NCBI GenBank assembly: GCA_029961105.1
Contig: JASBVO010000005.1
Span: 100,406 to 164,405 of the forward strand
Direction of reading: 5' to 3'
Origin: Micrococcus sp.
Lineage (GTDB): Bacteria; Actinomycetota; Actinomycetes; Actinomycetales; Micrococcaceae
Length of the DNA: 64,000 bases
Shown: positions 1 to 64,000 of the stretch, in pieces
Layout: the number at the start of each line of letters is the position of its first letter
Numbering within the stretch: the stretch's first letter is position 1
The notes under the pieces: model-generated
Told to the model about the DNA's origin: nothing
Databases searched by the model: none
The model's input: the letters and a program-made list of their open reading frames with translations, nothing else
Program-made: the position numbers and the translations under genes

Positions 1-178
1 CCAGGGCCATCAGGCCGCGGCGGGTGTGGTGGTCGTGCTTGTGCGACTTCAGGTGCTCCGTCAGGTCCGAGATGCGGCGCGAGAGCACGGCGATCTGGAC
101 TTCGGGGGACCCGGTGTCACCCTCGTGGGTGGCGTATTCCTTGATGATGGACGTCTTGACGGCGGGGTCGAGTGCCAC
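1..178 (-). CDS. rpsO: 30S ribosomal protein S15 (3' end cut by window start)
   Basis: Reverse strand reads (V)[58 protein letters not shown], characteristic of S15; GTG start at 176-178. Confidence 0.93.
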
Positions 179-258
179 GCGAACTCCTTACGAGTTGTGC
201 CGCGATCAACAACGGCGGTCCCGCCACCGCGGACTGCAGCGGGCGCCAGCCGTCCATC

Positions 259-1053
259 CTAGCAGAGCGGACGGGTCTCGCACCGCCAGGCGCTGGTCAC
301 GTACGGCAACTCCAGCCGCTCACCGGGCGCGTGGCCCAGGTGCTCGAGCAGGTACCAGTCCAGGTTGGCCCGCATCCGCTCCCGCACGGCGTCCGTGGCC
401 CGCAGGTGGTAGGACCGGGTGGCCATCAGCTCGTGCAGGCCCTCCGGGGTGATCGCCTGGGCCCAGTGCCACCACCGGCCCTCGGGTGCGGTGAACCGCT
501 CCCCCACGACCGGCGGCTGCCGCGGCGGGTGCACGTCGCCGGCGTGCATGATCCGGCTGAGCCGGTGGACCCACGGGACCGAGGTGTCCAGCTGGTTGGA
601 GACGATGCCCAGCACGCCCGGTCCCGCACCGCCGCCCAGCAGCCGTGCCGCCTCAGCCGCCCCGTCCTCCGGGTCCATCCAGTGCCAGGACTGGGCGGCG
701 GTGACCACGTCCGCGCAGCCGTCGGGCAGCCCGGTCTGCTCGCCGCGGGCCTGCACGGTGCGGACCCGCGGCAGCGCGCCCCGCAGGACCTCGAGCATCG
801 CCGCCGAGGGGTCGACGGCGGTCACCTCCAGGCCGCGGGCGTCCAGCAACGCGGTGAACAGCCCGGTGCCGGCGCCCAGGTCCACGGCCGTCCGGGCGCC
901 GGCGGGCACCAGGAAGTCCACGACGCCGGCCGGATATGCCGGCCGGATCGCGTCGTAGCGCTCACCGGAGGCGTGGAACGCCTCGCCCGCCTCACGCCGG
1001 GCGGTGTCCGTCAGCCGGGGCGCCGCCGTCGGGCGTTGCGGGACGGCACTCAC
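259..1053 (-). CDS. class I SAM-dependent methyltransferase
   Basis: 264 aa; motif I TAVDLGAGTGLFTALL, followed by VTAVDPSAAML. Confidence 0.85.
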   Translation of the reverse strand: MSAVPQRPTAAPRLTDTARREAGEAFHASGERYDAIRPAYPAGVVDFLVPAGARTAVDLGAGTGLFTALLDARGLEVTAVDPSAAMLEVLRGALPRVRTVQARGEQTGLPDGCADVVTAAQSWHWMDPEDGAAEAARLLGGGAGPGVLGIVSNQLDTSVPWVHRLSRIMHAGDVHPPRQPPVVGERFTAPEGRWWHWAQAITPEGLHELMATRSYHLRATDAVRERMRANLDWYLLEHLGHAPGERLELPYVTSAWRCETRPLC

Positions 1054-2066
1054 GGGGAGACGGCGAGGACGCGGCGGGTGCGGTCGACGTCGTCGGTCAT
1101 CTGGTCGATCAGCTTCGGGATGCCCTCGAAGGCCACCATGCCGCGCAACCGCTCGACGAACTCGACCGCGACCTGCTGTCCGTACAGGTCGAAGTCCTCC
1201 ACGGCCTCATCGGGCCGGTCGATGACGTGGGCCTCAACCACGCGGGAGACCCCGTCGAAGGTCGGGTTGGAGCCCACGGAGATGGCGGCCGGCCAGCGGC
1301 GGCCGGACTCCTCGTAGAGCCAGCCCGCGTACACGCCGTCGGCCGGGATCATGCCCTGGACCTCATCGGAGAGGTTGGCGGTGGGGAAGCCGAGTTCCCG
1401 GCCGCGGGCGAAGCCGTGCACGACCTCGCCGTGGACCCGGTGGTTGCGACCCAGCACGCCCGCGGCCTCGGCCACGTCGCCGGCCCGCAGCGCGTCCCGG
1501 ATCCAGGTGGAGGAGCACCGGCGGTCGTCGCCATAGTCGGCCACCGGGACGACGGTGAAGTGGTACTTCTCGCCCAGGGCGCGCATCGTGTCGAAGTCGC
1601 CGGCGTTCCGGTACCCGAAGCGCACGTCCCGCCCGACCACCACGGTGCGGGCATGGAGGGCGTTGACGATGACGTTGCGCACGAACTCCTCCGGGCTCTG
1701 CTGGGCGAACTCGAGGGTGTAGTGGATGACCACCAGGCCGTCCAGGCCCACCTGGGCCAGCAAGCGGGACTTCTCGGACAGGTCGGTGATGGACTCCTGC
1801 GGCTCGTTGGGCCGGTGGACCACGCGTGGGTGCGGGTCGAAGGTGATGGCGATCGCGCACAGCCCGGCGGACCGGGCGGTGGAGACCACGTGCTCCAGCA
1901 CCTGCCGGTGGCCCCGGTGCACGCCGTCGAAATTGCCGATGGTCACGACGGACGGCTCCAGTCCCGGTGGCACCTCGGCCAGTCCGTCCCAGTAGTGCAC
2001 TACGGTCCTTCCGCCTCGCCGTTCCTTCACGTCCCCGGGGTTCCGGGGACGTTGAACATTATCCAC
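1050..2066 (-). CDS. ribF: bifunctional riboflavin kinase/FAD synthetase
   Basis: VVTIGNFDGVHRGHRQVL, GRNHRVHGEVVHGFARGRELGFPTANL; N-terminal start uncertain. Confidence 0.93.
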   Translation of the reverse strand: MDNVQRPRNPGDVKERRGGRTVVHYWDGLAEVPPGLEPSVVTIGNFDGVHRGHRQVLEHVVSTARSAGLCAIAITFDPHPRVVHRPNEPQESITDLSEKSRLLAQVGLDGLVVIHYTLEFAQQSPEEFVRNVIVNALHARTVVVGRDVRFGYRNAGDFDTMRALGEKYHFTVVPVADYGDDRRCSSTWIRDALRAGDVAEAAGVLGRNHRVHGEVVHGFARGRELGFPTANLSDEVQGMIPADGVYAGWLYEESGRRWPAAISVGSNPTFDGVSRVVEAHVIDRPDEAVEDFDLYGQQVAVEFVERLRGMVAFEGIPKLIDQMTDDVDRTRRVLAVSP

Positions 2067-2532
2067 CCGCTCCGGGGCGGCCTGCGACTTCGCCGCGTGG
2101 GCCCCGGACCGGCCGGTGGGTGAGCAGCCAGGCCAGGCCGAGGACGGGCAGCACCAAGGGGACGTAACCGTAGCCTGCGCCGAAGCGGCTCCAGACGGTG
2201 TCGTCGGCGAACAGCTGGGGGTCCAGCACGGTCCACAGGCCCACGCCGACCACCCCGACGAGTTCCACCGAGACGGACACCAGGGAGACGTACCAGGCGG
2301 TGCGCCCGGAACGCGCCAGGGACAGCGTGGCCACGATGTACACCGCGGCGGCGAACGCGGAGAGCAGGTAGGCCAGCGGTGCGGCGGAGAACTCCGTGGC
2401 GAGCTGGTACACCGACCGGGCGAAGGAGGACAGGGCGAAGACCGCGTAGACCATCACCAGGATGCGGCCCAGCCCCTGGTTGCGCTTCGGGCGCGCGGGA
2501 ACGCTTCCGGACTCGAGGACCTTCTCAGCCAA
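2059..2532 (-). CDS. small membrane protein
   Basis: 157 aa with several hydrophobic segments; compact gene spacing. Confidence 0.65.
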   Translation of the reverse strand: MAEKVLESGSVPARPKRNQGLGRILVMVYAVFALSSFARSVYQLATEFSAAPLAYLLSAFAAAVYIVATLSLARSGRTAWYVSLVSVSVELVGVVGVGLWTVLDPQLFADDTVWSRFGAGYGYVPLVLPVLGLAWLLTHRPVRGPRGEVAGRPGAGG

Positions 2533-2887
2533 ACCAGATCACCTGCATCCTGTACAACATCACGAAGATGGTGGGGCCGACGGCGGCCATCACCAGGTTG
2601 GACCAGCGCGTCTTGTCCGTCACCGCCCAGACGAAGGCGATCACGGGCACGACCAGCGCGGTGAGCACGTAGCCCCAGAACTCCCAGGCCGCGCCCTGGA
2701 CCGGTTCGGCACCGGCCATCCGGAACGCCGCGCCGATGCCGTAGACGAGCAGGAACAGCTCGACGGCGGCGAGGGACAGGATCGAGGCGTCGTCCGGGAA
2801 CCGCCGCAGCGCCGTCATGACGACGCAGATGACCAGGGACACGGCGCACAGGGCCGTCCCGGCCCAGAACCAGGCGTCGAAGATCAC
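2525..2887 (-). CDS. small membrane protein
   Basis: 120 aa, about 4 TM-like segments; overlaps its neighbours as in an operon. Confidence 0.65.
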   Translation of the reverse strand: MIFDAWFWAGTALCAVSLVICVVMTALRRFPDDASILSLAAVELFLLVYGIGAAFRMAGAEPVQGAAWEFWGYVLTALVVPVIAFVWAVTDKTRWSNLVMAAVGPTIFVMLYRMQVIWFG

Positions 2888-3831
2888 GGCGTACCGCCCG
2901 AGGGGGCCGGGGCGAAGACGATCTCGGGCTTGGCCTCCAGGCCTGTTCCGTCCCGGCCGGCCCGGTCGCTGATGAGCGCGACGACGGACCCGTCCGGGGC
3001 CTGCGCCGCCACCGTGCCCTCGCGGCCGGTCGGAGCGATCCGCCGGCCGAAGGACAGCTCCACGGCCTCGTCCGGGGTCAGCCGGCGCACGGGGAACAGC
3101 CCTGCGGCGGCCTCGGACAGCTCGGTCGCGGTGAACCGCCTGCCCAGCTGCTCGATGGTCACGGCATCCTCCACGGAGAAGGGCCCGACGACGGTGCGGC
3201 GCAGCGCCGTCAGGTGGCCCCCGGTCCCCAGCGCCTCGCCGAGGTCACGGGCCAGGGCCCGGATGTAGGTGCCGGAGGAGCAGTCCACCTCCACGTCCAG
3301 GTCCACGGCCCGCCCGCCGTCGAGGCGCCGGAAGCCGGTCAGCTCGAAGCGGCGGACGGTGACCGACCGGGCCTGCAGGGCGATGTCCTCACCGGCCCGG
3401 ACGCGGTCGTAGGCGCGCCGGCCGTCCACCTTGATGGCGGACACGGCCGAGGGCACCTGCTGGATCGCACCGGTCAGCGGGACCATGGCCGCACGCACCC
3501 GGTCCTCCGTGACGGCGTTCGCGAGCCTGGTCTGCAGGACCTCGCCCTCGGCGTCATCGGTCACCGTGCTCTGGCCGAGCCGCACGGTGGCCAGGTAGGT
3601 CTTGTCGGAGCCGGTGATCGCGGTGAGCAGGCGGGTGGCCTTGTTGAACCCGATCACCAGCAGGCCCGTGGCCATCGGGTCGAGGGTGCCGGCGTGGCCG
3701 ACCTTGCGGGTGCCGGCCAGCCGGCGGACCTTCCCGACGACGTCGTGGGAGGTCCAGCCGGCCGGCTTGTCCACCAGCACCAGCCCGGAGGCCGAGGTGC
3801 CGGGAGCGCCCTCGGGCAGCTCCCGGCTCAC
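2884..3831 (-). CDS. truB: tRNA pseudouridine(55) synthase
   Basis: GLVLVDKPAGWTSHDVVGKVRRLAGTRKVGHAGTLDPMATGLL. Confidence 0.95.
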   Translation of the reverse strand: MSRELPEGAPGTSASGLVLVDKPAGWTSHDVVGKVRRLAGTRKVGHAGTLDPMATGLLVIGFNKATRLLTAITGSDKTYLATVRLGQSTVTDDAEGEVLQTRLANAVTEDRVRAAMVPLTGAIQQVPSAVSAIKVDGRRAYDRVRAGEDIALQARSVTVRRFELTGFRRLDGGRAVDLDVEVDCSSGTYIRALARDLGEALGTGGHLTALRRTVVGPFSVEDAVTIEQLGRRFTATELSEAAAGLFPVRRLTPDEAVELSFGRRIAPTGREGTVAAQAPDGSVVALISDRAGRDGTGLEAKPEIVFAPAPSGGTP

Positions 3832-4265
3832 CGGGGGCTGTCCTCGTCCCCGTCCGTGCGGTAAGGGTCGGCATCGCCCGCGAAGCTGGCGTTCTGCCGC
3901 AGGCGGGCCAGTTCGGCATCGCGTTCGCGGGCCTGCTGCAGGACTTGCTCGAGGTGGGCCGCGGCCTCGGGGACCTCGTCCGCCACGAACTCGAGGGTGG
4001 GCACCAGCCGGATGGTCAGCTGGCGTCCGACCTCGTGGCGGATGGTGCCCCGGTGGGTCTCGAGGACCTGCCGGGCACCCTCCGCGGCCTCATCGTCACC
4101 GAGGACCGTGTAGTACACGGTGGCGTGCTGCAGGTCGTTCGTGACCCGCACCTCGGTGATCGTGATCGACTCCGTCCGGTCGTCCTTGACCCGCTTTCGC
4201 AGGGCCTCGGCGACCAGCACCTTGATGCGTTGGGCCAGACGGCCCGCGCGTGCCGGATCGGCCAT
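3828..4265 (-). CDS. rbfA: 30S ribosome-binding factor
   Basis: MADPARAGRLAQRIKVLVAEALRKRVKDDR...ITITEVRVTNDLQHATVYYTVLG; position next to infB. Confidence 0.93.
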   Translation of the reverse strand: MADPARAGRLAQRIKVLVAEALRKRVKDDRTESITITEVRVTNDLQHATVYYTVLGDDEAAEGARQVLETHRGTIRHEVGRQLTIRLVPTLEFVADEVPEAAAHLEQVLQQARERDAELARLRQNASFAGDADPYRTDGDEDSPR

Positions 4266-4300
4266 GGGACTTCAGTCCTTTCTTCCGTGCCTGACGCGCA

Positions 4301-7207
4301 TCAGGCGCGCGGCTTCTCCTGCATCTCGAAGGTCTCGACGACGTCGCCTTCCTTGATGTCGTTGAAGCCGCCCAGGCCGATACCACACTCGTAGCCCTCG
4401 CGGACCTCGGTGGCATCGTCCTTGAACCGGCGCAGGGACTCGATCTTGAGGTTGTCCGCCACCACGGCGCCGTCCCGCACGAGGCGGGCGGAGGCGTTGC
4501 GTCGGATGATCCCGGAGCGCACGAGGGAACCGGCGATGTTGCCCCACTTGGAGGAGCGGAACACCTCGCGGACCTCCGCGGTGCCCAGCTGGACCTCCTC
4601 GTACTCCGGCTTGAGCATGCCCTTCAGCGCGTTCTCGATGTCATCGATCGCGTCGTAGATCACCGAGTAGAAGCGCATGTCCACGCCCTCCTTGTCGGCG
4701 AGGTCGGCGACTCGCTCGGCCGGACGGACGTTGAAGCCGATGATGATGGCGTTGTCCACGGTGGCCAGGTTGACGTCGTTCTGGGTGATCGCACCCACGC
4801 CGCGGTGGATGACGCGCAGCTGGACGTCATCCCCGACCTCGATCTCCAGCAGGGAGTCCTCGAGCGCCTCGACGGCACCGGAGGCGTCACCCTTGATGAT
4901 GAGGTTGAGGGTGTCGATCTTGCCCTCGGCCACGGCCTGGTCGAAGTTCTCCAGGGAGATCCGCTTGCGGCGCTTGGCCAGCATGGCGTTGCGGTCGGCG
5001 GCCTCACGCTTCTCGGCGATCTGCCGGGCCGTGCGGTCGTCCTCGGTCACCAGGAAGGTGTCACCGGCCCGCGGCACGGACGACAGTCCCAGCACCTGGA
5101 CCGGACGCGAGGGCAAGGCCTCCGAGACGTTCTCGCCGTCATCGTCGAACATCGCCCGGACGCGGCCGTGGGCATTGCCCACCACCATGTTGTCCCCGAC
5201 GCGCAGGGTGCCCGACTGGACCAGGACGGTGACCACGGAACCGCGGCCCTTGTCCAGGTTCGCCTCGATGGCCACGCCGCGGGCGCCCTTGTTGGGGTTC
5301 GCGGTGAGGTCCAGCGCGGCGTCCGCGGTCAGCAGGATGGCCGAGAGCAGGTCGTCGATGTTGAGGTTGTTCTTCGCCGAGACGTCCACGAACATCGTGT
5401 CGCCGCCGTACTCCTCGGGCACCAGGCCGTACTCGGTGAGCTGGCCACGGATCTTGTCCGGGGAGGCCTCCGGCTTGTCGATCTTGTTGACCGCCACCAC
5501 GATCGGCACGCCGGCCGCCTTGGCGTGGTTCAGGGCCTCGACGGTCTGCGGCATGACGCCGTCATCCGCTGCCACCACGAGCACGGCGATGTCCGTGACC
5601 TTGGCACCACGGGCACGCATGGCGGTGAACGCCTCGTGGCCCGGGGTGTCGATGAAGGTCAGCTTCCGCTCCGTGCCGTCGTGCTCGAAGTCCACCTGGT
5701 AGGCGCCGATGTGCTGGGTGATGCCGCCGGCCTCGCCCTCGATCACCTTGGTGGACCGGATGGCGTCCAGCAGGCGGGTCTTGCCGTGGTCGACGTGGCC
5801 CATCACGGTGACGACGGCCGGACGACGCTCGAGGTCCTCCTCGGTCTCGGCGGCCTGCTCGGCCTCGAGGTCGATGTCGAAGGTCTCCAGCAGCTCCTTG
5901 TCCTCGTCCTCGGGCGAGACGATCTCGATCGAGTAGCCGAGTTCCTCGGCGAGCACGGCGAAGGTGTCCTCGTCCAGGGACTGGTTGGCGTTGGCCATCT
6001 CACCGAGCTGGAACAGCACCTTCACCAGGGCTGCCGAGTCGGCATTGATCTTCTCGGCCAGGTCGGCGAGGGAGGAACCGCGGCGCAGCCGGATGCTCTG
6101 GCCGTTGCCGCGCGGAACCTTGACGCCGCCGATCTCGCGCGTCTGCTGCTCGAGCTCCTGGCGCTTCGCGCGCTTGGACTTGCGCTGCTTGCCGCGAGGG
6201 CCGCCACCGCGGCCGAACGCACCCTGGGTGCCACCGCGGGCGGTGCGGCCACCGCGCGGACCGCCACCGGCGGGACCGCCGCCGGTGCCGGCGCCGCCAC
6301 CGGGACGGCCACGGCCTCCCGGACGCGCCGAGGCGGGAGCGGGCTTGTTGATGTGGCCCGGCATCATGTTCGGGCTCGGACGCGGGCCGCCCGGACGCGC
6401 GGCCGCCGCACCGGTGCCGGTGCCTGCGCCGGCGGCCGGACGGGGACCGCCGGGACGCGGGCCGCCGGGGCGGGGACCGCCGGAGCGCTCCTCCGGACGG
6501 CCCGACCGCATGCCCTGCTTGGGCGCGAAGGGGTTGTTGCCCGGACGCGGGCCGCCGGGGCGGGGACCGCCCGGACGCGCACCACCGGTGCGGGCACCGG
6601 AGTCCTTCGAGGTGTAGGGGTTGTTCCCGGGGCGTGCTCCGCCCGGCTTGGGCGCGCCGGCGCGGGAGGGCTGGGCCGGACGGGGGGCACCCGGCTTCGC
6701 GGCCGAAGAGGGGGCCTTCGGCGCCGCAGGGCCCGGAGTCGGGGCGGCACTGCCGGGCGCCGGGGTCTTCTCGACGGCGGCCGGGGCCTCCGTGCCACCG
6801 GTGGGCTGCGGAGCCGGGGCCGGGGCGGCCGGCTTCTCGGCCTGGGCCGCCGGGGCGGTGGCTGCGGGCTTCTCGGCCGGGGCCGCGGGGGCCGGAGCGG
6901 CGGGCTTCTCAGCCGGGGCCTGGGCGGCGGGCTTCGGCGCTGCTGCGCCGGGCTTCGCGCCACCGGGCTTCGGGGCGGAGGCGTTGGGGGCACCGGCCTT
7001 CGCGCCGGCAGACGCGGCGGGGGCAGGGGCGTTCGAGGACTTGGGGGCGGCGTTCGCATAGGCGGAACGCAGCTTCTTGACCACCGGGGGTTCGATGGTC
7101 GAGGAGGCGGAGCGAACGAATTCGCCCATGTCCTGAAGCTTGTTCAGGGCCTCCTTGGATGAAATGCCGAGCTCCTTGGCGAGCTCGTGGACGCGGACCT
7201 TGGCCAC
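4301..7207 (-). CDS. infB: translation initiation factor IF-2
   Basis: 968 aa; [20 protein letters not shown]1 motif; long Pro/Ala/Gly-rich N-terminal linker typical of actinobacterial IF-2. Confidence 0.97.
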
Positions 7208-7340
7208 GGTTCTCCTGTTCTGGTCCGCGCCGTGGCCTGCCGGGGAGTCTCAGCTCCTCCTAGGCCGCGTCAGACGGACCGATGTACGTCAAAGGTGTTC
7301 ATCGTTGGGCACTCATCGCTTGGTGCTCATCGGGTTTCCA

Positions 7341-7652
7341 TCAGATCTCTGACCCGCTCTCGTCGTTGTTCCTCAGTGCCGGTGCATCCGGATGTCCGGC
7401 GAGCAGGCCGGCCAGACCGGTCGCGTCCACCGGGCCTCGGAAGGCCCGGTTGAAAGCGCCGCGTTTCAGGGCTGCCTGCAGGCAAGCGGGATCCGGGTGG
7501 AGCCAGGCCCCTCGGCCCGGCATGCGGCGGCGCGGGTCGGGGACCACGGATCGGGAACCCGGGACACCGTCCAGCACCAGTCGCACCAGCTTGGTATGGT
7601 CCTCCCTGCCTCGGCAGCCGACGCAGGTCCGCACCGGGGTGTGTGCCTGCAT
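7341..7652 (-). CDS. YlxR family (DUF448) RNA-binding protein
   Basis: PVRTCVGCRGREDHTKLVRLV between nusA and infB. Confidence 0.88.
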   Translation of the reverse strand: MQAHTPVRTCVGCRGREDHTKLVRLVLDGVPGSRSVVPDPRRRMPGRGAWLHPDPACLQAALKRGAFNRAFRGPVDATGLAGLLAGHPDAPALRNNDESGSEI

Positions 7653-7743
7653 GAGGAGTCGTTCTGCCTTCGGAAGGGAAATGGACCTGCTCCAGTCTAC
7701 CCCAGTCGTCGTTCCGGCGCCCCTCCCGGGCCCGGAGCGGGAC

Positions 7744-8712
7744 TCAGGCGCCGTCCTCGCCCGCGATGTCGATGCGCCAGCCCGTCAGCTTCGCGGCCAG
7801 GCGCGCGTTCTGGCCCTCCTTGCCGATGGCCAGGGACAACACGTCCCGCGGCACGACCACGCGGGCGGACCGGGTGGCGGCGTCTACCACGGTGACCGAG
7901 CTCACGCGGGCCGGTGACAGCGCGCTGGCGATGAACCGCTCCGGGTCCTCGCTGTAGTCCACGATGTCGATCTTCTCGTCGTTCAACTCGCTCATCACGG
8001 CACGGACCCGCGAGCCCATCTCCCCGATGCAGGCACCCTTGGCGTTGACGCCGGGCTTGGCGGACCGCACGGCCATCTTCGTGCGGTGCCCCGCCTCGCG
8101 TGCCAGGGCGAGGATCTCGACCGAGCCGTCCGCGATCTCGGGCACCTCCAGCTCGAACAGCTTGCGGACCAGTCCGGGGTGCGAGCGGGACAGCGTGATC
8201 GACGGGCCCTTCAGGCCGCGGTGGACGTCCACCACATAGGCCCGCAGCCGGGTGCCGTGCGAGTAGTCCTCGCCGGGGACCTGCTCCGGCGGCGGCAGGA
8301 CGGCCTCGACGGAGCCGAGGCTGACCTGGATCATGTGCGGGTTCGTGCCCTGCTGGATGAGCCCGGAGATCAGCTCACCCTCCCTGCCCTTGAATTCCCC
8401 GAGGATCTGGTCGTCCTCGGCATCGCGCAGGCGCTGCAGGATGATCTGGCGGGCCGTGGAGGCGGCGATCCGGCCGAAGCCGGCAGGAGTGTCGTCGAAC
8501 TCGCCGACGGCCGTGCCGTCCTCATCGAGCTCGGTGGCCCAGATGGTCACGTGGCCGGTCTTGCGGTCCAGCTCGGCCCGGGCCTGTTGCAGGGCCCCCG
8601 GGGACTTGTGGTACGCGACCAGCAGGGCCTGCTCGATGGTGGGCACGAGCTTGTCCAGCGGGATCTCGCGCTCCTTCTCCAGCAGCCGCAGCGCGCTCAT
8701 GTCGATGTCCAC
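7744..8712 (-). CDS. nusA: transcription termination/antitermination protein NusA
   Basis: NusA N-terminal and S1/KH domains; [36 protein letters not shown]. Confidence 0.95.
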
Positions 8713-9330
8713 TCAGACCTCCGTGTCCAGTTGTTCGCGGGAGGCATCGCTGCCACCGGTGCTCAACTCTACCTGTACCCGACCCGGGCCGAGGCGGTCG
8801 TAGGCATGGCGTTCCGGCTCGCCCACCTTGGCGGGCATGCCCTTCTTGGCGCCGGGCCGCACCGGGACGAGCACCACGCCGGTCTCGTCCGCCGCCTGGA
8901 GGCGTCCCGTGATCTCCCGTTCACCCACCGGCACCGAGACCATGCGACCGACGTTGCGGCGCCAGTGCCGCGGCTCGGTCAGGGGACGCGAGACGCCCGG
9001 GGAGGACACCTCCAGCTGGTAGGCCTCGGCGCCGAGCTCCGGCAGGTGGTTCCCGGCGGCGTCCAGCGCGTCGGACACCGCGCCGGCCACGGCGGCCAGC
9101 TCGTCCAGGTCGAGCCCCGCGGTCCCCTCCGCACGGTCGACGACGACCTGCAGGGTGCGGTGCCCGGGCTCGCCGGCCACGGCGACGGACTCGAAGTAGA
9201 GCCCGACGGCATCGACGGCGGCTCCGACCAGCGCGGCCAGCGATCCGGGCTGGCGGTCGGCGGCCTCGGCAGTGGGGTGTTCAGCGGGCATACGTCCTCG
9301 GTTCGTCTCGACGGCGGGGTGTCGGCCCAA
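8713..9330 (-). CDS. rimP: ribosome maturation factor
   Basis: DLDELAAVAGAVSDALDAA...YQLEVSSPGVSRPLTEPRHWRRNVGRMV. Confidence 0.92.
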   Translation of the reverse strand: MGRHPAVETNRGRMPAEHPTAEAADRQPGSLAALVGAAVDAVGLYFESVAVAGEPGHRTLQVVVDRAEGTAGLDLDELAAVAGAVSDALDAAGNHLPELGAEAYQLEVSSPGVSRPLTEPRHWRRNVGRMVSVPVGEREITGRLQAADETGVVLVPVRPGAKKGMPAKVGEPERHAYDRLGPGRVQVELSTGGSDASREQLDTEV

Positions 9331-9355
9331 GGGTACCGGTCCCAGCTGGGATGGC

Positions 9356-10147
9356 TCAGGTCCACTCCAGGGCCACGTCGTAGCCCAGCCGGGCGATCAG
9401 CACGAACACCACGACGAGGAAGACCACGCGGATGAACCCGGCGCCGCGCCTGACGGCCATCCGGGCGCCCACGTAGCCCCCGACCATGTTGGCCACCCCG
9501 AGGATGAGCCCGAGGCCCAGCAGGATGTGGCCGGAGGGCAGGAAGAACGCGATGGCGCCGAGGTTGGTGGCCAGGTTGACGATCTTGGCCTTGGCCGAGC
9601 CCTGCAGGAAGTCATAGCCGAGCACCGCCACCAGGGCGATGACCAGGAAGGTCCCCGTGCCGGGGCCGAGCAGGCCGTCGTAGAAGCCGATGACCAGGCC
9701 GATGAGGACGGCGACGGCCAGGTGCCGCCGGCCCTCGTAGCGCAGCCCGGTGTCCCGGCCCAGCTGGGGCCGGGCCGCGGTGAACACGGCCACCCCGATC
9801 AGCGCCAGCACGATGACGGGCTTGATCACCCCGGCCGGCAGCAGCGTGGCGACGATCGCCCCGCCGAAGCTGCCGGCCAGGGCGACCGCGGCCATCGGCA
9901 GCGCGGTGCGCAGGTCCGGGTGCACGCGCCGGTAGTAGGTGACGGTGCTCGTCGTGGTGCCGAAGACGGAGCCCATCTTGTTGGTGGCCAGCGCCTGCAC
10001 GGGCGTGATGCCGGGCACCATCAGCAGCACGGGCAGCTGGAGCAGGCCGCCGCCGCCCACGACGGCGTCGATCCAGCCCGCCGCCAGTCCCGCCAGCACG
10101 ATCATCACCACCGTGGCGGCGGTGATGTCCTCCAGCCCTGTCAGCAC
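9356..10147 (-). CDS. TauE/SafE family sulfite exporter-like permease
   Basis: 263 aa multi-TM; GLAAGWIDAVVGGGGLLQLPVLL. Confidence 0.85.
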   Translation of the reverse strand: MLTGLEDITAATVVMIVLAGLAAGWIDAVVGGGGLLQLPVLLMVPGITPVQALATNKMGSVFGTTTSTVTYYRRVHPDLRTALPMAAVALAGSFGGAIVATLLPAGVIKPVIVLALIGVAVFTAARPQLGRDTGLRYEGRRHLAVAVLIGLVIGFYDGLLGPGTGTFLVIALVAVLGYDFLQGSAKAKIVNLATNLGAIAFFLPSGHILLGLGLILGVANMVGGYVGARMAVRRGAGFIRVVFLVVVFVLIARLGYDVALEWT

Positions 10148-10166
10148 CGTCCCTTCCCCGGGCGGA

Positions 10167-12008
10167 TCAGTCGGGCAGTCCGGCCGGGTGGGTGGTGCCC
10201 TCGGCCACGAGGGTGGCGACGACGTCGGCCGCCGTGGCCACCTCCACCTCCCGGGCCTCGCCGGTCGCGCGGTCCTTGACCTCGACGACGCCGTTGGCGA
10301 GCCCGCGGCCGACCACCACGGAGGTGGGGATGCCGATCAGTTCCACGTCGGAGAACTTCACGCCGGCCGAGACCTTCTTCCGGTCGTCGTAGAGCACGGT
10401 CAGCCCACGCGCCTCGAGGCCGGCGACGAGCTCCTCGGCGGCGGCGAAGAGTTCCTCGCCCTTGCCGGTGGCCACCACGTGCACGTCCACGGGGGCGACG
10501 GCTCGCGGCCACACCAGGCCCTTCTCGTCGTGGTTCGACTCGGCCAGGGCGGCGATCGCGCGGGTGACCCCGATGCCGTAGGAGCCCATGGTCACGACGA
10601 CCTGCTTGCCGTTCTCGTCGAGCACCTTCAGGTCCAGCGCCTCGGCGTAGCGGCGGCCGAGCTGGAAGATGTGGCCCATCTCGATGCCGCGGCGGGTCCG
10701 GAGGGGCCCGGAGCCGTCCGGGGCCGGATCGCCGTCCCGCACCGCGGTGGCCTCGACGATGCCGTCCCAGGTGAAGTCGCGCCCGGCCACGAGGCCGAAG
10801 ACGTGCTGCTGGGGCGCGTTGGCGCCGGTGATCCAGGCGGTACCGGGGGCGATCCGCGGGTCCACGAAGAAGGGCACGGCGGACTCGGCCTCCCCGCCCA
10901 GGAACTGGGTGGCCGACCCGTCCTCCGCCACGCGGGCCGGGCCGATGTAGCCCTTGACGAAGGCCGGCAGCTGGGCCAGGTCCTGCTCGGTGGCCGCCTC
11001 GAGGGTCGGTTCCCCGGTGACCCCCAGCAGTTCCCCGACGCCGGACTCGAGCCGCTTGAGGTCGACGTCCCGGTCCCCCGGAACGGCGACGACGAAGGGC
11101 CGGCGCTGCTCGCCGTCCAGCACGGCCGTGACGACGACGCACTTCAGGGTGTCCGCGGCGGTCCACTCGCCCTGCTCGCGCGGGGCGAGCCGGTTGGACA
11201 CGTCCACCAGGGCCGCGATCGTGGTCGACTCGGGGGTGTCCTTCACCTCGGCCGCCGGCGCGCCCGAGGCGTCCACCGCGGCCGGGGGCACCGTGGTGAC
11301 CGCCTCCACGTTGGCGCGGTAGCCGCCGTCGGACTCCACGAAGGTGTCCTCGCCGATCGGCGAGGGGTGCAGGAACTCCTCGGAGGCGGAGCCGCCCATC
11401 GCCCCGGCCGTGGCGCGCACGGGCACGACCTCCAGGCCCAGCCGGGCGAAGATGCGCAGGTAGGCGGCCCGGTGGTCCTGGTACGCGCGCTCCAGGCCGG
11501 CGTCGTCCACGGTGAAGGAGTAGGAGTCCTTCATGACGAACTCGCGTACCCGCAGCAGGCCGGCCCGCGGCCGGGCCTCGTCCCGGTACTTGGTCTGGAT
11601 CTGGTAGAGGTACGCCGGCAGGTCCTTGTAGGAGGAGTAGTGGTCCTTCACCAGGAGAGTGAACATCTCCTCATGCGTGGGCGCGAGCAGGAAGTCGGCG
11701 CCCTTGCGGTCCTTGACGCGGAAGATGCCGTCGCCGTAGTCCTCCCAGCGCCCGGACACCTCGTAGGGCTCCTTCGGCAGCAGGGCCGGGAACTGGACCT
11801 CCTGGCCGCCGATCGCGTCCATCTCCTCGCGCACGATCTGCTCGACCCGGTTCTTCACCCGCAGTCCCAGCGGCAGCCAGGTGTAGGCGCCCGGGCCGGC
11901 GCGGCGAATGTACCCGGCGCGGACGAGCAGCCGGTGGCTGGCCACCTCGGCGTCGGCCGGGTCGTCACGCAGGGTGCGGAGGAACAGGGTGGACATGCGC
12001 AGGGGCAC
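10167..12008 (-). CDS. proS: proline--tRNA ligase
   Basis: 613 aa; [34 protein letters not shown]...[14 protein letters not shown]. Confidence 0.95.
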
Positions 12009-12065
12009 TTCGGCTCCGATCGGTGGGTGCGGTGTTGCGGTCTGGGAAGGCTAGGGGGACGGCGC

Positions 12066-12893
12066 TCAGCCGTCGAGCTCGGCACGCAGGGACTCGACCT
12101 TCTCGAGGCCCTCCTCCACGGGGACGGTCTCCTCCCCGACCCGGGAGCCGGCATAGGTGACCAGTCTCTCGCCGTCCTGGACGTAGACCGTGGTGGAGGT
12201 GGAGGATTCGGTCCCCTCGGGCAGCTCGACGCCCTCGATGGCCACGGAGGTGCCGATCATCATGGCCAGGGCGGCGTCGGCGTCGACGTCCACGTCGGCG
12301 AGCTCCAGCGTGGCCTCGGCGGTCATCCCCTCCCCCAGCTCGACCGTGTAGCTCGGGCACTGGTCCGCGAACTCCTCGTAATCGGCCAGGGCCTGGTCGG
12401 CCGCGTCGTCGTCCGGGAAGACGGTGACGCTGAGCATGTCCGAGGCCGGGGAGGCCGGGTCCGCGGCGTCGACCATGATCCCGCCGACCAGCTCGGTGCC
12501 CTCGGGCAGCTGGCCCGTCCGGGCACCCAGGCCCTGCTGGCCGCATTCCTCGGGGGTGACCGTCATGTCCGCCGTCATCCCCTGGGCGCTCTCGGTCAGC
12601 TGCCGGAGCCGGTCCCCGCTGACGATCTGCGCGTCCTCGCCCAGGACCGCCTTGAGCGCGGTCTCGATCTCCGAGGCCGCCCCGCTCTGCGTTCCGGAGG
12701 CGCTCGGGGTGGACTGCGTGGAGGACTGCATGGCCGACGCCGAGGGTGCGGCCGAGGTCGAGGACGGTGCAGGTGCCGGGGTGGTCTCCTCCCCGTCCCC
12801 GGAGCCGCCGCAGGCGGCGAGGGCCAGGGCCAGCAGGCCGGTGCCCAGGACGGCCGGCAGCGCGCGGGCGGGGCGGGAGGGGTGACGGTTCAT
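12066..12893 (-). CDS. putative lipoprotein
   Basis: Signal peptide and lipobox LALAACGGSGDG; Met start at 12891-12893. Confidence 0.7.
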   Translation of the reverse strand: MNRHPSRPARALPAVLGTGLLALALAACGGSGDGEETTPAPAPSSTSAAPSASAMQSSTQSTPSASGTQSGAASEIETALKAVLGEDAQIVSGDRLRQLTESAQGMTADMTVTPEECGQQGLGARTGQLPEGTELVGGIMVDAADPASPASDMLSVTVFPDDDAADQALADYEEFADQCPSYTVELGEGMTAEATLELADVDVDADAALAMMIGTSVAIEGVELPEGTESSTSTTVYVQDGERLVTYAGSRVGEETVPVEEGLEKVESLRAELDG

Positions 12894-13003
12894 GGCCTGG
12901 CAGTGCTTTCTGGACCGGGGTTGACGGGAGCGTCGGCACGGCGACGGTGCCGGGGGTCGACTAGGGAAAGCATAGGTCACCGGCGCCCCCTGGACGCGCC
13001 GCC

Positions 13004-13948
13004 CTAGAGCAGGACGGTGGCGAACGTGCCGACCTGTTCGAACCCCACGGTCCGGTAGGTGCGCACCGCGGCCGTGTTGAAGCTGTTGACGTAGAGGCTC
13101 ACGTGTTCGGTGATGGTCTGCGCATGGGCCGCGACCGCTGCCATGGCCGGCGCTGCCAGTCCCTGCCCGCGCAGCGAGGGCTCCACCCAGACGCCCTGGA
13201 TCTGTGAGCAGCTGGCCGAGACCACGCCGAGGTCGGCCTTGAACCGCACCCGGCCCGACTCGTCGAGGTCCACGAGGCAATGGCCGTTGCGGATGAGGTC
13301 CTCCACGCGCAACCTGTACTGCACGGCGCCGTTGGCCAGCGGCGAGAACCCGAGCTCCTCCTCGAACATGGCCACGCAGGCCGGGAGGACGGCGTGGAAC
13401 TCCTCCGGCCGGGCGGGCCGCACCCGGGGCGAGGGCTCGACATCGGGCGCCCCCGGCAGGACCATCAGCGGCTGGTCGTCGCGCACCTGGCGGGCCCGTT
13501 GCGGACCGCGGCCCAATTCCCGCCAGATCGCCAGCACGGCGTCGCGGGGGCCGTAGACCGAGGCGAAGCGGCGCCGCAATCCGAGCAGGGCGCGGCCGAG
13601 CAGGGCGCCCGCCTCCGGGGAGGCCCCGACCGGGACGACGTTGGCACCGACCCAGCAGGCGGCCTCCAGTCCGGGCGAGAGTCCCGACGCACGGCCGGGC
13701 GTCGGGGGTGCGCCGGGGGCGTCGATGCCCAGGAACAGGGAGCCGCCGGTGCGCGCGCTGCCGGCATGCCGCCCGTTCTCCAGGACGGACTCGACGAAGC
13801 AGTTGGCCACCGGGTCGGCGGCGGCCAGCGCGGTGAGGGCGGCGGTGTCCGCAGGGGTCAGGACGCGGACGGCCCCGCCGGTGGCGCGGCGGACCGCGTC
13901 GTCAGCTGACGGTGACCACGGGCGAGCCCTGGACAGGATCCCGGCCAT
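13004..13948 (-). CDS. GNAT family N-acetyltransferase
   Basis: [25 protein letters not shown] acetyl-CoA binding region; overlaps the ispG 3' end if Met at 13948 is used. Confidence 0.82.
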
Positions 13949-15086
13949 CAGTCCCTTCCCCGCTGCCGTCCTCCAGGCCGGACTCGGCGGCGATGCGACG
14001 GGCCTCCTCCAGCAGGGTCTCGACGATCTGGTCCTCCGGGACGGTCTTGACGACCTCGCCCTTGATGAAGATCTGGCCCTTGCCGTTGCCGGAGGCCACG
14101 CCCAGGTCGGCCTCGCGGGCCTCGCCCGGACCGTTGACGACACAGCCCATCACCGCCACGCGCAGCGGCACGGTCAGGTCCTTCAGCCCTTCCGTGACCT
14201 CGTCGGCCAGCGCGTACACGTCCACCTGGGCACGCCCGCAGGAGGGGCAGGAGACGATGTCCAGCTTGCGCTCGCGCAGGTTCAGGGACTGCAGGATCTG
14301 GAGGCCGACCTTGACCTCCTCGACCGGCGGGGCGGACAGGGAGACGCGGATGGTGTCCCCGATGCCCTGGCCCAGCAGGTAGCCGAAGGCGGTGGCCGAC
14401 TTGATGGTGCCCTGGAAGGCCGGCCCCGCCTCGGTCACGCCCAGGTGCAGCGGCCAGTCGCCCCGCTGGGCCAGCAGCTCGTAGGCGCGGGCCATGACCA
14501 CCGGGTCGTTGTGCTTCACCGAGATCTTGAAGTCCCGGAAGCCGTGCTCCTCGAACAGGGAGGCCTCCCAGACGGCGGACTCCACGAGGGCCTCCGGGGT
14601 GGCCCTGCCGTACTTCTCCAGCAGGCGCTTGTCCAGGGACCCGGCGTTGACGCCGATGCGGATGGAGGTGCCGGCCTCGGAGGCGGCTTGGGCGATCTCC
14701 TTGACCTGGTCGTCGAAGCGCTTGATGTTGCCCGGGTTCACCCGGACGGCCCCGCAGCCGGCCTCGATGGCCGCGAAGACGTACTTGGGCTGGAAGTGGA
14801 TGTCCGCGATCACGGGGATGGTGGACTGCTGGGCGACCACCTTCAGGGCGGCGGCGTCCTTGTCCGTGGGGCAGGCCACGCGCACGATGTCACAGCCGGC
14901 CGCGGTGAGCTCGGCGATCTGCTGCAGCGTCGCGCCGATGTCATGGGTCTTCGTGGTGGTCATCGACTGCACGGAGACCGGGTGGTCCGAGCCGACGCCC
15001 ACCCTGCCCACGGAGATCTGCCGCGTCTTGCGGCGCGGGGCCAGGACGGGCGGTGGGGCGGCGGGCATGCCGAGGCTGACGGGCAC
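13902..15086 (-). CDS. ispG: flavodoxin-dependent HMB-PP synthase
   Basis: [52 protein letters not shown]. Confidence 0.95.
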
Positions 15087-15128
15087 GGAGGGACTCCTAG
15101 GTCATGACGGTTCGGATTCGGCCCCAGT

Positions 15129-16160
15129 CTACTGGTAGGAGACGAACCAGGGCCGAGGGGTGACCATCGTCATGGTCCGCTCCGGGGTGAACGTGGGGCG
15201 GTCCTCGTCGATGAAGTTCTTCCAGCCCAGGCGCATCCCGGCCGGGAGGTCCTCCTTCAGGGCGCGCCAGGTCTCGAACTTCTGCTCCGGCGTCCCGTTA
15301 CCGTCGGCGTGCACCATCAGCACCAGCCCCCGGCGGGGCTGCACGTCCTCGCGGTCCGGGATCATCCGCACCTGGAACTGGTGCAGGATGACCAGCTTCT
15401 CCGGCAGCCGGTGCTCGGCAACCAGCCCGGCCAGCCACGCGGTGACCTCGTTGACCTCGGCGGCCGAGACCTGGCCGATCTGGTGCATGTGCCGCTGCCC
15501 CGGCCGCAGCCGCCACTCGGGGTCCAGCGCCAGGCCCACGTGCGGCTGTGCCAGCAGGTCCTCGAACATCCGCGCCTGGGTGGGGAAGTCCATGGTCCCG
15601 GGCTGCAGGTCCAGCACCACGTAGGTGTCCGCCTCGCCGGCCGCCTCGACCCAGGTCCGCAGCCGCTCGCGCTCCACCGGGGTGCTGTAGTCCCCGGTGG
15701 GTCCGGGCGCCGCGGTGGCCACGGTGGCGATGATCTCGAAGGCCGGGATCACCGGTTCCTCGCTGTACGGCTGGTACTCGGCCGCCAGCTCCGCGGCCCG
15801 GGCGATCGCCTCGTCCACGTCCTGTTCACCGAGCACCCCGAGGGAGCCGGTGCCGGGCGTGCCGTAGAGCGCGACCATCCGCCGGCCGGGGAACAGCCGG
15901 GTGCCGCCGCCGGGCAGCTCGGGCACCGGCGTCGGGGTGGGTGAGGGGCTGGCCGCCGGGGACGACGTCGGCGGCCCGGTCCCCGCGCCCGTGGCGGTCC
16001 CGGACCGGTTCCCGGGCACGCCGCCGTCGGCGGTGCAGGCGGTGAGGAACGCGGCGGTGCCGGTGCCGGCGAGGCCGGCCAGCAGCGCGCGGCGGCCGGT
16101 GCCGCTCAGGAGTGCCCGCCCCGGATCACGGCGGCCTGGTCCCCGACGGCGCAGGTCCAT
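15129..16160 (-). CDS. exported/lipoprotein, unknown function
   Basis: RRALLAGLAGTGTAAFLTACTADG lipobox; start uncertain (overlaps YciI gene). Confidence 0.65.
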   Translation of the reverse strand: MDLRRRGPGRRDPGRALLSGTGRRALLAGLAGTGTAAFLTACTADGGVPGNRSGTATGAGTGPPTSSPAASPSPTPTPVPELPGGGTRLFPGRRMVALYGTPGTGSLGVLGEQDVDEAIARAAELAAEYQPYSEEPVIPAFEIIATVATAAPGPTGDYSTPVERERLRTWVEAAGEADTYVVLDLQPGTMDFPTQARMFEDLLAQPHVGLALDPEWRLRPGQRHMHQIGQVSAAEVNEVTAWLAGLVAEHRLPEKLVILHQFQVRMIPDREDVQPRRGLVLMVHADGNGTPEQKFETWRALKEDLPAGMRLGWKNFIDEDRPTFTPERTMTMVTPRPWFVSYQ

Positions 16161-16420
16161 TCGTGGACGTCGGTGGAGTGGATCAGGCCCTGCTTCTTGA
16201 AGGGGTCGCCGTCGAGCAGGTCGCGCACGGCCTCATCGGAGTCGGCCCGGACCAGCAGCAGGGCGGCCGAGGGATCGTCCACGTAGGCCCCGGCGGCCAC
16301 CATGGCCGGTCCCAGGGAGGTGAGGAACTCGCGGTGCGCGGCGCGGTGGACGTCGCGTTCCTCCCCGAGCCCGGAGACGTAGTTGTACTGGACGGCGAAG
16401 ATCTTCTCCATGCCCCCCAC
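16106..16420 (-). CDS. YciI family protein
   Basis: FAVQYNYV...HREFLTSLGPAMVAAGAYVDDPSAALLLVRADS. Confidence 0.8.
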   Translation of the reverse strand: MGGMEKIFAVQYNYVSGLGEERDVHRAAHREFLTSLGPAMVAAGAYVDDPSAALLLVRADSDEAVRDLLDGDPFKKQGLIHSTDVHEWTCAVGDQAAVIRGGHS

Positions 16421-16436
16421 CCTAGATCAGGCCGGT

Positions 16437-17798
16437 TCAGAAGATGCGGATCGGGTCCACGATGTCCGCCACGATGAGCAGCAGCCCCATGCCCAGCAGC
16501 GCGATGCCCACCACGTAGGTCAGCGGCAGGAGCCGGGCGATGTCGAACGGTCCGGGATCCTCGCGCCGGGTGAGCCGGGCCCAGCCACGGCGGAGCGCCT
16601 CCCACAGCGCCCCGGCCACGTGCCCGCCGTCCAGCGGCAGCAGCGGGATGAGGTTGAACACCATCAGGGCCACGTTGACGCCGGCCACCAGGGACAGCAG
16701 CATCGAGGCCTTGTCCGCCAGCGGCACCTCCTCCAGGGCCGCGGCCTCCCCAGCGATCCGGCCGACGCCGACCACGGACATCGGCCCGTTGGGGTCCCGC
16801 TCCTCGGGGCCGAACACCGCGACGGCGGTCTCCCACAGTTTCACCGGCAGCACCACCACGACCTCGGCGGTGGCCTTCAGCTGCTGGCCCATCACCGGGA
16901 ACGCCTGGGTCACCGGGGCGGGGACGTTCTCGACCTGCGACCCCATGCCGACGAAGCCGACCTGTTCCGTGCGGGGGCTGCCGTCCGGGTCCTGGAGCAC
17001 CCGGCCCAGCTCGTCCGTGACGGGCCGCTCGGTGAGTCTCGGGGTGATGGAGGACGTCTGCTCGGTGCCATCGCGCTCCCAGGTGATGGCCGTGGGCTGG
17101 CCGGCCCGGTCCCGGATGGCAGCGGAGAGTTCGTCCCAGGACTCCACGGGGGCCCCGTTGAACCCCGTGATGGTGTCCCCGGGCTGCAGGCCCGCCTCGA
17201 AGGCAGGCGCCTCCGGGTCCCCCGGCTGGCAGCCGTCCTGGCCCGCGGCGGCCCGCTCCTGCTGCACGGCGGCGGGCACCACGCAGCGGAAGACCTCCGA
17301 GACGGTGGTGGACGGGGTGGCGATCCCGGTGGTGGTGACCAGGATGGCCGTGAGCACGAAGGCGATGACGAGGTTCATGAAGGGCCCGCCGAGCATGATG
17401 ACGATCCGCTTCCAGACCGGCAGGGCGATGAACATCCGTTTCTCGTCACCGGGCTGCAGTTGCTCGGCGGACATCTGCCGGGCGTCCGAGGCCATCTGCT
17501 GGAAGAGCCCGGTGCTGGCGTTGCGGGGCCGTTCCCCGGACTCCGGGTGCTCGGGCGGGTACATGCCGATCATGGAGACGTAGCCGCCCAGCGGGATCGC
17601 CTTCACCCCGTACTCGGTCTCCCCCCGGCGGCGGGAGAACAGCGTGGGACCGAACCCGATCATGTACTGGGTGACGCGCACGCCGAACAGCTTGGCGGGG
17701 ACCAGGTGCCCGACCTCGTGCAGGGCGATGGACACGGCGATGCCGACGGCGACCGCGAGCACGCCGATGATGAACCAGAGCACCTCCACGCCGGTCAC
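16437..17798 (-). CDS. RIP metalloprotease RseP-like (M50, PDZ)
   Basis: [20 protein letters not shown] HExxH; PDZ-like segment; [13 protein letters not shown]. Confidence 0.92.
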
Positions 17799-19069
17799 CG
17801 TCCCGTCCAGCGCGACCGCGCCGCGGTGCGGGCCCAGCGCTCGGCGGCGGCCAGGGTCTCAACCGAGAGCCCCTCTCCGGCGAGCACGGCGTCCGGGTCG
17901 TAGTCCCCCACCACGGCGCGCACGGTGTCCACGATGTCCAGGAAGCCGATCGCCCCGGCGTGGAAGGCCTCCACGGCCTCCTCGTTGGCGGCGTTGAAGA
18001 CGGCCATGTGGGTGGGCGAGGCCGCCGCGGCCTGCTTGGCCAGGGCCACGGCGGGGAAGGCCTCCTCGTCCAGGGGCTCGAAGGTCCACGTGGCCGCCTG
18101 CGTCCAGTCGCAGGCCGGCGCGGCGCCCGGGACCCGGTGCGGCCAGCCGATCCCCAGGGCGATGGGCAGGCGCATGTCCGGGGGCGAGGCCTGGGCGATG
18201 GTGGAGCCGTCCGTGAACTCCACCATGGAGTGGACCACGGACTGGGGGTGGACCACCACGTCGACCTGTTCCAGGGGGACGTCGAAGAGCAGGTGCGCCT
18301 CGATCACCTCGAGGGCCTTGTTGACCATGGTGGCCGAGTTGGTGGTCACTACCCTGCCCATGTCCCAGGTGGGGTGGGCCAGCGCCTCGGCGGGAGTCAC
18401 CTGCGCGAGCTCCCCCCTGCTGCGGCCGCGGAAGGGCCCGCCGGAGGCGGTGAGGACCAGCCGGCGGACCTCCCCGGCACTGCCGGAGCGCAGGGCCTGG
18501 GCCAGGGCGGAGTGCTCGGAGTCCACCGGGACCAGCTGGCCCGGGGCCGCGGCGGCGCGGACCAGGGCCCCGCCGACGATCAGGGACTCCTTGTTCGCCA
18601 GCGCCAGCAGGTGCCCGGACCGCAGGGCGGCGAGGGTCGGGCCCAGGCCGATGGAGCCGGTGACGCCGTTGAGCACGACGTCGGTGCCCTCCCAGGCGGC
18701 GACCTCCGCCGCCGCGGTGGGCCCGGAGAACAGCGTGGGGGCCGGTGCCGGGACCCCCGCCCGGGCGGCGGCCTCGGTGATGGCCGCGGCCAGCTCCTCG
18801 GTGGTGGCGGTGGCGCTGCCCACGGCCTGCGCGCCGGTGGCGACCGCCTGCCGCGCCAGCAGCGCGGTGTTGGCGCCGCCGGCGAGACCGGCCACGGTGA
18901 AGCGCTCGGGAGCCCGGGCGATGACGTCCAGGCCCTGGGTGCCGATCGACCCGGTGGACCCGATCAGGGTGACCCGGCGGCGCTCTGGGGCACCGGCGTC
19001 GGGGGCTGCGGGAGCGTTGGGGGCGGGGGCGGTCTGCGCGGAGGTCACCGGTCCATTATGGCCGGGCAA
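17795..19069 (-). CDS. dxr: 1-deoxy-D-xylulose-5-phosphate reductoisomerase
   Basis: [28 protein letters not shown]. Confidence 0.95.
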
Positions 19070-19087
19070 GCTGTGAGGACGGCGCGA

Positions 19088-19114
19088 CGGCCCCGGACCG
19101 CGATGGTCCGGGGC
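19088..19114 (-). terminator. intrinsic terminator-like hairpin after actP operon
   Basis: GGCCCCGGACC-gcgat-GGTCCGGGGCC perfect arms between dxr and actP. Confidence 0.6.
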
Positions 19115-19136
19115 CGCGTGCGGGACGGTCAGGCGA

Positions 19137-20759
19137 TCAGTGCTCGACCGCCTTCTCGGCGCCGACGCCGGTGAGCGAGCGGACCTCCATCTCCGCCTGC
19201 TTGACCGGGTCCTCGGCGCGCTTCTCGGTGACCGAGCCGAGCCAGCCCAGGAGGAAGGCCAGCGGGATCGAGATGATGCCCGGGTTCTTCAGCGGGAAGA
19301 CGGCGAAGTCCGCCGTCGGGATCATCGAGGTCTCCGTGCCGGACATGACCGGCGAGAAGATGATCAGGATGATGGCCGCGGCCAGGCCGCCGTACATCGA
19401 CCACAGGGCGCCCCGGGTGGTGAAGCCCTTCCAGAACAGCGAGTAGAGGATGGTCGGCAGGTTCGCCGAGGCCGCCACCGCGAAGGCGAGCGCCACCAGG
19501 AAGGCCACGTTCTGCCCCTGGGCGCCGATGCCGCCGACGATGGCGAGGATGCCGATGACCACCACGGTGCGGCGGGCGATCTTGACCTCCTTCTCCGGGG
19601 AGGTCTTGCCCTTCGCCAGGACCGAGGCGTAGATGTCGTGCGCGAACGACGCCGCGGCGGTGATGGTCAGTCCGGCCACCACCGCCAGGATGGTGGCGAA
19701 GGCGACGGCGGAGATCAGGCCCAGCAGCAGCGGACCGCCCAGTTCGAAGGCCAGGTAGGGGGCCGCCGAGTTGACGCCGCCCGGCGCGGCCTCGATCCGG
19801 TCCGGACCGATGAGCGCCCCCGCGCCGTAGCCCAGCACCAGGGTGAACAGGTAGAAGGCGCCGATGAGCACGATCGCCCAGACCACGGACTTGCGGGCCT
19901 CCTTGGCGGTGGGCACGGTGTAGAAGCGCATCAGCACGTGGGGCAGACCGGCCGTGCCGAGCACCAGTGCCAGGCCGAGGGACAGGAAGTCGAGCTTGGC
20001 GATATCGCTGACGCCGTACTGTACGCCCGGCTTGAGGATCGCCTCGCCCTTGGGGCTGAGCGCGACGGCCTCGCCGAGCAGGGCGGAGAAGTTGAAGCCG
20101 AACAGGGCCAGCACCCAGATGGTCATGATGAAGGCGCCGGCGATCAGCAGGCAGGCCTTGATGATCTGCACCCAGGTGGTGCCCTTCATGCCGCCGACCA
20201 GGACGTAGACGATCATCAGGGCGCCCACGATCGCGATGACGAGGGACTGCCCGAGCCGGTCGTCGATGCCCAGCAACAGGGACACCAGGGCGCCCGCACC
20301 GGCCATCTGCGCCAGCAGGTAGAACACGCACACCATCAGGGTCGCCAGTGCAGCCGCGATGCGCACGGGCCGCTGCTGCAGGCGGAAGGACAGCACGTCG
20401 GCCATCGTGTACTTGCCGGTGTTGCGCAGCAGCTCGGCCACCAGGAGCAGGGCGACGAGCCAGGCGACGAGGAAGCCGATGGAGTACAGGAAGCCGTCGT
20501 AGCCGTTGATGGCGATGGCGCCCACGATGCCGAGGAAGGACGCAGCGGACAGGTAGTCACCGGCGATCGCGGTCCCGTTCTGGGTTCCCGTGAAGGAGCG
20601 GCCGCCGGCGTAGTAGTCGGCCGCGGTCTTAGTGTTCTTCGAGGCCCTGAGCACGATGACCAGCGTGATGGCGACGAAGATGCCGAAGATCAGGATGTTC
20701 AGCCAGGGCTCGCCGACGTTGGTCCCCTCGGCGGTGGTGAGTACGGGTGCGATGTTCAC
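19137..20759 (-). CDS. cation acetate/solute:sodium symporter
   Basis: 540 aa multi-[35 protein letters not shown]. Confidence 0.9.
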
Positions 20760-21142
20760 TTGTTTCCTCCCTCGGCGAGGCTCTGGTTGGCGATGGAGGG
20801 ATCGAGGGCCTCGAGTTCCTCACGGATGTCCGTGGCCTTCGGGTCCAGCCTGCGGTTGGCGAAGGCCACGTAGAGGCCGGTGATGACGAAGGTGGAGACG
20901 AACTGCAGCAGGCCGATGACGATGCCCAGGTTGATGTTCCCGAGCACCTTGATCGACATGAACTCCGGGAAGTACGCCGCGAGGATGACGTAGAGGAAGT
21001 ACCAGACGAGGAACACCACGGTCCACGGGAAGACGAAGCTCCGGTGGGTGCGGCGCAGTTCCTTGAACTGTGCGGTGGACTGAACGGCACGGAAGTCGAC
21101 GTGGCCGTTGTCGGCCAGGTCGGGGTGTGGTGTTGACGACAC
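20756..21142 (-). CDS. DUF485 domain membrane protein
   Basis: FKELRRTHRSFVFPWTVVFLVWYFLYVILAAY; partner of ActP-type symporters. Confidence 0.87.
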   Translation of the reverse strand: MSSTPHPDLADNGHVDFRAVQSTAQFKELRRTHRSFVFPWTVVFLVWYFLYVILAAYFPEFMSIKVLGNINLGIVIGLLQFVSTFVITGLYVAFANRRLDPKATDIREELEALDPSIANQSLAEGGNK

Positions 21143-21272
21143 GAAGGCCCCCTTGTCAGTGCGGCATCGGGGGGATGCCTATGAGTGTGACTTGGTTATC
21201 CTAATCAGAAAGTGACTCCGGCCACAGGGCTCATCGATGGTTGATTCCTGCAATGAACACCCCGCGCGCGGG

Positions 21273-22469
21273 TCAGAGGCCCAGGGACCGCGCGATGAGC
21301 ATCAGCTGGACCTCGGTGGTGCCCTCCCCAATCTCCAGGATCTTGGAATCGCGGTAGTGGCGGGTCACGAGGGACTCGTTCATGAAGCCGTAGCCGCCGA
21401 ACACCTGGGTAGCGTCCCGGGCGTTGTCCATGGCCGCCTCCCCGGCGACCAGCTTGGCGATGGCGGCCTCCGTCTTGAACGGCTTGCCGGCCAGCATCTT
21501 GGCCGCCGCCTCGTAGTAGGCCAGCCGGGCCGTGTGGGCACGGGCCTGCATCCGGGCGATCTTGAACGAGACGGCCTGGTTGCGGCCGATCGGCTGCCCG
21601 AAGGCCAGCCGGGTGTTCGCGTAGGCCACGGACTCGTCCACGCAGCCCTGGGCCGCCCCGGTGGCCAGGGCGGCGATGGCGATGCGCCCCTCGTCGAGGA
21701 TGGACAGGAAGTTGGCGTAGCCGCGGCCTCGCTCCCCCAGCAGGTTGGCCTCCGGCACGTGCACGTCGTCGAAGAACAGCGGGTGGGTGTCCGAGGAGTT
21801 CCAGCCGGCCTTGTCATACGCCTGGCCCACGGTGAAGCCGGACGTCCCGGAGGGCACGAGGATGGTGGAGATCTCCTTGACCGGCTTCCCGTCCCGGCCC
21901 TCGACGGTCCCGGTGACCGCCGTGACGGTGACCAGGCTGGTGATGTCCGTGCCGGAGTTCGTGATGAACTCCTTGGCCCCGTTGATCGTCCAGGTGCCGT
22001 CGGCGAGGATCGCCGTGGTCTGCGTCCCGCCGGCGTCGGAACCGCCGCCCGGCTCGGTCAGGCCGAAACCGGCCAGCCGCCGCGCCGTGACGAGCTCCGG
22101 CAGCCACCGTTGCCGCTGCTCCTCCGTGCCGAACCGGTAGATGGGCATGGCCCCCAGGGACACCCCGGCCTCCAGGGTGATGGCCACCGACTGGTTCACC
22201 CGGCCCAGCTCCTCCAGGGCCAGGGCCAGGGCGAAGTAGTCCCCGCCCATGCCGCCGTACTCCTCCGGGAACGGCAGGCCGAACAGGCCCAGTTCGCCCA
22301 TCTGGCGGACGATCTCGTAGGGGAACTCGTGGCGGGCATCGAGCTCGGCGGACACCGGGGCGACGACCTCGTTGGCGAACTGGCGGACCATGGCTACGAG
22401 GTCGCGGTAGTCCTCGTCGAGCTCGGGCCCGGCAAGGGCGCCACGGGTGGACTGAGGAGCGGTGGTCAT
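21273..22469 (-). CDS. acyl-CoA dehydrogenase
   Basis: GFGLTEPGGGSDAGGTQT; DATQVFGGYGFMNESLVTRHYRDSKILEIGEGTTEVQLMLIAR. Confidence 0.92.
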   Translation of the reverse strand: MTTAPQSTRGALAGPELDEDYRDLVAMVRQFANEVVAPVSAELDARHEFPYEIVRQMGELGLFGLPFPEEYGGMGGDYFALALALEELGRVNQSVAITLEAGVSLGAMPIYRFGTEEQRQRWLPELVTARRLAGFGLTEPGGGSDAGGTQTTAILADGTWTINGAKEFITNSGTDITSLVTVTAVTGTVEGRDGKPVKEISTILVPSGTSGFTVGQAYDKAGWNSSDTHPLFFDDVHVPEANLLGERGRGYANFLSILDEGRIAIAALATGAAQGCVDESVAYANTRLAFGQPIGRNQAVSFKIARMQARAHTARLAYYEAAAKMLAGKPFKTEAAIAKLVAGEAAMDNARDATQVFGGYGFMNESLVTRHYRDSKILEIGEGTTEVQLMLIARSLGL

Positions 22470-22674
22470 GACGGTGGCCTTCCTGGCGGGGAGAGTTTCA
22501 GTGAATGGCGAGTAACTGAATCTGGTGGAAATGCTAGTCACCTGTGCCGTGCGCTGTCGAGGCCCTGAGCCCGGTTGCCCCCAGCGCACACGGCCCGGGC
22601 CGTGATTACGCGTACAGTGGGTCCGAGCCCGCGCCGGATCCGGCGGCTACCCGTGACGAGGAGGTCACTGTCCC

Positions 22675-23139
22675 GTGCAACTTCGTGGAGTCCGATCCGA
22701 GGACCTGGACCGCTTCTTCGAGCACCAGCAGGATCCCGAGGCCAACCAGATGGCCGCCTTCGCCCCGCGCAATCCGCAGGACCGCGGCGTCTTCGACTAC
22801 CACTGGTCGCGACTGCTCAACGACCCGGACACCCAGGTCTGGACCATCGAGGAGGACGGCCAGGTGGCCGGGGCCCTGATCGTGTCCGGCATCGGCTCCG
22901 TTCCCGAGCTGTCCTTCTGGACGGCCCGTGAGTTCTGGGGCCAGGGCATCACCACCTCGGCGGTGGATGCCTTCCTCGCCTCGTTCACGGACCGCCCCAT
23001 CCGCGCCCACGTCCCGGCGGACAACGTCGGGTCACAGAAGATCCTCACCCGCCGGGGGTTCGCGGTGGTCGGCGAGGAGCAGACGTTCTCCAACGCCCGG
23101 TCCGAGGTCGTGACCGAGCTGATCATGCAGCTCGGCTAG
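22675..23139 (+). CDS. GNAT family N-acetyltransferase
   Basis: LSFWTAREFWGQGITTSAVDAFL; GTG start at 22675. Confidence 0.85.
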   Translation: MQLRGVRSEDLDRFFEHQQDPEANQMAAFAPRNPQDRGVFDYHWSRLLNDPDTQVWTIEEDGQVAGALIVSGIGSVPELSFWTAREFWGQGITTSAVDAFLASFTDRPIRAHVPADNVGSQKILTRRGFAVVGEEQTFSNARSEVVTELIMQLG

Positions 23140-24518
23140 ACCAGCGCCAGGGCCATCCCCGGCTGCCGCAGCACCGCGCCCACGTCCGCCAGGAAGCGCG
23201 AGCCCTGCTCGCCGTCCACCAGGCGGTGGTCGAAGGACAGGGACAGCGTGATGACCTGGCGCAGCGCGATCTCCCCGCGGTGTTCCCACGGGAGCCTGCG
23301 CACCTGGCCCAGGGCCAGGATCGCGGCCTCGCCCGGATTGATGATCGGCGTCCCGGCATCCACGCCGAACACCCCGACGTTCGTCAGGGTGAACGTGCCC
23401 CCGGTCAGCTGCTCCGGGGTGAGCGCCCCCTCGCGTGCCGCGCCGGTCAGCGCGGCGAGCTGACGGGCCAGGCCCGCCAGGTCCAGCGCCTGGGCGTCCT
23501 TGACGTTGGGCACCATCAGCCCGCGGGGGGTGGCCGCCGCGATGCCCAGGTTGACGTAGTTCTGCCGGATGATCCGCCCGTTCTCCCCGTCCCACCGTGC
23601 ATTGAGCTCCGGGGTGCGCTCCAGGGCGAGGCAGGCGGCGCGGGCCACCAGGGTCAGCGGGGTCAGCTTCAGCTGCCGGAAGTCCCGGTGGTCCCTGAGC
23701 CCGGCGAGCAGGTCGAGGGATTCGGTGGCGTCCACCGTGAGGAACTCCGTCACGTGCGGGGCGGTGAAGGCGCTGGCCGTCATGGCGGCAGCCGTGGCCT
23801 TGCGCACCGAGCGGATGGGTTCCTCCTCCGTACGGGGCCGCCCGCCGAGGGTCCGGGCCCCGGTGGTCGGGGACTCCACCGGCCGGCCCGCCTCCGCTGC
23901 CCGGGTCACGTCGTCCCGCGTCACGACGCCGCCGGGGCCGGTGCCGGGGATCACCACCAAGTCCAGTCCCAGGTCCTTGGCCAGCTTGCGCACCGGCGGG
24001 GTGGAGCGGGGCCGCTCGCCCGGGGCCCGGATCGCCGCTGCGGGTTCCGGCCCGGGTACTGGTGGGAGCACCGTCGGCTGCGCCGGGGCGGCCGCCCGTG
24101 CCGGGGCTGGTTCCGCCGGGGCCGGTTCCGCCGGGGCCGACGGCGCCGATCGCCCGGCCCGCGCCCGGCGCGCCGGAGGCCCTCCGCCGTCGGCCGCCGC
24201 CCCATAGCCCACCAGCGTCGGAACGCGACCGTCAGAGCGGGCGGAGGCGCCGCCGTCGGGGTCGTCCTGGCCGGACTCCCCCGGCAGGTCGAAGGACACG
24301 ATGGGCGCGCCGACGGCCACCACGGCGCCCGGTTCCCCGTGCAGTGCGGCGATGGTGCCCTCGAAGGGGCTGGAGAGCTCGACGACGGCCTTGGCCGTCT
24401 CGACCTCCGCGAGCACCTGGTTGACGGTGACGGAGTCGCCGACCGAGACCTTCCAGTCCAGCAGCTCGGACTCGGTGAGCCCCTCGCCCAGGTCGGGCAG
24501 GTTGAAGACCTTCAGCAT
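23136..24518 (-). CDS. 2-oxo acid dehydrogenase dihydrolipoyl acyltransferase (E2)
   Basis: Lipoyl domain VETAKAVVELSSPFEG; peripheral-subunit binding domain; SFDHRLVDGEQGSRFL. Confidence 0.92.
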   Translation of the reverse strand: MLKVFNLPDLGEGLTESELLDWKVSVGDSVTVNQVLAEVETAKAVVELSSPFEGTIAALHGEPGAVVAVGAPIVSFDLPGESGQDDPDGGASARSDGRVPTLVGYGAAADGGGPPARRARAGRSAPSAPAEPAPAEPAPARAAAPAQPTVLPPVPGPEPAAAIRAPGERPRSTPPVRKLAKDLGLDLVVIPGTGPGGVVTRDDVTRAAEAGRPVESPTTGARTLGGRPRTEEEPIRSVRKATAAAMTASAFTAPHVTEFLTVDATESLDLLAGLRDHRDFRQLKLTPLTLVARAACLALERTPELNARWDGENGRIIRQNYVNLGIAAATPRGLMVPNVKDAQALDLAGLARQLAALTGAAREGALTPEQLTGGTFTLTNVGVFGVDAGTPIINPGEAAILALGQVRRLPWEHRGEIALRQVITLSLSFDHRLVDGEQGSRFLADVGAVLRQPGMALALV

Positions 24519-24519
24519 C

Positions 24520-25572
24520 TCAGGCACGCTCCGTTCCGTCGGCGGCCAGCGGCACCGGTGGCGCGAACGGGTCGATCGAGTCCAGGGAGTTGGCCCGGCC
24601 CAGCGCCCGGTCCACGCCGTCCAGGATGCGGTCCAGGTCCGGGACGTGGTGGTGCTCCAGCTTGGCCGGCGGATAGGGGATGTCGAAGCCGGTGACCCGC
24701 ACCGGGGCGTGCTCCAGCCAGTGGAAGCAGCGTTCGGTGACGGTGGCGGCGATCTCTGCGCCCAGGCCTCCGGTGCGGCCGGCCTCATGGGCGATCACCA
24801 GCCGCCCGGTCCGGCGCACCGATGCCTCGATCAACCCGTAGTCGATGGGCGAGAGCGAGCGCAGGTCGATGACGTCGATCGAGATGCCCTCCCCCGCGGC
24901 GGCCTCGGCAGCCTGCAGGCAGGTCTTCACCAGGGGCCCGTAGGCCACGAGGGTGACGTCCGTGCCCGCGGCGGCGACGGCGGCCGGACCCATGGGACGC
25001 AGCGGCGCCGCAAGGTCCACCGGCCCGCGGTCGTGGTAGCGGCGCTTGGGCTCGAGGTAGACGACGGGGTCGTCGCTGGCGATGGCCGCCCGGATCAGGT
25101 CATAGCCTTCCTGCGGCGTGGACGGGGAGACCACGCGCAGCCCGGCGGTGTGCACGAAGTACGCCTCCGGGGACTCCGAGTGGTGCTCGGGGGAACCGAT
25201 GCCGCCACCGAAGGGGATCCGGATGGTCACCGGCATCGGCACGGCACCGCGGGTGCGGTAGTGCGTCTTGGCGACCTGGGAGACGATCTGGTCGAAGGAC
25301 GGGTAGACGAAGCCGTCGAACTGGATCTCCACCACGGGCCGGTAGCCCCGGTAGGCCAGGCCCACCGCCGTGCCCATGATCCCGGACTCGGCCAGCGGGG
25401 TGTCCACCACGCGCTCCGGCCCGAACTCCTGCATCAGTCCGTCCGTGATGCGGAAGACGCCGCCGAGGGTGCCGATGTCCTCCCCCATCAGCACGACCTT
25501 CTCGTCCTCCGCGAGGGCCGCCCGCAGCCCGGCGGAGATGGCCTTGCCGAACGTGATCTCCTGCGCGCTCAT
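24520..25572 (-). CDS. 2-oxo acid dehydrogenase E1 beta subunit
   Basis: TFGKAISAGLRAALAEDEKVVLMGEDIGTLGGVFRIT. Confidence 0.93.
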   Translation of the reverse strand: MSAQEITFGKAISAGLRAALAEDEKVVLMGEDIGTLGGVFRITDGLMQEFGPERVVDTPLAESGIMGTAVGLAYRGYRPVVEIQFDGFVYPSFDQIVSQVAKTHYRTRGAVPMPVTIRIPFGGGIGSPEHHSESPEAYFVHTAGLRVVSPSTPQEGYDLIRAAIASDDPVVYLEPKRRYHDRGPVDLAAPLRPMGPAAVAAAGTDVTLVAYGPLVKTCLQAAEAAAGEGISIDVIDLRSLSPIDYGLIEASVRRTGRLVIAHEAGRTGGLGAEIAATVTERCFHWLEHAPVRVTGFDIPYPPAKLEHHHVPDLDRILDGVDRALGRANSLDSIDPFAPPVPLAADGTERA

Positions 25573-26747
25573 CGGGCCCCCGCCTCCAGCTGCTCGCCGT
25601 CGAACTGGGCCAGGTAGAGCCGGTAGTGCTCGCGCTGGCGCTCCAGCTCGTAATGGGGCTCCGCGTAGACGTGCTCGAACAGCGCCTCGGGGCCCGGGTC
25701 GGCCAGCTCGGCCACGCCGGCACGCAGGGCGGTGGCCATCTGGTCCGCGGCCGCCTCCGACACCTCCCGGACCCTCTCGACCGTCAGTGGCCCCACGCCG
25801 TCGGGATCCCGGTCGGCGTCCGTGAGCGTGGCGGCCAGGTACGCCTCCACCCGGTCGATCGGGTCCTTGGCCCGCCAGGCCTCGACCTCCTCCGCGGACC
25901 GGTAGCGGGTGGGGTCGTCCGCGGTGGTGTGCGGCCCCATCCGGTAGGTGACCGCCTCGATGAAGGTGGGGCCGCCGCCGTTGCGGGCCCGCTCCAGCGC
26001 CCGGCGGGTGGCGGCCAGCACGGCCAGCACGTCATTGCCGTCCACGCGCATGGCCGGGATGCCGAAGCCCCAGGGGCGGTCGGCGATGTGCCGCTTCGCC
26101 TGGAGGGAGACCGGCTCGGAGATGGCCCACTGGTTGTTCTGGCAGAAGAAGACGACCGGGACGTGGTAGCTCGCGGCGAACACCATGGCCTCGTTGACGT
26201 CACCCTGGCTGGTGGCGCCGTCGCCGAAGTAGCTGATCGCGACCGTGTCCGCCCCGTCCCGCTGCAGGCCCATGGCATAGCCGACGGCGTGCAGGGACTG
26301 GGCGCCGATGATGATCTGCTGGGCCGCGAGGTTGGCCTCGGCCGGGTTCCAGCCGGCGTAGGTCGAGCCGCGCCAGAGGCGGACCAGCCCGAGCGGGTCG
26401 ACGCCCCGCAGGTAGGCCACGCCGTTCTCCCGGTAGGACGGGAACACGTAGTCCTCGCGGCGCAGCGCGGCGGCCGAGCCCACCTGGGCGGCCTCCTGTC
26501 CCAGCAGCGGGGGCCAGAGGGCGAGCTCGCCCTGGCGCTGCAGGTGGGTGCACTCGGTGTCCAGGCGGCGGATGACGGTCATGTCCCGGTGCAGTCCGGC
26601 CAGCATCGGCGCGGTCACGTCCTGCAGCCAGGGATCCAGGTCATGGTCCGGGCGGCGATGGCCATCCGGTGTCAGGACCTGGTGCAGGTCCGGTTCGGGC
26701 ACCTGCGGCATGCCGGTGGGCGGGGTGTTCAGACTGACCGATCCCAT
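25569..26747 (-). CDS. 2-oxo acid dehydrogenase E1 alpha subunit
   Basis: TPP motif YFGDGATSQGDVNEAMVFAASYHVPVVFFCQNNQWAIS; Met start at 26745-26747. Confidence 0.93.
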   Translation of the reverse strand: MGSVSLNTPPTGMPQVPEPDLHQVLTPDGHRRPDHDLDPWLQDVTAPMLAGLHRDMTVIRRLDTECTHLQRQGELALWPPLLGQEAAQVGSAAALRREDYVFPSYRENGVAYLRGVDPLGLVRLWRGSTYAGWNPAEANLAAQQIIIGAQSLHAVGYAMGLQRDGADTVAISYFGDGATSQGDVNEAMVFAASYHVPVVFFCQNNQWAISEPVSLQAKRHIADRPWGFGIPAMRVDGNDVLAVLAATRRALERARNGGGPTFIEAVTYRMGPHTTADDPTRYRSAEEVEAWRAKDPIDRVEAYLAATLTDADRDPDGVGPLTVERVREVSEAAADQMATALRAGVAELADPGPEALFEHVYAEPHYELERQREHYRLYLAQFDGEQLEAGAR

Positions 26748-26928
26748 GGGGTCCTCCTCGATCGGGCCCGTCACTGGGTGGGTGGGGACCCTCGCCGTGG
26801 ATGCGGCCAGGATGTCGGCCGCGATGGATGTGATGCTAGTCACACTGAAAGGCGTGCACAAGATATGATCAGCGCAGTGGGCATGCTGCCCGCGTTTCGC
26901 CCTCGACACTCGTGAGGACCTGAGCAGG

Positions 26929-27414
26929 ATGCGCACCCTGGACACCACCGACCTGAGAATCCTGGCGGCCCTGTCCGACATGCCGGACGCCACCACGGTG
27001 GCCTTGGCCCAGCACCTGGGGCTGTCCCGCAACACGGTGCAGGCGCGGCTGGCCCGGCTCACCACCGAGGACGTGTTCCTCCCGTTCGAACGGCGGATCA
27101 GCCTGGCGGCCCTGGGCCATCCGCTGACCGCGTTCGTGCAGGTCCACGTGCACCAGCAGCGGCTGGCGGAGATCACGGCGGCGCTGACCCGGATCCCGGA
27201 GATCGTCCAGGCCCACGGGCTGACCGGGTCCGCGGACATCCTGGCCCGCGTGGCCGCGCGCAGCGCCGAGGACCTGTTCCGGATCCACACCCGCATCCTC
27301 GCCATCGAGGGCGTGGAGCGCGCGGACACCTCCCTGGCGATGGCCGAGCTGGTGCCGTGGCGGACCGTGCCTCTGGTCGAGTCGCTGCTCGACGGCGGCG
27401 GGCAGGAAGACTAG
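26929..27414 (+). CDS. Lrp/AsnC family transcriptional regulator
   Basis: LDTTDLRILAALSDMPDATTVALAQHLGLSRNTVQARLARL. Confidence 0.92.
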   Translation: MRTLDTTDLRILAALSDMPDATTVALAQHLGLSRNTVQARLARLTTEDVFLPFERRISLAALGHPLTAFVQVHVHQQRLAEITAALTRIPEIVQAHGLTGSADILARVAARSAEDLFRIHTRILAIEGVERADTSLAMAELVPWRTVPLVESLLDGGGQED

Positions 27415-27430
27415 CCCGGAACGGAGCCGG

Positions 27431-28039
27431 TCAGTCCAGGACGGACAGGACGTCGATCGAGGCGTCCAGGAAGGCGTCGACCTGCGCCTCGTCGTAGCCC
27501 TGGGCCCCCGTGGCGGCGGAGAACACGGCGCGGCGCACATCGTTCGCGTCCAGGGCGTCCCGCCCCTCGAACCGCGCGAGCAGGCGACGGCACAGCGCAT
27601 CGACGCCGACGACGTCGTAGCTGGTGGCCCCGGCGCGGGACGGGCGGCGGAAGCGCTCCCCGTCCGGGCGCTCCAGGCGGCCCCGGAGGATCTCCACCGA
27701 GCCCTGGACGCGCGCGGACCAGGTGTCCTCGCCCTCGGACCGGATCCGCGCCTCCCGTTCGGCACGGGCGAGCGCGTCCTCGAGGCGGTCCAGCATGTCG
27801 TCGACCTGGTCGGCGGCATACCCGCCCTTGACGGCATCGAAGGTGATCCGGCGGATGTCCGCGGCCCTCAGGCCCCCGGCGCCCTCGTAGGCCACCCGCG
27901 CCCTGGTCATGAACTCGTCGACCTGGCGCCGGTGGTAACCGAAGGTGTCGCGCGGGACGACGTCGAAGGGCTGCCGGTCGGCCGAGGCCATCACGCGCTT
28001 CTTGAGCCCCTGCGTGTCCTGCCGCGTGCCGTGGTCCAT
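27431..28039 (-). CDS. DivIVA domain-containing protein
   Basis: FGYHRRQVDEFMTRAR / GYDEAQVDAFLDASIDVL repeated DivIVA-like motifs. Confidence 0.8.
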   Translation of the reverse strand: MDHGTRQDTQGLKKRVMASADRQPFDVVPRDTFGYHRRQVDEFMTRARVAYEGAGGLRAADIRRITFDAVKGGYAADQVDDMLDRLEDALARAEREARIRSEGEDTWSARVQGSVEILRGRLERPDGERFRRPSRAGATSYDVVGVDALCRRLLARFEGRDALDANDVRRAVFSAATGAQGYDEAQVDAFLDASIDVLSVLD

Positions 28040-28184
28040 CGGGGAGGCTCCTTCTGGGGAGAGTCGTGGTGCCGCCGTGGGCCGCGGGGATGCGCAGAGC
28101 TCACGACTGAGACCATCGTAGCCAGCGGACGCGCACGCAACGGTGAGGCCTGGCCGGTGCGGCGGACGGGCCCGTCCGGCCAGG

Positions 28185-29096
28185 TCAGACGAACGGCAGC
28201 GCGAACACCATGTAGGCGACCGGTGCGGAGAACACGAGGGAGTCCAGCCGGTCCATGGCCCCGCCGTGGCCGGGCAGCATCGAGCCCATGTCCTTGATGT
28301 TCAGCTCGCGCTTGACCATGGACTCGGCGAAGTCACCCGCGGTGGCCGAGGCGACCGTCAGCAGGCCCAGCAGGGCGCCGACCCACCACGGGCGGTCCAG
28401 CAGCAGGTGCACCCCGAGGGCCCCGACCACCACGGCCCCGCCCAGCGACCCGGCGAAACCCTCCCAGGACTTCTTGGGGCTGACCTTCGGGGCCATCGGG
28501 TGCTTGCCGAAGGACGCGCCCACGATGTAGCCGAAGGTGTCGTTGGCCACCACCATCAGCAGCATGCAGGACACCATGAGGTTGCCCTGCTCCTGCCGGA
28601 GCAGGGCGATGGCGAAGGAGAGCAGGAACGGCACCCACATCACGATGAACACGGACACCAGCACGGACTCCCCGCGGGCCGGCAGGTCCTCCACGACGGC
28701 CCAGACGAGGATGAGCAGGACCGTGCCCAGCAGGGCCAGCACGAGCGCCTCGGCGCCGCCGGCGAAGGCGCCCAGCGGCATCGCCACGGCCCCGGCCCAC
28801 AGCGGGAGCCGGGGGATGTCCAGTCCGCGCCGGGAGATCGCACTGGCGGTCTCGGTGACGCCCAGCAGCAGCAGGGCGATCACCAGGATGGCCAGCACGA
28901 CCGGCAGCCAGATCAGGCCGACGAGGGCGCCGCCCAGCAGCAGCACCCCGACCGAGATGGCAGCGGGGAGGTTCCGGCCGGCCTTGGCCTTCCGGGCCTG
29001 GGCAGCCTCCCGTTCCCGCCGCTGCCGCCGGGTCTGCGGTGGTCCCAGGTCCGGGACCGGCCGCGGCCCGGCGGGAGCGGAGGGTTCGGACGTCAT
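28185..29096 (-). CDS. cdsA: phosphatidate cytidylyltransferase
   Basis: VSPKKSWEGFAGSLGGA; DFAESMVKRELNIKDMGSMLPGHGGAMDRLDSLV. Confidence 0.95.
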   Translation of the reverse strand: MTSEPSAPAGPRPVPDLGPPQTRRQRREREAAQARKAKAGRNLPAAISVGVLLLGGALVGLIWLPVVLAILVIALLLLGVTETASAISRRGLDIPRLPLWAGAVAMPLGAFAGGAEALVLALLGTVLLILVWAVVEDLPARGESVLVSVFIVMWVPFLLSFAIALLRQEQGNLMVSCMLLMVVANDTFGYIVGASFGKHPMAPKVSPKKSWEGFAGSLGGAVVVGALGVHLLLDRPWWVGALLGLLTVASATAGDFAESMVKRELNIKDMGSMLPGHGGAMDRLDSLVFSAPVAYMVFALPFV

Positions 29097-29110
29097 GGGT
29101 GCTGGGCCGC

Positions 29111-29668
29111 TCAGACCTCGAGGAGCTCGGCTTCCTTGCGCTTGGCCATCTCGTCGATCGTGTCGGTGTACTTGCGGGTCAGGGTGTCGAGCTCCTTCTC
29201 CGCCCGGTTCCCCTCGTCCTCGCCGATCTCGCCGTCCTTGACCATCTTGTCCAGGGCCTCCTTGGCCTTGCGGCGGGAGTTGCGCAGCGAGACCTTGTGC
29301 TCCTCGGCCTTGGACTTGACGAGCTTCACGTACTCCTTGCGCCGCTCCTCGGTCAGCTCCGGCATGACCACCCGGATGACCTTGCCGTCGTTGGACGGGT
29401 TGGCGCCGATCTCGGAGTCGGACAGGGCCTTCTCGATGTTGCGCAGGGCAGTGACGTCGTAGGGGGTGATCAGCAGGGTGCGGGCGTCGGTCGTGGTGAA
29501 GGAGGCCAGCTGCTGCAGCGGGGTGTAGGAGCCGTAGTACTCGACCATCACCTTGGAGTACAGGCCGGGGTTGGCCCGGCCGGTGCGGACCGAGGCGAAG
29601 TCCTCGCCCGTGGCCTCGATGGTCTTCTCCATCTGCTCCTCGGCGGCCTGAAGGGTTTCCTGCGTCAC
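29111..29668 (-). CDS. frr: ribosome recycling factor
   Basis: ASVRTGRANPGLYSKVMVEYYGSYTPLQQLA; GTG start at 29668. Confidence 0.96.
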   Translation of the reverse strand: MTQETLQAAEEQMEKTIEATGEDFASVRTGRANPGLYSKVMVEYYGSYTPLQQLASFTTTDARTLLITPYDVTALRNIEKALSDSEIGANPSNDGKVIRVVMPELTEERRKEYVKLVKSKAEEHKVSLRNSRRKAKEALDKMVKDGEIGEDEGNRAEKELDTLTRKYTDTIDEMAKRKEAELLEV

Positions 29669-29772
29669 GTTATCTCCTGGGTTGGGATGGTTTGGCCTCA
29701 ATCCTAGGACACCGGGGACACCGGACGGCCCGGACGAGGAGGGACAGCGGGGAGGGGATGGGCGGGAGGGGC

Positions 29773-30591
29773 TCAGACGGTGACGGTGGTGCCGATGCGA
29801 TCGCCCAGCAGCGCCCGGGTGACGTTGCCGTCCCCCTCCATGCCGAACACCATCATGGACAGACCGTTGTCCTTGCACATGGTCATGGCGGTCTGGTCCA
29901 TCACCCGGATGTCGTTCAGCAGCGCCTCGTCATAGGTCAGGTGCTCGTACTTCTCCGCGCCCGGGTCCTTCTTGGGGTCGGCCGTGTAGACGCCGTCCAC
30001 GCCGGACTTGGCCATCAGCACCTCGTCCGCGCCGACCTCCAGGGCCCGCTGGGCGGCCACGGTGTCCGTGGAGAAGTAGGGCAGGCCCGTGCCGGCGCCG
30101 AAGATCACCACGCGCCCCTTCTGCATGTGCCGGATGGCGCGCAGGGGGATGTAGGGCTCGGCGACCTGCTCCATGTGGATGGCGGACTGCACCCGGGTGT
30201 CCACGCCGGCCTGCTCGAGGAAGTCCTGCAGGGCCAGGCAGTTCATCACCGTGCCGAGCATGCCCATGTAGTCGGCGCGGCGGCGGTCCATGCCGTTCTC
30301 CGAGAGCTCCGCCCCGCGGAAGAAGTTGCCGCCGCCGACCACGATGGCGATCTCGACCCGTCCACGCGCGGCGGCGATCTGTTCGGCGACCCCGCGGACG
30401 GTGGCCGGGTCGACGCCGACCTTGCCGCCCCCGAAGACCTCGCCGGAGAGCTTGAGCAGGACGCGGCGCTTGCCGGTCCGGCCCGGGTCCCCGTGGGTGT
30501 CACCGGCCTGGGCCTGCTGCAGGTCCCGGGACTCGTTGAACGACGTCGCGTCGCGGATGTCCGGTGTGGTGCGTTGGTCGGTGCTCTGCAT
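29773..30591 (-). CDS. pyrH: UMP kinase
   Basis: [34 protein letters not shown]. Confidence 0.95.
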
Positions 30592-30660
30592 GTGCGGGCC
30601 TCCTGGGCTCATCGGGGCTGGCGGCGTGCGCCGGCGGAACGGTGCCGGATGGGGCAGGAC

Positions 30661-30699
30661 AAAGGGGGTGGCCACCAGTGACTGGTGACCACCCCCTTC
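30661..30699 (-). terminator. intrinsic terminator after tsf
   Basis: Hairpin GGGGGTGGCCACCAGT/ACTGGTGACCACCCCC with short T-rich tail on the minus strand. Confidence 0.65.
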
Positions 30700-30764
30700 C
30701 AGGTCGTTCCGCGCGCGGTCGGTCCGATCCTACCGCGCGGGGGACATCCCCGTGTCCTGGCCGG

Positions 30765-31601
30765 TCAGTTGCCGACGCGGAAGCGGGCGAAGCCGGTGAC
30801 GGCGGTGCCGGCGTCGGACAGGACCTTGCCGACGGTCTGCTTCGGGTCCTTGGCGAACGGCTGGTCGACCAGCACGATCTCCTTGAAGAAGCCGGTCAGG
30901 CGACCCTCGACGATCTTGGTCAGGGCCTGCTCGGGCTTGCCCTCGGCACGGGCGGTCTCGTCGGCGATGCGACGCTCGTTCTCCACGGTCTCGGCCGGCA
31001 CGTCCTCGCGGGACAGGTAGGTCGGGGCGTAGGCGGCGGTGTGCACGGCGACGTCGTGGGCGGCGGTCTTGGCCGCCTCGGAGTCGGCGTCGACGGCCAT
31101 CAGGACACCCACCTGGGCGGGCAGGTCCTTGGACGTCTTGTGCAGGTAGGCGTCCACGAAGGAGCCCTCCACGCGGGCGATGCGGCGGACGACGACCTTC
31201 TCGCCGAGGATCGCGCCCTCGTCGGTGACGTGGTCGCCCAGGGTCCGGCCGTTGTACGGAGCGGCCAGCAGGGTGTCCAGGTCGGCCGCCCCGGAGGTGA
31301 CGGCGGAGTCGAGGACGACGTTGCCCAGCTCGATGAACTTCTCGTTCTTGGCCACGAAGTCGGTCTCGCAGTTGATCTCGATCATGACGCCGGCCCCGTC
31401 GGTGACGGTGGCGGCGACCAGGCCCTCGGCGGTCGCGCGGCCTTCGCGCTTGGTGGCGCCCTTGAGGCCCTTGACGCGGATGATCTCCGTGGCCTTCTCG
31501 GCATCGCCGTTGGCCTCGTCCAGTGCCTTCTTGACGTCCATCATCCCGGCGCCGGTGCGCTCGCGCAGGGCCTTGATGTCAGCTGCGGTGTAGTTCGCCA
31601 T
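30765..31601 (-). CDS. tsf: elongation factor Ts
   Basis: MANYTAADIKALRERTGAGMMDVKKALDEANGD. Confidence 0.97.
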   Translation of the reverse strand: MANYTAADIKALRERTGAGMMDVKKALDEANGDAEKATEIIRVKGLKGATKREGRATAEGLVAATVTDGAGVMIEINCETDFVAKNEKFIELGNVVLDSAVTSGAADLDTLLAAPYNGRTLGDHVTDEGAILGEKVVVRRIARVEGSFVDAYLHKTSKDLPAQVGVLMAVDADSEAAKTAAHDVAVHTAAYAPTYLSREDVPAETVENERRIADETARAEGKPEQALTKIVEGRLTGFFKEIVLVDQPFAKDPKQTVGKVLSDAGTAVTGFARFRVGN

Positions 31602-31694
31602 GCGTGGTACCCATCCTTACCTGTAGCGGGGGTTGTCCCGAGTGGTGTTGTGGTGGTCGGTGGTTGCTGTGGCCCGGGGGTGCCCCGGGCAGAC

Positions 31695-31724
31695 ACCGGC
31701 CGGCCCCCAGGGGAGCCGGCCGGT
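31695..31724. terminator. GC-rich hairpin between rpsB and tsf
   Basis: ACCGGCCGGC...GCCGGCCGGT inverted repeat. Confidence 0.45.
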
Positions 31725-31730
31725 GGTGGA

Positions 31731-32657
31731 TCACTGGGCCTCGGTGGCCTCGGGTGCCTCGGTGCCCTCGGCAGCCTCTGCGACCTCGGCGGCGTCGGTG
31801 GCCGACGGGACGGCCCCGGCAGCGGCGACATCCTGCTCGGCGGCCTGCTCGGTGGCCGGCGCGGACTGGTCGGCGGCCTCGGCCTGCTGGGCGTTGTGCT
31901 GCTCGAGCAGCTCGCGCTCCCACTCGGCCATGGGCTCCTCGGCGCCCTGGGCGCCGGACTTGCCCTGGTTGCGGGCGATGAGGCCCTCGGCCACGGCGTC
32001 GGCGATCACGCGGGTCAGCAGGTTGACCGAGCGGATGGCGTCGTCGTTGCCCGGGATCGGGTAGGTGACCTCGTCCGGGTCGCAGTTGGTGTCCAGGATG
32101 GCCACGACCGGGATACCCAGCTTCTGGGCCTCGTCCACGGCGAGGTGCTCCTTCTTGGTGTCCACGATCCAGACGGCGGAGGGGGTCCGGGTCATGTTGC
32201 GGATACCGCCGAGGTTGGACTCGAGCTTGCTCAGCTCGCGCTGCAGCAGGAGCAGTTCCTTCTTGGTGTGGCCCGAGCCGGCGACGTCCTCGAAGTCGAT
32301 CTCCTCGAGCTCCTTCATGCGCTGCACGCGCTTGGAGACGGTGGAGAAGTTGGTCAGCATGCCGCCGAGCCAGCGGTGGTTCACGTAGGGCATGCCCACG
32401 CGGGTGGCCTGCTCGGCGATGGCCTCCTGGCCCTGCTTCTTGGTGCCGACGAAGAGGATGGTGCCGCCGTGGGCCACCGTCTCCTTGACGAACTCGAAGG
32501 CCCGGTCGATGTAGGACAGGGACTGCTGCAGGTCGATGATGTAGATGCCGTTGCGCTCGGTGAAGATGAAGCGCTTCATCTTGGGGTTCCAGCGGCGGGT
32601 CTGGTGGCCGAAGTGGACACCGGAATCGAGCAGCTGGCGCATGGTCACGACAGGCAT
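31731..32657 (-). CDS. rpsB: 30S ribosomal protein S2
   Basis: [44 protein letters not shown]. Confidence 0.97.
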
Positions 32658-33028
32658 GTCGCTCCTTTGTGGGGTTGTCGGTTGTCGACCGGCCGTGGTG
32701 GTCCGGTCCCTGGCATGGGCTGCGGGCGAACCCGGCATCCCCGACGCTGACCCGGAACGCACGCGCGTGCGTGCCGGGACCGATGGTGGGGACCTGCCGT
32801 GCCTGAACGGAGCGGACTCCGCGTGGCCGGCATCAGTCATGCGCGTAGTCAGTCGCGGATCCGGCCCGTGGTCTTGCCCCGGGCAGGCACACAACTGCTG
32901 GGCCAATCTTACCCCAGGCCGTTCCGTGGTCCGAACCGGAACTCCACAGGGCACCGGCCGCGCCGTGCGCTCCCCACCCGCGGTCCGCCCCGTGGCGGTC
33001 CCGACGTCGGCACGGGAGTCTGGTGGGC

Positions 33029-33634
33029 ATGTCCCCCCGGTTGCCCCGCGCCGATCACCTGGTCCACCGTCCCCGTCCCGGCAGGATGGCCGTGATCGCC
33101 ACCGTGCTGGCGGGCCTGGCCGTGCCCGGTCCGCCCGTGCCGGTGGCCGGCCCGGAAGGCGATTCCGTCGGCTGGTCGGCGCCGACCTCGACCACCGGGC
33201 AGTCGGCCGTGCTCCGTCCCTTCGACCAGCCGGCGGCCCCGTGGTCCGCCGGGCACCGTGGGGTCGACTGGGCCAGCCCGGACGGGGACGTGTTCGCCCC
33301 GGCCGCGGGCAGCATCCGGTTCGCCGGGCCGGTGGCGGGCCGTTCCGTGGTCACCGTGGCCCACCCGGACGGGATGCTGTCCAGCCTCGAGCCGGTGGAG
33401 CTGGCGCCGGGGCTGGCCGTCGGGGACCGCGTGGCGGCCGGCGAACTGATCGGCTCCGTGCAGGAGGGGGTGGATCACTGCCCGGTCGCCTGCGTGCACT
33501 GGGGCGCGCGCATCCCGCAGGGGTGGACCGTGCAGGGCGGCACGTGGGACCGCTACGTCGACCCGCTGGTCCTGCTGGGCCTGTCAGGCCCGTCGGTGCT
33601 GTGGCCGCTCACGGGCAGACCGCCCGGGCACTAG
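33029..33634 (+). CDS. M23-family peptidase-like exported protein
   Basis: [27 protein letters not shown]; adjacent to rpsB; start codon 33023 or 33029 uncertain. Confidence 0.8.
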
Positions 33635-34881
33635 CCGCGCCGGGACCGGCGTCGGGCGATCTCTGCCGCCAGGTCCACCAGCGCCCGGGCGGAGGCCTCC
33701 CAGGAGAACGTGGCGGCCTGCTCCACGGCCGCGCGCGACGCCGCGGCGAACACGGCGGGGTCCTCGAGCTCCCTGATCCGGGCCGCCAGCGCGGCCGGGG
33801 AGCTATCGGCGTCGGAGCCCGCCGCCTCGCCGGCGGGGCCGAGGGGCACGAACCGGGCCGCGGCGCCGTCCGGGCCGCCGATCTCACGGAAGATCTCCAG
33901 GTCGGAGAGGACCACGGGGGTGCCCTGGGCCATGGCCTCGGCCACGGGCAGCCCGTAGCCTTCCGAGCGGGACAGGGTGACGAGCGCCGTGGCGGAGCGC
34001 AGCAGGCGGACGTACTCCTCGTCGCTGGTCCCCCGGTGGAAGACGACCGCCTCGACCGGGACGCCCGCGGCGGCGGCCACCCGGCGCAGCTCCGCCTCAC
34101 GGCCCGGCGCGATCCTGGACAGCAGGTGGAGCCGGTAGCCGGGCAGGCCGGCCAGGCCCCGGATGAGGCTCTCCACGTTCTTGTAGTCCATGAATGAGCC
34201 CATGTAGACGAGGAACCGCTCGGGCACCGTGTCCGGTTCGCGCGGGGTGGCCACGGGTTGCGGGGCGTTGCCGATGATCCGGATCTCGCGGCTGGTGAGC
34301 CGGTGACGCCGCATCAGCCGGCGGCTGGTCCGGGAGACGGTGGCCACGGCGTCGGCCCGGTCGAGGACGAGCCGTTGGGGCCAGTAGGCCAGGTGGAAGG
34401 CGCGCCAGAGCATCCGGACCGGGGCCGGCAGGTCTGCCGGCGGGGTGCGGTGCTGGTAGTAGATGAGGTCGTGCAGCGTCAGGATGAGCCCGTACTCGCG
34501 GCCGGCCGAGCCCATCGTCTGCATCGGCGAGAAGACCACGTCCGGCCGGTGGGGGTTCAGCTGGCGGGCGATGAAGGGCTCGGCCGGGGACGTCGGGGCC
34601 GTGGCCTTCACCCACGGGATCCCACCGGGCAGCAAGGCGAGCTGGGCCTCGTCCGAGATGACCATGGTGGTCTCCGCCAGCGGGGCGCAGGCGGCGATCA
34701 GGCTGGCACCGTAGCGGGAGATGCCGTCGTGGAAGTCGGTGCGGGTGTACCGGGCGTCCACGAACAGGCGCAGCGGACGGTCCCGGCCGGGCACGCCGGT
34801 GCAGTCCGGGGCATCGTCGGTGGCGGGTAGTAGCACGGTCTCCACGCTACCGAAAGATCCATTCCGCCCTCTTACCATCAC
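33631..34881 (-). CDS. GT-B glycosyltransferase (family 1/4)
   Basis: VFHRGTSDEEYVRLLRSATALVTLSRSEGYGLPVAEAMAQGTPVVLSD. Confidence 0.88.
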   Translation of the reverse strand: MMVRGRNGSFGSVETVLLPATDDAPDCTGVPGRDRPLRLFVDARYTRTDFHDGISRYGASLIAACAPLAETTMVISDEAQLALLPGGIPWVKATAPTSPAEPFIARQLNPHRPDVVFSPMQTMGSAGREYGLILTLHDLIYYQHRTPPADLPAPVRMLWRAFHLAYWPQRLVLDRADAVATVSRTSRRLMRRHRLTSREIRIIGNAPQPVATPREPDTVPERFLVYMGSFMDYKNVESLIRGLAGLPGYRLHLLSRIAPGREAELRRVAAAAGVPVEAVVFHRGTSDEEYVRLLRSATALVTLSRSEGYGLPVAEAMAQGTPVVLSDLEIFREIGGPDGAAARFVPLGPAGEAAGSDADSSPAALAARIRELEDPAVFAAASRAAVEQAATFSWEASARALVDLAAEIARRRSRRG

Positions 34882-35065
34882 GTTCGCATCACCCCCAGAT
34901 GACGAATCGGTAACGCTCCGGTACAGTTGGTCACGGTCCAGCGGTCAATTGCCGGATCACCTGGAGCAATCCACCGCCCACCCCGGGCACCGCGCGCTTC
35001 CCCGGACGTCTCGTCCCCTCGCGTTGGACAAGAAAACACCGCTCGTATCCAGCTAGGGGACAACC

Positions 35066-36211
35066 GTGTCTACAGCCCAGAGCCGGTCCGGTCAGCGCCG
35101 GTCCACCCGCACCCGCCTGTCCGCCGCCGTCGCCGGCGTGGCCACCGCAGCCGTCCTCGCCACCGCATCCGTGGCCGGATCCGTGGCCACGGCCGCTCCC
35201 GCCTCTGCGGGGCAGTCCTGTGGCCGTGCGGACTTCGTGGACAATCCCCGCGGCTCCGGGTTCTACGACGCCATCTCCTGGATGGCCTGCGCGGAGATCT
35301 CGGTCGGCTACGGAGACAACACCTTCCGCAAGAACAAGGCTGTCACCCGCGGCGAGGTCGCGGCGTTCCTGTACCGGCAGGTCACGCCGTCCCACCCGAA
35401 GTCCGAGGATCGCTATTTCACCGACGTGAACCCCGGTGGGGCCAACTACCAGGCCATCACCTGGTTCGCGCAGGACGGGATCTCCGTGGGTTACCAGGAC
35501 CGGACCTTCCGGCCGAACCAGCCGGTGACCCGCGGCGAGCTGGCCGCCTTCCTGCACCGGCTGGCCGATGAGCCCGCCACCACCGGGGGGTCCTTCTCGG
35601 ACATGGGCCCCGGCGCGCCGTTCGCCCCGGCGGCCTCCTGGCTACTGGACGAGGACATCACCTCCGGGTACGGCGACGGGACGTTCAGGCCCGGCAATGA
35701 CATCACCCGGGCCGAGACCGCGTCCTTCCTGTACAAGGCCGCCGGTGTCCTCAAGGGCCGGGGCAACGTCACGACCCCCGCCCTGCAGCCCCTGACGGAG
35801 GAGACCCGGGCCTCGTCCACGGTCGCGACCTGGAAGGCGCAGGCCGTGGACTGGGCCACCACCAAGGCGAAGAGCGCGAACACCTACTACCAGTACGGCG
35901 GCAACGGCCCGTACGGTTATGACTGCTCGGGGTTCACCACCGGGGCCTTCTCCGCCGGCGGAAAGTCGTTGCCGCGGACCTCGACCTCCCAGTACTCTGC
36001 CGCGGACCAGAAGGTCCCGCTGTCCGAGGCCAAGCCGGGCGACCTCGTCTACTGGTCCAACAACGGCTCCGGCACCGGCGTCTACCACGTGGCCATCGTC
36101 GTGGAGGGCGGCAAGATCGCCCATGCCCGCAACAAGCAGTCCGGCGTGACGCTCACGGACCTGGACTACAGCCCGGCCAACATGCTGCCGCAGGCCGGAC
36201 GCTTCAGCTGA
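35066..36211 (+). CDS. SLH-repeat cell-wall protein with C-terminal NlpC/P60 peptidase domain
   Basis: Signal peptide; three SLH-like repeats (ISVGYGDNTFRKNKAVTRGEVAAFLYR etc.); YDCSGFTTGAF and GVYHVAIVVEGGKIAHA. Confidence 0.9.
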   Translation: MSTAQSRSGQRRSTRTRLSAAVAGVATAAVLATASVAGSVATAAPASAGQSCGRADFVDNPRGSGFYDAISWMACAEISVGYGDNTFRKNKAVTRGEVAAFLYRQVTPSHPKSEDRYFTDVNPGGANYQAITWFAQDGISVGYQDRTFRPNQPVTRGELAAFLHRLADEPATTGGSFSDMGPGAPFAPAASWLLDEDITSGYGDGTFRPGNDITRAETASFLYKAAGVLKGRGNVTTPALQPLTEETRASSTVATWKAQAVDWATTKAKSANTYYQYGGNGPYGYDCSGFTTGAFSAGGKSLPRTSTSQYSAADQKVPLSEAKPGDLVYWSNNGSGTGVYHVAIVVEGGKIAHARNKQSGVTLTDLDYSPANMLPQAGRFS

Positions 36212-36242
36212 GGCGCCGTCGACCGGCCCGGACCGGTCTTGA

Positions 36243-36276
36243 GTAGGGCGTGCGGGACTTGAACCCGCGACCCAGG
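36243..36276 (-). other. putative att site copy 1 (tRNA 3' T-arm/acceptor fragment)
   Basis: gtagggcgtgcgggacttgaacccgcgacccagg; minus strand gives T-arm GCGGG-TTCAAGT-CCCGC plus ACGCCCT acceptor strand; no D-arm adjoining. Confidence 0.75.
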
Positions 36277-36410
36277 AATTACAGGGTCCTGATTTCGACT
36301 GGTAACGGTCATGGCTTGTTGCGCGCGTCATTGGTTGGGAGTAGCGCGGCGCCCCCTCCCCCACCATTGGCCGTTATTGATCGTTTTCGGTTGTTTCCGG
36401 TGGGTAATCG

Positions 36411-36584
36411 GTGGGAGCGCAGCAGACTTTAGTACCCCCCGCCGGACCGGCTGATGCCCACGATGATCAGGCCAGCGAATTGCACCACTCCATGCGGTTC
36501 GGCAACTGGGGCGGTCTCACCCCCAACGAGCGCAGACTAGGAGCTCACCTCCGGGCACGCCTCGCCGAAAGAGTCCCCGCATGA
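36411..36584 (+). CDS. small ORF in mini-element between att copies
   Basis: GTG start, translation VGAQQTLVPPAG...LHHSMRFGNWGGLTPNERRLGAHLRARLAERVPA; stop overlaps next ATG (ATGA). Confidence 0.4.
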   Translation: MGAQQTLVPPAGPADAHDDQASELHHSMRFGNWGGLTPNERRLGAHLRARLAERVPA

Positions 36585-36910
36585 GCACCGATCCTCGCGC
36601 CACCCTGGCTGAAATGAAGTTCCGAGCGGCTGTCGCCGCGACGTTCGGCCGCTATGCCGGAAAGCCGACACTCCGCGGCTACGACAGGTTCCTCCTGCAC
36701 CAGTCACTGCGCACCGACGCCCCCCACGCCTACGCCGCCCTCGAAGCCGTGCTGGACCTGCACCAGCCCCACCGCAAAGCGGGCGCGGACGGCACTCGCG
36801 ACTTCACCATCTGCCGAGAGTGCCAACACATGGAAGACGGGCGGCCCTCGGACGTGTACCCCTGCCCCACGATCCGCGCCATCACCGAGCACCTCGGAGA
36901 CGACCAGTGA
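36581..36910 (+). CDS. hypothetical mobile-element protein
   Basis: 109 aa; FTICRECQHMEDGRPSDVYPCPTIRAI has a Cys pair typical of small actinophage proteins. Confidence 0.65.
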   Translation: MSTDPRATLAEMKFRAAVAATFGRYAGKPTLRGYDRFLLHQSLRTDAPHAYAALEAVLDLHQPHRKAGADGTRDFTICRECQHMEDGRPSDVYPCPTIRAITEHLGDDQ

Positions 36911-36962
36911 GGAAGACCGCTGGCGCCACCGCCTTGCTCGTCGTGGGCGGCACGGGTTCTAC

Positions 36963-36996
36963 GTAGGGCGTGCGGGACTTGAACCCGCGACCCAGG
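36963..36996 (-). other. putative att site copy 2 (tRNA 3' fragment)
   Basis: Identical 34 bp to 36243-36276, 720 bp downstream; also lacks a D-arm. Confidence 0.75.
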
Positions 36997-37166
36997 GATT
37001 CTAGCGTCCACATTCTCTGGACGGTCACACGCTGCCACTGATGGCCGCACATTCCCGCTCGGACCTGCGCCGATGCTGGGATCCGCCGCCGGCCGGCCGC
37101 CGGCCCCCCGTCATTCCGGACCCCGGATCTTGGATCGTTTCCGGGGGGTAAACGGGGGAAATAGAC

Positions 37167-37215
37167 GTCTAAATAAAGTAGACATGCACGCCCAGACCGG
37201 CTAAACTATTAGACA
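37167..37215 (+). promoter_or_regulatory. promoter/operator cassette copy 1
   Basis: GTCTA-N7-TAGACA(-35, 37179)-17 bp-TAAACT(-10, 37202)-N2-TAGACA(37210). Confidence 0.75.
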
Positions 37216-37273
37216 GAAGGACAGCGAAGCAGCTAGGAACCCCACCGCCCGGAAGGGCAGAAAGGAGGCCACC

Positions 37274-37519
37274 ATGGCCACCACCATCCAGCTCCCCGCG
37301 CTCCGCAAGGAGTTGACCGAGGCCGGCTTCACTGTCCTGCGCTCCGGCCAGTACCGGGACGAGGATCCGCTGGCCACCCACGTCTACCGGGACCACGTGA
37401 CCGGTGGCGCGGAAGTCGTCGTCGGATCCACCGAGGGCCGCCGGCAGGCTCTCGCGTTCCTGCGGGGCCGCCACAGCGCCCGCCGCGACCCGCTGGGACT
37501 GGGGATCCGCGTCTCTTGA
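37274..37519 (+). CDS. small prophage protein
   Basis: 81 aa; AAGGAGG RBS-like sequence upstream. Confidence 0.75.
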   Translation: MATTIQLPALRKELTEAGFTVLRSGQYRDEDPLATHVYRDHVTGGAEVVVGSTEGRRQALAFLRGRHSARRDPLGLGIRVS

Positions 37520-37524
37520 CCCCT

Positions 37525-37551
37525 CCGGCCCCGGGGCACCCCCGGGGCCGG
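37525..37551. repeat. intergenic inverted repeat (12-bp arms, 3-nt loop)
   Basis: CCGGCCCCGGGG-cac-CCCCGGGGCCGG. Confidence 0.8.
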
Positions 37552-37580
37552 CATCACCACCACGGAAGGAATCACCCGCC

Positions 37581-37874
37581 ATGCAGAACACTCCCGAAAC
37601 CCTCGAAATCGCCCGCCAGAACGATCTGTCCACGGAGCTGCTGGACGCCATCGACCCGCTGAACAACTGCCCCGGCTTCCGCCTGTGGGCCGTGACGCTC
37701 GGGGGTAACCGCTACCTGATGGCCGGCGACAGCGCCAGCACCGTCGAGACGCGGATCTACTTCCGCACGCACCGGAAGCTGACCGAGGAAGAGTCCATCG
37801 AGCTGCTGGGAGACAACCCGGACGTGGAGGAATGGGACCGCCAGCAGGCCGCGCTCCAGAACCTCACCCGCTGA
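37581..37874 (+). CDS. small prophage protein
   Basis: MQNTPETLEIARQNDLSTELL...; preceded by ggaaggaatcacccgcc. Confidence 0.75.
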   Translation: MQNTPETLEIARQNDLSTELLDAIDPLNNCPGFRLWAVTLGGNRYLMAGDSASTVETRIYFRTHRKLTEEESIELLGDNPDVEEWDRQQAALQNLTR

Positions 37875-37880
37875 CCACCA

Positions 37881-37907
37881 GCCGGCCCCGGGACGCTCGG
37901 GGCCGGC
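37881..37907. repeat. intergenic inverted repeat
   Basis: GCCGGCCCCG...CGGGGCCGGC. Confidence 0.8.
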
Positions 37908-37937
37908 ACCACTCCCCCAGGAAGGAACCGCCCACCA

Positions 37938-38098
37938 TGAAAGTCCGCATCTCCCTGACCGTGGAAGTCGATCCCGACGCGTGGCGCATGAACTACGGCG
38001 ACATGAGCGCCGCCGAGATCCGCCGCGACGTCCAGAGCGACGTCCAGAACTACCTCTACACGCACCCCAGCGAAGCGATCACCCCCACCGACGACTGA
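37938..38098 (+). CDS. small prophage protein
   Basis: MKVRISLTVEVDPDAWRMNYGDMSAAEIRRDVQSDVQNYLYTHP; preceded by aggaaggaaccgcccacc. Confidence 0.75.
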
Positions 38099-38103
38099 CC
38101 ACC

Positions 38104-38132
38104 GCCGGCCCCCGGGAATCTCGGGGGCCGGC
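38104..38132. repeat. intergenic inverted repeat
   Basis: GCCGGCCCCCG-ggaatct-CGGGGGCCGGC. Confidence 0.8.
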
Positions 38133-38153
38133 CCGACCCGGAAGGAACCGACC

Positions 38154-38429
38154 ATGACCCCCTCGACCATGGCCCGCTGCATCACCCGCGCCGCCCATGT
38201 CTACCACTGGGACGATGTGCGCGAGCTGGCAGACGCCGCAGCCGCAGCCGGCCACCTCACGCGCTCGGGGCACGCCCTGGTCCGCGAGCTGGCAGACGTA
38301 GCCGAACGCGCCGGACGCGCCGGCCGGCACTACGCCAGCGGCATCGCTGACGTGCTGGCCCGCTGCGCCGCTCCGCCCCCGCCGGCCCCCGTCGCCCGAC
38401 CCTATGTGGACGTGCCGCTGCCGCTCTGA
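38154..38429 (+). CDS. small prophage protein
   Basis: 91 aa; preceded by ggaaggaaccgacc. Confidence 0.7.
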   Translation: MTPSTMARCITRAAHVYHWDDVRELADAAAAAGHLTRSGHALVRELADVAERAGRAGRHYASGIADVLARCAAPPPPAPVARPYVDVPLPL

Positions 38430-38456
38430 TCCTGACCGTGGACCCGCGCCGCAATC

Positions 38457-38505
38457 GTCTAGAGGAAGTAGACGATCCGGCTAAAACAAGGTAGAATCTT
38501 AGACA
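38457..38505 (+). promoter_or_regulatory. promoter/operator cassette copy 2
   Basis: GTCTA-N7-TAGACG(38469)-17 bp-TAGAAT(38492)-N2-TAGACA(38500). Confidence 0.8.
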
Positions 38506-38529
38506 GAGAGCGAGAGAGAGGAACCCACC

Positions 38530-38889
38530 ATGAAGGCCCAGAACATCAAGGCCGGCCAGACGTTCTACAGCGAAGACGGTTTCGAGCTGCACGAGAACAC
38601 CGCCGCCCAGGACGCCACCACGGACGGCACGTTCGTCACCATCGTCTGCACGGACGGCGAGTTCTACGCCGACCACGACACCGAGCTGGAGCTAGTCCAG
38701 CCGCAGCCGGAGGACACCGCCGCGACCACCAGCGCGCAAGAGTTCATCGCCAAGGCGTACGAAGACGCACGCGCCACCCTGCACGCCGCATGGACGGCCG
38801 GCTACGCCGCCGGCGTCCGCGACGAAGCCCGCGACCTCGAAGGCACCAGCGCGGCCGCCGTGAGCCCCTACCGGAAGGTGACGCTGTGA
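38530..38889 (+). CDS. small prophage protein
   Basis: 119 aa; preceded by gagaggaacccacc. Confidence 0.75.
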   Translation: MKAQNIKAGQTFYSEDGFELHENTAAQDATTDGTFVTIVCTDGEFYADHDTELELVQPQPEDTAATTSAQEFIAKAYEDARATLHAAWTAGYAAGVRDEARDLEGTSAAAVSPYRKVTL

Positions 38890-39218
38890 CCAGCCCGCAC
38901 ACCATCGCCGCCGCGATCCTGCAGGAACCGCACAGCCCCGACGAGCTGGCCCGCGTGGCCTACCTGCTCATGGACAGCGCCCGCCGGGACGCTCACCTCA
39001 CCGTGGAGCACACCGCCCGGACCACCATCGACCCGGCCGCCAACGCTGCCGCTGCATCCGACGCCGCCAAGCTGGACGTGGCCTTCCACGCGCTGCACGC
39101 GGCCGCCCTGCCGATGCCCTACACGCCGCTCCCCATCCAGCCCCGGACCCCCGAGGCCCGGGAAACGCTCCAGAACATCCGAGACGCCCAGAAGGCCCGC
39201 CGAGAGGGGAAGGCATGA
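38886..39218 (+). CDS. small prophage protein
   Basis: GTG start overlapping the upstream stop; VTSPHTIAAAILQEPHSPDELARVAYLLMDS. Confidence 0.7.
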   Translation: MTSPHTIAAAILQEPHSPDELARVAYLLMDSARRDAHLTVEHTARTTIDPAANAAAASDAAKLDVAFHALHAAALPMPYTPLPIQPRTPEARETLQNIRDAQKARREGKA

Positions 39219-39472
39219 CCGACGCGCCCCGCGTGACGATCGAAAAGGACTTGGGGGACCGCCGGACCGTCCGCGTCGAAATCCCTCAGGGTAAGCAATC
39301 CCGGTTCGTGTACCTCACCCCCGAGCAGGCCCAGGCCCTCCACCGGGAACTCGGGGCCCATGTCACTCACGCACGCCCGGACCGTCCAAAGATCACAGAC
39401 GACCCGACCATTCCCGACGAATCCCGCGCCCTTGCCGTACTGGCAACCGGTGACGACCAGCTGGAGGACTGA
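39215..39472 (+). CDS. small prophage protein
   Basis: 85 aa; ATGA overlap with upstream gene. Confidence 0.7.
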   Translation: MTDAPRVTIEKDLGDRRTVRVEIPQGKQSRFVYLTPEQAQALHRELGAHVTHARPDRPKITDDPTIPDESRALAVLATGDDQLED

Positions 39473-39475
39473 CCC

Positions 39476-39922
39476 ATGACCGAGAACCCCATCCCCGGGA
39501 ACGACAGCGCCGCCACGGCCTACTTTGCCGCCGAACAGGTCCCCTCCCGATGGGCCCCCGAAACCGACGCCGCCGTCGCCGTCGCCTACGCCACCCTGGC
39601 ACTAGCCGAGGAACAGCGCACGGCCAACCTGATCGCCCTGGAGCAGTTGAAGGCCACCGCCACCGGCGCGGCCGGCCGCCGAGGCTCCGCCGAGCGAATC
39701 GGGGCCCGGATGCAAGGGCCGGCCGAGCCCGCGCCGGCCCCGGACTACTGCGCCAGCAACCTCGTGGCGATCCGGTTCGAGACACTGCGCCTCGACGTGG
39801 AGAAGATGCGCCGCGATTCCGAGCCGAACGGACCGGCCCGCGCCGCGCTCGGGGACGTGCTGGCCCTCATCGACCGCCACGCCGCCGTGCCGGCCCCGAG
39901 CACTCGGGGGGCCGACCAGTGA
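39476..39922 (+). CDS. small prophage protein
   Basis: 148 aa; co-directional with the module. Confidence 0.65.
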   Translation: MTENPIPGNDSAATAYFAAEQVPSRWAPETDAAVAVAYATLALAEEQRTANLIALEQLKATATGAAGRRGSAERIGARMQGPAEPAPAPDYCASNLVAIRFETLRLDVEKMRRDSEPNGPARAALGDVLALIDRHAAVPAPSTRGADQ

Positions 39923-40239
39923 CCGGCGAGCCCCTGAACCCCCAGACCGCCGAAGTCTGGATCGGGCCCGACTACCGGAAGCCCGCACCAGCCCCGCGCC
40001 CCGTGTCCATCTTCCAGTCGTTCGAGGACACTTTCCGGCACGTCGGCCGGGTCATGCGGGACACCATCGAGCAAGTCTGGAAAGCCGTCCGCAGCGCGTG
40101 GCGATTCATCCCGGACGAGGTCCGCGAGCAGGCCGCGATCGACGCCGGCCGCCGCTACTGGACCGACCAGCGCGGCCGCACCCGGAGAACTCGGGGGGCA
40201 CGCCCGCTCCTGCACAACGGAAGGAAGCCCAGGAAGTGA
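39919..40239 (+). CDS. small prophage protein
   Basis: GTGA overlap; VTGEPLNPQTAEVWIGPDYRKP... Confidence 0.65.
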   Translation: MTGEPLNPQTAEVWIGPDYRKPAPAPRPVSIFQSFEDTFRHVGRVMRDTIEQVWKAVRSAWRFIPDEVREQAAIDAGRRYWTDQRGRTRRTRGARPLLHNGRKPRK

Positions 40240-40418
40240 CCGAGCAGACCACCACCACCCGCGCCGAGGACCGCCGCGCCGGCCTAACACTCGGGGAGTT
40301 GTTCCAGTTCACCCAGGCCGCGCTCAACGCCGGCACCGACCCCCGCCAGCCCGTGAAGGCCAGCGTTGGATTCTTCGCCCAGATCACCGCCATTACCACC
40401 GACAGGAGGCAGCCGTGA
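40236..40418 (+). CDS. small prophage protein
   Basis: GTGA overlap; VTEQTTTTRAEDRRAGLTLGELFQFTQAALNAG. Confidence 0.6.
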   Translation: MTEQTTTTRAEDRRAGLTLGELFQFTQAALNAGTDPRQPVKASVGFFAQITAITTDRRQP

Positions 40419-40675
40419 CCGTCATGGACGGACACCCCGAGGCCGAGGCCCGCAAGGCCCAGAACCGCGCCGCCCGGGACAAGGGAGAGCCCATCATCTG
40501 CACCACATGTGGCGACCGGCTGGACTGGATCCCCAACGACGCCGAACGCGTGGACCTGTACGACTTCCAGCCCGCCCACGTCTACCACTGCGCCCGCTGC
40601 AGCAACTACTGGGGACGCGACGGCCTGCCCGTGCTCACGCCCGAGGAATGGAAGCAATGGGCGGCCCAACGGTGA
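40415..40675 (+). CDS. zinc-ribbon-like small protein
   Basis: CTTCGDRL...CARCSNYWG: two CxxC knuckles. Confidence 0.7.
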   Translation: MTVMDGHPEAEARKAQNRAARDKGEPIICTTCGDRLDWIPNDAERVDLYDFQPAHVYHCARCSNYWGRDGLPVLTPEEWKQWAAQR

Positions 40676-40794
40676 CCGAGTGCCGAGCCGAAATCCCCAT
40701 CCCGGAGCTGGCCGTGGCCGTCCCGTGCTGGCACCTGCCGCCGTGCCCGGTCCATGACTGGACCGAGCCGGACAGGGACCGGGATCCCGTCTAG
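40672..40794 (+). CDS. very small prophage protein
   Basis: GTG start overlapping upstream stop; 40 aa. Confidence 0.45.
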   Translation: MTECRAEIPIPELAVAVPCWHLPPCPVHDWTEPDRDRDPV

Positions 40795-40837
40795 AGAAAG
40801 TAGACAAGCCGGCTAAAAGAGAGTAAGATTATAGACA
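40789..40837 (+). promoter_or_regulatory. promoter/operator cassette copy 3
   Basis: GTCTA-N7-TAGACA(40801)-17 bp-TAAGAT(40824)-N2-TAGACA(40832). Confidence 0.8.
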
Positions 40838-40872
40838 GAAAGAGGGACACACCACCACGGAAGGAACCCACC

Positions 40873-41178
40873 ATGACCACCACCGCCACCCCCGCCAAGA
40901 TCGTCCTGACCGCCGCCGTCGCCAAGCTCTCCACCCTGCAGATGTTCGAGGCCCTGGAAGACCTGGACGGCCGCGCCGGCGAGTGGCTGGTGGGACTCAC
41001 CCCCGAGGAAGTCATCGTCCGGGACGAGCTGATTGACGCCATCGAGAAGCGCCACCGGCTTCAGACGGCCACGCTGGACGTGCTCTCCGAGCTGGAGACG
41101 TCCGAGCCCTTCGGTAACATCGCCTACCCCCGAGTGCTCCGGCTGGCCATGGGGCGCACCGGACAGACCATCGCCTAG
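40873..41178 (+). CDS. small prophage protein
   Basis: 101 aa; preceded by ggaaggaacccacc. Confidence 0.75.
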   Translation: MTTTATPAKIVLTAAVAKLSTLQMFEALEDLDGRAGEWLVGLTPEEVIVRDELIDAIEKRHRLQTATLDVLSELETSEPFGNIAYPRVLRLAMGRTGQTIA

Positions 41179-41190
41179 TTAGGACCAGCC

Positions 41191-41352
41191 ATGACCAACG
41201 CATACCGGACCGGGATCCTCGCCGTAGTGCTCGGGGCCGCCGTCGTCTTCACGGAGCTGCCGCCGGCATGGACCCTGGCCGGCGGAATCGCAGCCCTGGC
41301 CATCGGAGCCACCGCGCTCGTCCTGGCCCTACGGCACCCCCCGGCAGCCTGA
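41191..41352 (+). CDS. small membrane protein
   Basis: MTNAYRTGILAVVLGAAVVFTELPPAWTLAGGIAALAIGATALVLALRHPPAA; two TM-like segments. Confidence 0.6.
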   Translation: MTNAYRTGILAVVLGAAVVFTELPPAWTLAGGIAALAIGATALVLALRHPPAA

Positions 41353-41437
41353 ACACTTGCCGGCCCCTCAGCCCTGACAGCTCGGGGGGCCGGCCTGATA
41401 ACCTGACCTGACTTCGCATGAAAGAGAGCACCACCAG

Positions 41438-42118
41438 ATGAACCGCCGCGCCGCCATCACCCTCACCACCGCCGCCGTCCTCACCGGCACCGCCGCCGCC
41501 GCCGTCGTCATCCCCGCCGTGGCCGCCGACCCCGCCGGCCCCACGCCGGCCATGACCGCCACCGCCCAGGCCGTCCGCAGCACCGCCGCCGCGCTTAGCC
41601 CGGAGCAGGCCGCCGTCCTCACCGACCCGCAGGTGACCACCCTCACCGACCCCGCCGCAGCCAAGGCAGCCGCCCTGGAAGCCGGCCGGCCGGAAGAGGC
41701 ATGGGACAAGAACTGCGTGGCATGGAAGCTGCCCGCCGCCGACACCGACGCCCAGGCATGGGCCAACGACGTGGCCGGCACGTGGCTGGACGCCCACGAG
41801 GCCGGCTGCCCGGACGCCATCGAGTGGCCGCACTACTACGCCGAGACGTTCACCGCCGGCGAGCCCGGCGAAATCGTCATCACGCTGGAAGCCGGAGCCA
41901 TCGAAGACTCGTTCGTGTCCCGGTTCAGCGACAACCACCAGGGCCTACAAGCGTTCGCCGTGCTGTTCCGTGACGCCACCGAGGCCGAGCACCCCGACCT
42001 CGAAAACGTCACGGTGACCGTGGAAGGCACCGACCACGCGTGGACCCTGACCCCGGATCTCCGCGAGTCCGTGCCCTACGATGCCGAGGACGTCTCCATC
42101 GCTCACCCCATGTTCTAG
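41438..42118 (+). CDS. secreted prophage protein
   Basis: MNRRAAITLTTAAVLTGTAAAAVVIPAVAADP signal peptide; 226 aa. Confidence 0.75.
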   Translation: MNRRAAITLTTAAVLTGTAAAAVVIPAVAADPAGPTPAMTATAQAVRSTAAALSPEQAAVLTDPQVTTLTDPAAAKAAALEAGRPEEAWDKNCVAWKLPAADTDAQAWANDVAGTWLDAHEAGCPDAIEWPHYYAETFTAGEPGEIVITLEAGAIEDSFVSRFSDNHQGLQAFAVLFRDATEAEHPDLENVTVTVEGTDHAWTLTPDLRESVPYDAEDVSIAHPMF

Positions 42119-42127
42119 AAACGCCGA

Positions 42128-42169
42128 AAGGGCCCCCACCCGTGGAGAGATCCACAGGTGGGGGCCCTT
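42128..42169. terminator. bidirectional terminator between convergent modules
   Basis: AAGGGCCCCCACC...GGTGGGGGCCCTT between ORFs ending at 42118(+) and 42199(-). Confidence 0.75.
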
Positions 42170-42198
42170 CTCATGTCAGCGCCGCAGCGCCACCGGTG

Positions 42199-42627
42199 CT
42201 AGTACGAGTACCACCCGTACCGGTTCAGCCCGAGCTGAAGGCACCGGGTCAACTCCTTGACGTACGGCTCCATGTAACCTTCCCGGGAGCCCCACGGCGT
42301 GTAGTACATGCCCACCCCCGCCTGCGCGTACAGAGTCCAGAGCGTCGGATCGTCGTAACGGTTCTGACTCACGCCCCAGTTGATGTGCAGGAAGTCCAGG
42401 AACGACTGGCAGGACATGTCGCCAAACCAGCCGTCGATCAGACCGTGATACCGGTTCCCGGCCGCCATCTGCCGCTGCACGGCCTTCAGGGACTCCTTCC
42501 CGAATACCCCGTCGATCAGGGCCCAGCTTGGGTAGTGCCCGTAGTGCTGCAGGTGCCGCTGGTACGTCCGCGCCACCGGCAGATCCCAGATGCCGTCCAG
42601 CGTGAAGTTGGGTTTAGTCGTTGGCAT
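42199..42627 (-). CDS. peptidoglycan-binding-like standalone protein in lysis cassette
   Basis: IDGVFGKESLKAVQRQMAAGNRYHGLIDGWFGDMSCQSFLDFLH resembles the endolysin C-terminus. Confidence 0.65.
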   Translation of the reverse strand: MPTTKPNFTLDGIWDLPVARTYQRHLQHYGHYPSWALIDGVFGKESLKAVQRQMAAGNRYHGLIDGWFGDMSCQSFLDFLHINWGVSQNRYDDPTLWTLYAQAGVGMYYTPWGSREGYMEPYVKELTRCLQLGLNRYGWYSY

Positions 42628-42690
42628 GTATCCACCTATTCCGGGGCAGCGCCCCATTGTTGTGCGACCGCCGGCCGGCGGCCGCTGTCC

Positions 42691-43023
42691 TCATTCGCCC
42701 GTCATGCCGGGGGAATCTCGGGGGGCCGGCGGGGCCCCGGCCGCCAGCCCGAAGTGCGCCAGCCACCGGTTCACCCGGGGAATGGCCATGATCCGCGTGA
42801 CCGCGCCGGCCAGCCCGGCAGTGAAGACCACCGCGCCGCCCAGCCACAGCCGGATCCCCTCGGGGAGCGCGCCGCCCAGCTCGTCCTCGAAGATCCGCAG
42901 GATCTCCGGCAGGATCACGACCAGCACCAGCCCGGCACCGATCACGTCCGCCACGATGGTCCGCGCCGCAGCCCGCCCCGGCTCCTGTACCTGCGTCGGC
43001 TCGTACTTGCTCACAGTCGCCAT
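42691..43023 (-). CDS. putative holin
   Basis: 110 aa, two TM-like segments, located by the endolysin. Confidence 0.65.
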   Translation of the reverse strand: MATVSKYEPTQVQEPGRAAARTIVADVIGAGLVLVVILPEILRIFEDELGGALPEGIRLWLGGAVVFTAGLAGAVTRIMAIPRVNRWLAHFGLAAGAPPAPRDSPGMTGE

Positions 43024-43041
43024 GTCTCTCTCTCCGCTCTG

Positions 43042-43926
43042 TCAGTCCAGAAACTGGATCTGGTAGTTCAGGTATCGCTTCTCGCCCTTGACCGTCAGGG
43101 GCCCGCGCTGGCCATCGCTGAAGCCGTCGTAGAACCGGCCATTGGCGTCTTCCCGGTCGTAGAGGAACCGCTGCAGCGCCTTGACGGACTCACGGCCCAT
43201 CACGCCGTCGTGCCGGAACTTCTCCAGGTCGTAGTAGGGCCGGCCCGTGCGCGGATCCTGCAGCGTGTTGAGCCACGCCTGCAGGTTCCGGCCCAGATCA
43301 CCGTCCGTGAAGCCGACCCGGCGCATCAGCTCCACCCACGCGTCATGCCAGCTCTGCGTCTTCTTCCCGTCCACCGGCAGCGGCTCGTTAGGCCATTCCG
43401 TCTTCGTCTGGACGGCCGCCGACGCGTCCTGCTCGACGGTCCGGCGCGTCCGGCGCGAGTGCTCAGCGTTGACGTCCCGGACCAGCTTGGACAGTCGATC
43501 CCCGTACCTGCCGGGGCACGCCGTCGCCTTCCAGTCCGAGTGCCGGAAGTACCGCAGCGACCCGTGCCGCTCTTCCAGGTCCGCGCACAGTTCCACCAGC
43601 GTCCGCCAGTCCGCGCCGCTCATCTCCGGCCGGCACTCGATCCCGATGGTGGTCCCGTTGCCGTCCCGGTTGCCGGAGTGCCACGTGGCCCGGAAGTCGT
43701 CTTCAAGCTGCGTCACGCGGCCGGCCGACGTCACGTAGTGCGCGCTCGAGTTTTCGTTCTCCACGCCGCCGTTCTCGCCCCGCAGCCACCGCACCACGCC
43801 GTCGTGACTCTGCCCGTCCGCGCCCCAGTGATGGATCGTGACCCCGACCGGCTTTTCAGCCGCGCCGTAGTGCGCCCGCGAGCTGCTGTTACTGGTCTGC
43901 AGGTACTCATACTCGTAGTTGCTCAT
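43042..43926 (-). CDS. endolysin: N-acetylmuramoyl-L-alanine amidase (PGRP/amidase_2-like)
   Basis: GVTIHHWGADG...GTTIGIECRPEM...HSDWKATACPGRYGDRL; C-terminal DGVMGRESVKALQRFL. Confidence 0.88.
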   Translation of the reverse strand: MSNYEYEYLQTSNSSSRAHYGAAEKPVGVTIHHWGADGQSHDGVVRWLRGENGGVENENSSAHYVTSAGRVTQLEDDFRATWHSGNRDGNGTTIGIECRPEMSGADWRTLVELCADLEERHGSLRYFRHSDWKATACPGRYGDRLSKLVRDVNAEHSRRTRRTVEQDASAAVQTKTEWPNEPLPVDGKKTQSWHDAWVELMRRVGFTDGDLGRNLQAWLNTLQDPRTGRPYYDLEKFRHDGVMGRESVKALQRFLYDREDANGRFYDGFSDGQRGPLTVKGEKRYLNYQIQFLD

Positions 43927-43928
43927 GG

Positions 43929-44330
43929 TTACCCTTCTCCCTTGTTGTCTTCTTGTTCCCCCGAGCCCCGGCCCGGAAAGCCATCCCCGAAATGCGAGTG
44001 AAGATCCCGCGCCATCGCCATCAGCCCGCCGGCCTCCGTGATGTGCGCGTGCAGCGCGTCCCGGATCCCGTCCACGTCATCGCGCAGCAGCGTGTCGTGA
44101 TCGTTCTGGACGTGGAGCTGGACCTTCCCCAGCCGGTCCTCCAGGGACCGGACGCGCTCCATCAGCCCCGGGACCGCCGGGAACCCCGGCCGCGCCGGCT
44201 CCCCGGCCACGTCGTCCACGAACCGCGAGAACTTGCGCAGCGCCGGCCAGAGCTTCAGCGCCAGCCACGCCACTACTGCCGCCAGCGCCAGAACCACGCC
44301 CGTCGCTGCGATCACCACCGGATCCGTCAT
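43929..44330 (-). CDS. small membrane/coiled-coil protein in lysis cassette
   Basis: MTDPVVIAATGVVLALAAVVAWLALKLWPALRKF then VRSLEDRLGKVQLHVQND. Confidence 0.6.
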   Translation of the reverse strand: MTDPVVIAATGVVLALAAVVAWLALKLWPALRKFSRFVDDVAGEPARPGFPAVPGLMERVRSLEDRLGKVQLHVQNDHDTLLRDDVDGIRDALHAHITEAGGLMAMARDLHSHFGDGFPGRGSGEQEDNKGEG

Positions 44331-44355
44331 GCTTGCCCCCCCTAGGCACAGCAAA

Positions 44356-44382
44356 GGGCCCCCGATGTGCGCTCGGGGGCCC
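44356..44382 (-). terminator. GC hairpin containing CTCGGGGG word
   Basis: GGGCCCCCGA-tgtgcgc-TCGGGGGCCC. Confidence 0.55.
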
Positions 44383-44411
44383 CTCGTCGTTGTTTCGTTG
44401 TTGTGCGACTG

Positions 44412-46487
44412 CTAGACGTTCAGCCGCTTAGTTTCCGGTGGCAGCTCGCCGCCCTCCAGGATCTCCCAGAACCGGACGTCCTCCTGCCCGAGCGACCACA
44501 GCGCGATCCCGGCCAGCCCCCAGTCATGGACGGCCCGGCCGCGCCAATGCGTCAGCGTCTCCGCGTCGGAGAAGTAGGCCATGCTGGACCCGTCCCGGTC
44601 CACCACCATCAGCCGGCCCGTCCAGACGTCGTGATCGACCGGCCGCAGCGTCACCAGCGTGTCCCGGCCGGCCGTGATCGGAATGTCCTTCCAATGGTGG
44701 TAGACCCAATCCTGCGAAACCGTCTCGCTCCGCGTCTCGTCCTCGTCCACGTCCGCCAGCGGCCGGAACCGGTTGTACTCGTCCCAGGACACCCCGGAAC
44801 GAGGGATCCGCCCGATCACCTTCCGCTGCCCGTTCATGGCCACCTCGACCGCTTCCCGAGGCTGGTAGAGCCACCCGTCCCCGAGGTAGAGATGATCCAG
44901 CCACGCCGTCCCCGTCGCCCATATGTCCGAGAGCCCATCGAACTCTGGAGTGACGGACGCCTGAAGAACTCGGGGCATACGCGTCTCCGTGGTGCCGAAG
45001 TAGACCCGCGCCGAGCCCTCCCGCACCCGTAGGCCGATGACCGCCCGGCCCGCCTGCGCCGCCGCGCCGACCGGCCGCGACGTCACCCACGTCTGCGCCA
45101 GGATCGTCGTCCCCTGCCGCAGCCGGAGCTGCCCGTCGTTGGACAGGTCCGCCGTGATCCCGTGGACCGTCACTCCGACCCGGCCAGCCGTAGCGAACTG
45201 GAAGCGCACCTGCGAGTAGAGCGCCCGCTGCTCGAAGTTGTGCCGATACCGAAGCCGGCCGGTCCCCCGGTACTGCGTGTAGCGGTCCGTGATCTGCTCG
45301 TGCTTCCATGACCCGTCCGGCTGCTCGTAGACGTTCCGGAGCTGCGTGGCGTCGTTGGCGTAGTCGTCAATGATCGTGGCCGCGACCGGATCACGCTGCA
45401 GCATCTCCAGCGTCAGCGTGTGCCCGCGCTTGGGCCCCACTTCCCGGCCGTTGTTGTCGATCACCGGGGCCGCGTTCACGACGTACTCTGCCCGTGACGT
45501 CCCCACACTGTTGTCCGCCACGGACCAGATCGGGGCCCCGGCCGGCCGGCCGTACCGGACCAGATAATCTCGCTCGTTGAACGTGCCGAAGTTGACCCCG
45601 ACCGCTGCCGAATACTGGAACGGATACCGCCAGTCGTAGCAGTCCGAGATCCCCCAGAGCGTCCGGCTGCCCTTGTCCCGGTACGTCAGCCAGCCGACGT
45701 GATGGTGGTCCGAGTCCCAGGGGGTAACGCCCGTGAACATCTGCCACGCCGCGTAGTAGGTGCCCGAGACGCCGCGATAGGCCCCGGGATAGTAGTCATG
45801 GATCCGCCAGAACCGGCCGTAGCACGGCAGGCCCATGGATAGCTTGCTCGGGGGTATCTGGGACGCCGCCCACGCGTAGACGTCTTCAAGCCACCAGCCC
45901 GGAGAGATCGGGCCCGGAGAGGATCCGCCCCACGCGAAGTCGTAGGACATGACCGAGACGTGATCCAGGATCTCACCGAGCTGCCGATACCGGACCCAGT
46001 GTTCCCCGCCGATAGAGCCGTCGATGGTCAGCGGAGGCAGCGCCCCGGACGCCTTCCGCCCGAGCGCGTGCGCCCGGTCCGCGACCTCCCGGAAGACCTG
46101 CTCGGACGCGTCCGGATCCCCGCTGTGCCCCAGCTCCAGATCGACGTCCACGCCGTAGAGATAGGGGTACTTCTCGAACATCTCCGACTGGACCTGATCG
46201 GCCAGCCGGGCCCGCGCCGCCGAGTTGTGCCGCAGCGATTCCCAGATGTCGAAGGCCGAGTCGTTAGGATCGTCCATGTTGCGGAAGCAGCCCCAGAACC
46301 GAATGTGTGGCCACTTGGCCCGGTACTCGTCCAGCAGCGACGGATTGAACGTCTCCCGCAGATCCCCGTTGATGTTCACCGACCACGCGAACAGCGACAC
46401 GTCCGTGAGTCGGTCCCCGAACCGGTCCAGCACTTCACGGATCCGCTCGTTCCACATGTGCCCGGTCCAGACCCATACCCCAGCCAT
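44412..46487 (-). CDS. tail-associated protein with GH18-like TIM-barrel
   Basis: YGVDVDLELG (DxDxE), ILDHVSVMSYDFAW, C-terminal YFSDAETLTHWRGRAVHDWGLAGIALWSLGQEDVRFWEIL. Confidence 0.75.
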   Translation of the reverse strand: MAGVWVWTGHMWNERIREVLDRFGDRLTDVSLFAWSVNINGDLRETFNPSLLDEYRAKWPHIRFWGCFRNMDDPNDSAFDIWESLRHNSAARARLADQVQSEMFEKYPYLYGVDVDLELGHSGDPDASEQVFREVADRAHALGRKASGALPPLTIDGSIGGEHWVRYRQLGEILDHVSVMSYDFAWGGSSPGPISPGWWLEDVYAWAASQIPPSKLSMGLPCYGRFWRIHDYYPGAYRGVSGTYYAAWQMFTGVTPWDSDHHHVGWLTYRDKGSRTLWGISDCYDWRYPFQYSAAVGVNFGTFNERDYLVRYGRPAGAPIWSVADNSVGTSRAEYVVNAAPVIDNNGREVGPKRGHTLTLEMLQRDPVAATIIDDYANDATQLRNVYEQPDGSWKHEQITDRYTQYRGTGRLRYRHNFEQRALYSQVRFQFATAGRVGVTVHGITADLSNDGQLRLRQGTTILAQTWVTSRPVGAAAQAGRAVIGLRVREGSARVYFGTTETRMPRVLQASVTPEFDGLSDIWATGTAWLDHLYLGDGWLYQPREAVEVAMNGQRKVIGRIPRSGVSWDEYNRFRPLADVDEDETRSETVSQDWVYHHWKDIPITAGRDTLVTLRPVDHDVWTGRLMVVDRDGSSMAYFSDAETLTHWRGRAVHDWGLAGIALWSLGQEDVRFWEILEGGELPPETKRLNV

Positions 46488-46960
46488 CAGTCCCCCATCT
46501 CGTCCCACTGCACGCGCATGTGCGCCCGGTCGTCCAGCTTGCACGGCAGCCACAGGTCCGCCCGCTCCGTCACCATCGGGGCCCGGCCCCAGCCCTGCGT
46601 GGCCGTGCCGGCCCGGCCATCGACTACGGCCGTGCCCTGCACGTTCCCGAATCGGAACGATCCCACGCGCACGTTCCCCTGGCCCCGGACCTGCACCCGC
46701 ACCGGGGCCGCCCGGTCACCGTTGGCCAGCGCCACGACCTCCAGCCCCTCGTGGATGACCCCGTTTCGGTACTGCCGGCCGCCGCCGGCCCGCACCCCCA
46801 GCTCTTGGACGCTCGGGGTGGGGCCGGTCGTCAGCTTGCCCTGCTGGAGCTGCACGTCCGTGATCTCCAGACTGGCCCCGGCCGGAATCCCGTCCGCCTT
46901 GACCCGCACCGTCAGGCCGGCCACGCGCTTCCGCGCCCAGATAGGGAGCTGCAGTCGCAC
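46487..46960 (-). CDS. minor tail protein
   Basis: 157 aa between GH18-like and Gp37-like tail genes. Confidence 0.55.
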   Translation of the reverse strand: MRLQLPIWARKRVAGLTVRVKADGIPAGASLEITDVQLQQGKLTTGPTPSVQELGVRAGGGRQYRNGVIHEGLEVVALANGDRAAPVRVQVRGQGNVRVGSFRFGNVQGTAVVDGRAGTATQGWGRAPMVTERADLWLPCKLDDRAHMRVQWDEMGD

Positions 46961-46975
46961 CGCGTCCCCCTTCCG

Positions 46976-47158
46976 TCAGGCCGAGATCCCGGCCACCCAT
47001 GGCAGTTCCGTAGTGTGCGGCAGCCACCCGGACAGCGTGCCGCCCGGCTGCAGCATCAGATCCGACACCTGCACCGACGCGCCCGAGGGTAGGGCCCGGA
47101 CCCGGACTCGAAGCCGGATCCGAGCCACGCGCCCGTTGACTCTGACCACACCGTTCAC
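46976..47158 (-). CDS. small minor tail-region protein
   Basis: 60 aa; position only. Confidence 0.45.
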   Translation of the reverse strand: MNGVVRVNGRVARIRLRVRVRALPSGASVQVSDLMLQPGGTLSGWLPHTTELPWVAGISA

Positions 47159-47171
47159 GGCACGCCCCCTA

Positions 47172-49853
47172 TCACGACAGGTTCAGCTCGACCGTTTCCG
47201 TCTCGCCGTCCTCGTACTCGATGACCGCTTCCACCGTGAGCTGCGGAACCCACCCGGCCGGCCCGTCCTGCTCTACTTCCATGCTGAAGGCATACGCGTC
47301 CCGGTTGTCCGGCTGGACCGTCTGTTCGATCCACCGTTCCCCCGAGCCGGCGAACCGCACCGCGTAGTCCCCCGTGCCGATCTGCGACTCGACCACCGTG
47401 GCCCCGTTGTACGCCCAATGGCCCAGCCCGTTGTCAAACCGGCCATTCTTCAGCAGGTTGAACGGCACCAGATCGAACGTCTCGACCTCCGAGCCCGTCT
47501 GCAGCGTGCCGGCGTCCGTGGACTCCGAACCGCTGCCGACCTCCCGCAGCTTGGCCGAGAGCGTCACTTCCGACGCCCACGGACGCACCAGGTCATACTC
47601 CAGCTTCACGATCCGCTGAGAGACCGCCTCGATCCCCACTTCCGGATCCACGACCGTCACCCGGTCCCCGACGTCGAACCGGTCCAGCTCTTCCCCGGTG
47701 ACCGATGACAGGTCATTGACCGTCACTTCATAGGAATAGGCCGGCCGGCTCCGCGCCGCCAGCGTGGCCTTGGCCATGGCCAGCATGGTCTGTGGAGCCG
47801 TGCCGGCCTTGAAGTCGTAGACGGCCTCCTTGACTTCACTCGTGAAGCTGAAGTCCTCCAGGTACGGCTTGCCGCCGTTGACTGACTCGATCCCGAGCCC
47901 GTCCGCGTTGCGCGGCCGGATCCGCGTCACCAGGGAAGTTGAGTCCACGACCCGCTTAGACTCCGTGAGCCCCCGCGAGTGGAAGAACGCCACGCCGTTG
48001 TCCCGGCCCGACTGCTGCACCAGCGACACCCGCCGGCCCTTGTTGTCGAAGACCAGATCCCCGCCGTAGACCTCCTGCACCGTGCGCAGCAGCTCTAGCG
48101 GATTACTGTCCTCCGCCTCGAAGGACCGCCGGCCGGCCACGTTGGCCACGCCCACCGTCCAGCCGGTGCCGGCCAGCGCGGCTTCCATGACCGTGCCGGC
48201 GGCCGCTTGGTTCCACGTCCGGCCGGCGACCTGCCCGTCCGTGGCCAGCTCGTAGAACTCCGCTTCCGCGTAGACCTCCAGCGTCTTCTCCGAGCCCTTC
48301 CGGCTCGTCGTGACGCGCCGGATCGTCCACTCATCGCCAGCGGCCTCCACTATGCGCTCGTTCTGGATCAGCCCGGCGTGCTTGTGCTGCGCCGGCAGCG
48401 CGAACTCCAGCGTTTCCACGCCGTTGATCTCCTTGGTGATGACCGCCGCCAGCGGATCCGTGATGACCTCCGCCGGCCCCTCGTCGTCCCACAGCACCAG
48501 CGGCGCGTGCGGATAGCTCGGGGGTGCCGGCGGATCCCAGCTCCGAGCCACCACGGCGACGTCGAAGACCTGCGAGGCCCGCCGGCCGTACCGGTCCACC
48601 ACTGCCAGCGCCACGGAGCCCGTGTCGATCTCGAAGCCGGATTCCAGCACCAGCTCCGAACCCTCCACGGACACGCCCACGAACGGAACGCCGACGACCT
48701 CCCACGAGGCCCCGTCCGAGGTGACGTCCAGCGGGATCCGCTTGACCTCACCCTGCGCGAGCACCACGGCCGGGATCGGGCCCAGCTCGGGGGGTGGCGT
48801 GGATGGGAACGTGACCGTGACGCCGGAGAACAGCTCCCCGGCCTCCAGTGGCACCGTCCAGCGCATCAGCCCGTCGAAGACCTCCGGCAGCGCCTCCGGA
48901 TCCGCCTCCGTCCACGTAGTGCCGCCGTCCGTGGACAGGTACGGCACCGCCCCCAGGGGAGCATCCTCCACGATGGGCTGGTAGCTCCACGACAGCGCCT
49001 CCGCGCCCGTCGTCAGCTCCGTGCCCGCGACCGCCTGCACCGACGCGTCCGTGACCTGCAGCGCGTCCACGCGCAGCTCGTCCTGGCCGTTGGCCCACAC
49101 GCTGCGCGCCAGCTCGTCCGCGAACGCCTCCACGGAGAAGTCGGGGGCCGGATGAGCCACCAGCACCTCGTCAAAGAGGCCGCCTTCCCAGTAGCCGGCA
49201 TGGCGCAGCGAGAAGACGTCCAGCGCCGCCGTGCTGGCCGTGTTCGGGGTGCCCGTGAAGGTCCGCACCGGGCCCGCCCACGACTCCCCAGACGCCCGGT
49301 TGACCGTGAAGAGCTGGGACGTCTTGGCGTCCAGGTCCACGGCCATGCCGATGAACCGCCATCCTCGAGAACCGGCCCACGGCTCGTCCTCGTACGCGTC
49401 CAGCAGCAGCGACCCGTCCGCCCCGTAGATCTGCTGACGGGGCCGGCCGGACGACTGCGCCGACGACAGGTAGATGAACGGACTAGTGGCCCGAGTGTCC
49501 AGCAGCGGGTTGAACGCCTGCGCGTAGTTCTGCTGCACCCACAGGCCCACCAGCAGCCGGCCCGACGTCGGCCACAGCCCCGGGAAGTGATCCAGCGTGA
49601 CCCGGCCCTGCTCATTGGCCGGATTGAGCCCGTTGACCTGCATCCGGAAGCCCATGGCCCCCGGACTGGCCCCCCAGTAGATGCCGGCCCCCGTGTCCGT
49701 GACGTACCGCCAGCGCCGGGACGTGTCCACCGCGTCCGCGTACTGGCCATCGGCCACGTTCAGCACCCGGTTCAGCGCCACCGGATTCAGCCCCGGGAAC
49801 GTCTGCGGGATCTCTCCCGACCATGCGAAACGCGTATCCCACAGACGTGCCAT
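47172..49853 (-). CDS. large minor tail protein (LamG-like N-terminus, Gp37/prophage tail endopeptidase-like middle)
   Basis: 893 aa; ITKEINGVETLEFALPAQHKHAGLIQNERIVEAAGDEWTIRRV. Confidence 0.8.
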   Translation of the reverse strand: MARLWDTRFAWSGEIPQTFPGLNPVALNRVLNVADGQYADAVDTSRRWRYVTDTGAGIYWGASPGAMGFRMQVNGLNPANEQGRVTLDHFPGLWPTSGRLLVGLWVQQNYAQAFNPLLDTRATSPFIYLSSAQSSGRPRQQIYGADGSLLLDAYEDEPWAGSRGWRFIGMAVDLDAKTSQLFTVNRASGESWAGPVRTFTGTPNTASTAALDVFSLRHAGYWEGGLFDEVLVAHPAPDFSVEAFADELARSVWANGQDELRVDALQVTDASVQAVAGTELTTGAEALSWSYQPIVEDAPLGAVPYLSTDGGTTWTEADPEALPEVFDGLMRWTVPLEAGELFSGVTVTFPSTPPPELGPIPAVVLAQGEVKRIPLDVTSDGASWEVVGVPFVGVSVEGSELVLESGFEIDTGSVALAVVDRYGRRASQVFDVAVVARSWDPPAPPSYPHAPLVLWDDEGPAEVITDPLAAVITKEINGVETLEFALPAQHKHAGLIQNERIVEAAGDEWTIRRVTTSRKGSEKTLEVYAEAEFYELATDGQVAGRTWNQAAAGTVMEAALAGTGWTVGVANVAGRRSFEAEDSNPLELLRTVQEVYGGDLVFDNKGRRVSLVQQSGRDNGVAFFHSRGLTESKRVVDSTSLVTRIRPRNADGLGIESVNGGKPYLEDFSFTSEVKEAVYDFKAGTAPQTMLAMAKATLAARSRPAYSYEVTVNDLSSVTGEELDRFDVGDRVTVVDPEVGIEAVSQRIVKLEYDLVRPWASEVTLSAKLREVGSGSESTDAGTLQTGSEVETFDLVPFNLLKNGRFDNGLGHWAYNGATVVESQIGTGDYAVRFAGSGERWIEQTVQPDNRDAYAFSMEVEQDGPAGWVPQLTVEAVIEYEDGETETVELNLS

Positions 49854-49855
49854 CG

Positions 49856-50635
49856 TCAGATCCTCCTAGCGTTGGGGTAGAACAGCGCGCCACCAGTCGG
49901 GGCCGGCGTCACGCTGACAGTGACCGTCTCTCCGTGCTTCAGCTCCGGCCGGTCGTAGTTACTCATGCGGCCCACGGCCGAAGCCAGCCGGACCCCGGAC
50001 GCGTCCGTGACCGAGAACATCATCCGATCCCAGTCCAGGTCCACGACCCGGCCGGCCGGCAGCCCGCCGCCGTCGATGCTCACCGAGAAGTCCCCGATGG
50101 ACACCACCCACGGCCCGGCCGAGCCATCCACCTCGAAGAGCAGTCGGGGGTAGGCCGACGTGTTGCCGGCGTCCAGAGTGAACGCCAGCGACGGATCCGC
50201 GACCACATAGGCCGGCTCAATCTCCCGAGCCGATGGGTCCGCCTGCGTCTCCAGCGCGACCTCCGCCCGGAGCCGGAAGCCCAGCCCCCGGGCCCAGCCG
50301 TAGCGGCCCCAGTTGATTTCCTCCGCCACCAGCACGTCCGGCCATTCCCAGCCGGCGTCCGCCTCGACCGTGAGTGCTCGGGGGCCCCGCGAGGGATCCA
50401 GCAGCCCCACGAACGCATCCCGCCGAGCGAACGCCTCCGCCGGCGTGGACCCTTCCACCAGCACGTCGAAGACGAACCGCGACACCCGCCGAGACGACCC
50501 GCCGAAGAACCGGCCGTCCCGACCCGGAATGTCCGTGCTGTCCACTTCCAGCCCGCCGAGCGACGGCCACTCCGTCAGAGTGGCCGTCACCCCCGCGAGC
50601 GTTTCGGTGCTCACACCGCCCAGAGTGAAACTCAC
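49856..50635 (-). CDS. distal tail protein
   Basis: [28 protein letters not shown]; follows the tape measure gene. Confidence 0.78.
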   Translation of the reverse strand: MSFTLGGVSTETLAGVTATLTEWPSLGGLEVDSTDIPGRDGRFFGGSSRRVSRFVFDVLVEGSTPAEAFARRDAFVGLLDPSRGPRALTVEADAGWEWPDVLVAEEINWGRYGWARGLGFRLRAEVALETQADPSAREIEPAYVVADPSLAFTLDAGNTSAYPRLLFEVDGSAGPWVVSIGDFSVSIDGGGLPAGRVVDLDWDRMMFSVTDASGVRLASAVGRMSNYDRPELKHGETVTVSVTPAPTGGALFYPNARRI

Positions 50636-53163
50636 GCCGTAGCACCTCCCAGATCAATCCGACCCCTGGCCCGGTTGCCACGGTTGGCCCGGTTCCAGAG
50701 ATCCTGCGACAGTTGCTTCACCCGGTTGTCCGAGTCCATCCGGACGTCCGAGAGCTGCACCAGCGGCCCCTGCACGACCATCCCGCCCCCGCCGGACGGC
50801 TCGGGGGCCCCGCCAGTAGCGAGCATCCGATCCAGCACCGACAGCGGCAGCACCGCCTCCGACTCCGCGCCCTCACCAATCACGGCCAGCGTCGGCTTAG
50901 TGACGACGCCGCCAGTGGCCAGCATGGGGATCTTCGGGGCCGACCAGCCCTTGCCACCGACCCCGGGAACCCATCCCGGCACCGTGAAGCTGAACGATCC
51001 CACAGTGTTGTTCCACGCCCGAGCAACGCCGTTGAACGCCGAGATGAACGGCCCCCGGATGGCATTGGCGATTCCGCCGAACGTGCTCCGGAACCATCCG
51101 ACCGCGCCCGAGAACACGCCAGTGATGCCCCGCCACGCCGACGAGGCCAGCGACTTGATCCCGTTCCACCCGGACGACCAGACGCCCCGGATGGCACCGA
51201 GCACGGACGAGATGATCGACCGCACCCCGGAGATGGCATTCCGGATCGTGCCCGTGATTCCGGACCAGATCGACCGCGCCACGGACTGGATCCCGGACCA
51301 GACCGACCGCCAGACGGACGAGATGGCCGAGAGCACCGACTGGATCACCGAGCGCGCCCCGGTGATTCCGTTCCGGATCACGCCCGTGATCGCTGACCAG
51401 ATCGACGCCGCCACCGACCGCACCGCGTTCCACACCGACGACCAGGCCGACGAGATGGCCGAGAGCACGGACTGGATCACGGAGCGCACCCCGTTGATCG
51501 CGCCGCCGATCAGCGTCCGGATCCCGGACCAGACCGCCGAGGCAGTGGCCCGGATCTGCGTCCACTTCGTCAGCCACCATGCGCCGATAGCCGTCAGCAC
51601 GGACTGGATCACGGAGCGCACCCCGTTGATCGCGCCGCCGATCAGCGTAGTGATCCCGGACCAGACGGCCGCCGCTGTGGCTTGGATCCGCGTCCACGTG
51701 ACCGTCCACCACGCCGAGATGGCCGTCAGCACGGACTGGATGAACGCTCCGGCCGCCGCGATGGCCGACTGGATGAACCCCCAGACCGCCGCCCAGACGT
51801 CCTGAAAGAACGTCGTTTGCGTGGCCACCCAGATAATGGCCGCCACCAGCGCACCGATGGCCACCACGATCCAGGTAATAGGGTTGGCCAGCAGCGCCGC
51901 ATTGGCCGCCCAGATCTGCGCCACCCAGCCGATCATGGCCGGCACCAGCACGACGGCGATGGCCGTGGCCAGAGCGCCGATGACCCAGTGGTTTTCCGAG
52001 ATGAAGCCGGCCAGCCCTTGGATGGCCGGCATGGCCACCGTCAGGAACGACCCGAAGGCCGCACTAACCGCCCGCTGGAGCTGATCCAGCGCCACGCCCG
52101 GCCCGGACTGCATCTGTGCCGTGAACTCCGCCGCCGCGCCGTTGACGTCACCCATGCCGCCCGGAACACCGCTCAGTGAGTCCAGAAACGCCGGGATCGT
52201 GTCGATACCCATGTCCTCCAGCGGGGCCCCGAACAGCGCAATGGCGGCCGCCGCCTGCTCCCCGGGATCCTCGATCTTCTGAAGGGCCCCGACGACCTGC
52301 GACATGGCATCCTGTGCCGCCGGTCCGCCCTTGGAGATCTGGGACGCCATCTTCTCCGCGTTGAGCCCCAGCCCCTCCATGGCCTCCTGCGCGCCCGTGT
52401 CGTCCAGGTTGCCGGCCCGGACTTGAAACTCCTTCAGGCTGTCGCCCATCTTATCCATGCCGATGGCCCCGTTTTCCGAGGCCGCCACGATCAGCCCGAG
52501 CGCCTGCGGCCCGTCGATCCCGAGGCCGGCGAAGTGCTTGGAATACTCATCCATGACCGGCAGAATCTCCCCGCGCATGGCCGCCGGTACGTTCTGCATC
52601 GAGGCCGTGATGAGATCCATGGCCGCTTCCGCATCCGGAGCCAGCCCGTTGTTCATCATCACACCGGCCGTGGAAACGGCCTCCGTGACGTCCACGCCGA
52701 AGCCGTCCGCCAGGGCCATCGCCTGCCCGGTGATCGCCTCCAGGTCCGCCTCCGAAGCGTTCCGCATCCCGGACATGGACGACATGACCGCATCCACGGC
52801 CGTCGTCACGTCCCCCATACCCTCGCCCATGCCGGCCGAGTACAGGTTGCCGGCCACCGCGCCGGCCCGCTCCGCCTCCGGCCCCGTCAGGTCCAGCGTC
52901 GCGTTGAGCTTGTTGAGCGCGTCGCCCTTCTCGATCTGGCCACTGAAGGCCGACATGAACGCAGCCCCGAGCCCGGCAGCGGCCGCCGCCGTAACGATGC
53001 CCTTCCAGCCGGACATAAAGCCCTTGCCGGACTCCTTGCCGGCCTTGTCGCCGGCCTTGTCCGCGCCACCCACGAGCTGATCCGTGATCGTCTTCTCGGA
53101 CCCCTCCATGGAGGGAATGAGATGGACGTATGCCTGCGCAATATCCACGCCGTTACCTGCCAT
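50632..53163 (-). CDS. tail tape measure protein
   Basis: 843 aa, helical/repetitive, MAGNGVDIAQAYVHLIPSMEGSEKTITDQL. Confidence 0.9.
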   Translation of the reverse strand: MAGNGVDIAQAYVHLIPSMEGSEKTITDQLVGGADKAGDKAGKESGKGFMSGWKGIVTAAAAAGLGAAFMSAFSGQIEKGDALNKLNATLDLTGPEAERAGAVAGNLYSAGMGEGMGDVTTAVDAVMSSMSGMRNASEADLEAITGQAMALADGFGVDVTEAVSTAGVMMNNGLAPDAEAAMDLITASMQNVPAAMRGEILPVMDEYSKHFAGLGIDGPQALGLIVAASENGAIGMDKMGDSLKEFQVRAGNLDDTGAQEAMEGLGLNAEKMASQISKGGPAAQDAMSQVVGALQKIEDPGEQAAAAIALFGAPLEDMGIDTIPAFLDSLSGVPGGMGDVNGAAAEFTAQMQSGPGVALDQLQRAVSAAFGSFLTVAMPAIQGLAGFISENHWVIGALATAIAVVLVPAMIGWVAQIWAANAALLANPITWIVVAIGALVAAIIWVATQTTFFQDVWAAVWGFIQSAIAAAGAFIQSVLTAISAWWTVTWTRIQATAAAVWSGITTLIGGAINGVRSVIQSVLTAIGAWWLTKWTQIRATASAVWSGIRTLIGGAINGVRSVIQSVLSAISSAWSSVWNAVRSVAASIWSAITGVIRNGITGARSVIQSVLSAISSVWRSVWSGIQSVARSIWSGITGTIRNAISGVRSIISSVLGAIRGVWSSGWNGIKSLASSAWRGITGVFSGAVGWFRSTFGGIANAIRGPFISAFNGVARAWNNTVGSFSFTVPGWVPGVGGKGWSAPKIPMLATGGVVTKPTLAVIGEGAESEAVLPLSVLDRMLATGGAPEPSGGGGMVVQGPLVQLSDVRMDSDNRVKQLSQDLWNRANRGNRARGRIDLGGATA

Positions 53164-53184
53164 GCGTCATTCCCTCCATGAAAG

Positions 53185-53577
53185 TTACGCGGCCGATTCC
53201 CACCACGCGTCGAACTCCGAGACAGGGATCGGATCCGCTCCGAACACTGCCCCCTTGCTTTTCTCCCCCGGTCGGGGGACAGGCTCCGGCTTGCGTGCGT
53301 TGCGCTTGCCCTGCCGCTGCCAGTTGCCATGCGCCAGCAGGTCCACGGCCGCAGCGAATAGCCACGCGTTGATCTCCCCGGACGCCCACGCCGCCGCCTC
53401 CGGATCCACTGACCGATGGATGGCCGAGCCGGCCGGGGCACGCGTGATAATCACCCACAGATCCCGCCAGGACAGCGCATCCGTGCCGAGCTGCTCTAGC
53501 TTCAGCCCGAGCGTCAGCAGGTGATACTCGACTGCCTCGCCGTGATCTCTCAGGAACCCGACGAGGCCGAAGATTTC
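53185..53577 (-). CDS. tail assembly chaperone, frameshifted C-terminal part (gpT-like)
   Basis: IFGLVGFLRDHGEAVEYHLLTLGLKLEQLGTDALSWRDLWVIITRAP in the -1 frame relative to the upstream ORF, no own start. Confidence 0.8.
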   Translation of the reverse strand, partial: EIFGLVGFLRDHGEAVEYHLLTLGLKLEQLGTDALSWRDLWVIITRAPAGSAIHRSVDPEAAAWASGEINAWLFAAAVDLLAHGNWQRQGKRNARKPEPVPRPGEKSKGAVFGADPIPVSEFDAWWESAA

Positions 53578-53939
53578 CCCAGGTCGATGTTGGAGACGCG
53601 GCCCCACTCCTGCATGATTTCGTTGATCTCGAACTGGTTGGCCACGTCGTACAGGCCGGGGCAGTATTTCTCGAAGACGGCCCGCTGCGCCGCCTTCAGC
53701 TCCACCAGCAGCTCGGGGTCGAAGCCTTCCGGCAGGTCCACGTCCTCGCCGGCGTCGATCCGGCCCTGCATGTCCGCCAGCTCGTCCTTGTACTTGGCCA
53801 GCTTCAGCCCGTTCTCTTCCAGTCGCTCCGCGAGCGTCATGGGAAGGTACTGCCGCAGCGGGAGCTGCCACTTCTTGCGCGGCTGCGCCTTCACGTGGAA
53901 CTCGAACACGTTTTGCTTGATCGACGGGGTAAACGCCAT
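53550..53939 (-). CDS. tail assembly chaperone (gpG-like)
   Basis: 129 aa between major tail protein and tape measure; ends just after the slippery heptamer. Confidence 0.82.
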   Translation of the reverse strand: MAFTPSIKQNVFEFHVKAQPRKKWQLPLRQYLPMTLAERLEENGLKLAKYKDELADMQGRIDAGEDVDLPEGFDPELLVELKAAQRAVFEKYCPGLYDVANQFEINEIMQEWGRVSNIDLGKSSASSGS

Positions 53940-54030
53940 GAGATTGGTCCTCTCACTCTTGGGCCCTCAGATGGAAAGGCGGCCGCGCACGGGAGGACCC
54001 AGACCGTGCGCGGCCGCCAGCTCGAACCGA

Positions 54031-54615
54031 CTAGGCGGCGATGGTCTCGCCGTCGTCGGTGGTGATGTAGATGTTGTTCCCGTCAGCGTCGGGGTAGGTG
54101 GTCAGGGTGACCGGCCACAGGATGGCGTTGGTCTTCGTGAAGGACACCTCGCCCTGATCCGTGACCTGACCATCCGGCACCGTGATGAGCACGCGTCGCT
54201 TGCCGTCCTTGATCCGGAAGATCCACGCCTTGCGCGGCAGCTCGTGAGCGCCGAGCGCGGCCCGGATCTGCTCTCCGGTGGTGGACGTGGCCGGCGTGAT
54301 GGTCACCTGATCGTCACCGAAGTAGTTGCGCAGCGACTCTTCGTTGGTTTCCAGGTGCTCCCAGGCCAGCGTGCCGTTGAACTCTTCCAGGATCTGCCGG
54401 ATCACGGCCCCGGACCAGTCCTTGATCGACGCCGTGGACCGCTCGGGGGTAAGCGTGACGCCGTTTTCCGAGACGTAGCCGGACGAGGCGAACTCGGGGG
54501 CCGGGACGGCCGTGGGATCGGCCGGCAGCTCCGTGCCGGTCGGGGCCGACAGGATGGCCCCGGTCGTCTTCTGGTCCGGTGCGCCCACCAGAACGTTCTG
54601 TGCATTTACGGCCAT
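54031..54615 (-). CDS. major tail protein
   Basis: 194 aa; MAVNAQNVLVGAPDQKTTGAILSAPTGTELP. Confidence 0.8.
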   Translation of the reverse strand: MAVNAQNVLVGAPDQKTTGAILSAPTGTELPADPTAVPAPEFASSGYVSENGVTLTPERSTASIKDWSGAVIRQILEEFNGTLAWEHLETNEESLRNYFGDDQVTITPATSTTGEQIRAALGAHELPRKAWIFRIKDGKRRVLITVPDGQVTDQGEVSFTKTNAILWPVTLTTYPDADGNNIYITTDDGETIAA

Positions 54616-54626
54616 GACCGCATCTC

Positions 54627-55058
54627 CTAACTAGTGGTGTGACCGCGCAGCGCGGCCGTTGATGTGAACGTGAACCGGGCAAACTGTGGAGCCCGGGGAT
54701 CAGGGTTGCGATAGGGGCCGCCGGCCCCCGTCACCTCGTAGACCGGGACGCCTTGCAGCTCCCCGGCCCGTTCCAGCGCGTGGACCCACGCCCGCAGCCG
54801 GCCGGCCATCTTGACCGCCACCGACTCGTCCGGCTGCCCGCTCGTGCGCGCGTAGCAGTCGAACGAGAGCATGGGAACGTCCGTGACGAGATCCCGAGGT
54901 GCCCCCCCGGTCCGCGTCACCAGGACGAACCGCTCCGGCAGCTTGGGCGGCATCTTGACGAACGCCCGCACCGCCGGCCCCAGCAGCTCGGGGGCCGCGC
55001 CGTTGATCCCGAGCCGGAACAGATCCTCCGCGTCCGGGAACTCGATTAGCTCCGCCAT
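54627..55058 (-). CDS. tail terminator-like protein
   Basis: 143 aa; syntenic position between HK97 gp10-like and major tail. Confidence 0.6.
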   Translation of the reverse strand: MAELIEFPDAEDLFRLGINGAAPELLGPAVRAFVKMPPKLPERFVLVTRTGGAPRDLVTDVPMLSFDCYARTSGQPDESVAVKMAGRLRAWVHALERAGELQGVPVYEVTGAGGPYRNPDPRAPQFARFTFTSTAALRGHTTS

Positions 55059-55061
55059 GGC

Positions 55062-55316
55062 CTACCCCCGCCCCGCGTTGATAGCCCGCGTCAGCGCCTT
55101 GTCCGTCGCTTCCGCTTCCATGGCCTCGTAGGTATCGGCGTAGACCAGCACGCCGGCACGGCCAGGATTCAGCGTGCTCTTCGTCTCGAAGCCCTCGCCG
55201 GCCGCATCCGCGATCCGCCGGCCACGCCGCTCCAGATCCGCCTTCACGCCGTCCGAGCGCCGCACCGCGTCGAAGCCCTTGTAGTTGAACTGGATCCGCG
55301 TCCGCTTCCGCGCCAT
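55062..55316 (-). CDS. HK97 gp10-like head-tail protein
   Basis: 84 aa; synteny. Confidence 0.55.
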   Translation of the reverse strand: MARKRTRIQFNYKGFDAVRRSDGVKADLERRGRRIADAAGEGFETKSTLNPGRAGVLVYADTYEAMEAEATDKALTRAINAGRG

Positions 55317-55320
55317 GACC

Positions 55321-55659
55321 TCACCCCTCGAAATCGACCAGCCGCAGCGTCATGTGCGACAGGGCCCCCGTAGGGGAGGACAGCACCGCCGGCGGCTCTT
55401 CCAGCGCGTACCGGACGCCCTGCCATGTGACCGCCGCGAACGGGGACACCTCCGCGCCGGCCGGCGCGTAGACCGTCCACCGGATCCCGACCGAGGAACG
55501 GCCGGCCATGTCCAGGTCCGAGGCCCCCGGCTGCACCAGACAGCCGCGCAGCTCGTGGACCGACTCCGGAGAGTCGTAGTCCGGGACCGGCGTGCCCCGG
55601 TCGTCCCGCGCGCCCGGCTCCGTCACGGTCACCGTGTCGTTTGCAAATGACAGCAGCAC
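55321..55659 (-). CDS. head-tail stopper-like protein
   Basis: 112 aa; synteny. Confidence 0.55.
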   Translation of the reverse strand: MLLSFANDTVTVTEPGARDDRGTPVPDYDSPESVHELRGCLVQPGASDLDMAGRSSVGIRWTVYAPAGAEVSPFAAVTWQGVRYALEEPPAVLSSPTGALSHMTLRLVDFEG

Positions 55660-55668
55660 GCGCCCCCC

Positions 55669-56253
55669 TTAGATCCGGTACTCATTCAGCACGGCCAGAT
55701 CCCGCTCCAGCAGCGACAGCCCGCCCGAGGTGTTCGGGGCAGTCATCGCCCAGGACACCGAGATCGACCCGGCCTGCTCCCGCGTGACGCCCATCGGAGA
55801 CGACAGCGCGTTAGCCACCACCTGCAGCACGATCTGGGACACGTCCGGCACCGCCGCGAGATCCCAGCCGTGCCGGACCCGCGCCGTCACGCCGCCGAAC
55901 CGCGCCGACCAGCCCGCGCCGCGCTCGATCATCCCGGCCCGCGAGACGTCCAGCGTGGACAGCTCCACCGGCCGGCCCCCGTCCGTGACCTCGACCAGCG
56001 ACAGCAGCCGGCCCGTGGGAAGGTGCAGCACCGTCCCGCCGGGCCCGTCCTCCGTCAGCGTCTCTTCCAGCACCGGTGCCACGTGCCACCGGCAGTAGCG
56101 CCGGACCGCCGCCGAAGCCCCGTCCAGCAGCGTCTTAGCCCGAGGATCCGAGGCCGGGATCTTCCCGCCGGTGTACTCCGCCAGCGCCTCCGGCGTGGCC
56201 AGGGGCGGCAGCCGGAACGCGTCCGGATCCGGCTCGATTACCTGCGTAGTCAT
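55669..56253 (-). CDS. head-tail connector/adaptor
   Basis: 194 aa helical; downstream of capsid. Confidence 0.65.
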   Translation of the reverse strand: MTTQVIEPDPDAFRLPPLATPEALAEYTGGKIPASDPRAKTLLDGASAAVRRYCRWHVAPVLEETLTEDGPGGTVLHLPTGRLLSLVEVTDGGRPVELSTLDVSRAGMIERGAGWSARFGGVTARVRHGWDLAAVPDVSQIVLQVVANALSSPMGVTREQAGSISVSWAMTAPNTSGGLSLLERDLAVLNEYRI

Positions 56254-56268
56254 CCGGACGCCCCCCGC

Positions 56269-56469
56269 CTACTTGTTGCCGGCCGGCTTGGCCGGGGCCG
56301 CCTTGGCCCCCGCCTGCTTGTTGACCGGCGCGCCGGCCGCCTTGTTGCTCGGGGCCGGGGCCGCCTTGGCCACCGGCTCCAGTCCGCGCTTCTCCGCCGT
56401 CTCCGGCTTCAGCATCAGCACCGTGTCGTAGCCGTTGACCTTGGCCCGGTACTCACTCAGTCCCGCCAT
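56269..56469 (-). CDS. small Ala/Lys/Pro-rich protein
   Basis: 66 aa; AAPAPSNKAAGAPVNKQAGAKAAPAKPAGNK. Confidence 0.5.
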   Translation of the reverse strand: MAGLSEYRAKVNGYDTVLMLKPETAEKRGLEPVAKAAPAPSNKAAGAPVNKQAGAKAAPAKPAGNK

Positions 56470-56497
56470 GTCTCTCTCTCTTCCGTCAGGGAAACTC

Positions 56498-56531
56498 GGG
56501 GGGCCGGCCAGCTAGTGCCAGCCGGCCCCCC
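56498..56531 (-). terminator. strong hairpin downstream of major capsid gene
   Basis: GGGGGGCCGGC...GCCGGCCCCCC. Confidence 0.6.
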
Positions 56532-56549
56532 CGAAGGCTCCGGATTGGA

Positions 56550-57881
56550 TCAGGCCGCCAGCGCAGCCTGCACGAACGCAGTGGGACGCGTGACGCCGAA
56601 GGCGACGCGCTCTTCCGCCAGGACGGCCACGAGGTTCCGGATGAAGAAATCCGCGTGAGAGTCCGTGATGGAAACGGTCGTCTGCTCCCGGTCCCACAGG
56701 ACCGCCTTGGAGAAGTCGCCCACCAGCGCACGGCCGGCCGCGATGGCCTCCGTCTCGATGATCGGCATACCCCACAGGGTCCGGGGGCCCATGGAGAAGG
56801 GGCCGGCCCCGTAGAACTTGCCGGTATCGCCGTTCTCGCGCGCCAGATCCACCGTCTCGACGTCCAGCGGGTTCATGGCCACCGCGTTGGGGACGACCCG
56901 GCCCACGGTGCGAGCCTTGGTCCGAGCCTTGCGGATCGTCACGAACAGGTCCGTGGTGAACGCCTGCGACTGGATCCCCTCAGTGGAGAGGATGCCCGGC
57001 AGGTTCTCCCCCGAGCCGTCGCCGTTCATGATCTGCAGCTCTTCCGTCTCCGCGATGTCCGCGCGCAGCTCGTCGTTGATGAGCCCTTCAAGCTGCGCAG
57101 CATCGGCCAGGGCCCGCTTGGTAGCCGGCACCCACTCCGCGATGGTCTTGACGGTGGCCGTCTTGCGCTCGAAGGCCCACGACCCTTCCGGCTTGTAGCC
57201 GCCGCCTGCAGCGTTGGCGAAGGTGACGTCCCCGGTCGTGGTATCGGCCGTAGCAGTCGGGGCCGCGCTGGAGGTGGCCTCTGCGACCGGAGCGGCCGCG
57301 TTGGTGTGCGACACCTGCCGGACGTACTCCACCGAGTCCGAGCCGGTCCGGCGCAGCGAGATAGCCGAGCGCAGCTTCAGCTCCGGACGTCCCAGAGTCT
57401 CGAAGATCCCGGACTGCTCGGGGGTGACGAACGCACCCGCGCTGGACTCGTCGCCACCGACGAAAAGGCCCTTGACGTGGATCGGATCAGTGGAGAACTT
57501 GGCGCGCTCAGGGACGCCGCCGCGATCCTTGAACGGAGCCATAGCGGCCTTGAACTGCGCCGAGCTGACGATCTCCAGCCCGAGGTTCTTCACGCGCTGC
57601 ACGCCGTCGCTGACCTGCCCCTGCGCGTCCAGATCCTCGCCGGCGGCCGGCCCGATCTCGTCCGCGAGCGCCTTGGCGTCGGCCAGGATCTTGGCGTCAG
57701 CCTTGGCGTCCCGAGCCTGCTGCAGAAAGTCTGCAGCCTTGGCCATCTCGTTGTCGTAGTCCTTGCGCTCGTCATCGGTGAGCGAGCGAGCCTCGTGGTC
57801 CGCCTTCTCCGCGATCTGCCGAGCGTTGGCGGCCGCCTTGGCCGCGATCTGCTGCAGTTCGTCGTACTTCTTCCGTGCCAT
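56550..57881 (-). CDS. major capsid protein (HK97 fold, delta-domain N-terminus)
   Basis: Coiled N-terminus; GAFVTPEQSGIFETLGRPELKLRSAISLRRT; GMPIIETEAIAAGRALVGDFSKAVLWDR. Confidence 0.92.
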   Translation of the reverse strand: MARKKYDELQQIAAKAAANARQIAEKADHEARSLTDDERKDYDNEMAKAADFLQQARDAKADAKILADAKALADEIGPAAGEDLDAQGQVSDGVQRVKNLGLEIVSSAQFKAAMAPFKDRGGVPERAKFSTDPIHVKGLFVGGDESSAGAFVTPEQSGIFETLGRPELKLRSAISLRRTGSDSVEYVRQVSHTNAAAPVAEATSSAAPTATADTTTGDVTFANAAGGGYKPEGSWAFERKTATVKTIAEWVPATKRALADAAQLEGLINDELRADIAETEELQIMNGDGSGENLPGILSTEGIQSQAFTTDLFVTIRKARTKARTVGRVVPNAVAMNPLDVETVDLARENGDTGKFYGAGPFSMGPRTLWGMPIIETEAIAAGRALVGDFSKAVLWDREQTTVSITDSHADFFIRNLVAVLAEERVAFGVTRPTAFVQAALAA

Positions 57882-57906
57882 GCTGTTGCCTCCTAGGCAT
57901 GAGAAA

Positions 57907-57928
57907 GGCCCCCGAGTGCTCGGGGGCC
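57907..57928 (-). repeat. perfect inverted repeat GGCCCCCGAG-tg-CTCGGGGGCC
   Basis: Intergenic between capsid and protease genes. Confidence 0.7.
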
Positions 57929-57948
57929 GTGGTGTGTTGCTTGCCGAT

Positions 57949-58695
57949 CTACAGCGCCAGAATCTCTGCTTCCAGAGCTGCTGCCCGGGGGACGACGGAC
58001 GGCACCGGCTGGGGATCCTTGGACTTGACCGGTGCCGGTTCCTCGTCCTTGTCCCGTGCCGGCCCGCTGGCCTTCTCCTGGTCCTTACCCTCCGCCGCAG
58101 CGATCACAGCCCCGATGGACTCAGCCGCCGCGCGTAGGGAATCAATGTGCTTGGCCGCGAGCACGCGACCCTCCTTGACCCCGCCGGCCAGCGCGGCCGC
58201 AGCCGCCTTGACCGTCAGGATCTCCGTCTCTTGGTTGGCCCCGATGGGGACCACCGACACCTCGTAGAGCTTCAGCCGGCGCAGCTCGAAAGCCTCCACG
58301 CCGTCCTTCTCCACCGGGGCCGCGTCCAGAACCTCGTAGGCGAAGCTCATTTGCGACACCCGCCGGCCCTTCACCAGCCGGTAGACCTGCGCGCCCTTGG
58401 CCGTCTCCAGATCAAGCTGGACCGTCACCAGTAGGCCGTGCTCGTCCTCTTCCGCCTTGACGACGTGGCCCACGTTGTAGTCCGGATCGGACATGTTGTG
58501 ACCGAACAGCACCGGGATCACGTTCCCGGACGCCTCCCAGTCCTTCAGCGTCTCCGCGAACGCGCCGGCCACCACAATGTCCCCGTAGCTGTCCACGTTC
58601 CCGAAGACAGACGCGTAGGCCGTGAACTGTCCGTCCTCCAGCCCGTCGTCCGTGCCGGCTGCCTTGACCTGCAGCGCCGCGCCCTTGATGTGCAT
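57949..58695 (-). CDS. HK97-type prohead protease
   Basis: FTAYASVFGNVDSYGDIVVAGAFAETLKDW...LFGHNMSDP. Confidence 0.9.
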   Translation of the reverse strand: MHIKGAALQVKAAGTDDGLEDGQFTAYASVFGNVDSYGDIVVAGAFAETLKDWEASGNVIPVLFGHNMSDPDYNVGHVVKAEEDEHGLLVTVQLDLETAKGAQVYRLVKGRRVSQMSFAYEVLDAAPVEKDGVEAFELRRLKLYEVSVVPIGANQETEILTVKAAAAALAGGVKEGRVLAAKHIDSLRAAAESIGAVIAAAEGKDQEKASGPARDKDEEPAPVKSKDPQPVPSVVPRAAALEAEILAL

Positions 58696-58712
58696 GTGTG
58701 CCCCTTCCCGAG

Positions 58713-60659
58713 CTAGTGCTCCACCACCACGTCCACGCGGCAGCGGCAGTTTGCGACGTTCCCAGCGCCGCCCGTTGGATCCCCCGGCCAGTCCATCCGG
58801 TTGGAGAACGGCTCATCTATCGGAACCGTCTCCCCGTTCATCCGAATGTGCTCTGACCGTGGGTTGTTCGACGTGACCCGCCAGACCTTGAAGGCTCGGG
58901 GGCCGGCGAGCTGCCGGCCGGCCTCGACCGAGGCGAACGCCGCCGCCGTCGTGACGATGGCCTGCCCCGCCGTGATCGACCGCGACTCTTCCGCGACCTC
59001 GAAGACGTGAGCCGGCGTCGGAGCGTCTTCCGAGTCGTCCGCCAGCACCGCCTCCAGCTCGTCCCGCGTGGCCGCGTTGACCGCGCCGGCCCTCGACGCC
59101 GCGACCGCCTGCAGGAACTCCAGCGTGCGCTCCATGTCGTAGTCCCCCGGCTCGAAGCCGAGATCCGCCGCCATGGCCGGCCCGATGGAGCCGGACACCG
59201 CCTTCAGCACTTCCAGCAGGTCCGCCGCCAGCTCCGCGTCCCACCGTTCCGCGTCCCACCAATCGGCAGAGCCGGCCCCGATGGCCGAAGCCACCGCCGC
59301 GCCCTGCCTACGGAAAAAATCCCGCATCAGCGCCACAGCCCGGTCCCGATCCTCGTCCGCCGGCTCCGGAGCCTTCACCCGGACCCGCTCGGGGGCCGCC
59401 TTGACCACCGGGCCCGGACCGGACGCCGCGCCGGCCTCGGGGGCCGAGTCGCGTGGCGACGCCTGCCCGCCTTCCGTCACGTTCAGCGGCACGATCAGCT
59501 CGTCCCCGCCTTCCAGCGCCGGAAGGTTGCGCATAGCCCGCGCCTCGTTCCGTGTCAGCCACGGACCGCCCACGGACGTCTGGAGCTGCGCCGCCTGCTC
59601 CTCGAAGGATCCGCGCAGCTTCTCTTCCAGGTTGAACTCCAGGTACAGCCCCGACGTGTCCCCGAACTCCGCGAGAACCTGCCGCATCAGCTCCTGCTGG
59701 ATCCGCTGCAGCCATGGCCCCAGCGTGTCCTGGTACAGATGCTTGTGCTGCTCCTTGATGTTGGAGAATGTCGCCTTATCCAGCAGGCCGACCATCGGCG
59801 GGGGAATGTGGTAGGCCGACGCGACCTCTTCCCGCGTGAGCTTCCGACTCTCGATGTACTGAAGATCTTTCGCCGTCTGCGACGCCGCCACGAACTTCAT
59901 GCCGTCTTCAAGAATCGGGGTGCCACCGGCCTCCGGCCCGCCCCCGCTGTACTGCGACCGCCAGGACGCCCGGAACCGCTCCCGCGCCTCCTTGGACCAG
60001 TTCTGACTGGACGACGTGGGGGCCGGCCGCTCGATATAGCCCGAGGCCCGCGCCCCGTTGCGGAACGTCTGCTGCCGCATCCGGGCGGCCTCGTACTCTT
60101 CCGCCAGGACCGCCCGCAGCGACTCCAGCGGCGACATGCCGCCCAGGGCCCCGTCCGGCGAATAGCCGAGGATGGCCAGCACCTCGTCCGCCTTGAATGA
60201 CCGCTTACCGCGCTGCCCGTTGACCGTGAACGTCTCCGGCGCGAACCATGACCCGTCCACCGTCCACATGCTCGGGGGCACGCGCACCAGCGCGCCGACC
60301 CCGCCCCGGCTGTCCTTGACCTTGACGGCCAGATACCGGTCGTAGATGGCCAGATCCCGCACCAGCGCGTCCAGGAACGTGTACGGCGTGACGCTCGGGG
60401 CCGGATCCGTCAGCAGCCGCACCGCCGGATGGTCCGTCACCCGCTGCCGGTCCGTGTCGCCCACGCGCTCGAACAGGTGCAGGCCCAGCGACCCGATGTT
60501 GCGCCCCAGGAAGTCCACGACCGTCCGCACCGAGCCGTGAGCCTTCCAGAGCTGGCCATATGCCGCGCTGTAGTCGTGAGTGAGCTGCATGGACGTCTGC
60601 ACCACCGTCCGCGCCGGCGACAGGTCCGCGAGCTGCCCGCGAGTGACTACGAAAGCCAT
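58713..60659 (-). CDS. portal protein fused to MuF-like minor head domain
   Basis: YHIPPPMVGLLDKATFSNIKEQHKHLYQDTLGPWLQRIQQEL (portal); C-terminal RVTSNNPRSEHIRMNGETVPIDEPF...ANCRCRVDVV. Confidence 0.87.
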   Translation of the reverse strand: MAFVVTRGQLADLSPARTVVQTSMQLTHDYSAAYGQLWKAHGSVRTVVDFLGRNIGSLGLHLFERVGDTDRQRVTDHPAVRLLTDPAPSVTPYTFLDALVRDLAIYDRYLAVKVKDSRGGVGALVRVPPSMWTVDGSWFAPETFTVNGQRGKRSFKADEVLAILGYSPDGALGGMSPLESLRAVLAEEYEAARMRQQTFRNGARASGYIERPAPTSSSQNWSKEARERFRASWRSQYSGGGPEAGGTPILEDGMKFVAASQTAKDLQYIESRKLTREEVASAYHIPPPMVGLLDKATFSNIKEQHKHLYQDTLGPWLQRIQQELMRQVLAEFGDTSGLYLEFNLEEKLRGSFEEQAAQLQTSVGGPWLTRNEARAMRNLPALEGGDELIVPLNVTEGGQASPRDSAPEAGAASGPGPVVKAAPERVRVKAPEPADEDRDRAVALMRDFFRRQGAAVASAIGAGSADWWDAERWDAELAADLLEVLKAVSGSIGPAMAADLGFEPGDYDMERTLEFLQAVAASRAGAVNAATRDELEAVLADDSEDAPTPAHVFEVAEESRSITAGQAIVTTAAAFASVEAGRQLAGPRAFKVWRVTSNNPRSEHIRMNGETVPIDEPFSNRMDWPGDPTGGAGNVANCRCRVDVVVEH

Positions 60660-60670
60660 GGGATCCCCCT

Positions 60671-60883
60671 CTAGTTGCTCGGAGCCTGCAGGAACTCGAC
60701 TTCAGACCGCTCGATGACCGTTTCGCCGTCCAGCGGAACCGGATCCCGGCCCTCTTCCAGCAGCAGCGCGTTCTTCAGGAACAGCAGCGGCCCGGACCGG
60801 CGCACCAGCACCCCGTCCACACCCCGCCCACTCTTCAGATTGACGATCACGCGGCGAAACACCACATGCGAGAAACCGGCCAT
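60671..60883 (-). CDS. small protein between terminase and portal
   Basis: 70 aa; MAGFSHVVFRRVIVNLKSGRGVDGVLVRRSGPLLFLKNA. Confidence 0.6.
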   Translation of the reverse strand: MAGFSHVVFRRVIVNLKSGRGVDGVLVRRSGPLLFLKNALLLEEGRDPVPLDGETVIERSEVEFLQAPSN

Positions 60884-60893
60884 CTTGGCCCCC

Positions 60894-62489
60894 TTACACG
60901 ATCATTAGTTCTTCGTCTTCATAGGCCGAGGCCGCCGGCTCTTCCACCGGCCGCAGCACGTCCCACACCGCGCCCGTGATGGCCATGACCGTCGCCGCCC
61001 CGTAGGGAGAGTTTTTGCGGTCCCAGAACCACGAGTCACCGGCCGGCTTGGACACCGCCGTGCCGGCCTGCAGATCCAGGACCGGCTGCGGCAGGTGCCA
61101 GAACCGCACCGGACGATCCGCCTCCGTCTCGTCCAGCTCGGGGTCCGGCTCCCAGATGTGCGCCTGCACCGCGTCGTAGAACTGCCCGCAGCCAGCCCCG
61201 AGCGCCGAGCCTTCCCACCGGACCAGCTCGACGTGCTCCAGCGCCTCCAGATCCTCGATCAGCGACGACGCCGGCGCGCCCCGGCCCTGCACCACCACCC
61301 GGATCGGCTGCTCGGGGGTGGCCCGAGCCCTGAACCAGTCCACGACCCATCCGAGCCCGTACCGCGCCGCGACCACTTCCCCATGCACGCCACCGTCAGC
61401 GCGCCGGCCGGCGGCCGCGATGAACGTCCGCGACCGGTCGTGCTCCGCGTCCACGCAGAACGTCACCGGCTCCGCCGCCGGGATCACCGAGCTGGGATCG
61501 ACGCCGGCTTCCCACGATCCCGAGGGGAAGGGCCCCTCCGTGGTGCCGTCGTTCCACTGGCAGAGCACTTCCGTCCGGAAGACCCACTCAGGGTCCGTGG
61601 ACGCCGCCGAAGCGATGGCCCGTTCCGTGATGGTGTACCCCAGCGACGGATTGGCCATCGCCCAGCCGCTCCGGTCGTGGACCGAGATCCCCGGCGGGGC
61701 CGACCACTCGAAGATCCCCAGCGAGTCGTCCGCCGGCACGTCCTCCACGTCGTCCGGCTTGGCTTCCACCAGCTCGACCACGCCGAGGCCGTCCGAGTTG
61801 ATCCCGTCCGGATCCCCCAGAACCTTGTGCGCCATCTTCCGCAGATACCGGAGCACGATGGACGCCGCATCCCCAGCGTTGGACAGCGCCCAGATCTGCG
61901 CCATAGCCCGCGCCATCGTCGTCTTCGTGACCGCGCCCCACGCGTCCCAGTTCTGATGCTCGCGCAGCTCGTCCAGCAGCACGAGATCCCCGGACAGTCC
62001 ACGGCCGCCGCGCCGGCTGGCCGCCTGCACTTTGTACCGTTCCCCCGTCTCCAGCTCCAGCGACTTCTTGCCGTTGGTGTGGACCACCCGGGAGATCATC
62101 TCCGCCGTATCCGGCACGCCTTCCGCCAGCTCGACCGCGCCGGCCCAGACCTCTTCCGCAATGTCCAGATTCTGCGCCGTGCCGATCACCAGCCGCGACG
62201 CCCGGACGTACAGGAAGAACAGCGAAAGGATCTGCGCCAGGGTGGACTTGCCGTTCTGCCGAGCGACCAGCAGCACGACCGTCCGGAACCGGAACGACCC
62301 GTCCGGCATCAGCTCCAGCGCGTGGATCAGCAGCCACCGCTGCCAAGGCAGCAGATCGACCCCGAGCACTTCTTCCGAGAACTCGATGGCAGCGAAGCCG
62401 GCCGACGTCTCCGGCGTCAGCTCTCGCAGGGGAGGCGTGAAGACCCGGGGCACTTCCGAGCCGACCAACCTATCCCGCGCGCTTCCCAC
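60894..62489 (-). CDS. terminase large subunit
   Basis: 531 aa; VLLVARQNGKSTLAQIL Walker A; SRRGGRGLSGDLVLLDELREH Walker B. Confidence 0.93.
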   Translation of the reverse strand: MGSARDRLVGSEVPRVFTPPLRELTPETSAGFAAIEFSEEVLGVDLLPWQRWLLIHALELMPDGSFRFRTVVLLVARQNGKSTLAQILSLFFLYVRASRLVIGTAQNLDIAEEVWAGAVELAEGVPDTAEMISRVVHTNGKKSLELETGERYKVQAASRRGGRGLSGDLVLLDELREHQNWDAWGAVTKTTMARAMAQIWALSNAGDAASIVLRYLRKMAHKVLGDPDGINSDGLGVVELVEAKPDDVEDVPADDSLGIFEWSAPPGISVHDRSGWAMANPSLGYTITERAIASAASTDPEWVFRTEVLCQWNDGTTEGPFPSGSWEAGVDPSSVIPAAEPVTFCVDAEHDRSRTFIAAAGRRADGGVHGEVVAARYGLGWVVDWFRARATPEQPIRVVVQGRGAPASSLIEDLEALEHVELVRWEGSALGAGCGQFYDAVQAHIWEPDPELDETEADRPVRFWHLPQPVLDLQAGTAVSKPAGDSWFWDRKNSPYGAATVMAITGAVWDVLRPVEEPAASAYEDEELMIV

Positions 62490-62784
62490 CTGCGCCCCCG
62501 TTCACTGCCCGGAGCTGCGCGAGCTTGCCGCCGCCCTTCTGCTCCTTCACGTCCAGCTTCTGCCGGCCGGCCGGCGTCAGCCCCAGCGAGTCGCACGCCT
62601 TGAAGTAGAGCGATTCCGTCACGTTGTCGAAGCGCCCGTCGATCATCGGGAAGTCCGGATCGTCCATGCGCTCCGCCAGCCGCAGCAGAGTCTCCACAGC
62701 GCCGTTGTCCATCGGAGTGATGATCCCCGCAGTACGCGCCGCCTCGACGGCCTCTTCCGTCTGCTCCACCACGCGGTCCCCCAC
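62470..62784 (-). CDS. putative terminase small subunit
   Basis: 104 aa immediately upstream of the large subunit; LYFKACDSLGLTPAGRQKL. Confidence 0.72.
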   Translation of the reverse strand: MGDRVVEQTEEAVEAARTAGIITPMDNGAVETLLRLAERMDDPDFPMIDGRFDNVTESLYFKACDSLGLTPAGRQKLDVKEQKGGGKLAQLRAVNGGAGGKRAG

Positions 62785-62799
62785 AGGATCACCCCCCGA

Positions 62800-63006
62800 T
62801 CAGTCGTCGTCGTCCAGCTCCGCCCGCATAAGTCGGGGCAGTGGCGCACCCGGCATCACGATGGCCCGGTAACCCTCGCGCCGTTGTTGCTCCGGATCCA
62901 CCGGCCGGCCGTCGTCGTACCGCTTCACCCGGTCCCGCGTCAGGTACAGCACCGGCACCGCGATGACCAGGAACAGCAGCAGGGATCCGACCGCGTGCCA
63001 GATCAC
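62800..63006 (-). CDS. small single-TM protein
   Basis: GTG start overlapping upstream TGA; VIWHAVGSLLLFLVIAVPVLYLTRDRVKRYDDG. Confidence 0.6.
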   Translation of the reverse strand: MIWHAVGSLLLFLVIAVPVLYLTRDRVKRYDDGRPVDPEQQRREGYRAIVMPGAPLPRLMRAELDDDD

Positions 63007-63356
63007 GGCCGGCCCCCGCAGTACAGATGGACGGATCCGCCGGTAACCGCCAGACATGGCTCCAGCTCGTCCCGCAGCTCGTCCCACAGCTTGAACGGAG
63101 CCACCACCAGATCCACGGACAGCCCGCGACCGCCCCGCGACCGCACCGACCGGAACAGCACCCGGCCGCCGCCGACCGGCTGCAGCTCTTGGGCCCCGTT
63201 GGTCCGCCGAACCCTCTCCAGCAGCTCGGGGGGCAGGCCGGCCGCCACGTAGTCCAGCGCCGCCGTGGCATCCGCGTAGGTATCGCAGACCACCAGCACG
63301 TCCTCACCGGTCACGGCCGCCCGCAGGATCTCGTCCCGCGTCTCTTCTGCCAGCAT
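63003..63356 (-). CDS. truncated terminase-like miniprotein
   Basis: 117 aa; RRTNGAQELQPVGGGRVLFRSVRSRGGRGLSVDLVV aligns by eye with terminase VHTNGKKSLELETGERYKVQAASRRGGRGLSGDLVLLDEL. Confidence 0.7.
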   Translation of the reverse strand: MLAEETRDEILRAAVTGEDVLVVCDTYADATAALDYVAAGLPPELLERVRRTNGAQELQPVGGGRVLFRSVRSRGGRGLSVDLVVAPFKLWDELRDELEPCLAVTGGSVHLYCGGRP

Positions 63357-63539
63357 GGCCGGCCCCCTTGTCTAGTTGGTATGGACAACAGCTCTTCACG
63401 CGCACGCGCGCACGCGACCCCCGGCCCGACGTCCGGGGGGAGAGAGTCCCTTGCCGGCGCTCGGGTTTCCCGCCCCCACCCGTAGGGATTGAGACGCCCC
63501 TACCGGGGAGAGCTGGCACAGCCGCGAGCTGTGAGCCGG

Positions 63540-63839
63540 TCACCAGTCCCGCGAGCGCATCCCGAGGCCGGCCGGTGCTGCCCGGTTGCCTCGTCGTTTG
63601 TTGCAGCCGAGATGGGCCGGCCGAAGGTTGCCGGGATCCTCGCGCAGTGTTTCGTCTTTGGTCCATGGCACGACGTGATCCACGGAGAACGACTCTTCGT
63701 TGTCGTTGCCGTGCTCGTCTTTGCGTGGCAGTGAGTAGTCGATGGGTTGGCCGCATAGCCAGCAGGGTCCGCGCTGTGCGCGTAGGTTGTCCGAGAGTCG
63801 CTTGAAGTTCGCCGTGTTGCGATGCTGCACACCTGCCAC
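63540..63839 (-). CDS. HNH endonuclease
   Basis: CWLCGQPID...FSVDHVVPWTKDETLREDPGNLRPAHLGCNKRRGNR; GTG start at 63839 assumed. Confidence 0.87.
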   Translation of the reverse strand: MAGVQHRNTANFKRLSDNLRAQRGPCWLCGQPIDYSLPRKDEHGNDNEESFSVDHVVPWTKDETLREDPGNLRPAHLGCNKRRGNRAAPAGLGMRSRDW

Positions 63840-63880
63840 GCGTTGCCCCCGTCCCGTGTCCGAGGGGGCCGGCCCCTGCG

Positions 63881-63984
63881 CCGAGGGGCACCCGCCCCGC
63901 TCCCGATGGGGCACCCCCGCCCGTGTGCCGAGGGGCACCCCCCGCTAACGCCAGGGCCCCCCGCCTACGCACCGAGGGGCACCC
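63881..63984. repeat. iterated ~22-25 bp-spaced CCGAGGGGCACCC repeats
   Basis: Copies starting 63881, 63903 (variant), 63928, 63951 (degenerate), 63972. Confidence 0.65.
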
Positions 63985-64000
63985 CCCCCCCGCGTGGAAG

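Follow-up and report, generated by a model that had tools for sequence, protein, structure and literature searches.

The genome paper of the Arthrobacter phage Galaxy names the repressor and integrase genes and no operator, and places the published attP outside the repressor gene (PMC5513430). Several phages of the same group, cluster AS, have been assigned to the published subclusters AS1 and AS3 (PMC9670964, PMC11845989). A description of an AS phage operator was sought in the Galaxy paper, in two AS phage announcements and by a full-text search of the open-licence literature, and none was found there. The nearest worked-out parallel is the repressor gp33 of phage BPs, whose gene lies near the integrase gene and whose palindromic operators occur in five regulatory regions throughout the genome, at PR as well as at other promoters; these operators are composite, i.e., they consist of a strong and a weaker part (PMC4557955). 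Immunity in BPs is integration-dependent, a type in which attP lies inside the repressor gene, whereas the Galaxy paper does not find that arrangement in full for Galaxy. A control by one repressor over several dispersed sites in an actinophage is also known from the stoperators of the cluster A mycobacteriophages L5 and TipsytheTRex, which are asymmetric, bound by a monomer, halt elongation and are found in 18-30 places (PMC9283540). The OL/OR system of lambda provides the model of a divergent repressor/Cro control region with operators that overlap promoters.

Here we describe a prophage in a 64-kb stretch of DNA (hereafter the window), in which a module of small genes carries three copies of the palindrome GTCTA-N7-TAGAC. 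We consider it highly probable, on the strength of sequence comparison, that this palindrome is the operator of the XRE-type immunity repressors of cluster AS, and that in this prophage it would silence the three module promoters in the lysogen. The sites resemble those that we assign to the cluster AS repressors (Galaxy gp34, Abidatro, TaylorSipht gp35) in the palindrome, the type of phage and the location of the operators at promoters. In Galaxy, the lysis genes are followed by two reverse-strand genes instead of the 15 ORFs and three operators of the module present here, and the promoter geometry of the cluster AS phages is unlike that found here. In BPs, the palindrome CGACATATGTCG is joined by another half, which is variable, at 5-8 bp (PMC4557955), whereas GTCTA-N7-TAGAC is accompanied by a single half-site 31 bp on. 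An identity with stoperators, which are numerous and lie for the most part outside promoters, was rejected, because the sites described here are palindromic, four in number and located at promoters. The lambda operators have another sequence and comprise three full sites, while this prophage has one palindrome with half-sites, and extra single operators at distant operons.

Prophage layout and kinship with cluster AS phages

Host genes occupy the part left of 36.2 kb; from a reading of the translations, we recognize rpsB, tsf, pyrH and frr among them. A direct repeat that resembles a tRNA 3' end occurs at 36243 and 36963 and is the predicted integration boundary of the prophage; ARAGORN detected no tRNA in the window, and thus the att assignment is drawn from the repeat only. 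About 15 small genes are oriented rightward between 37.1 and 42.1 kb, and the remainder of the window, from 42.2 kb onward, is taken up by leftward-oriented lysis, tail and head genes. The window edge is also the end of the contig; the right arm, with the repressor and integrase, lies beyond it, and attR is missing as well. Searches with integrases, the repressor profile and the att core did not locate this arm elsewhere in the assembly; the profile gave just a weak HTH match elsewhere, and the prophage's own repressor was not detected in the assembly.

According to the ORF list, the small genes form three operons on the forward strand. Operon 1 (37274-38429) comprises the ORFs 37274-37519, 37581-37874, 37937-38098 and 38154-38429, which have no known relatives. 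Operon 2 (38530-40794) comprises eight small ORFs; the ORF 40236-40418 is a member of PHROG 9864, found in Arthrobacter and Propionibacterium phages, and the ORF 40415-40675 encodes zinc-ribbon-like cysteines. Operon 3 (40873-42118) comprises the ORFs 40873-41178, 41191-41352 (membrane-like) and 41438-42118 (signal-peptide-like start). For most of the module genes, searches of Pfam and PHROGs gave nothing above noise. The proteins of the ORFs starting at 37274, 38530 and 40873 had no relatives in the phage and IMG/VR collections, and a comparison of one of the three with 398 genomes of the host's family gave a match only to the window's own genome. Conservation was therefore tested through the structural genes and the repressor.

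Over up to 88% of 7.9 kb, the head genes share about 70% DNA identity with Galaxy, Abidatro and TaylorSipht. The identity of the terminase is 73-75% with Galaxy-like phages and 84% with the IMG/VR prophage G436. Judged by its head and tail genes, the prophage belongs to the Galaxy-like (cluster AS) group of Arthrobacter phages. G436 has a small-gene module at the matching place and in the matching orientation, with a homologue of the ORF 40236-40418 (57% identity). Its exact operator at 33074 lies beside this homologue, in the position of the third operator described below, and is followed by gene types that resemble those of operon 3, while a one-mismatch site at 37097 precedes an earlier gene of the module.

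Predicted operator-promoter cassettes of the module

The first-pass annotation had reported three cassettes with identical spacings, and they were recovered exactly as it had placed them. The full 49-bp pattern GTCTA-N7-TAGAC-N18-TANNNT-N2-TAGACA has exactly three matches in the window, at 37167-37215, 38457-38505 and 40789-40837, and none in 100 dinucleotide shuffles; a chance origin of the cassettes was dropped, since no occurrence is expected. The three exact copies of the palindrome in the window are also all of its exact copies in the 3.31-Mb assembly, and the combination of the -35/-10 pair with the trailing half-site occurs three times assembly-wide, even when one mismatch is allowed.

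All elements of the cassettes lie on the forward strand. Operator 1 (GTCTAAATAAAGTAGAC, 37167-37183) is an exact palindrome of the motif also seen in relatives, and it overlaps promoter 1 (37179-37207), in which the promoter scan recognized the -35 hexamer TAGACA, a 17-bp spacer and the -10 hexamer TAAACT. The downstream half-site TAGAC (37210-37214) is near the predicted transcription start; its distance from the operator's right arm is 31 bp, or about three helical turns. The same 31-bp spacing is found in the other two copies. In the second one, operator 2 (GTCTAGAGGAAGTAGAC, 38457-38473), again an exact palindrome, is combined with promoter 2 (38469-38497; TAGACG, 17-bp spacer, TAGAAT) and a half-site at 38500-38504. 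In the third one, operator 3 (GTCTAGAGAAAGTAGAC, 40789-40805), likewise exact and with the G436 operator as its syntenic counterpart, is combined with promoter 3 (40801-40829; TAGACA, 17-bp spacer, TAAGAT) and a half-site at 40832-40836. The half-site list contains an extra TAGAC abutting operator 1 at 37162-37166; it belongs to TAGACGTCTA, the additional palindrome that had been noted next to the first copy at 37162-37171 and is indeed present in the sequence. The segment CCGGCTAAA, which had been described as shared, occurs in all three copies but is out of register in the first: in copies 2 and 3 it begins directly past the right arm, whereas in copy 1 it lies about 10 bp further downstream and overlaps the -10 element.

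A fourth site, with one mismatch, is an addition to this set. Operator 4 (63370-63386, reverse strand; GTCCATACCAACTAGAC on that strand) directly precedes the gene 63003-63356, the first of the terminase/structural operon. Degenerate counterparts at or near this late-operon site were found at 11017 in G436 and at 66 in both G442 and G446, the others being further off.

A promoter scan of the region 36900-42200 returned the three cassettes as the sole sigma70-like sites, with 0.3 sites expected. The right arm of the palindrome covers the -35 element, and the -10 element begins 18 nt past the right arm. The earlier proposal of sigma70-type promoters under one shared operator agrees with this result, as the operators coincide with the only promoter-like sequences predicted in the module.

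The full pattern with its fixed -10 and trailing TAGAC had no exact match in IMG/VR or in the GTDB representative genomes, and among 99 related genomes it was present only in the window's own. Our first impression that the motif is private to this prophage was dropped once a palindrome scan free of the fixed -10 and the trailing half-site matched relatives.

The palindrome and the repressor family in relatives

With up to one mismatch allowed, 11 of the relatives scanned contain 5-9 sites per genome, compared with 0-1 for the reversed control; exact palindromes number 3-6 per genome. The spacing is strict, with 44 copies having the 7-bp spacer in 11 genomes and at most two copies having any other spacer from 0 to 20 bp. 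Nearly all of the exact copies are intergenic and located directly upstream of a start codon. Two exact copies lie between the divergent repressor gene and a Cro-like HTH gene in each of the 12 relatives examined in detail, and further copies, at early operons, precede a gene for a protein of about 75 aa and another for a protein of about 242 aa, the latter annotated as an endonuclease in Galaxy, where the repressor gene adjoins the integrase gene. With the -10 elements in the relatives assigned by eye, the palindrome either follows the -10 of the Cro promoter, covers a likely -10 (TATAAA inside GTCTATAAAACGTAGAC), precedes the -10 by 7-9 bp (TATAAT or TAGAAT), or lies on the -35. The arrangement of -10, N2 and TAGAC recurs in the relative G444, with the palindrome about one turn closer.

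The repressors form an XRE-type, HTH_31-like family of about 120 aa, which is weakly similar to the transcriptional repressors in PHROGs. The structure 8bny, considered as the nearest solved repressor, was matched with the profile (E 5e-4) and unmatched by a single sequence, and was set aside. All 12 genomes with the repressor family have 3-6 exact palindromes, and the palindrome is absent from all 13 comparators without the family (10 chosen for shared structural genes and three for a shared module gene, some of them fragments), although the genomes are related by descent and these counts thus do not represent independent events. A search with the repressor only yielded 27 loci, i.e., 26 from IMG/VR and one from Nocardioides pini, about half of them coming from the same contigs as the first genome set. 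In 24 of the 27, Nocardioides included, the 300 bp preceding the repressor gene contain an exact palindrome. The exact palindromes of the whole 4.5-Mb Nocardioides genome number three, and none of them is more than about 8 kb from the repressor. The helix region of the repressor, LSKAKIGQLA, is nearly invariant across the relatives, as would be expected for a constant operator.

The sites in our prophage share with the AS repressor operators the palindrome, the intergenic and promoter-overlapping position and the phage group. The first-pass view that the shared operator probably serves a phage immunity repressor is strengthened, because the same palindrome lies between the repressor and Cro-like genes in relatives and tracks one repressor family.

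Proposed control of the module and alternative readings

We propose that each palindrome would be occupied by a repressor dimer in the lysogen and that RNA polymerase would thereby be excluded from all three module promoters, while the degenerate site at 63370 would probably confer weak repression on the late operon. Loss of the repressor on induction, or its absence on infection, would switch the three transcripts on together. The trailing TAGAC, three helical turns downstream over the predicted start, could offer an in-phase contact to the repressor, either cooperative or additional. We infer binding, repression, the role of the trailing half-site and the identity of the prophage's own repressor from the sequences compared here.

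The location of the palindrome leaves room for another regulator. Its overlap with the -35 is the usual place of a class II activator, and the -35/-10 hexamers of the three promoters match the consensus in only 9 of 12 positions; both features would suit a phage activator that touches polymerase at the -35 and turns the three operons on. An activator needs a fixed position, however, which a blocking repressor does not, and in the relatives the position of the palindrome relative to the -10 varies, each placement being a blocking one. This varying geometry with constant promoter overlap fits a polymerase-blocking repressor and argues against an activator, as does the repressor-type regulator gene beside the sites in relatives; activation, which the first-pass annotation had kept as an alternative, is thus very unlikely. 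The adjacency of a Cro-like HTH gene to the repressor gene, with intergenic operators common to both in the relatives examined, could mean that a Cro-like or other phage HTH protein is the main one to bind the sites, which would then act as lytic timing switches rather than lysogenic silencers. Lambda-type Cro and CI share operators, and binding by a Cro-like protein would therefore not exclude a role in immunity; moreover, the Cro-like proteins look more varied in the helix region that is nearly invariant in the repressors. We regard Cro-like binding as the main function of the sites as unlikely.

The cassette copies are 63-78% identical to the reference copy over 60 bp and may thus share an origin. 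That they are merely recent recombination copies of one promoter, with a palindrome devoid of regulatory meaning, is hardly credible, as the identity is concentrated in the palindrome, the hexamers and the trailing half-site, and the palindrome with its strict 7-bp spacer is kept amid unrelated flanks across many phages. Several observations also count against the palindrome being the operator of the immunity repressor: the exact cassette, with its trailing TAGAC and a -10 placed 18 nt past the right arm, is confined to this prophage in the collections searched, the cognate repressor was not found in the assembly, and three of the repressor loci deviate, L187 and L188 having only one-mismatch sites near the repressor gene and L201 having none there, its single exact copy being located in another part of the locus. 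Silencing by the immunity repressor nevertheless remains our preferred reading. More tentatively, the fixed composite cassette, with the palindrome on the -35 and a half-site three turns downstream over the start, might be an operator architecture in its own right, spread by this phage to three promoters, through which the orphan module would have its own repressor threshold, apart from the Cro and early-operon operators with their other geometries.

The operator is apparently undescribed in the literature searched, while this kind of mechanism is well known and so is the phage group. Our analysis provides a concrete operator sequence for the repressor family of a well-sampled group of Arthrobacter phages, from which the repressor regulon of each phage could be predicted and homoimmunity would become predictable from the sequence. 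In addition, the roughly 15 small genes of the orphan module become putatively repressor-controlled genes, and hence probably lytic ones rather than genes expressed in lysogeny.

Hairpins of the small-gene module

In the module of small rightward prophage genes, the stop codon of each of the first three genes is followed 6-7 nt downstream by a G+C-rich hairpin (37525-37551, 37881-37907 and 38104-38132), and a similar GGAAGGAA ribosome-binding region lies 3' of all three. A hairpin of like sequence precedes one module gene of the closely related IMG/VR prophage G436. Since none of the three carries a T-run, they perhaps act as mRNA stabilisers or attenuators.

Prophage boundary and repeats

A sequence resembling a tRNA 3' end occurs twice in direct orientation (36243-36280 and 36963-37000), at a distance of 720 bp, with a phage-like ORF (36581-36910, PHROG 23623) in the interval. 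The pair probably represents tandem attachment sites with what is left of a satellite or of an earlier element. Four to five units of a 132-nt tandem repeat at 51175-51741 probably belong to the tape-measure gene. Between the HNH gene and the contig end, where the assembly breaks, a repeat of the GAGGGGCACCC type is present three times at a spacing of 44-47 bp (63867-63987), probably close to cos.

A host SSB gene and the range of the putative operator system

Another contig of the same Micrococcus genome carries a single-strand-binding protein gene (L031, 13512-13877) that matches the first part of the Galaxy-like phages' SSB with 83-84% identity, which suggests that these phages acquired their SSB from such a host. 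Nocardioides pini also encodes a member of this repressor family (NZ_JAPPUX010000003.1, about 179650-186009), which shares 48% identity with its G436 counterpart and has GTCTA-N7-TAGAC sites nearby; judged by sequence, the repressor and its putative operator thus form a system that extends past the Arthrobacter phages.
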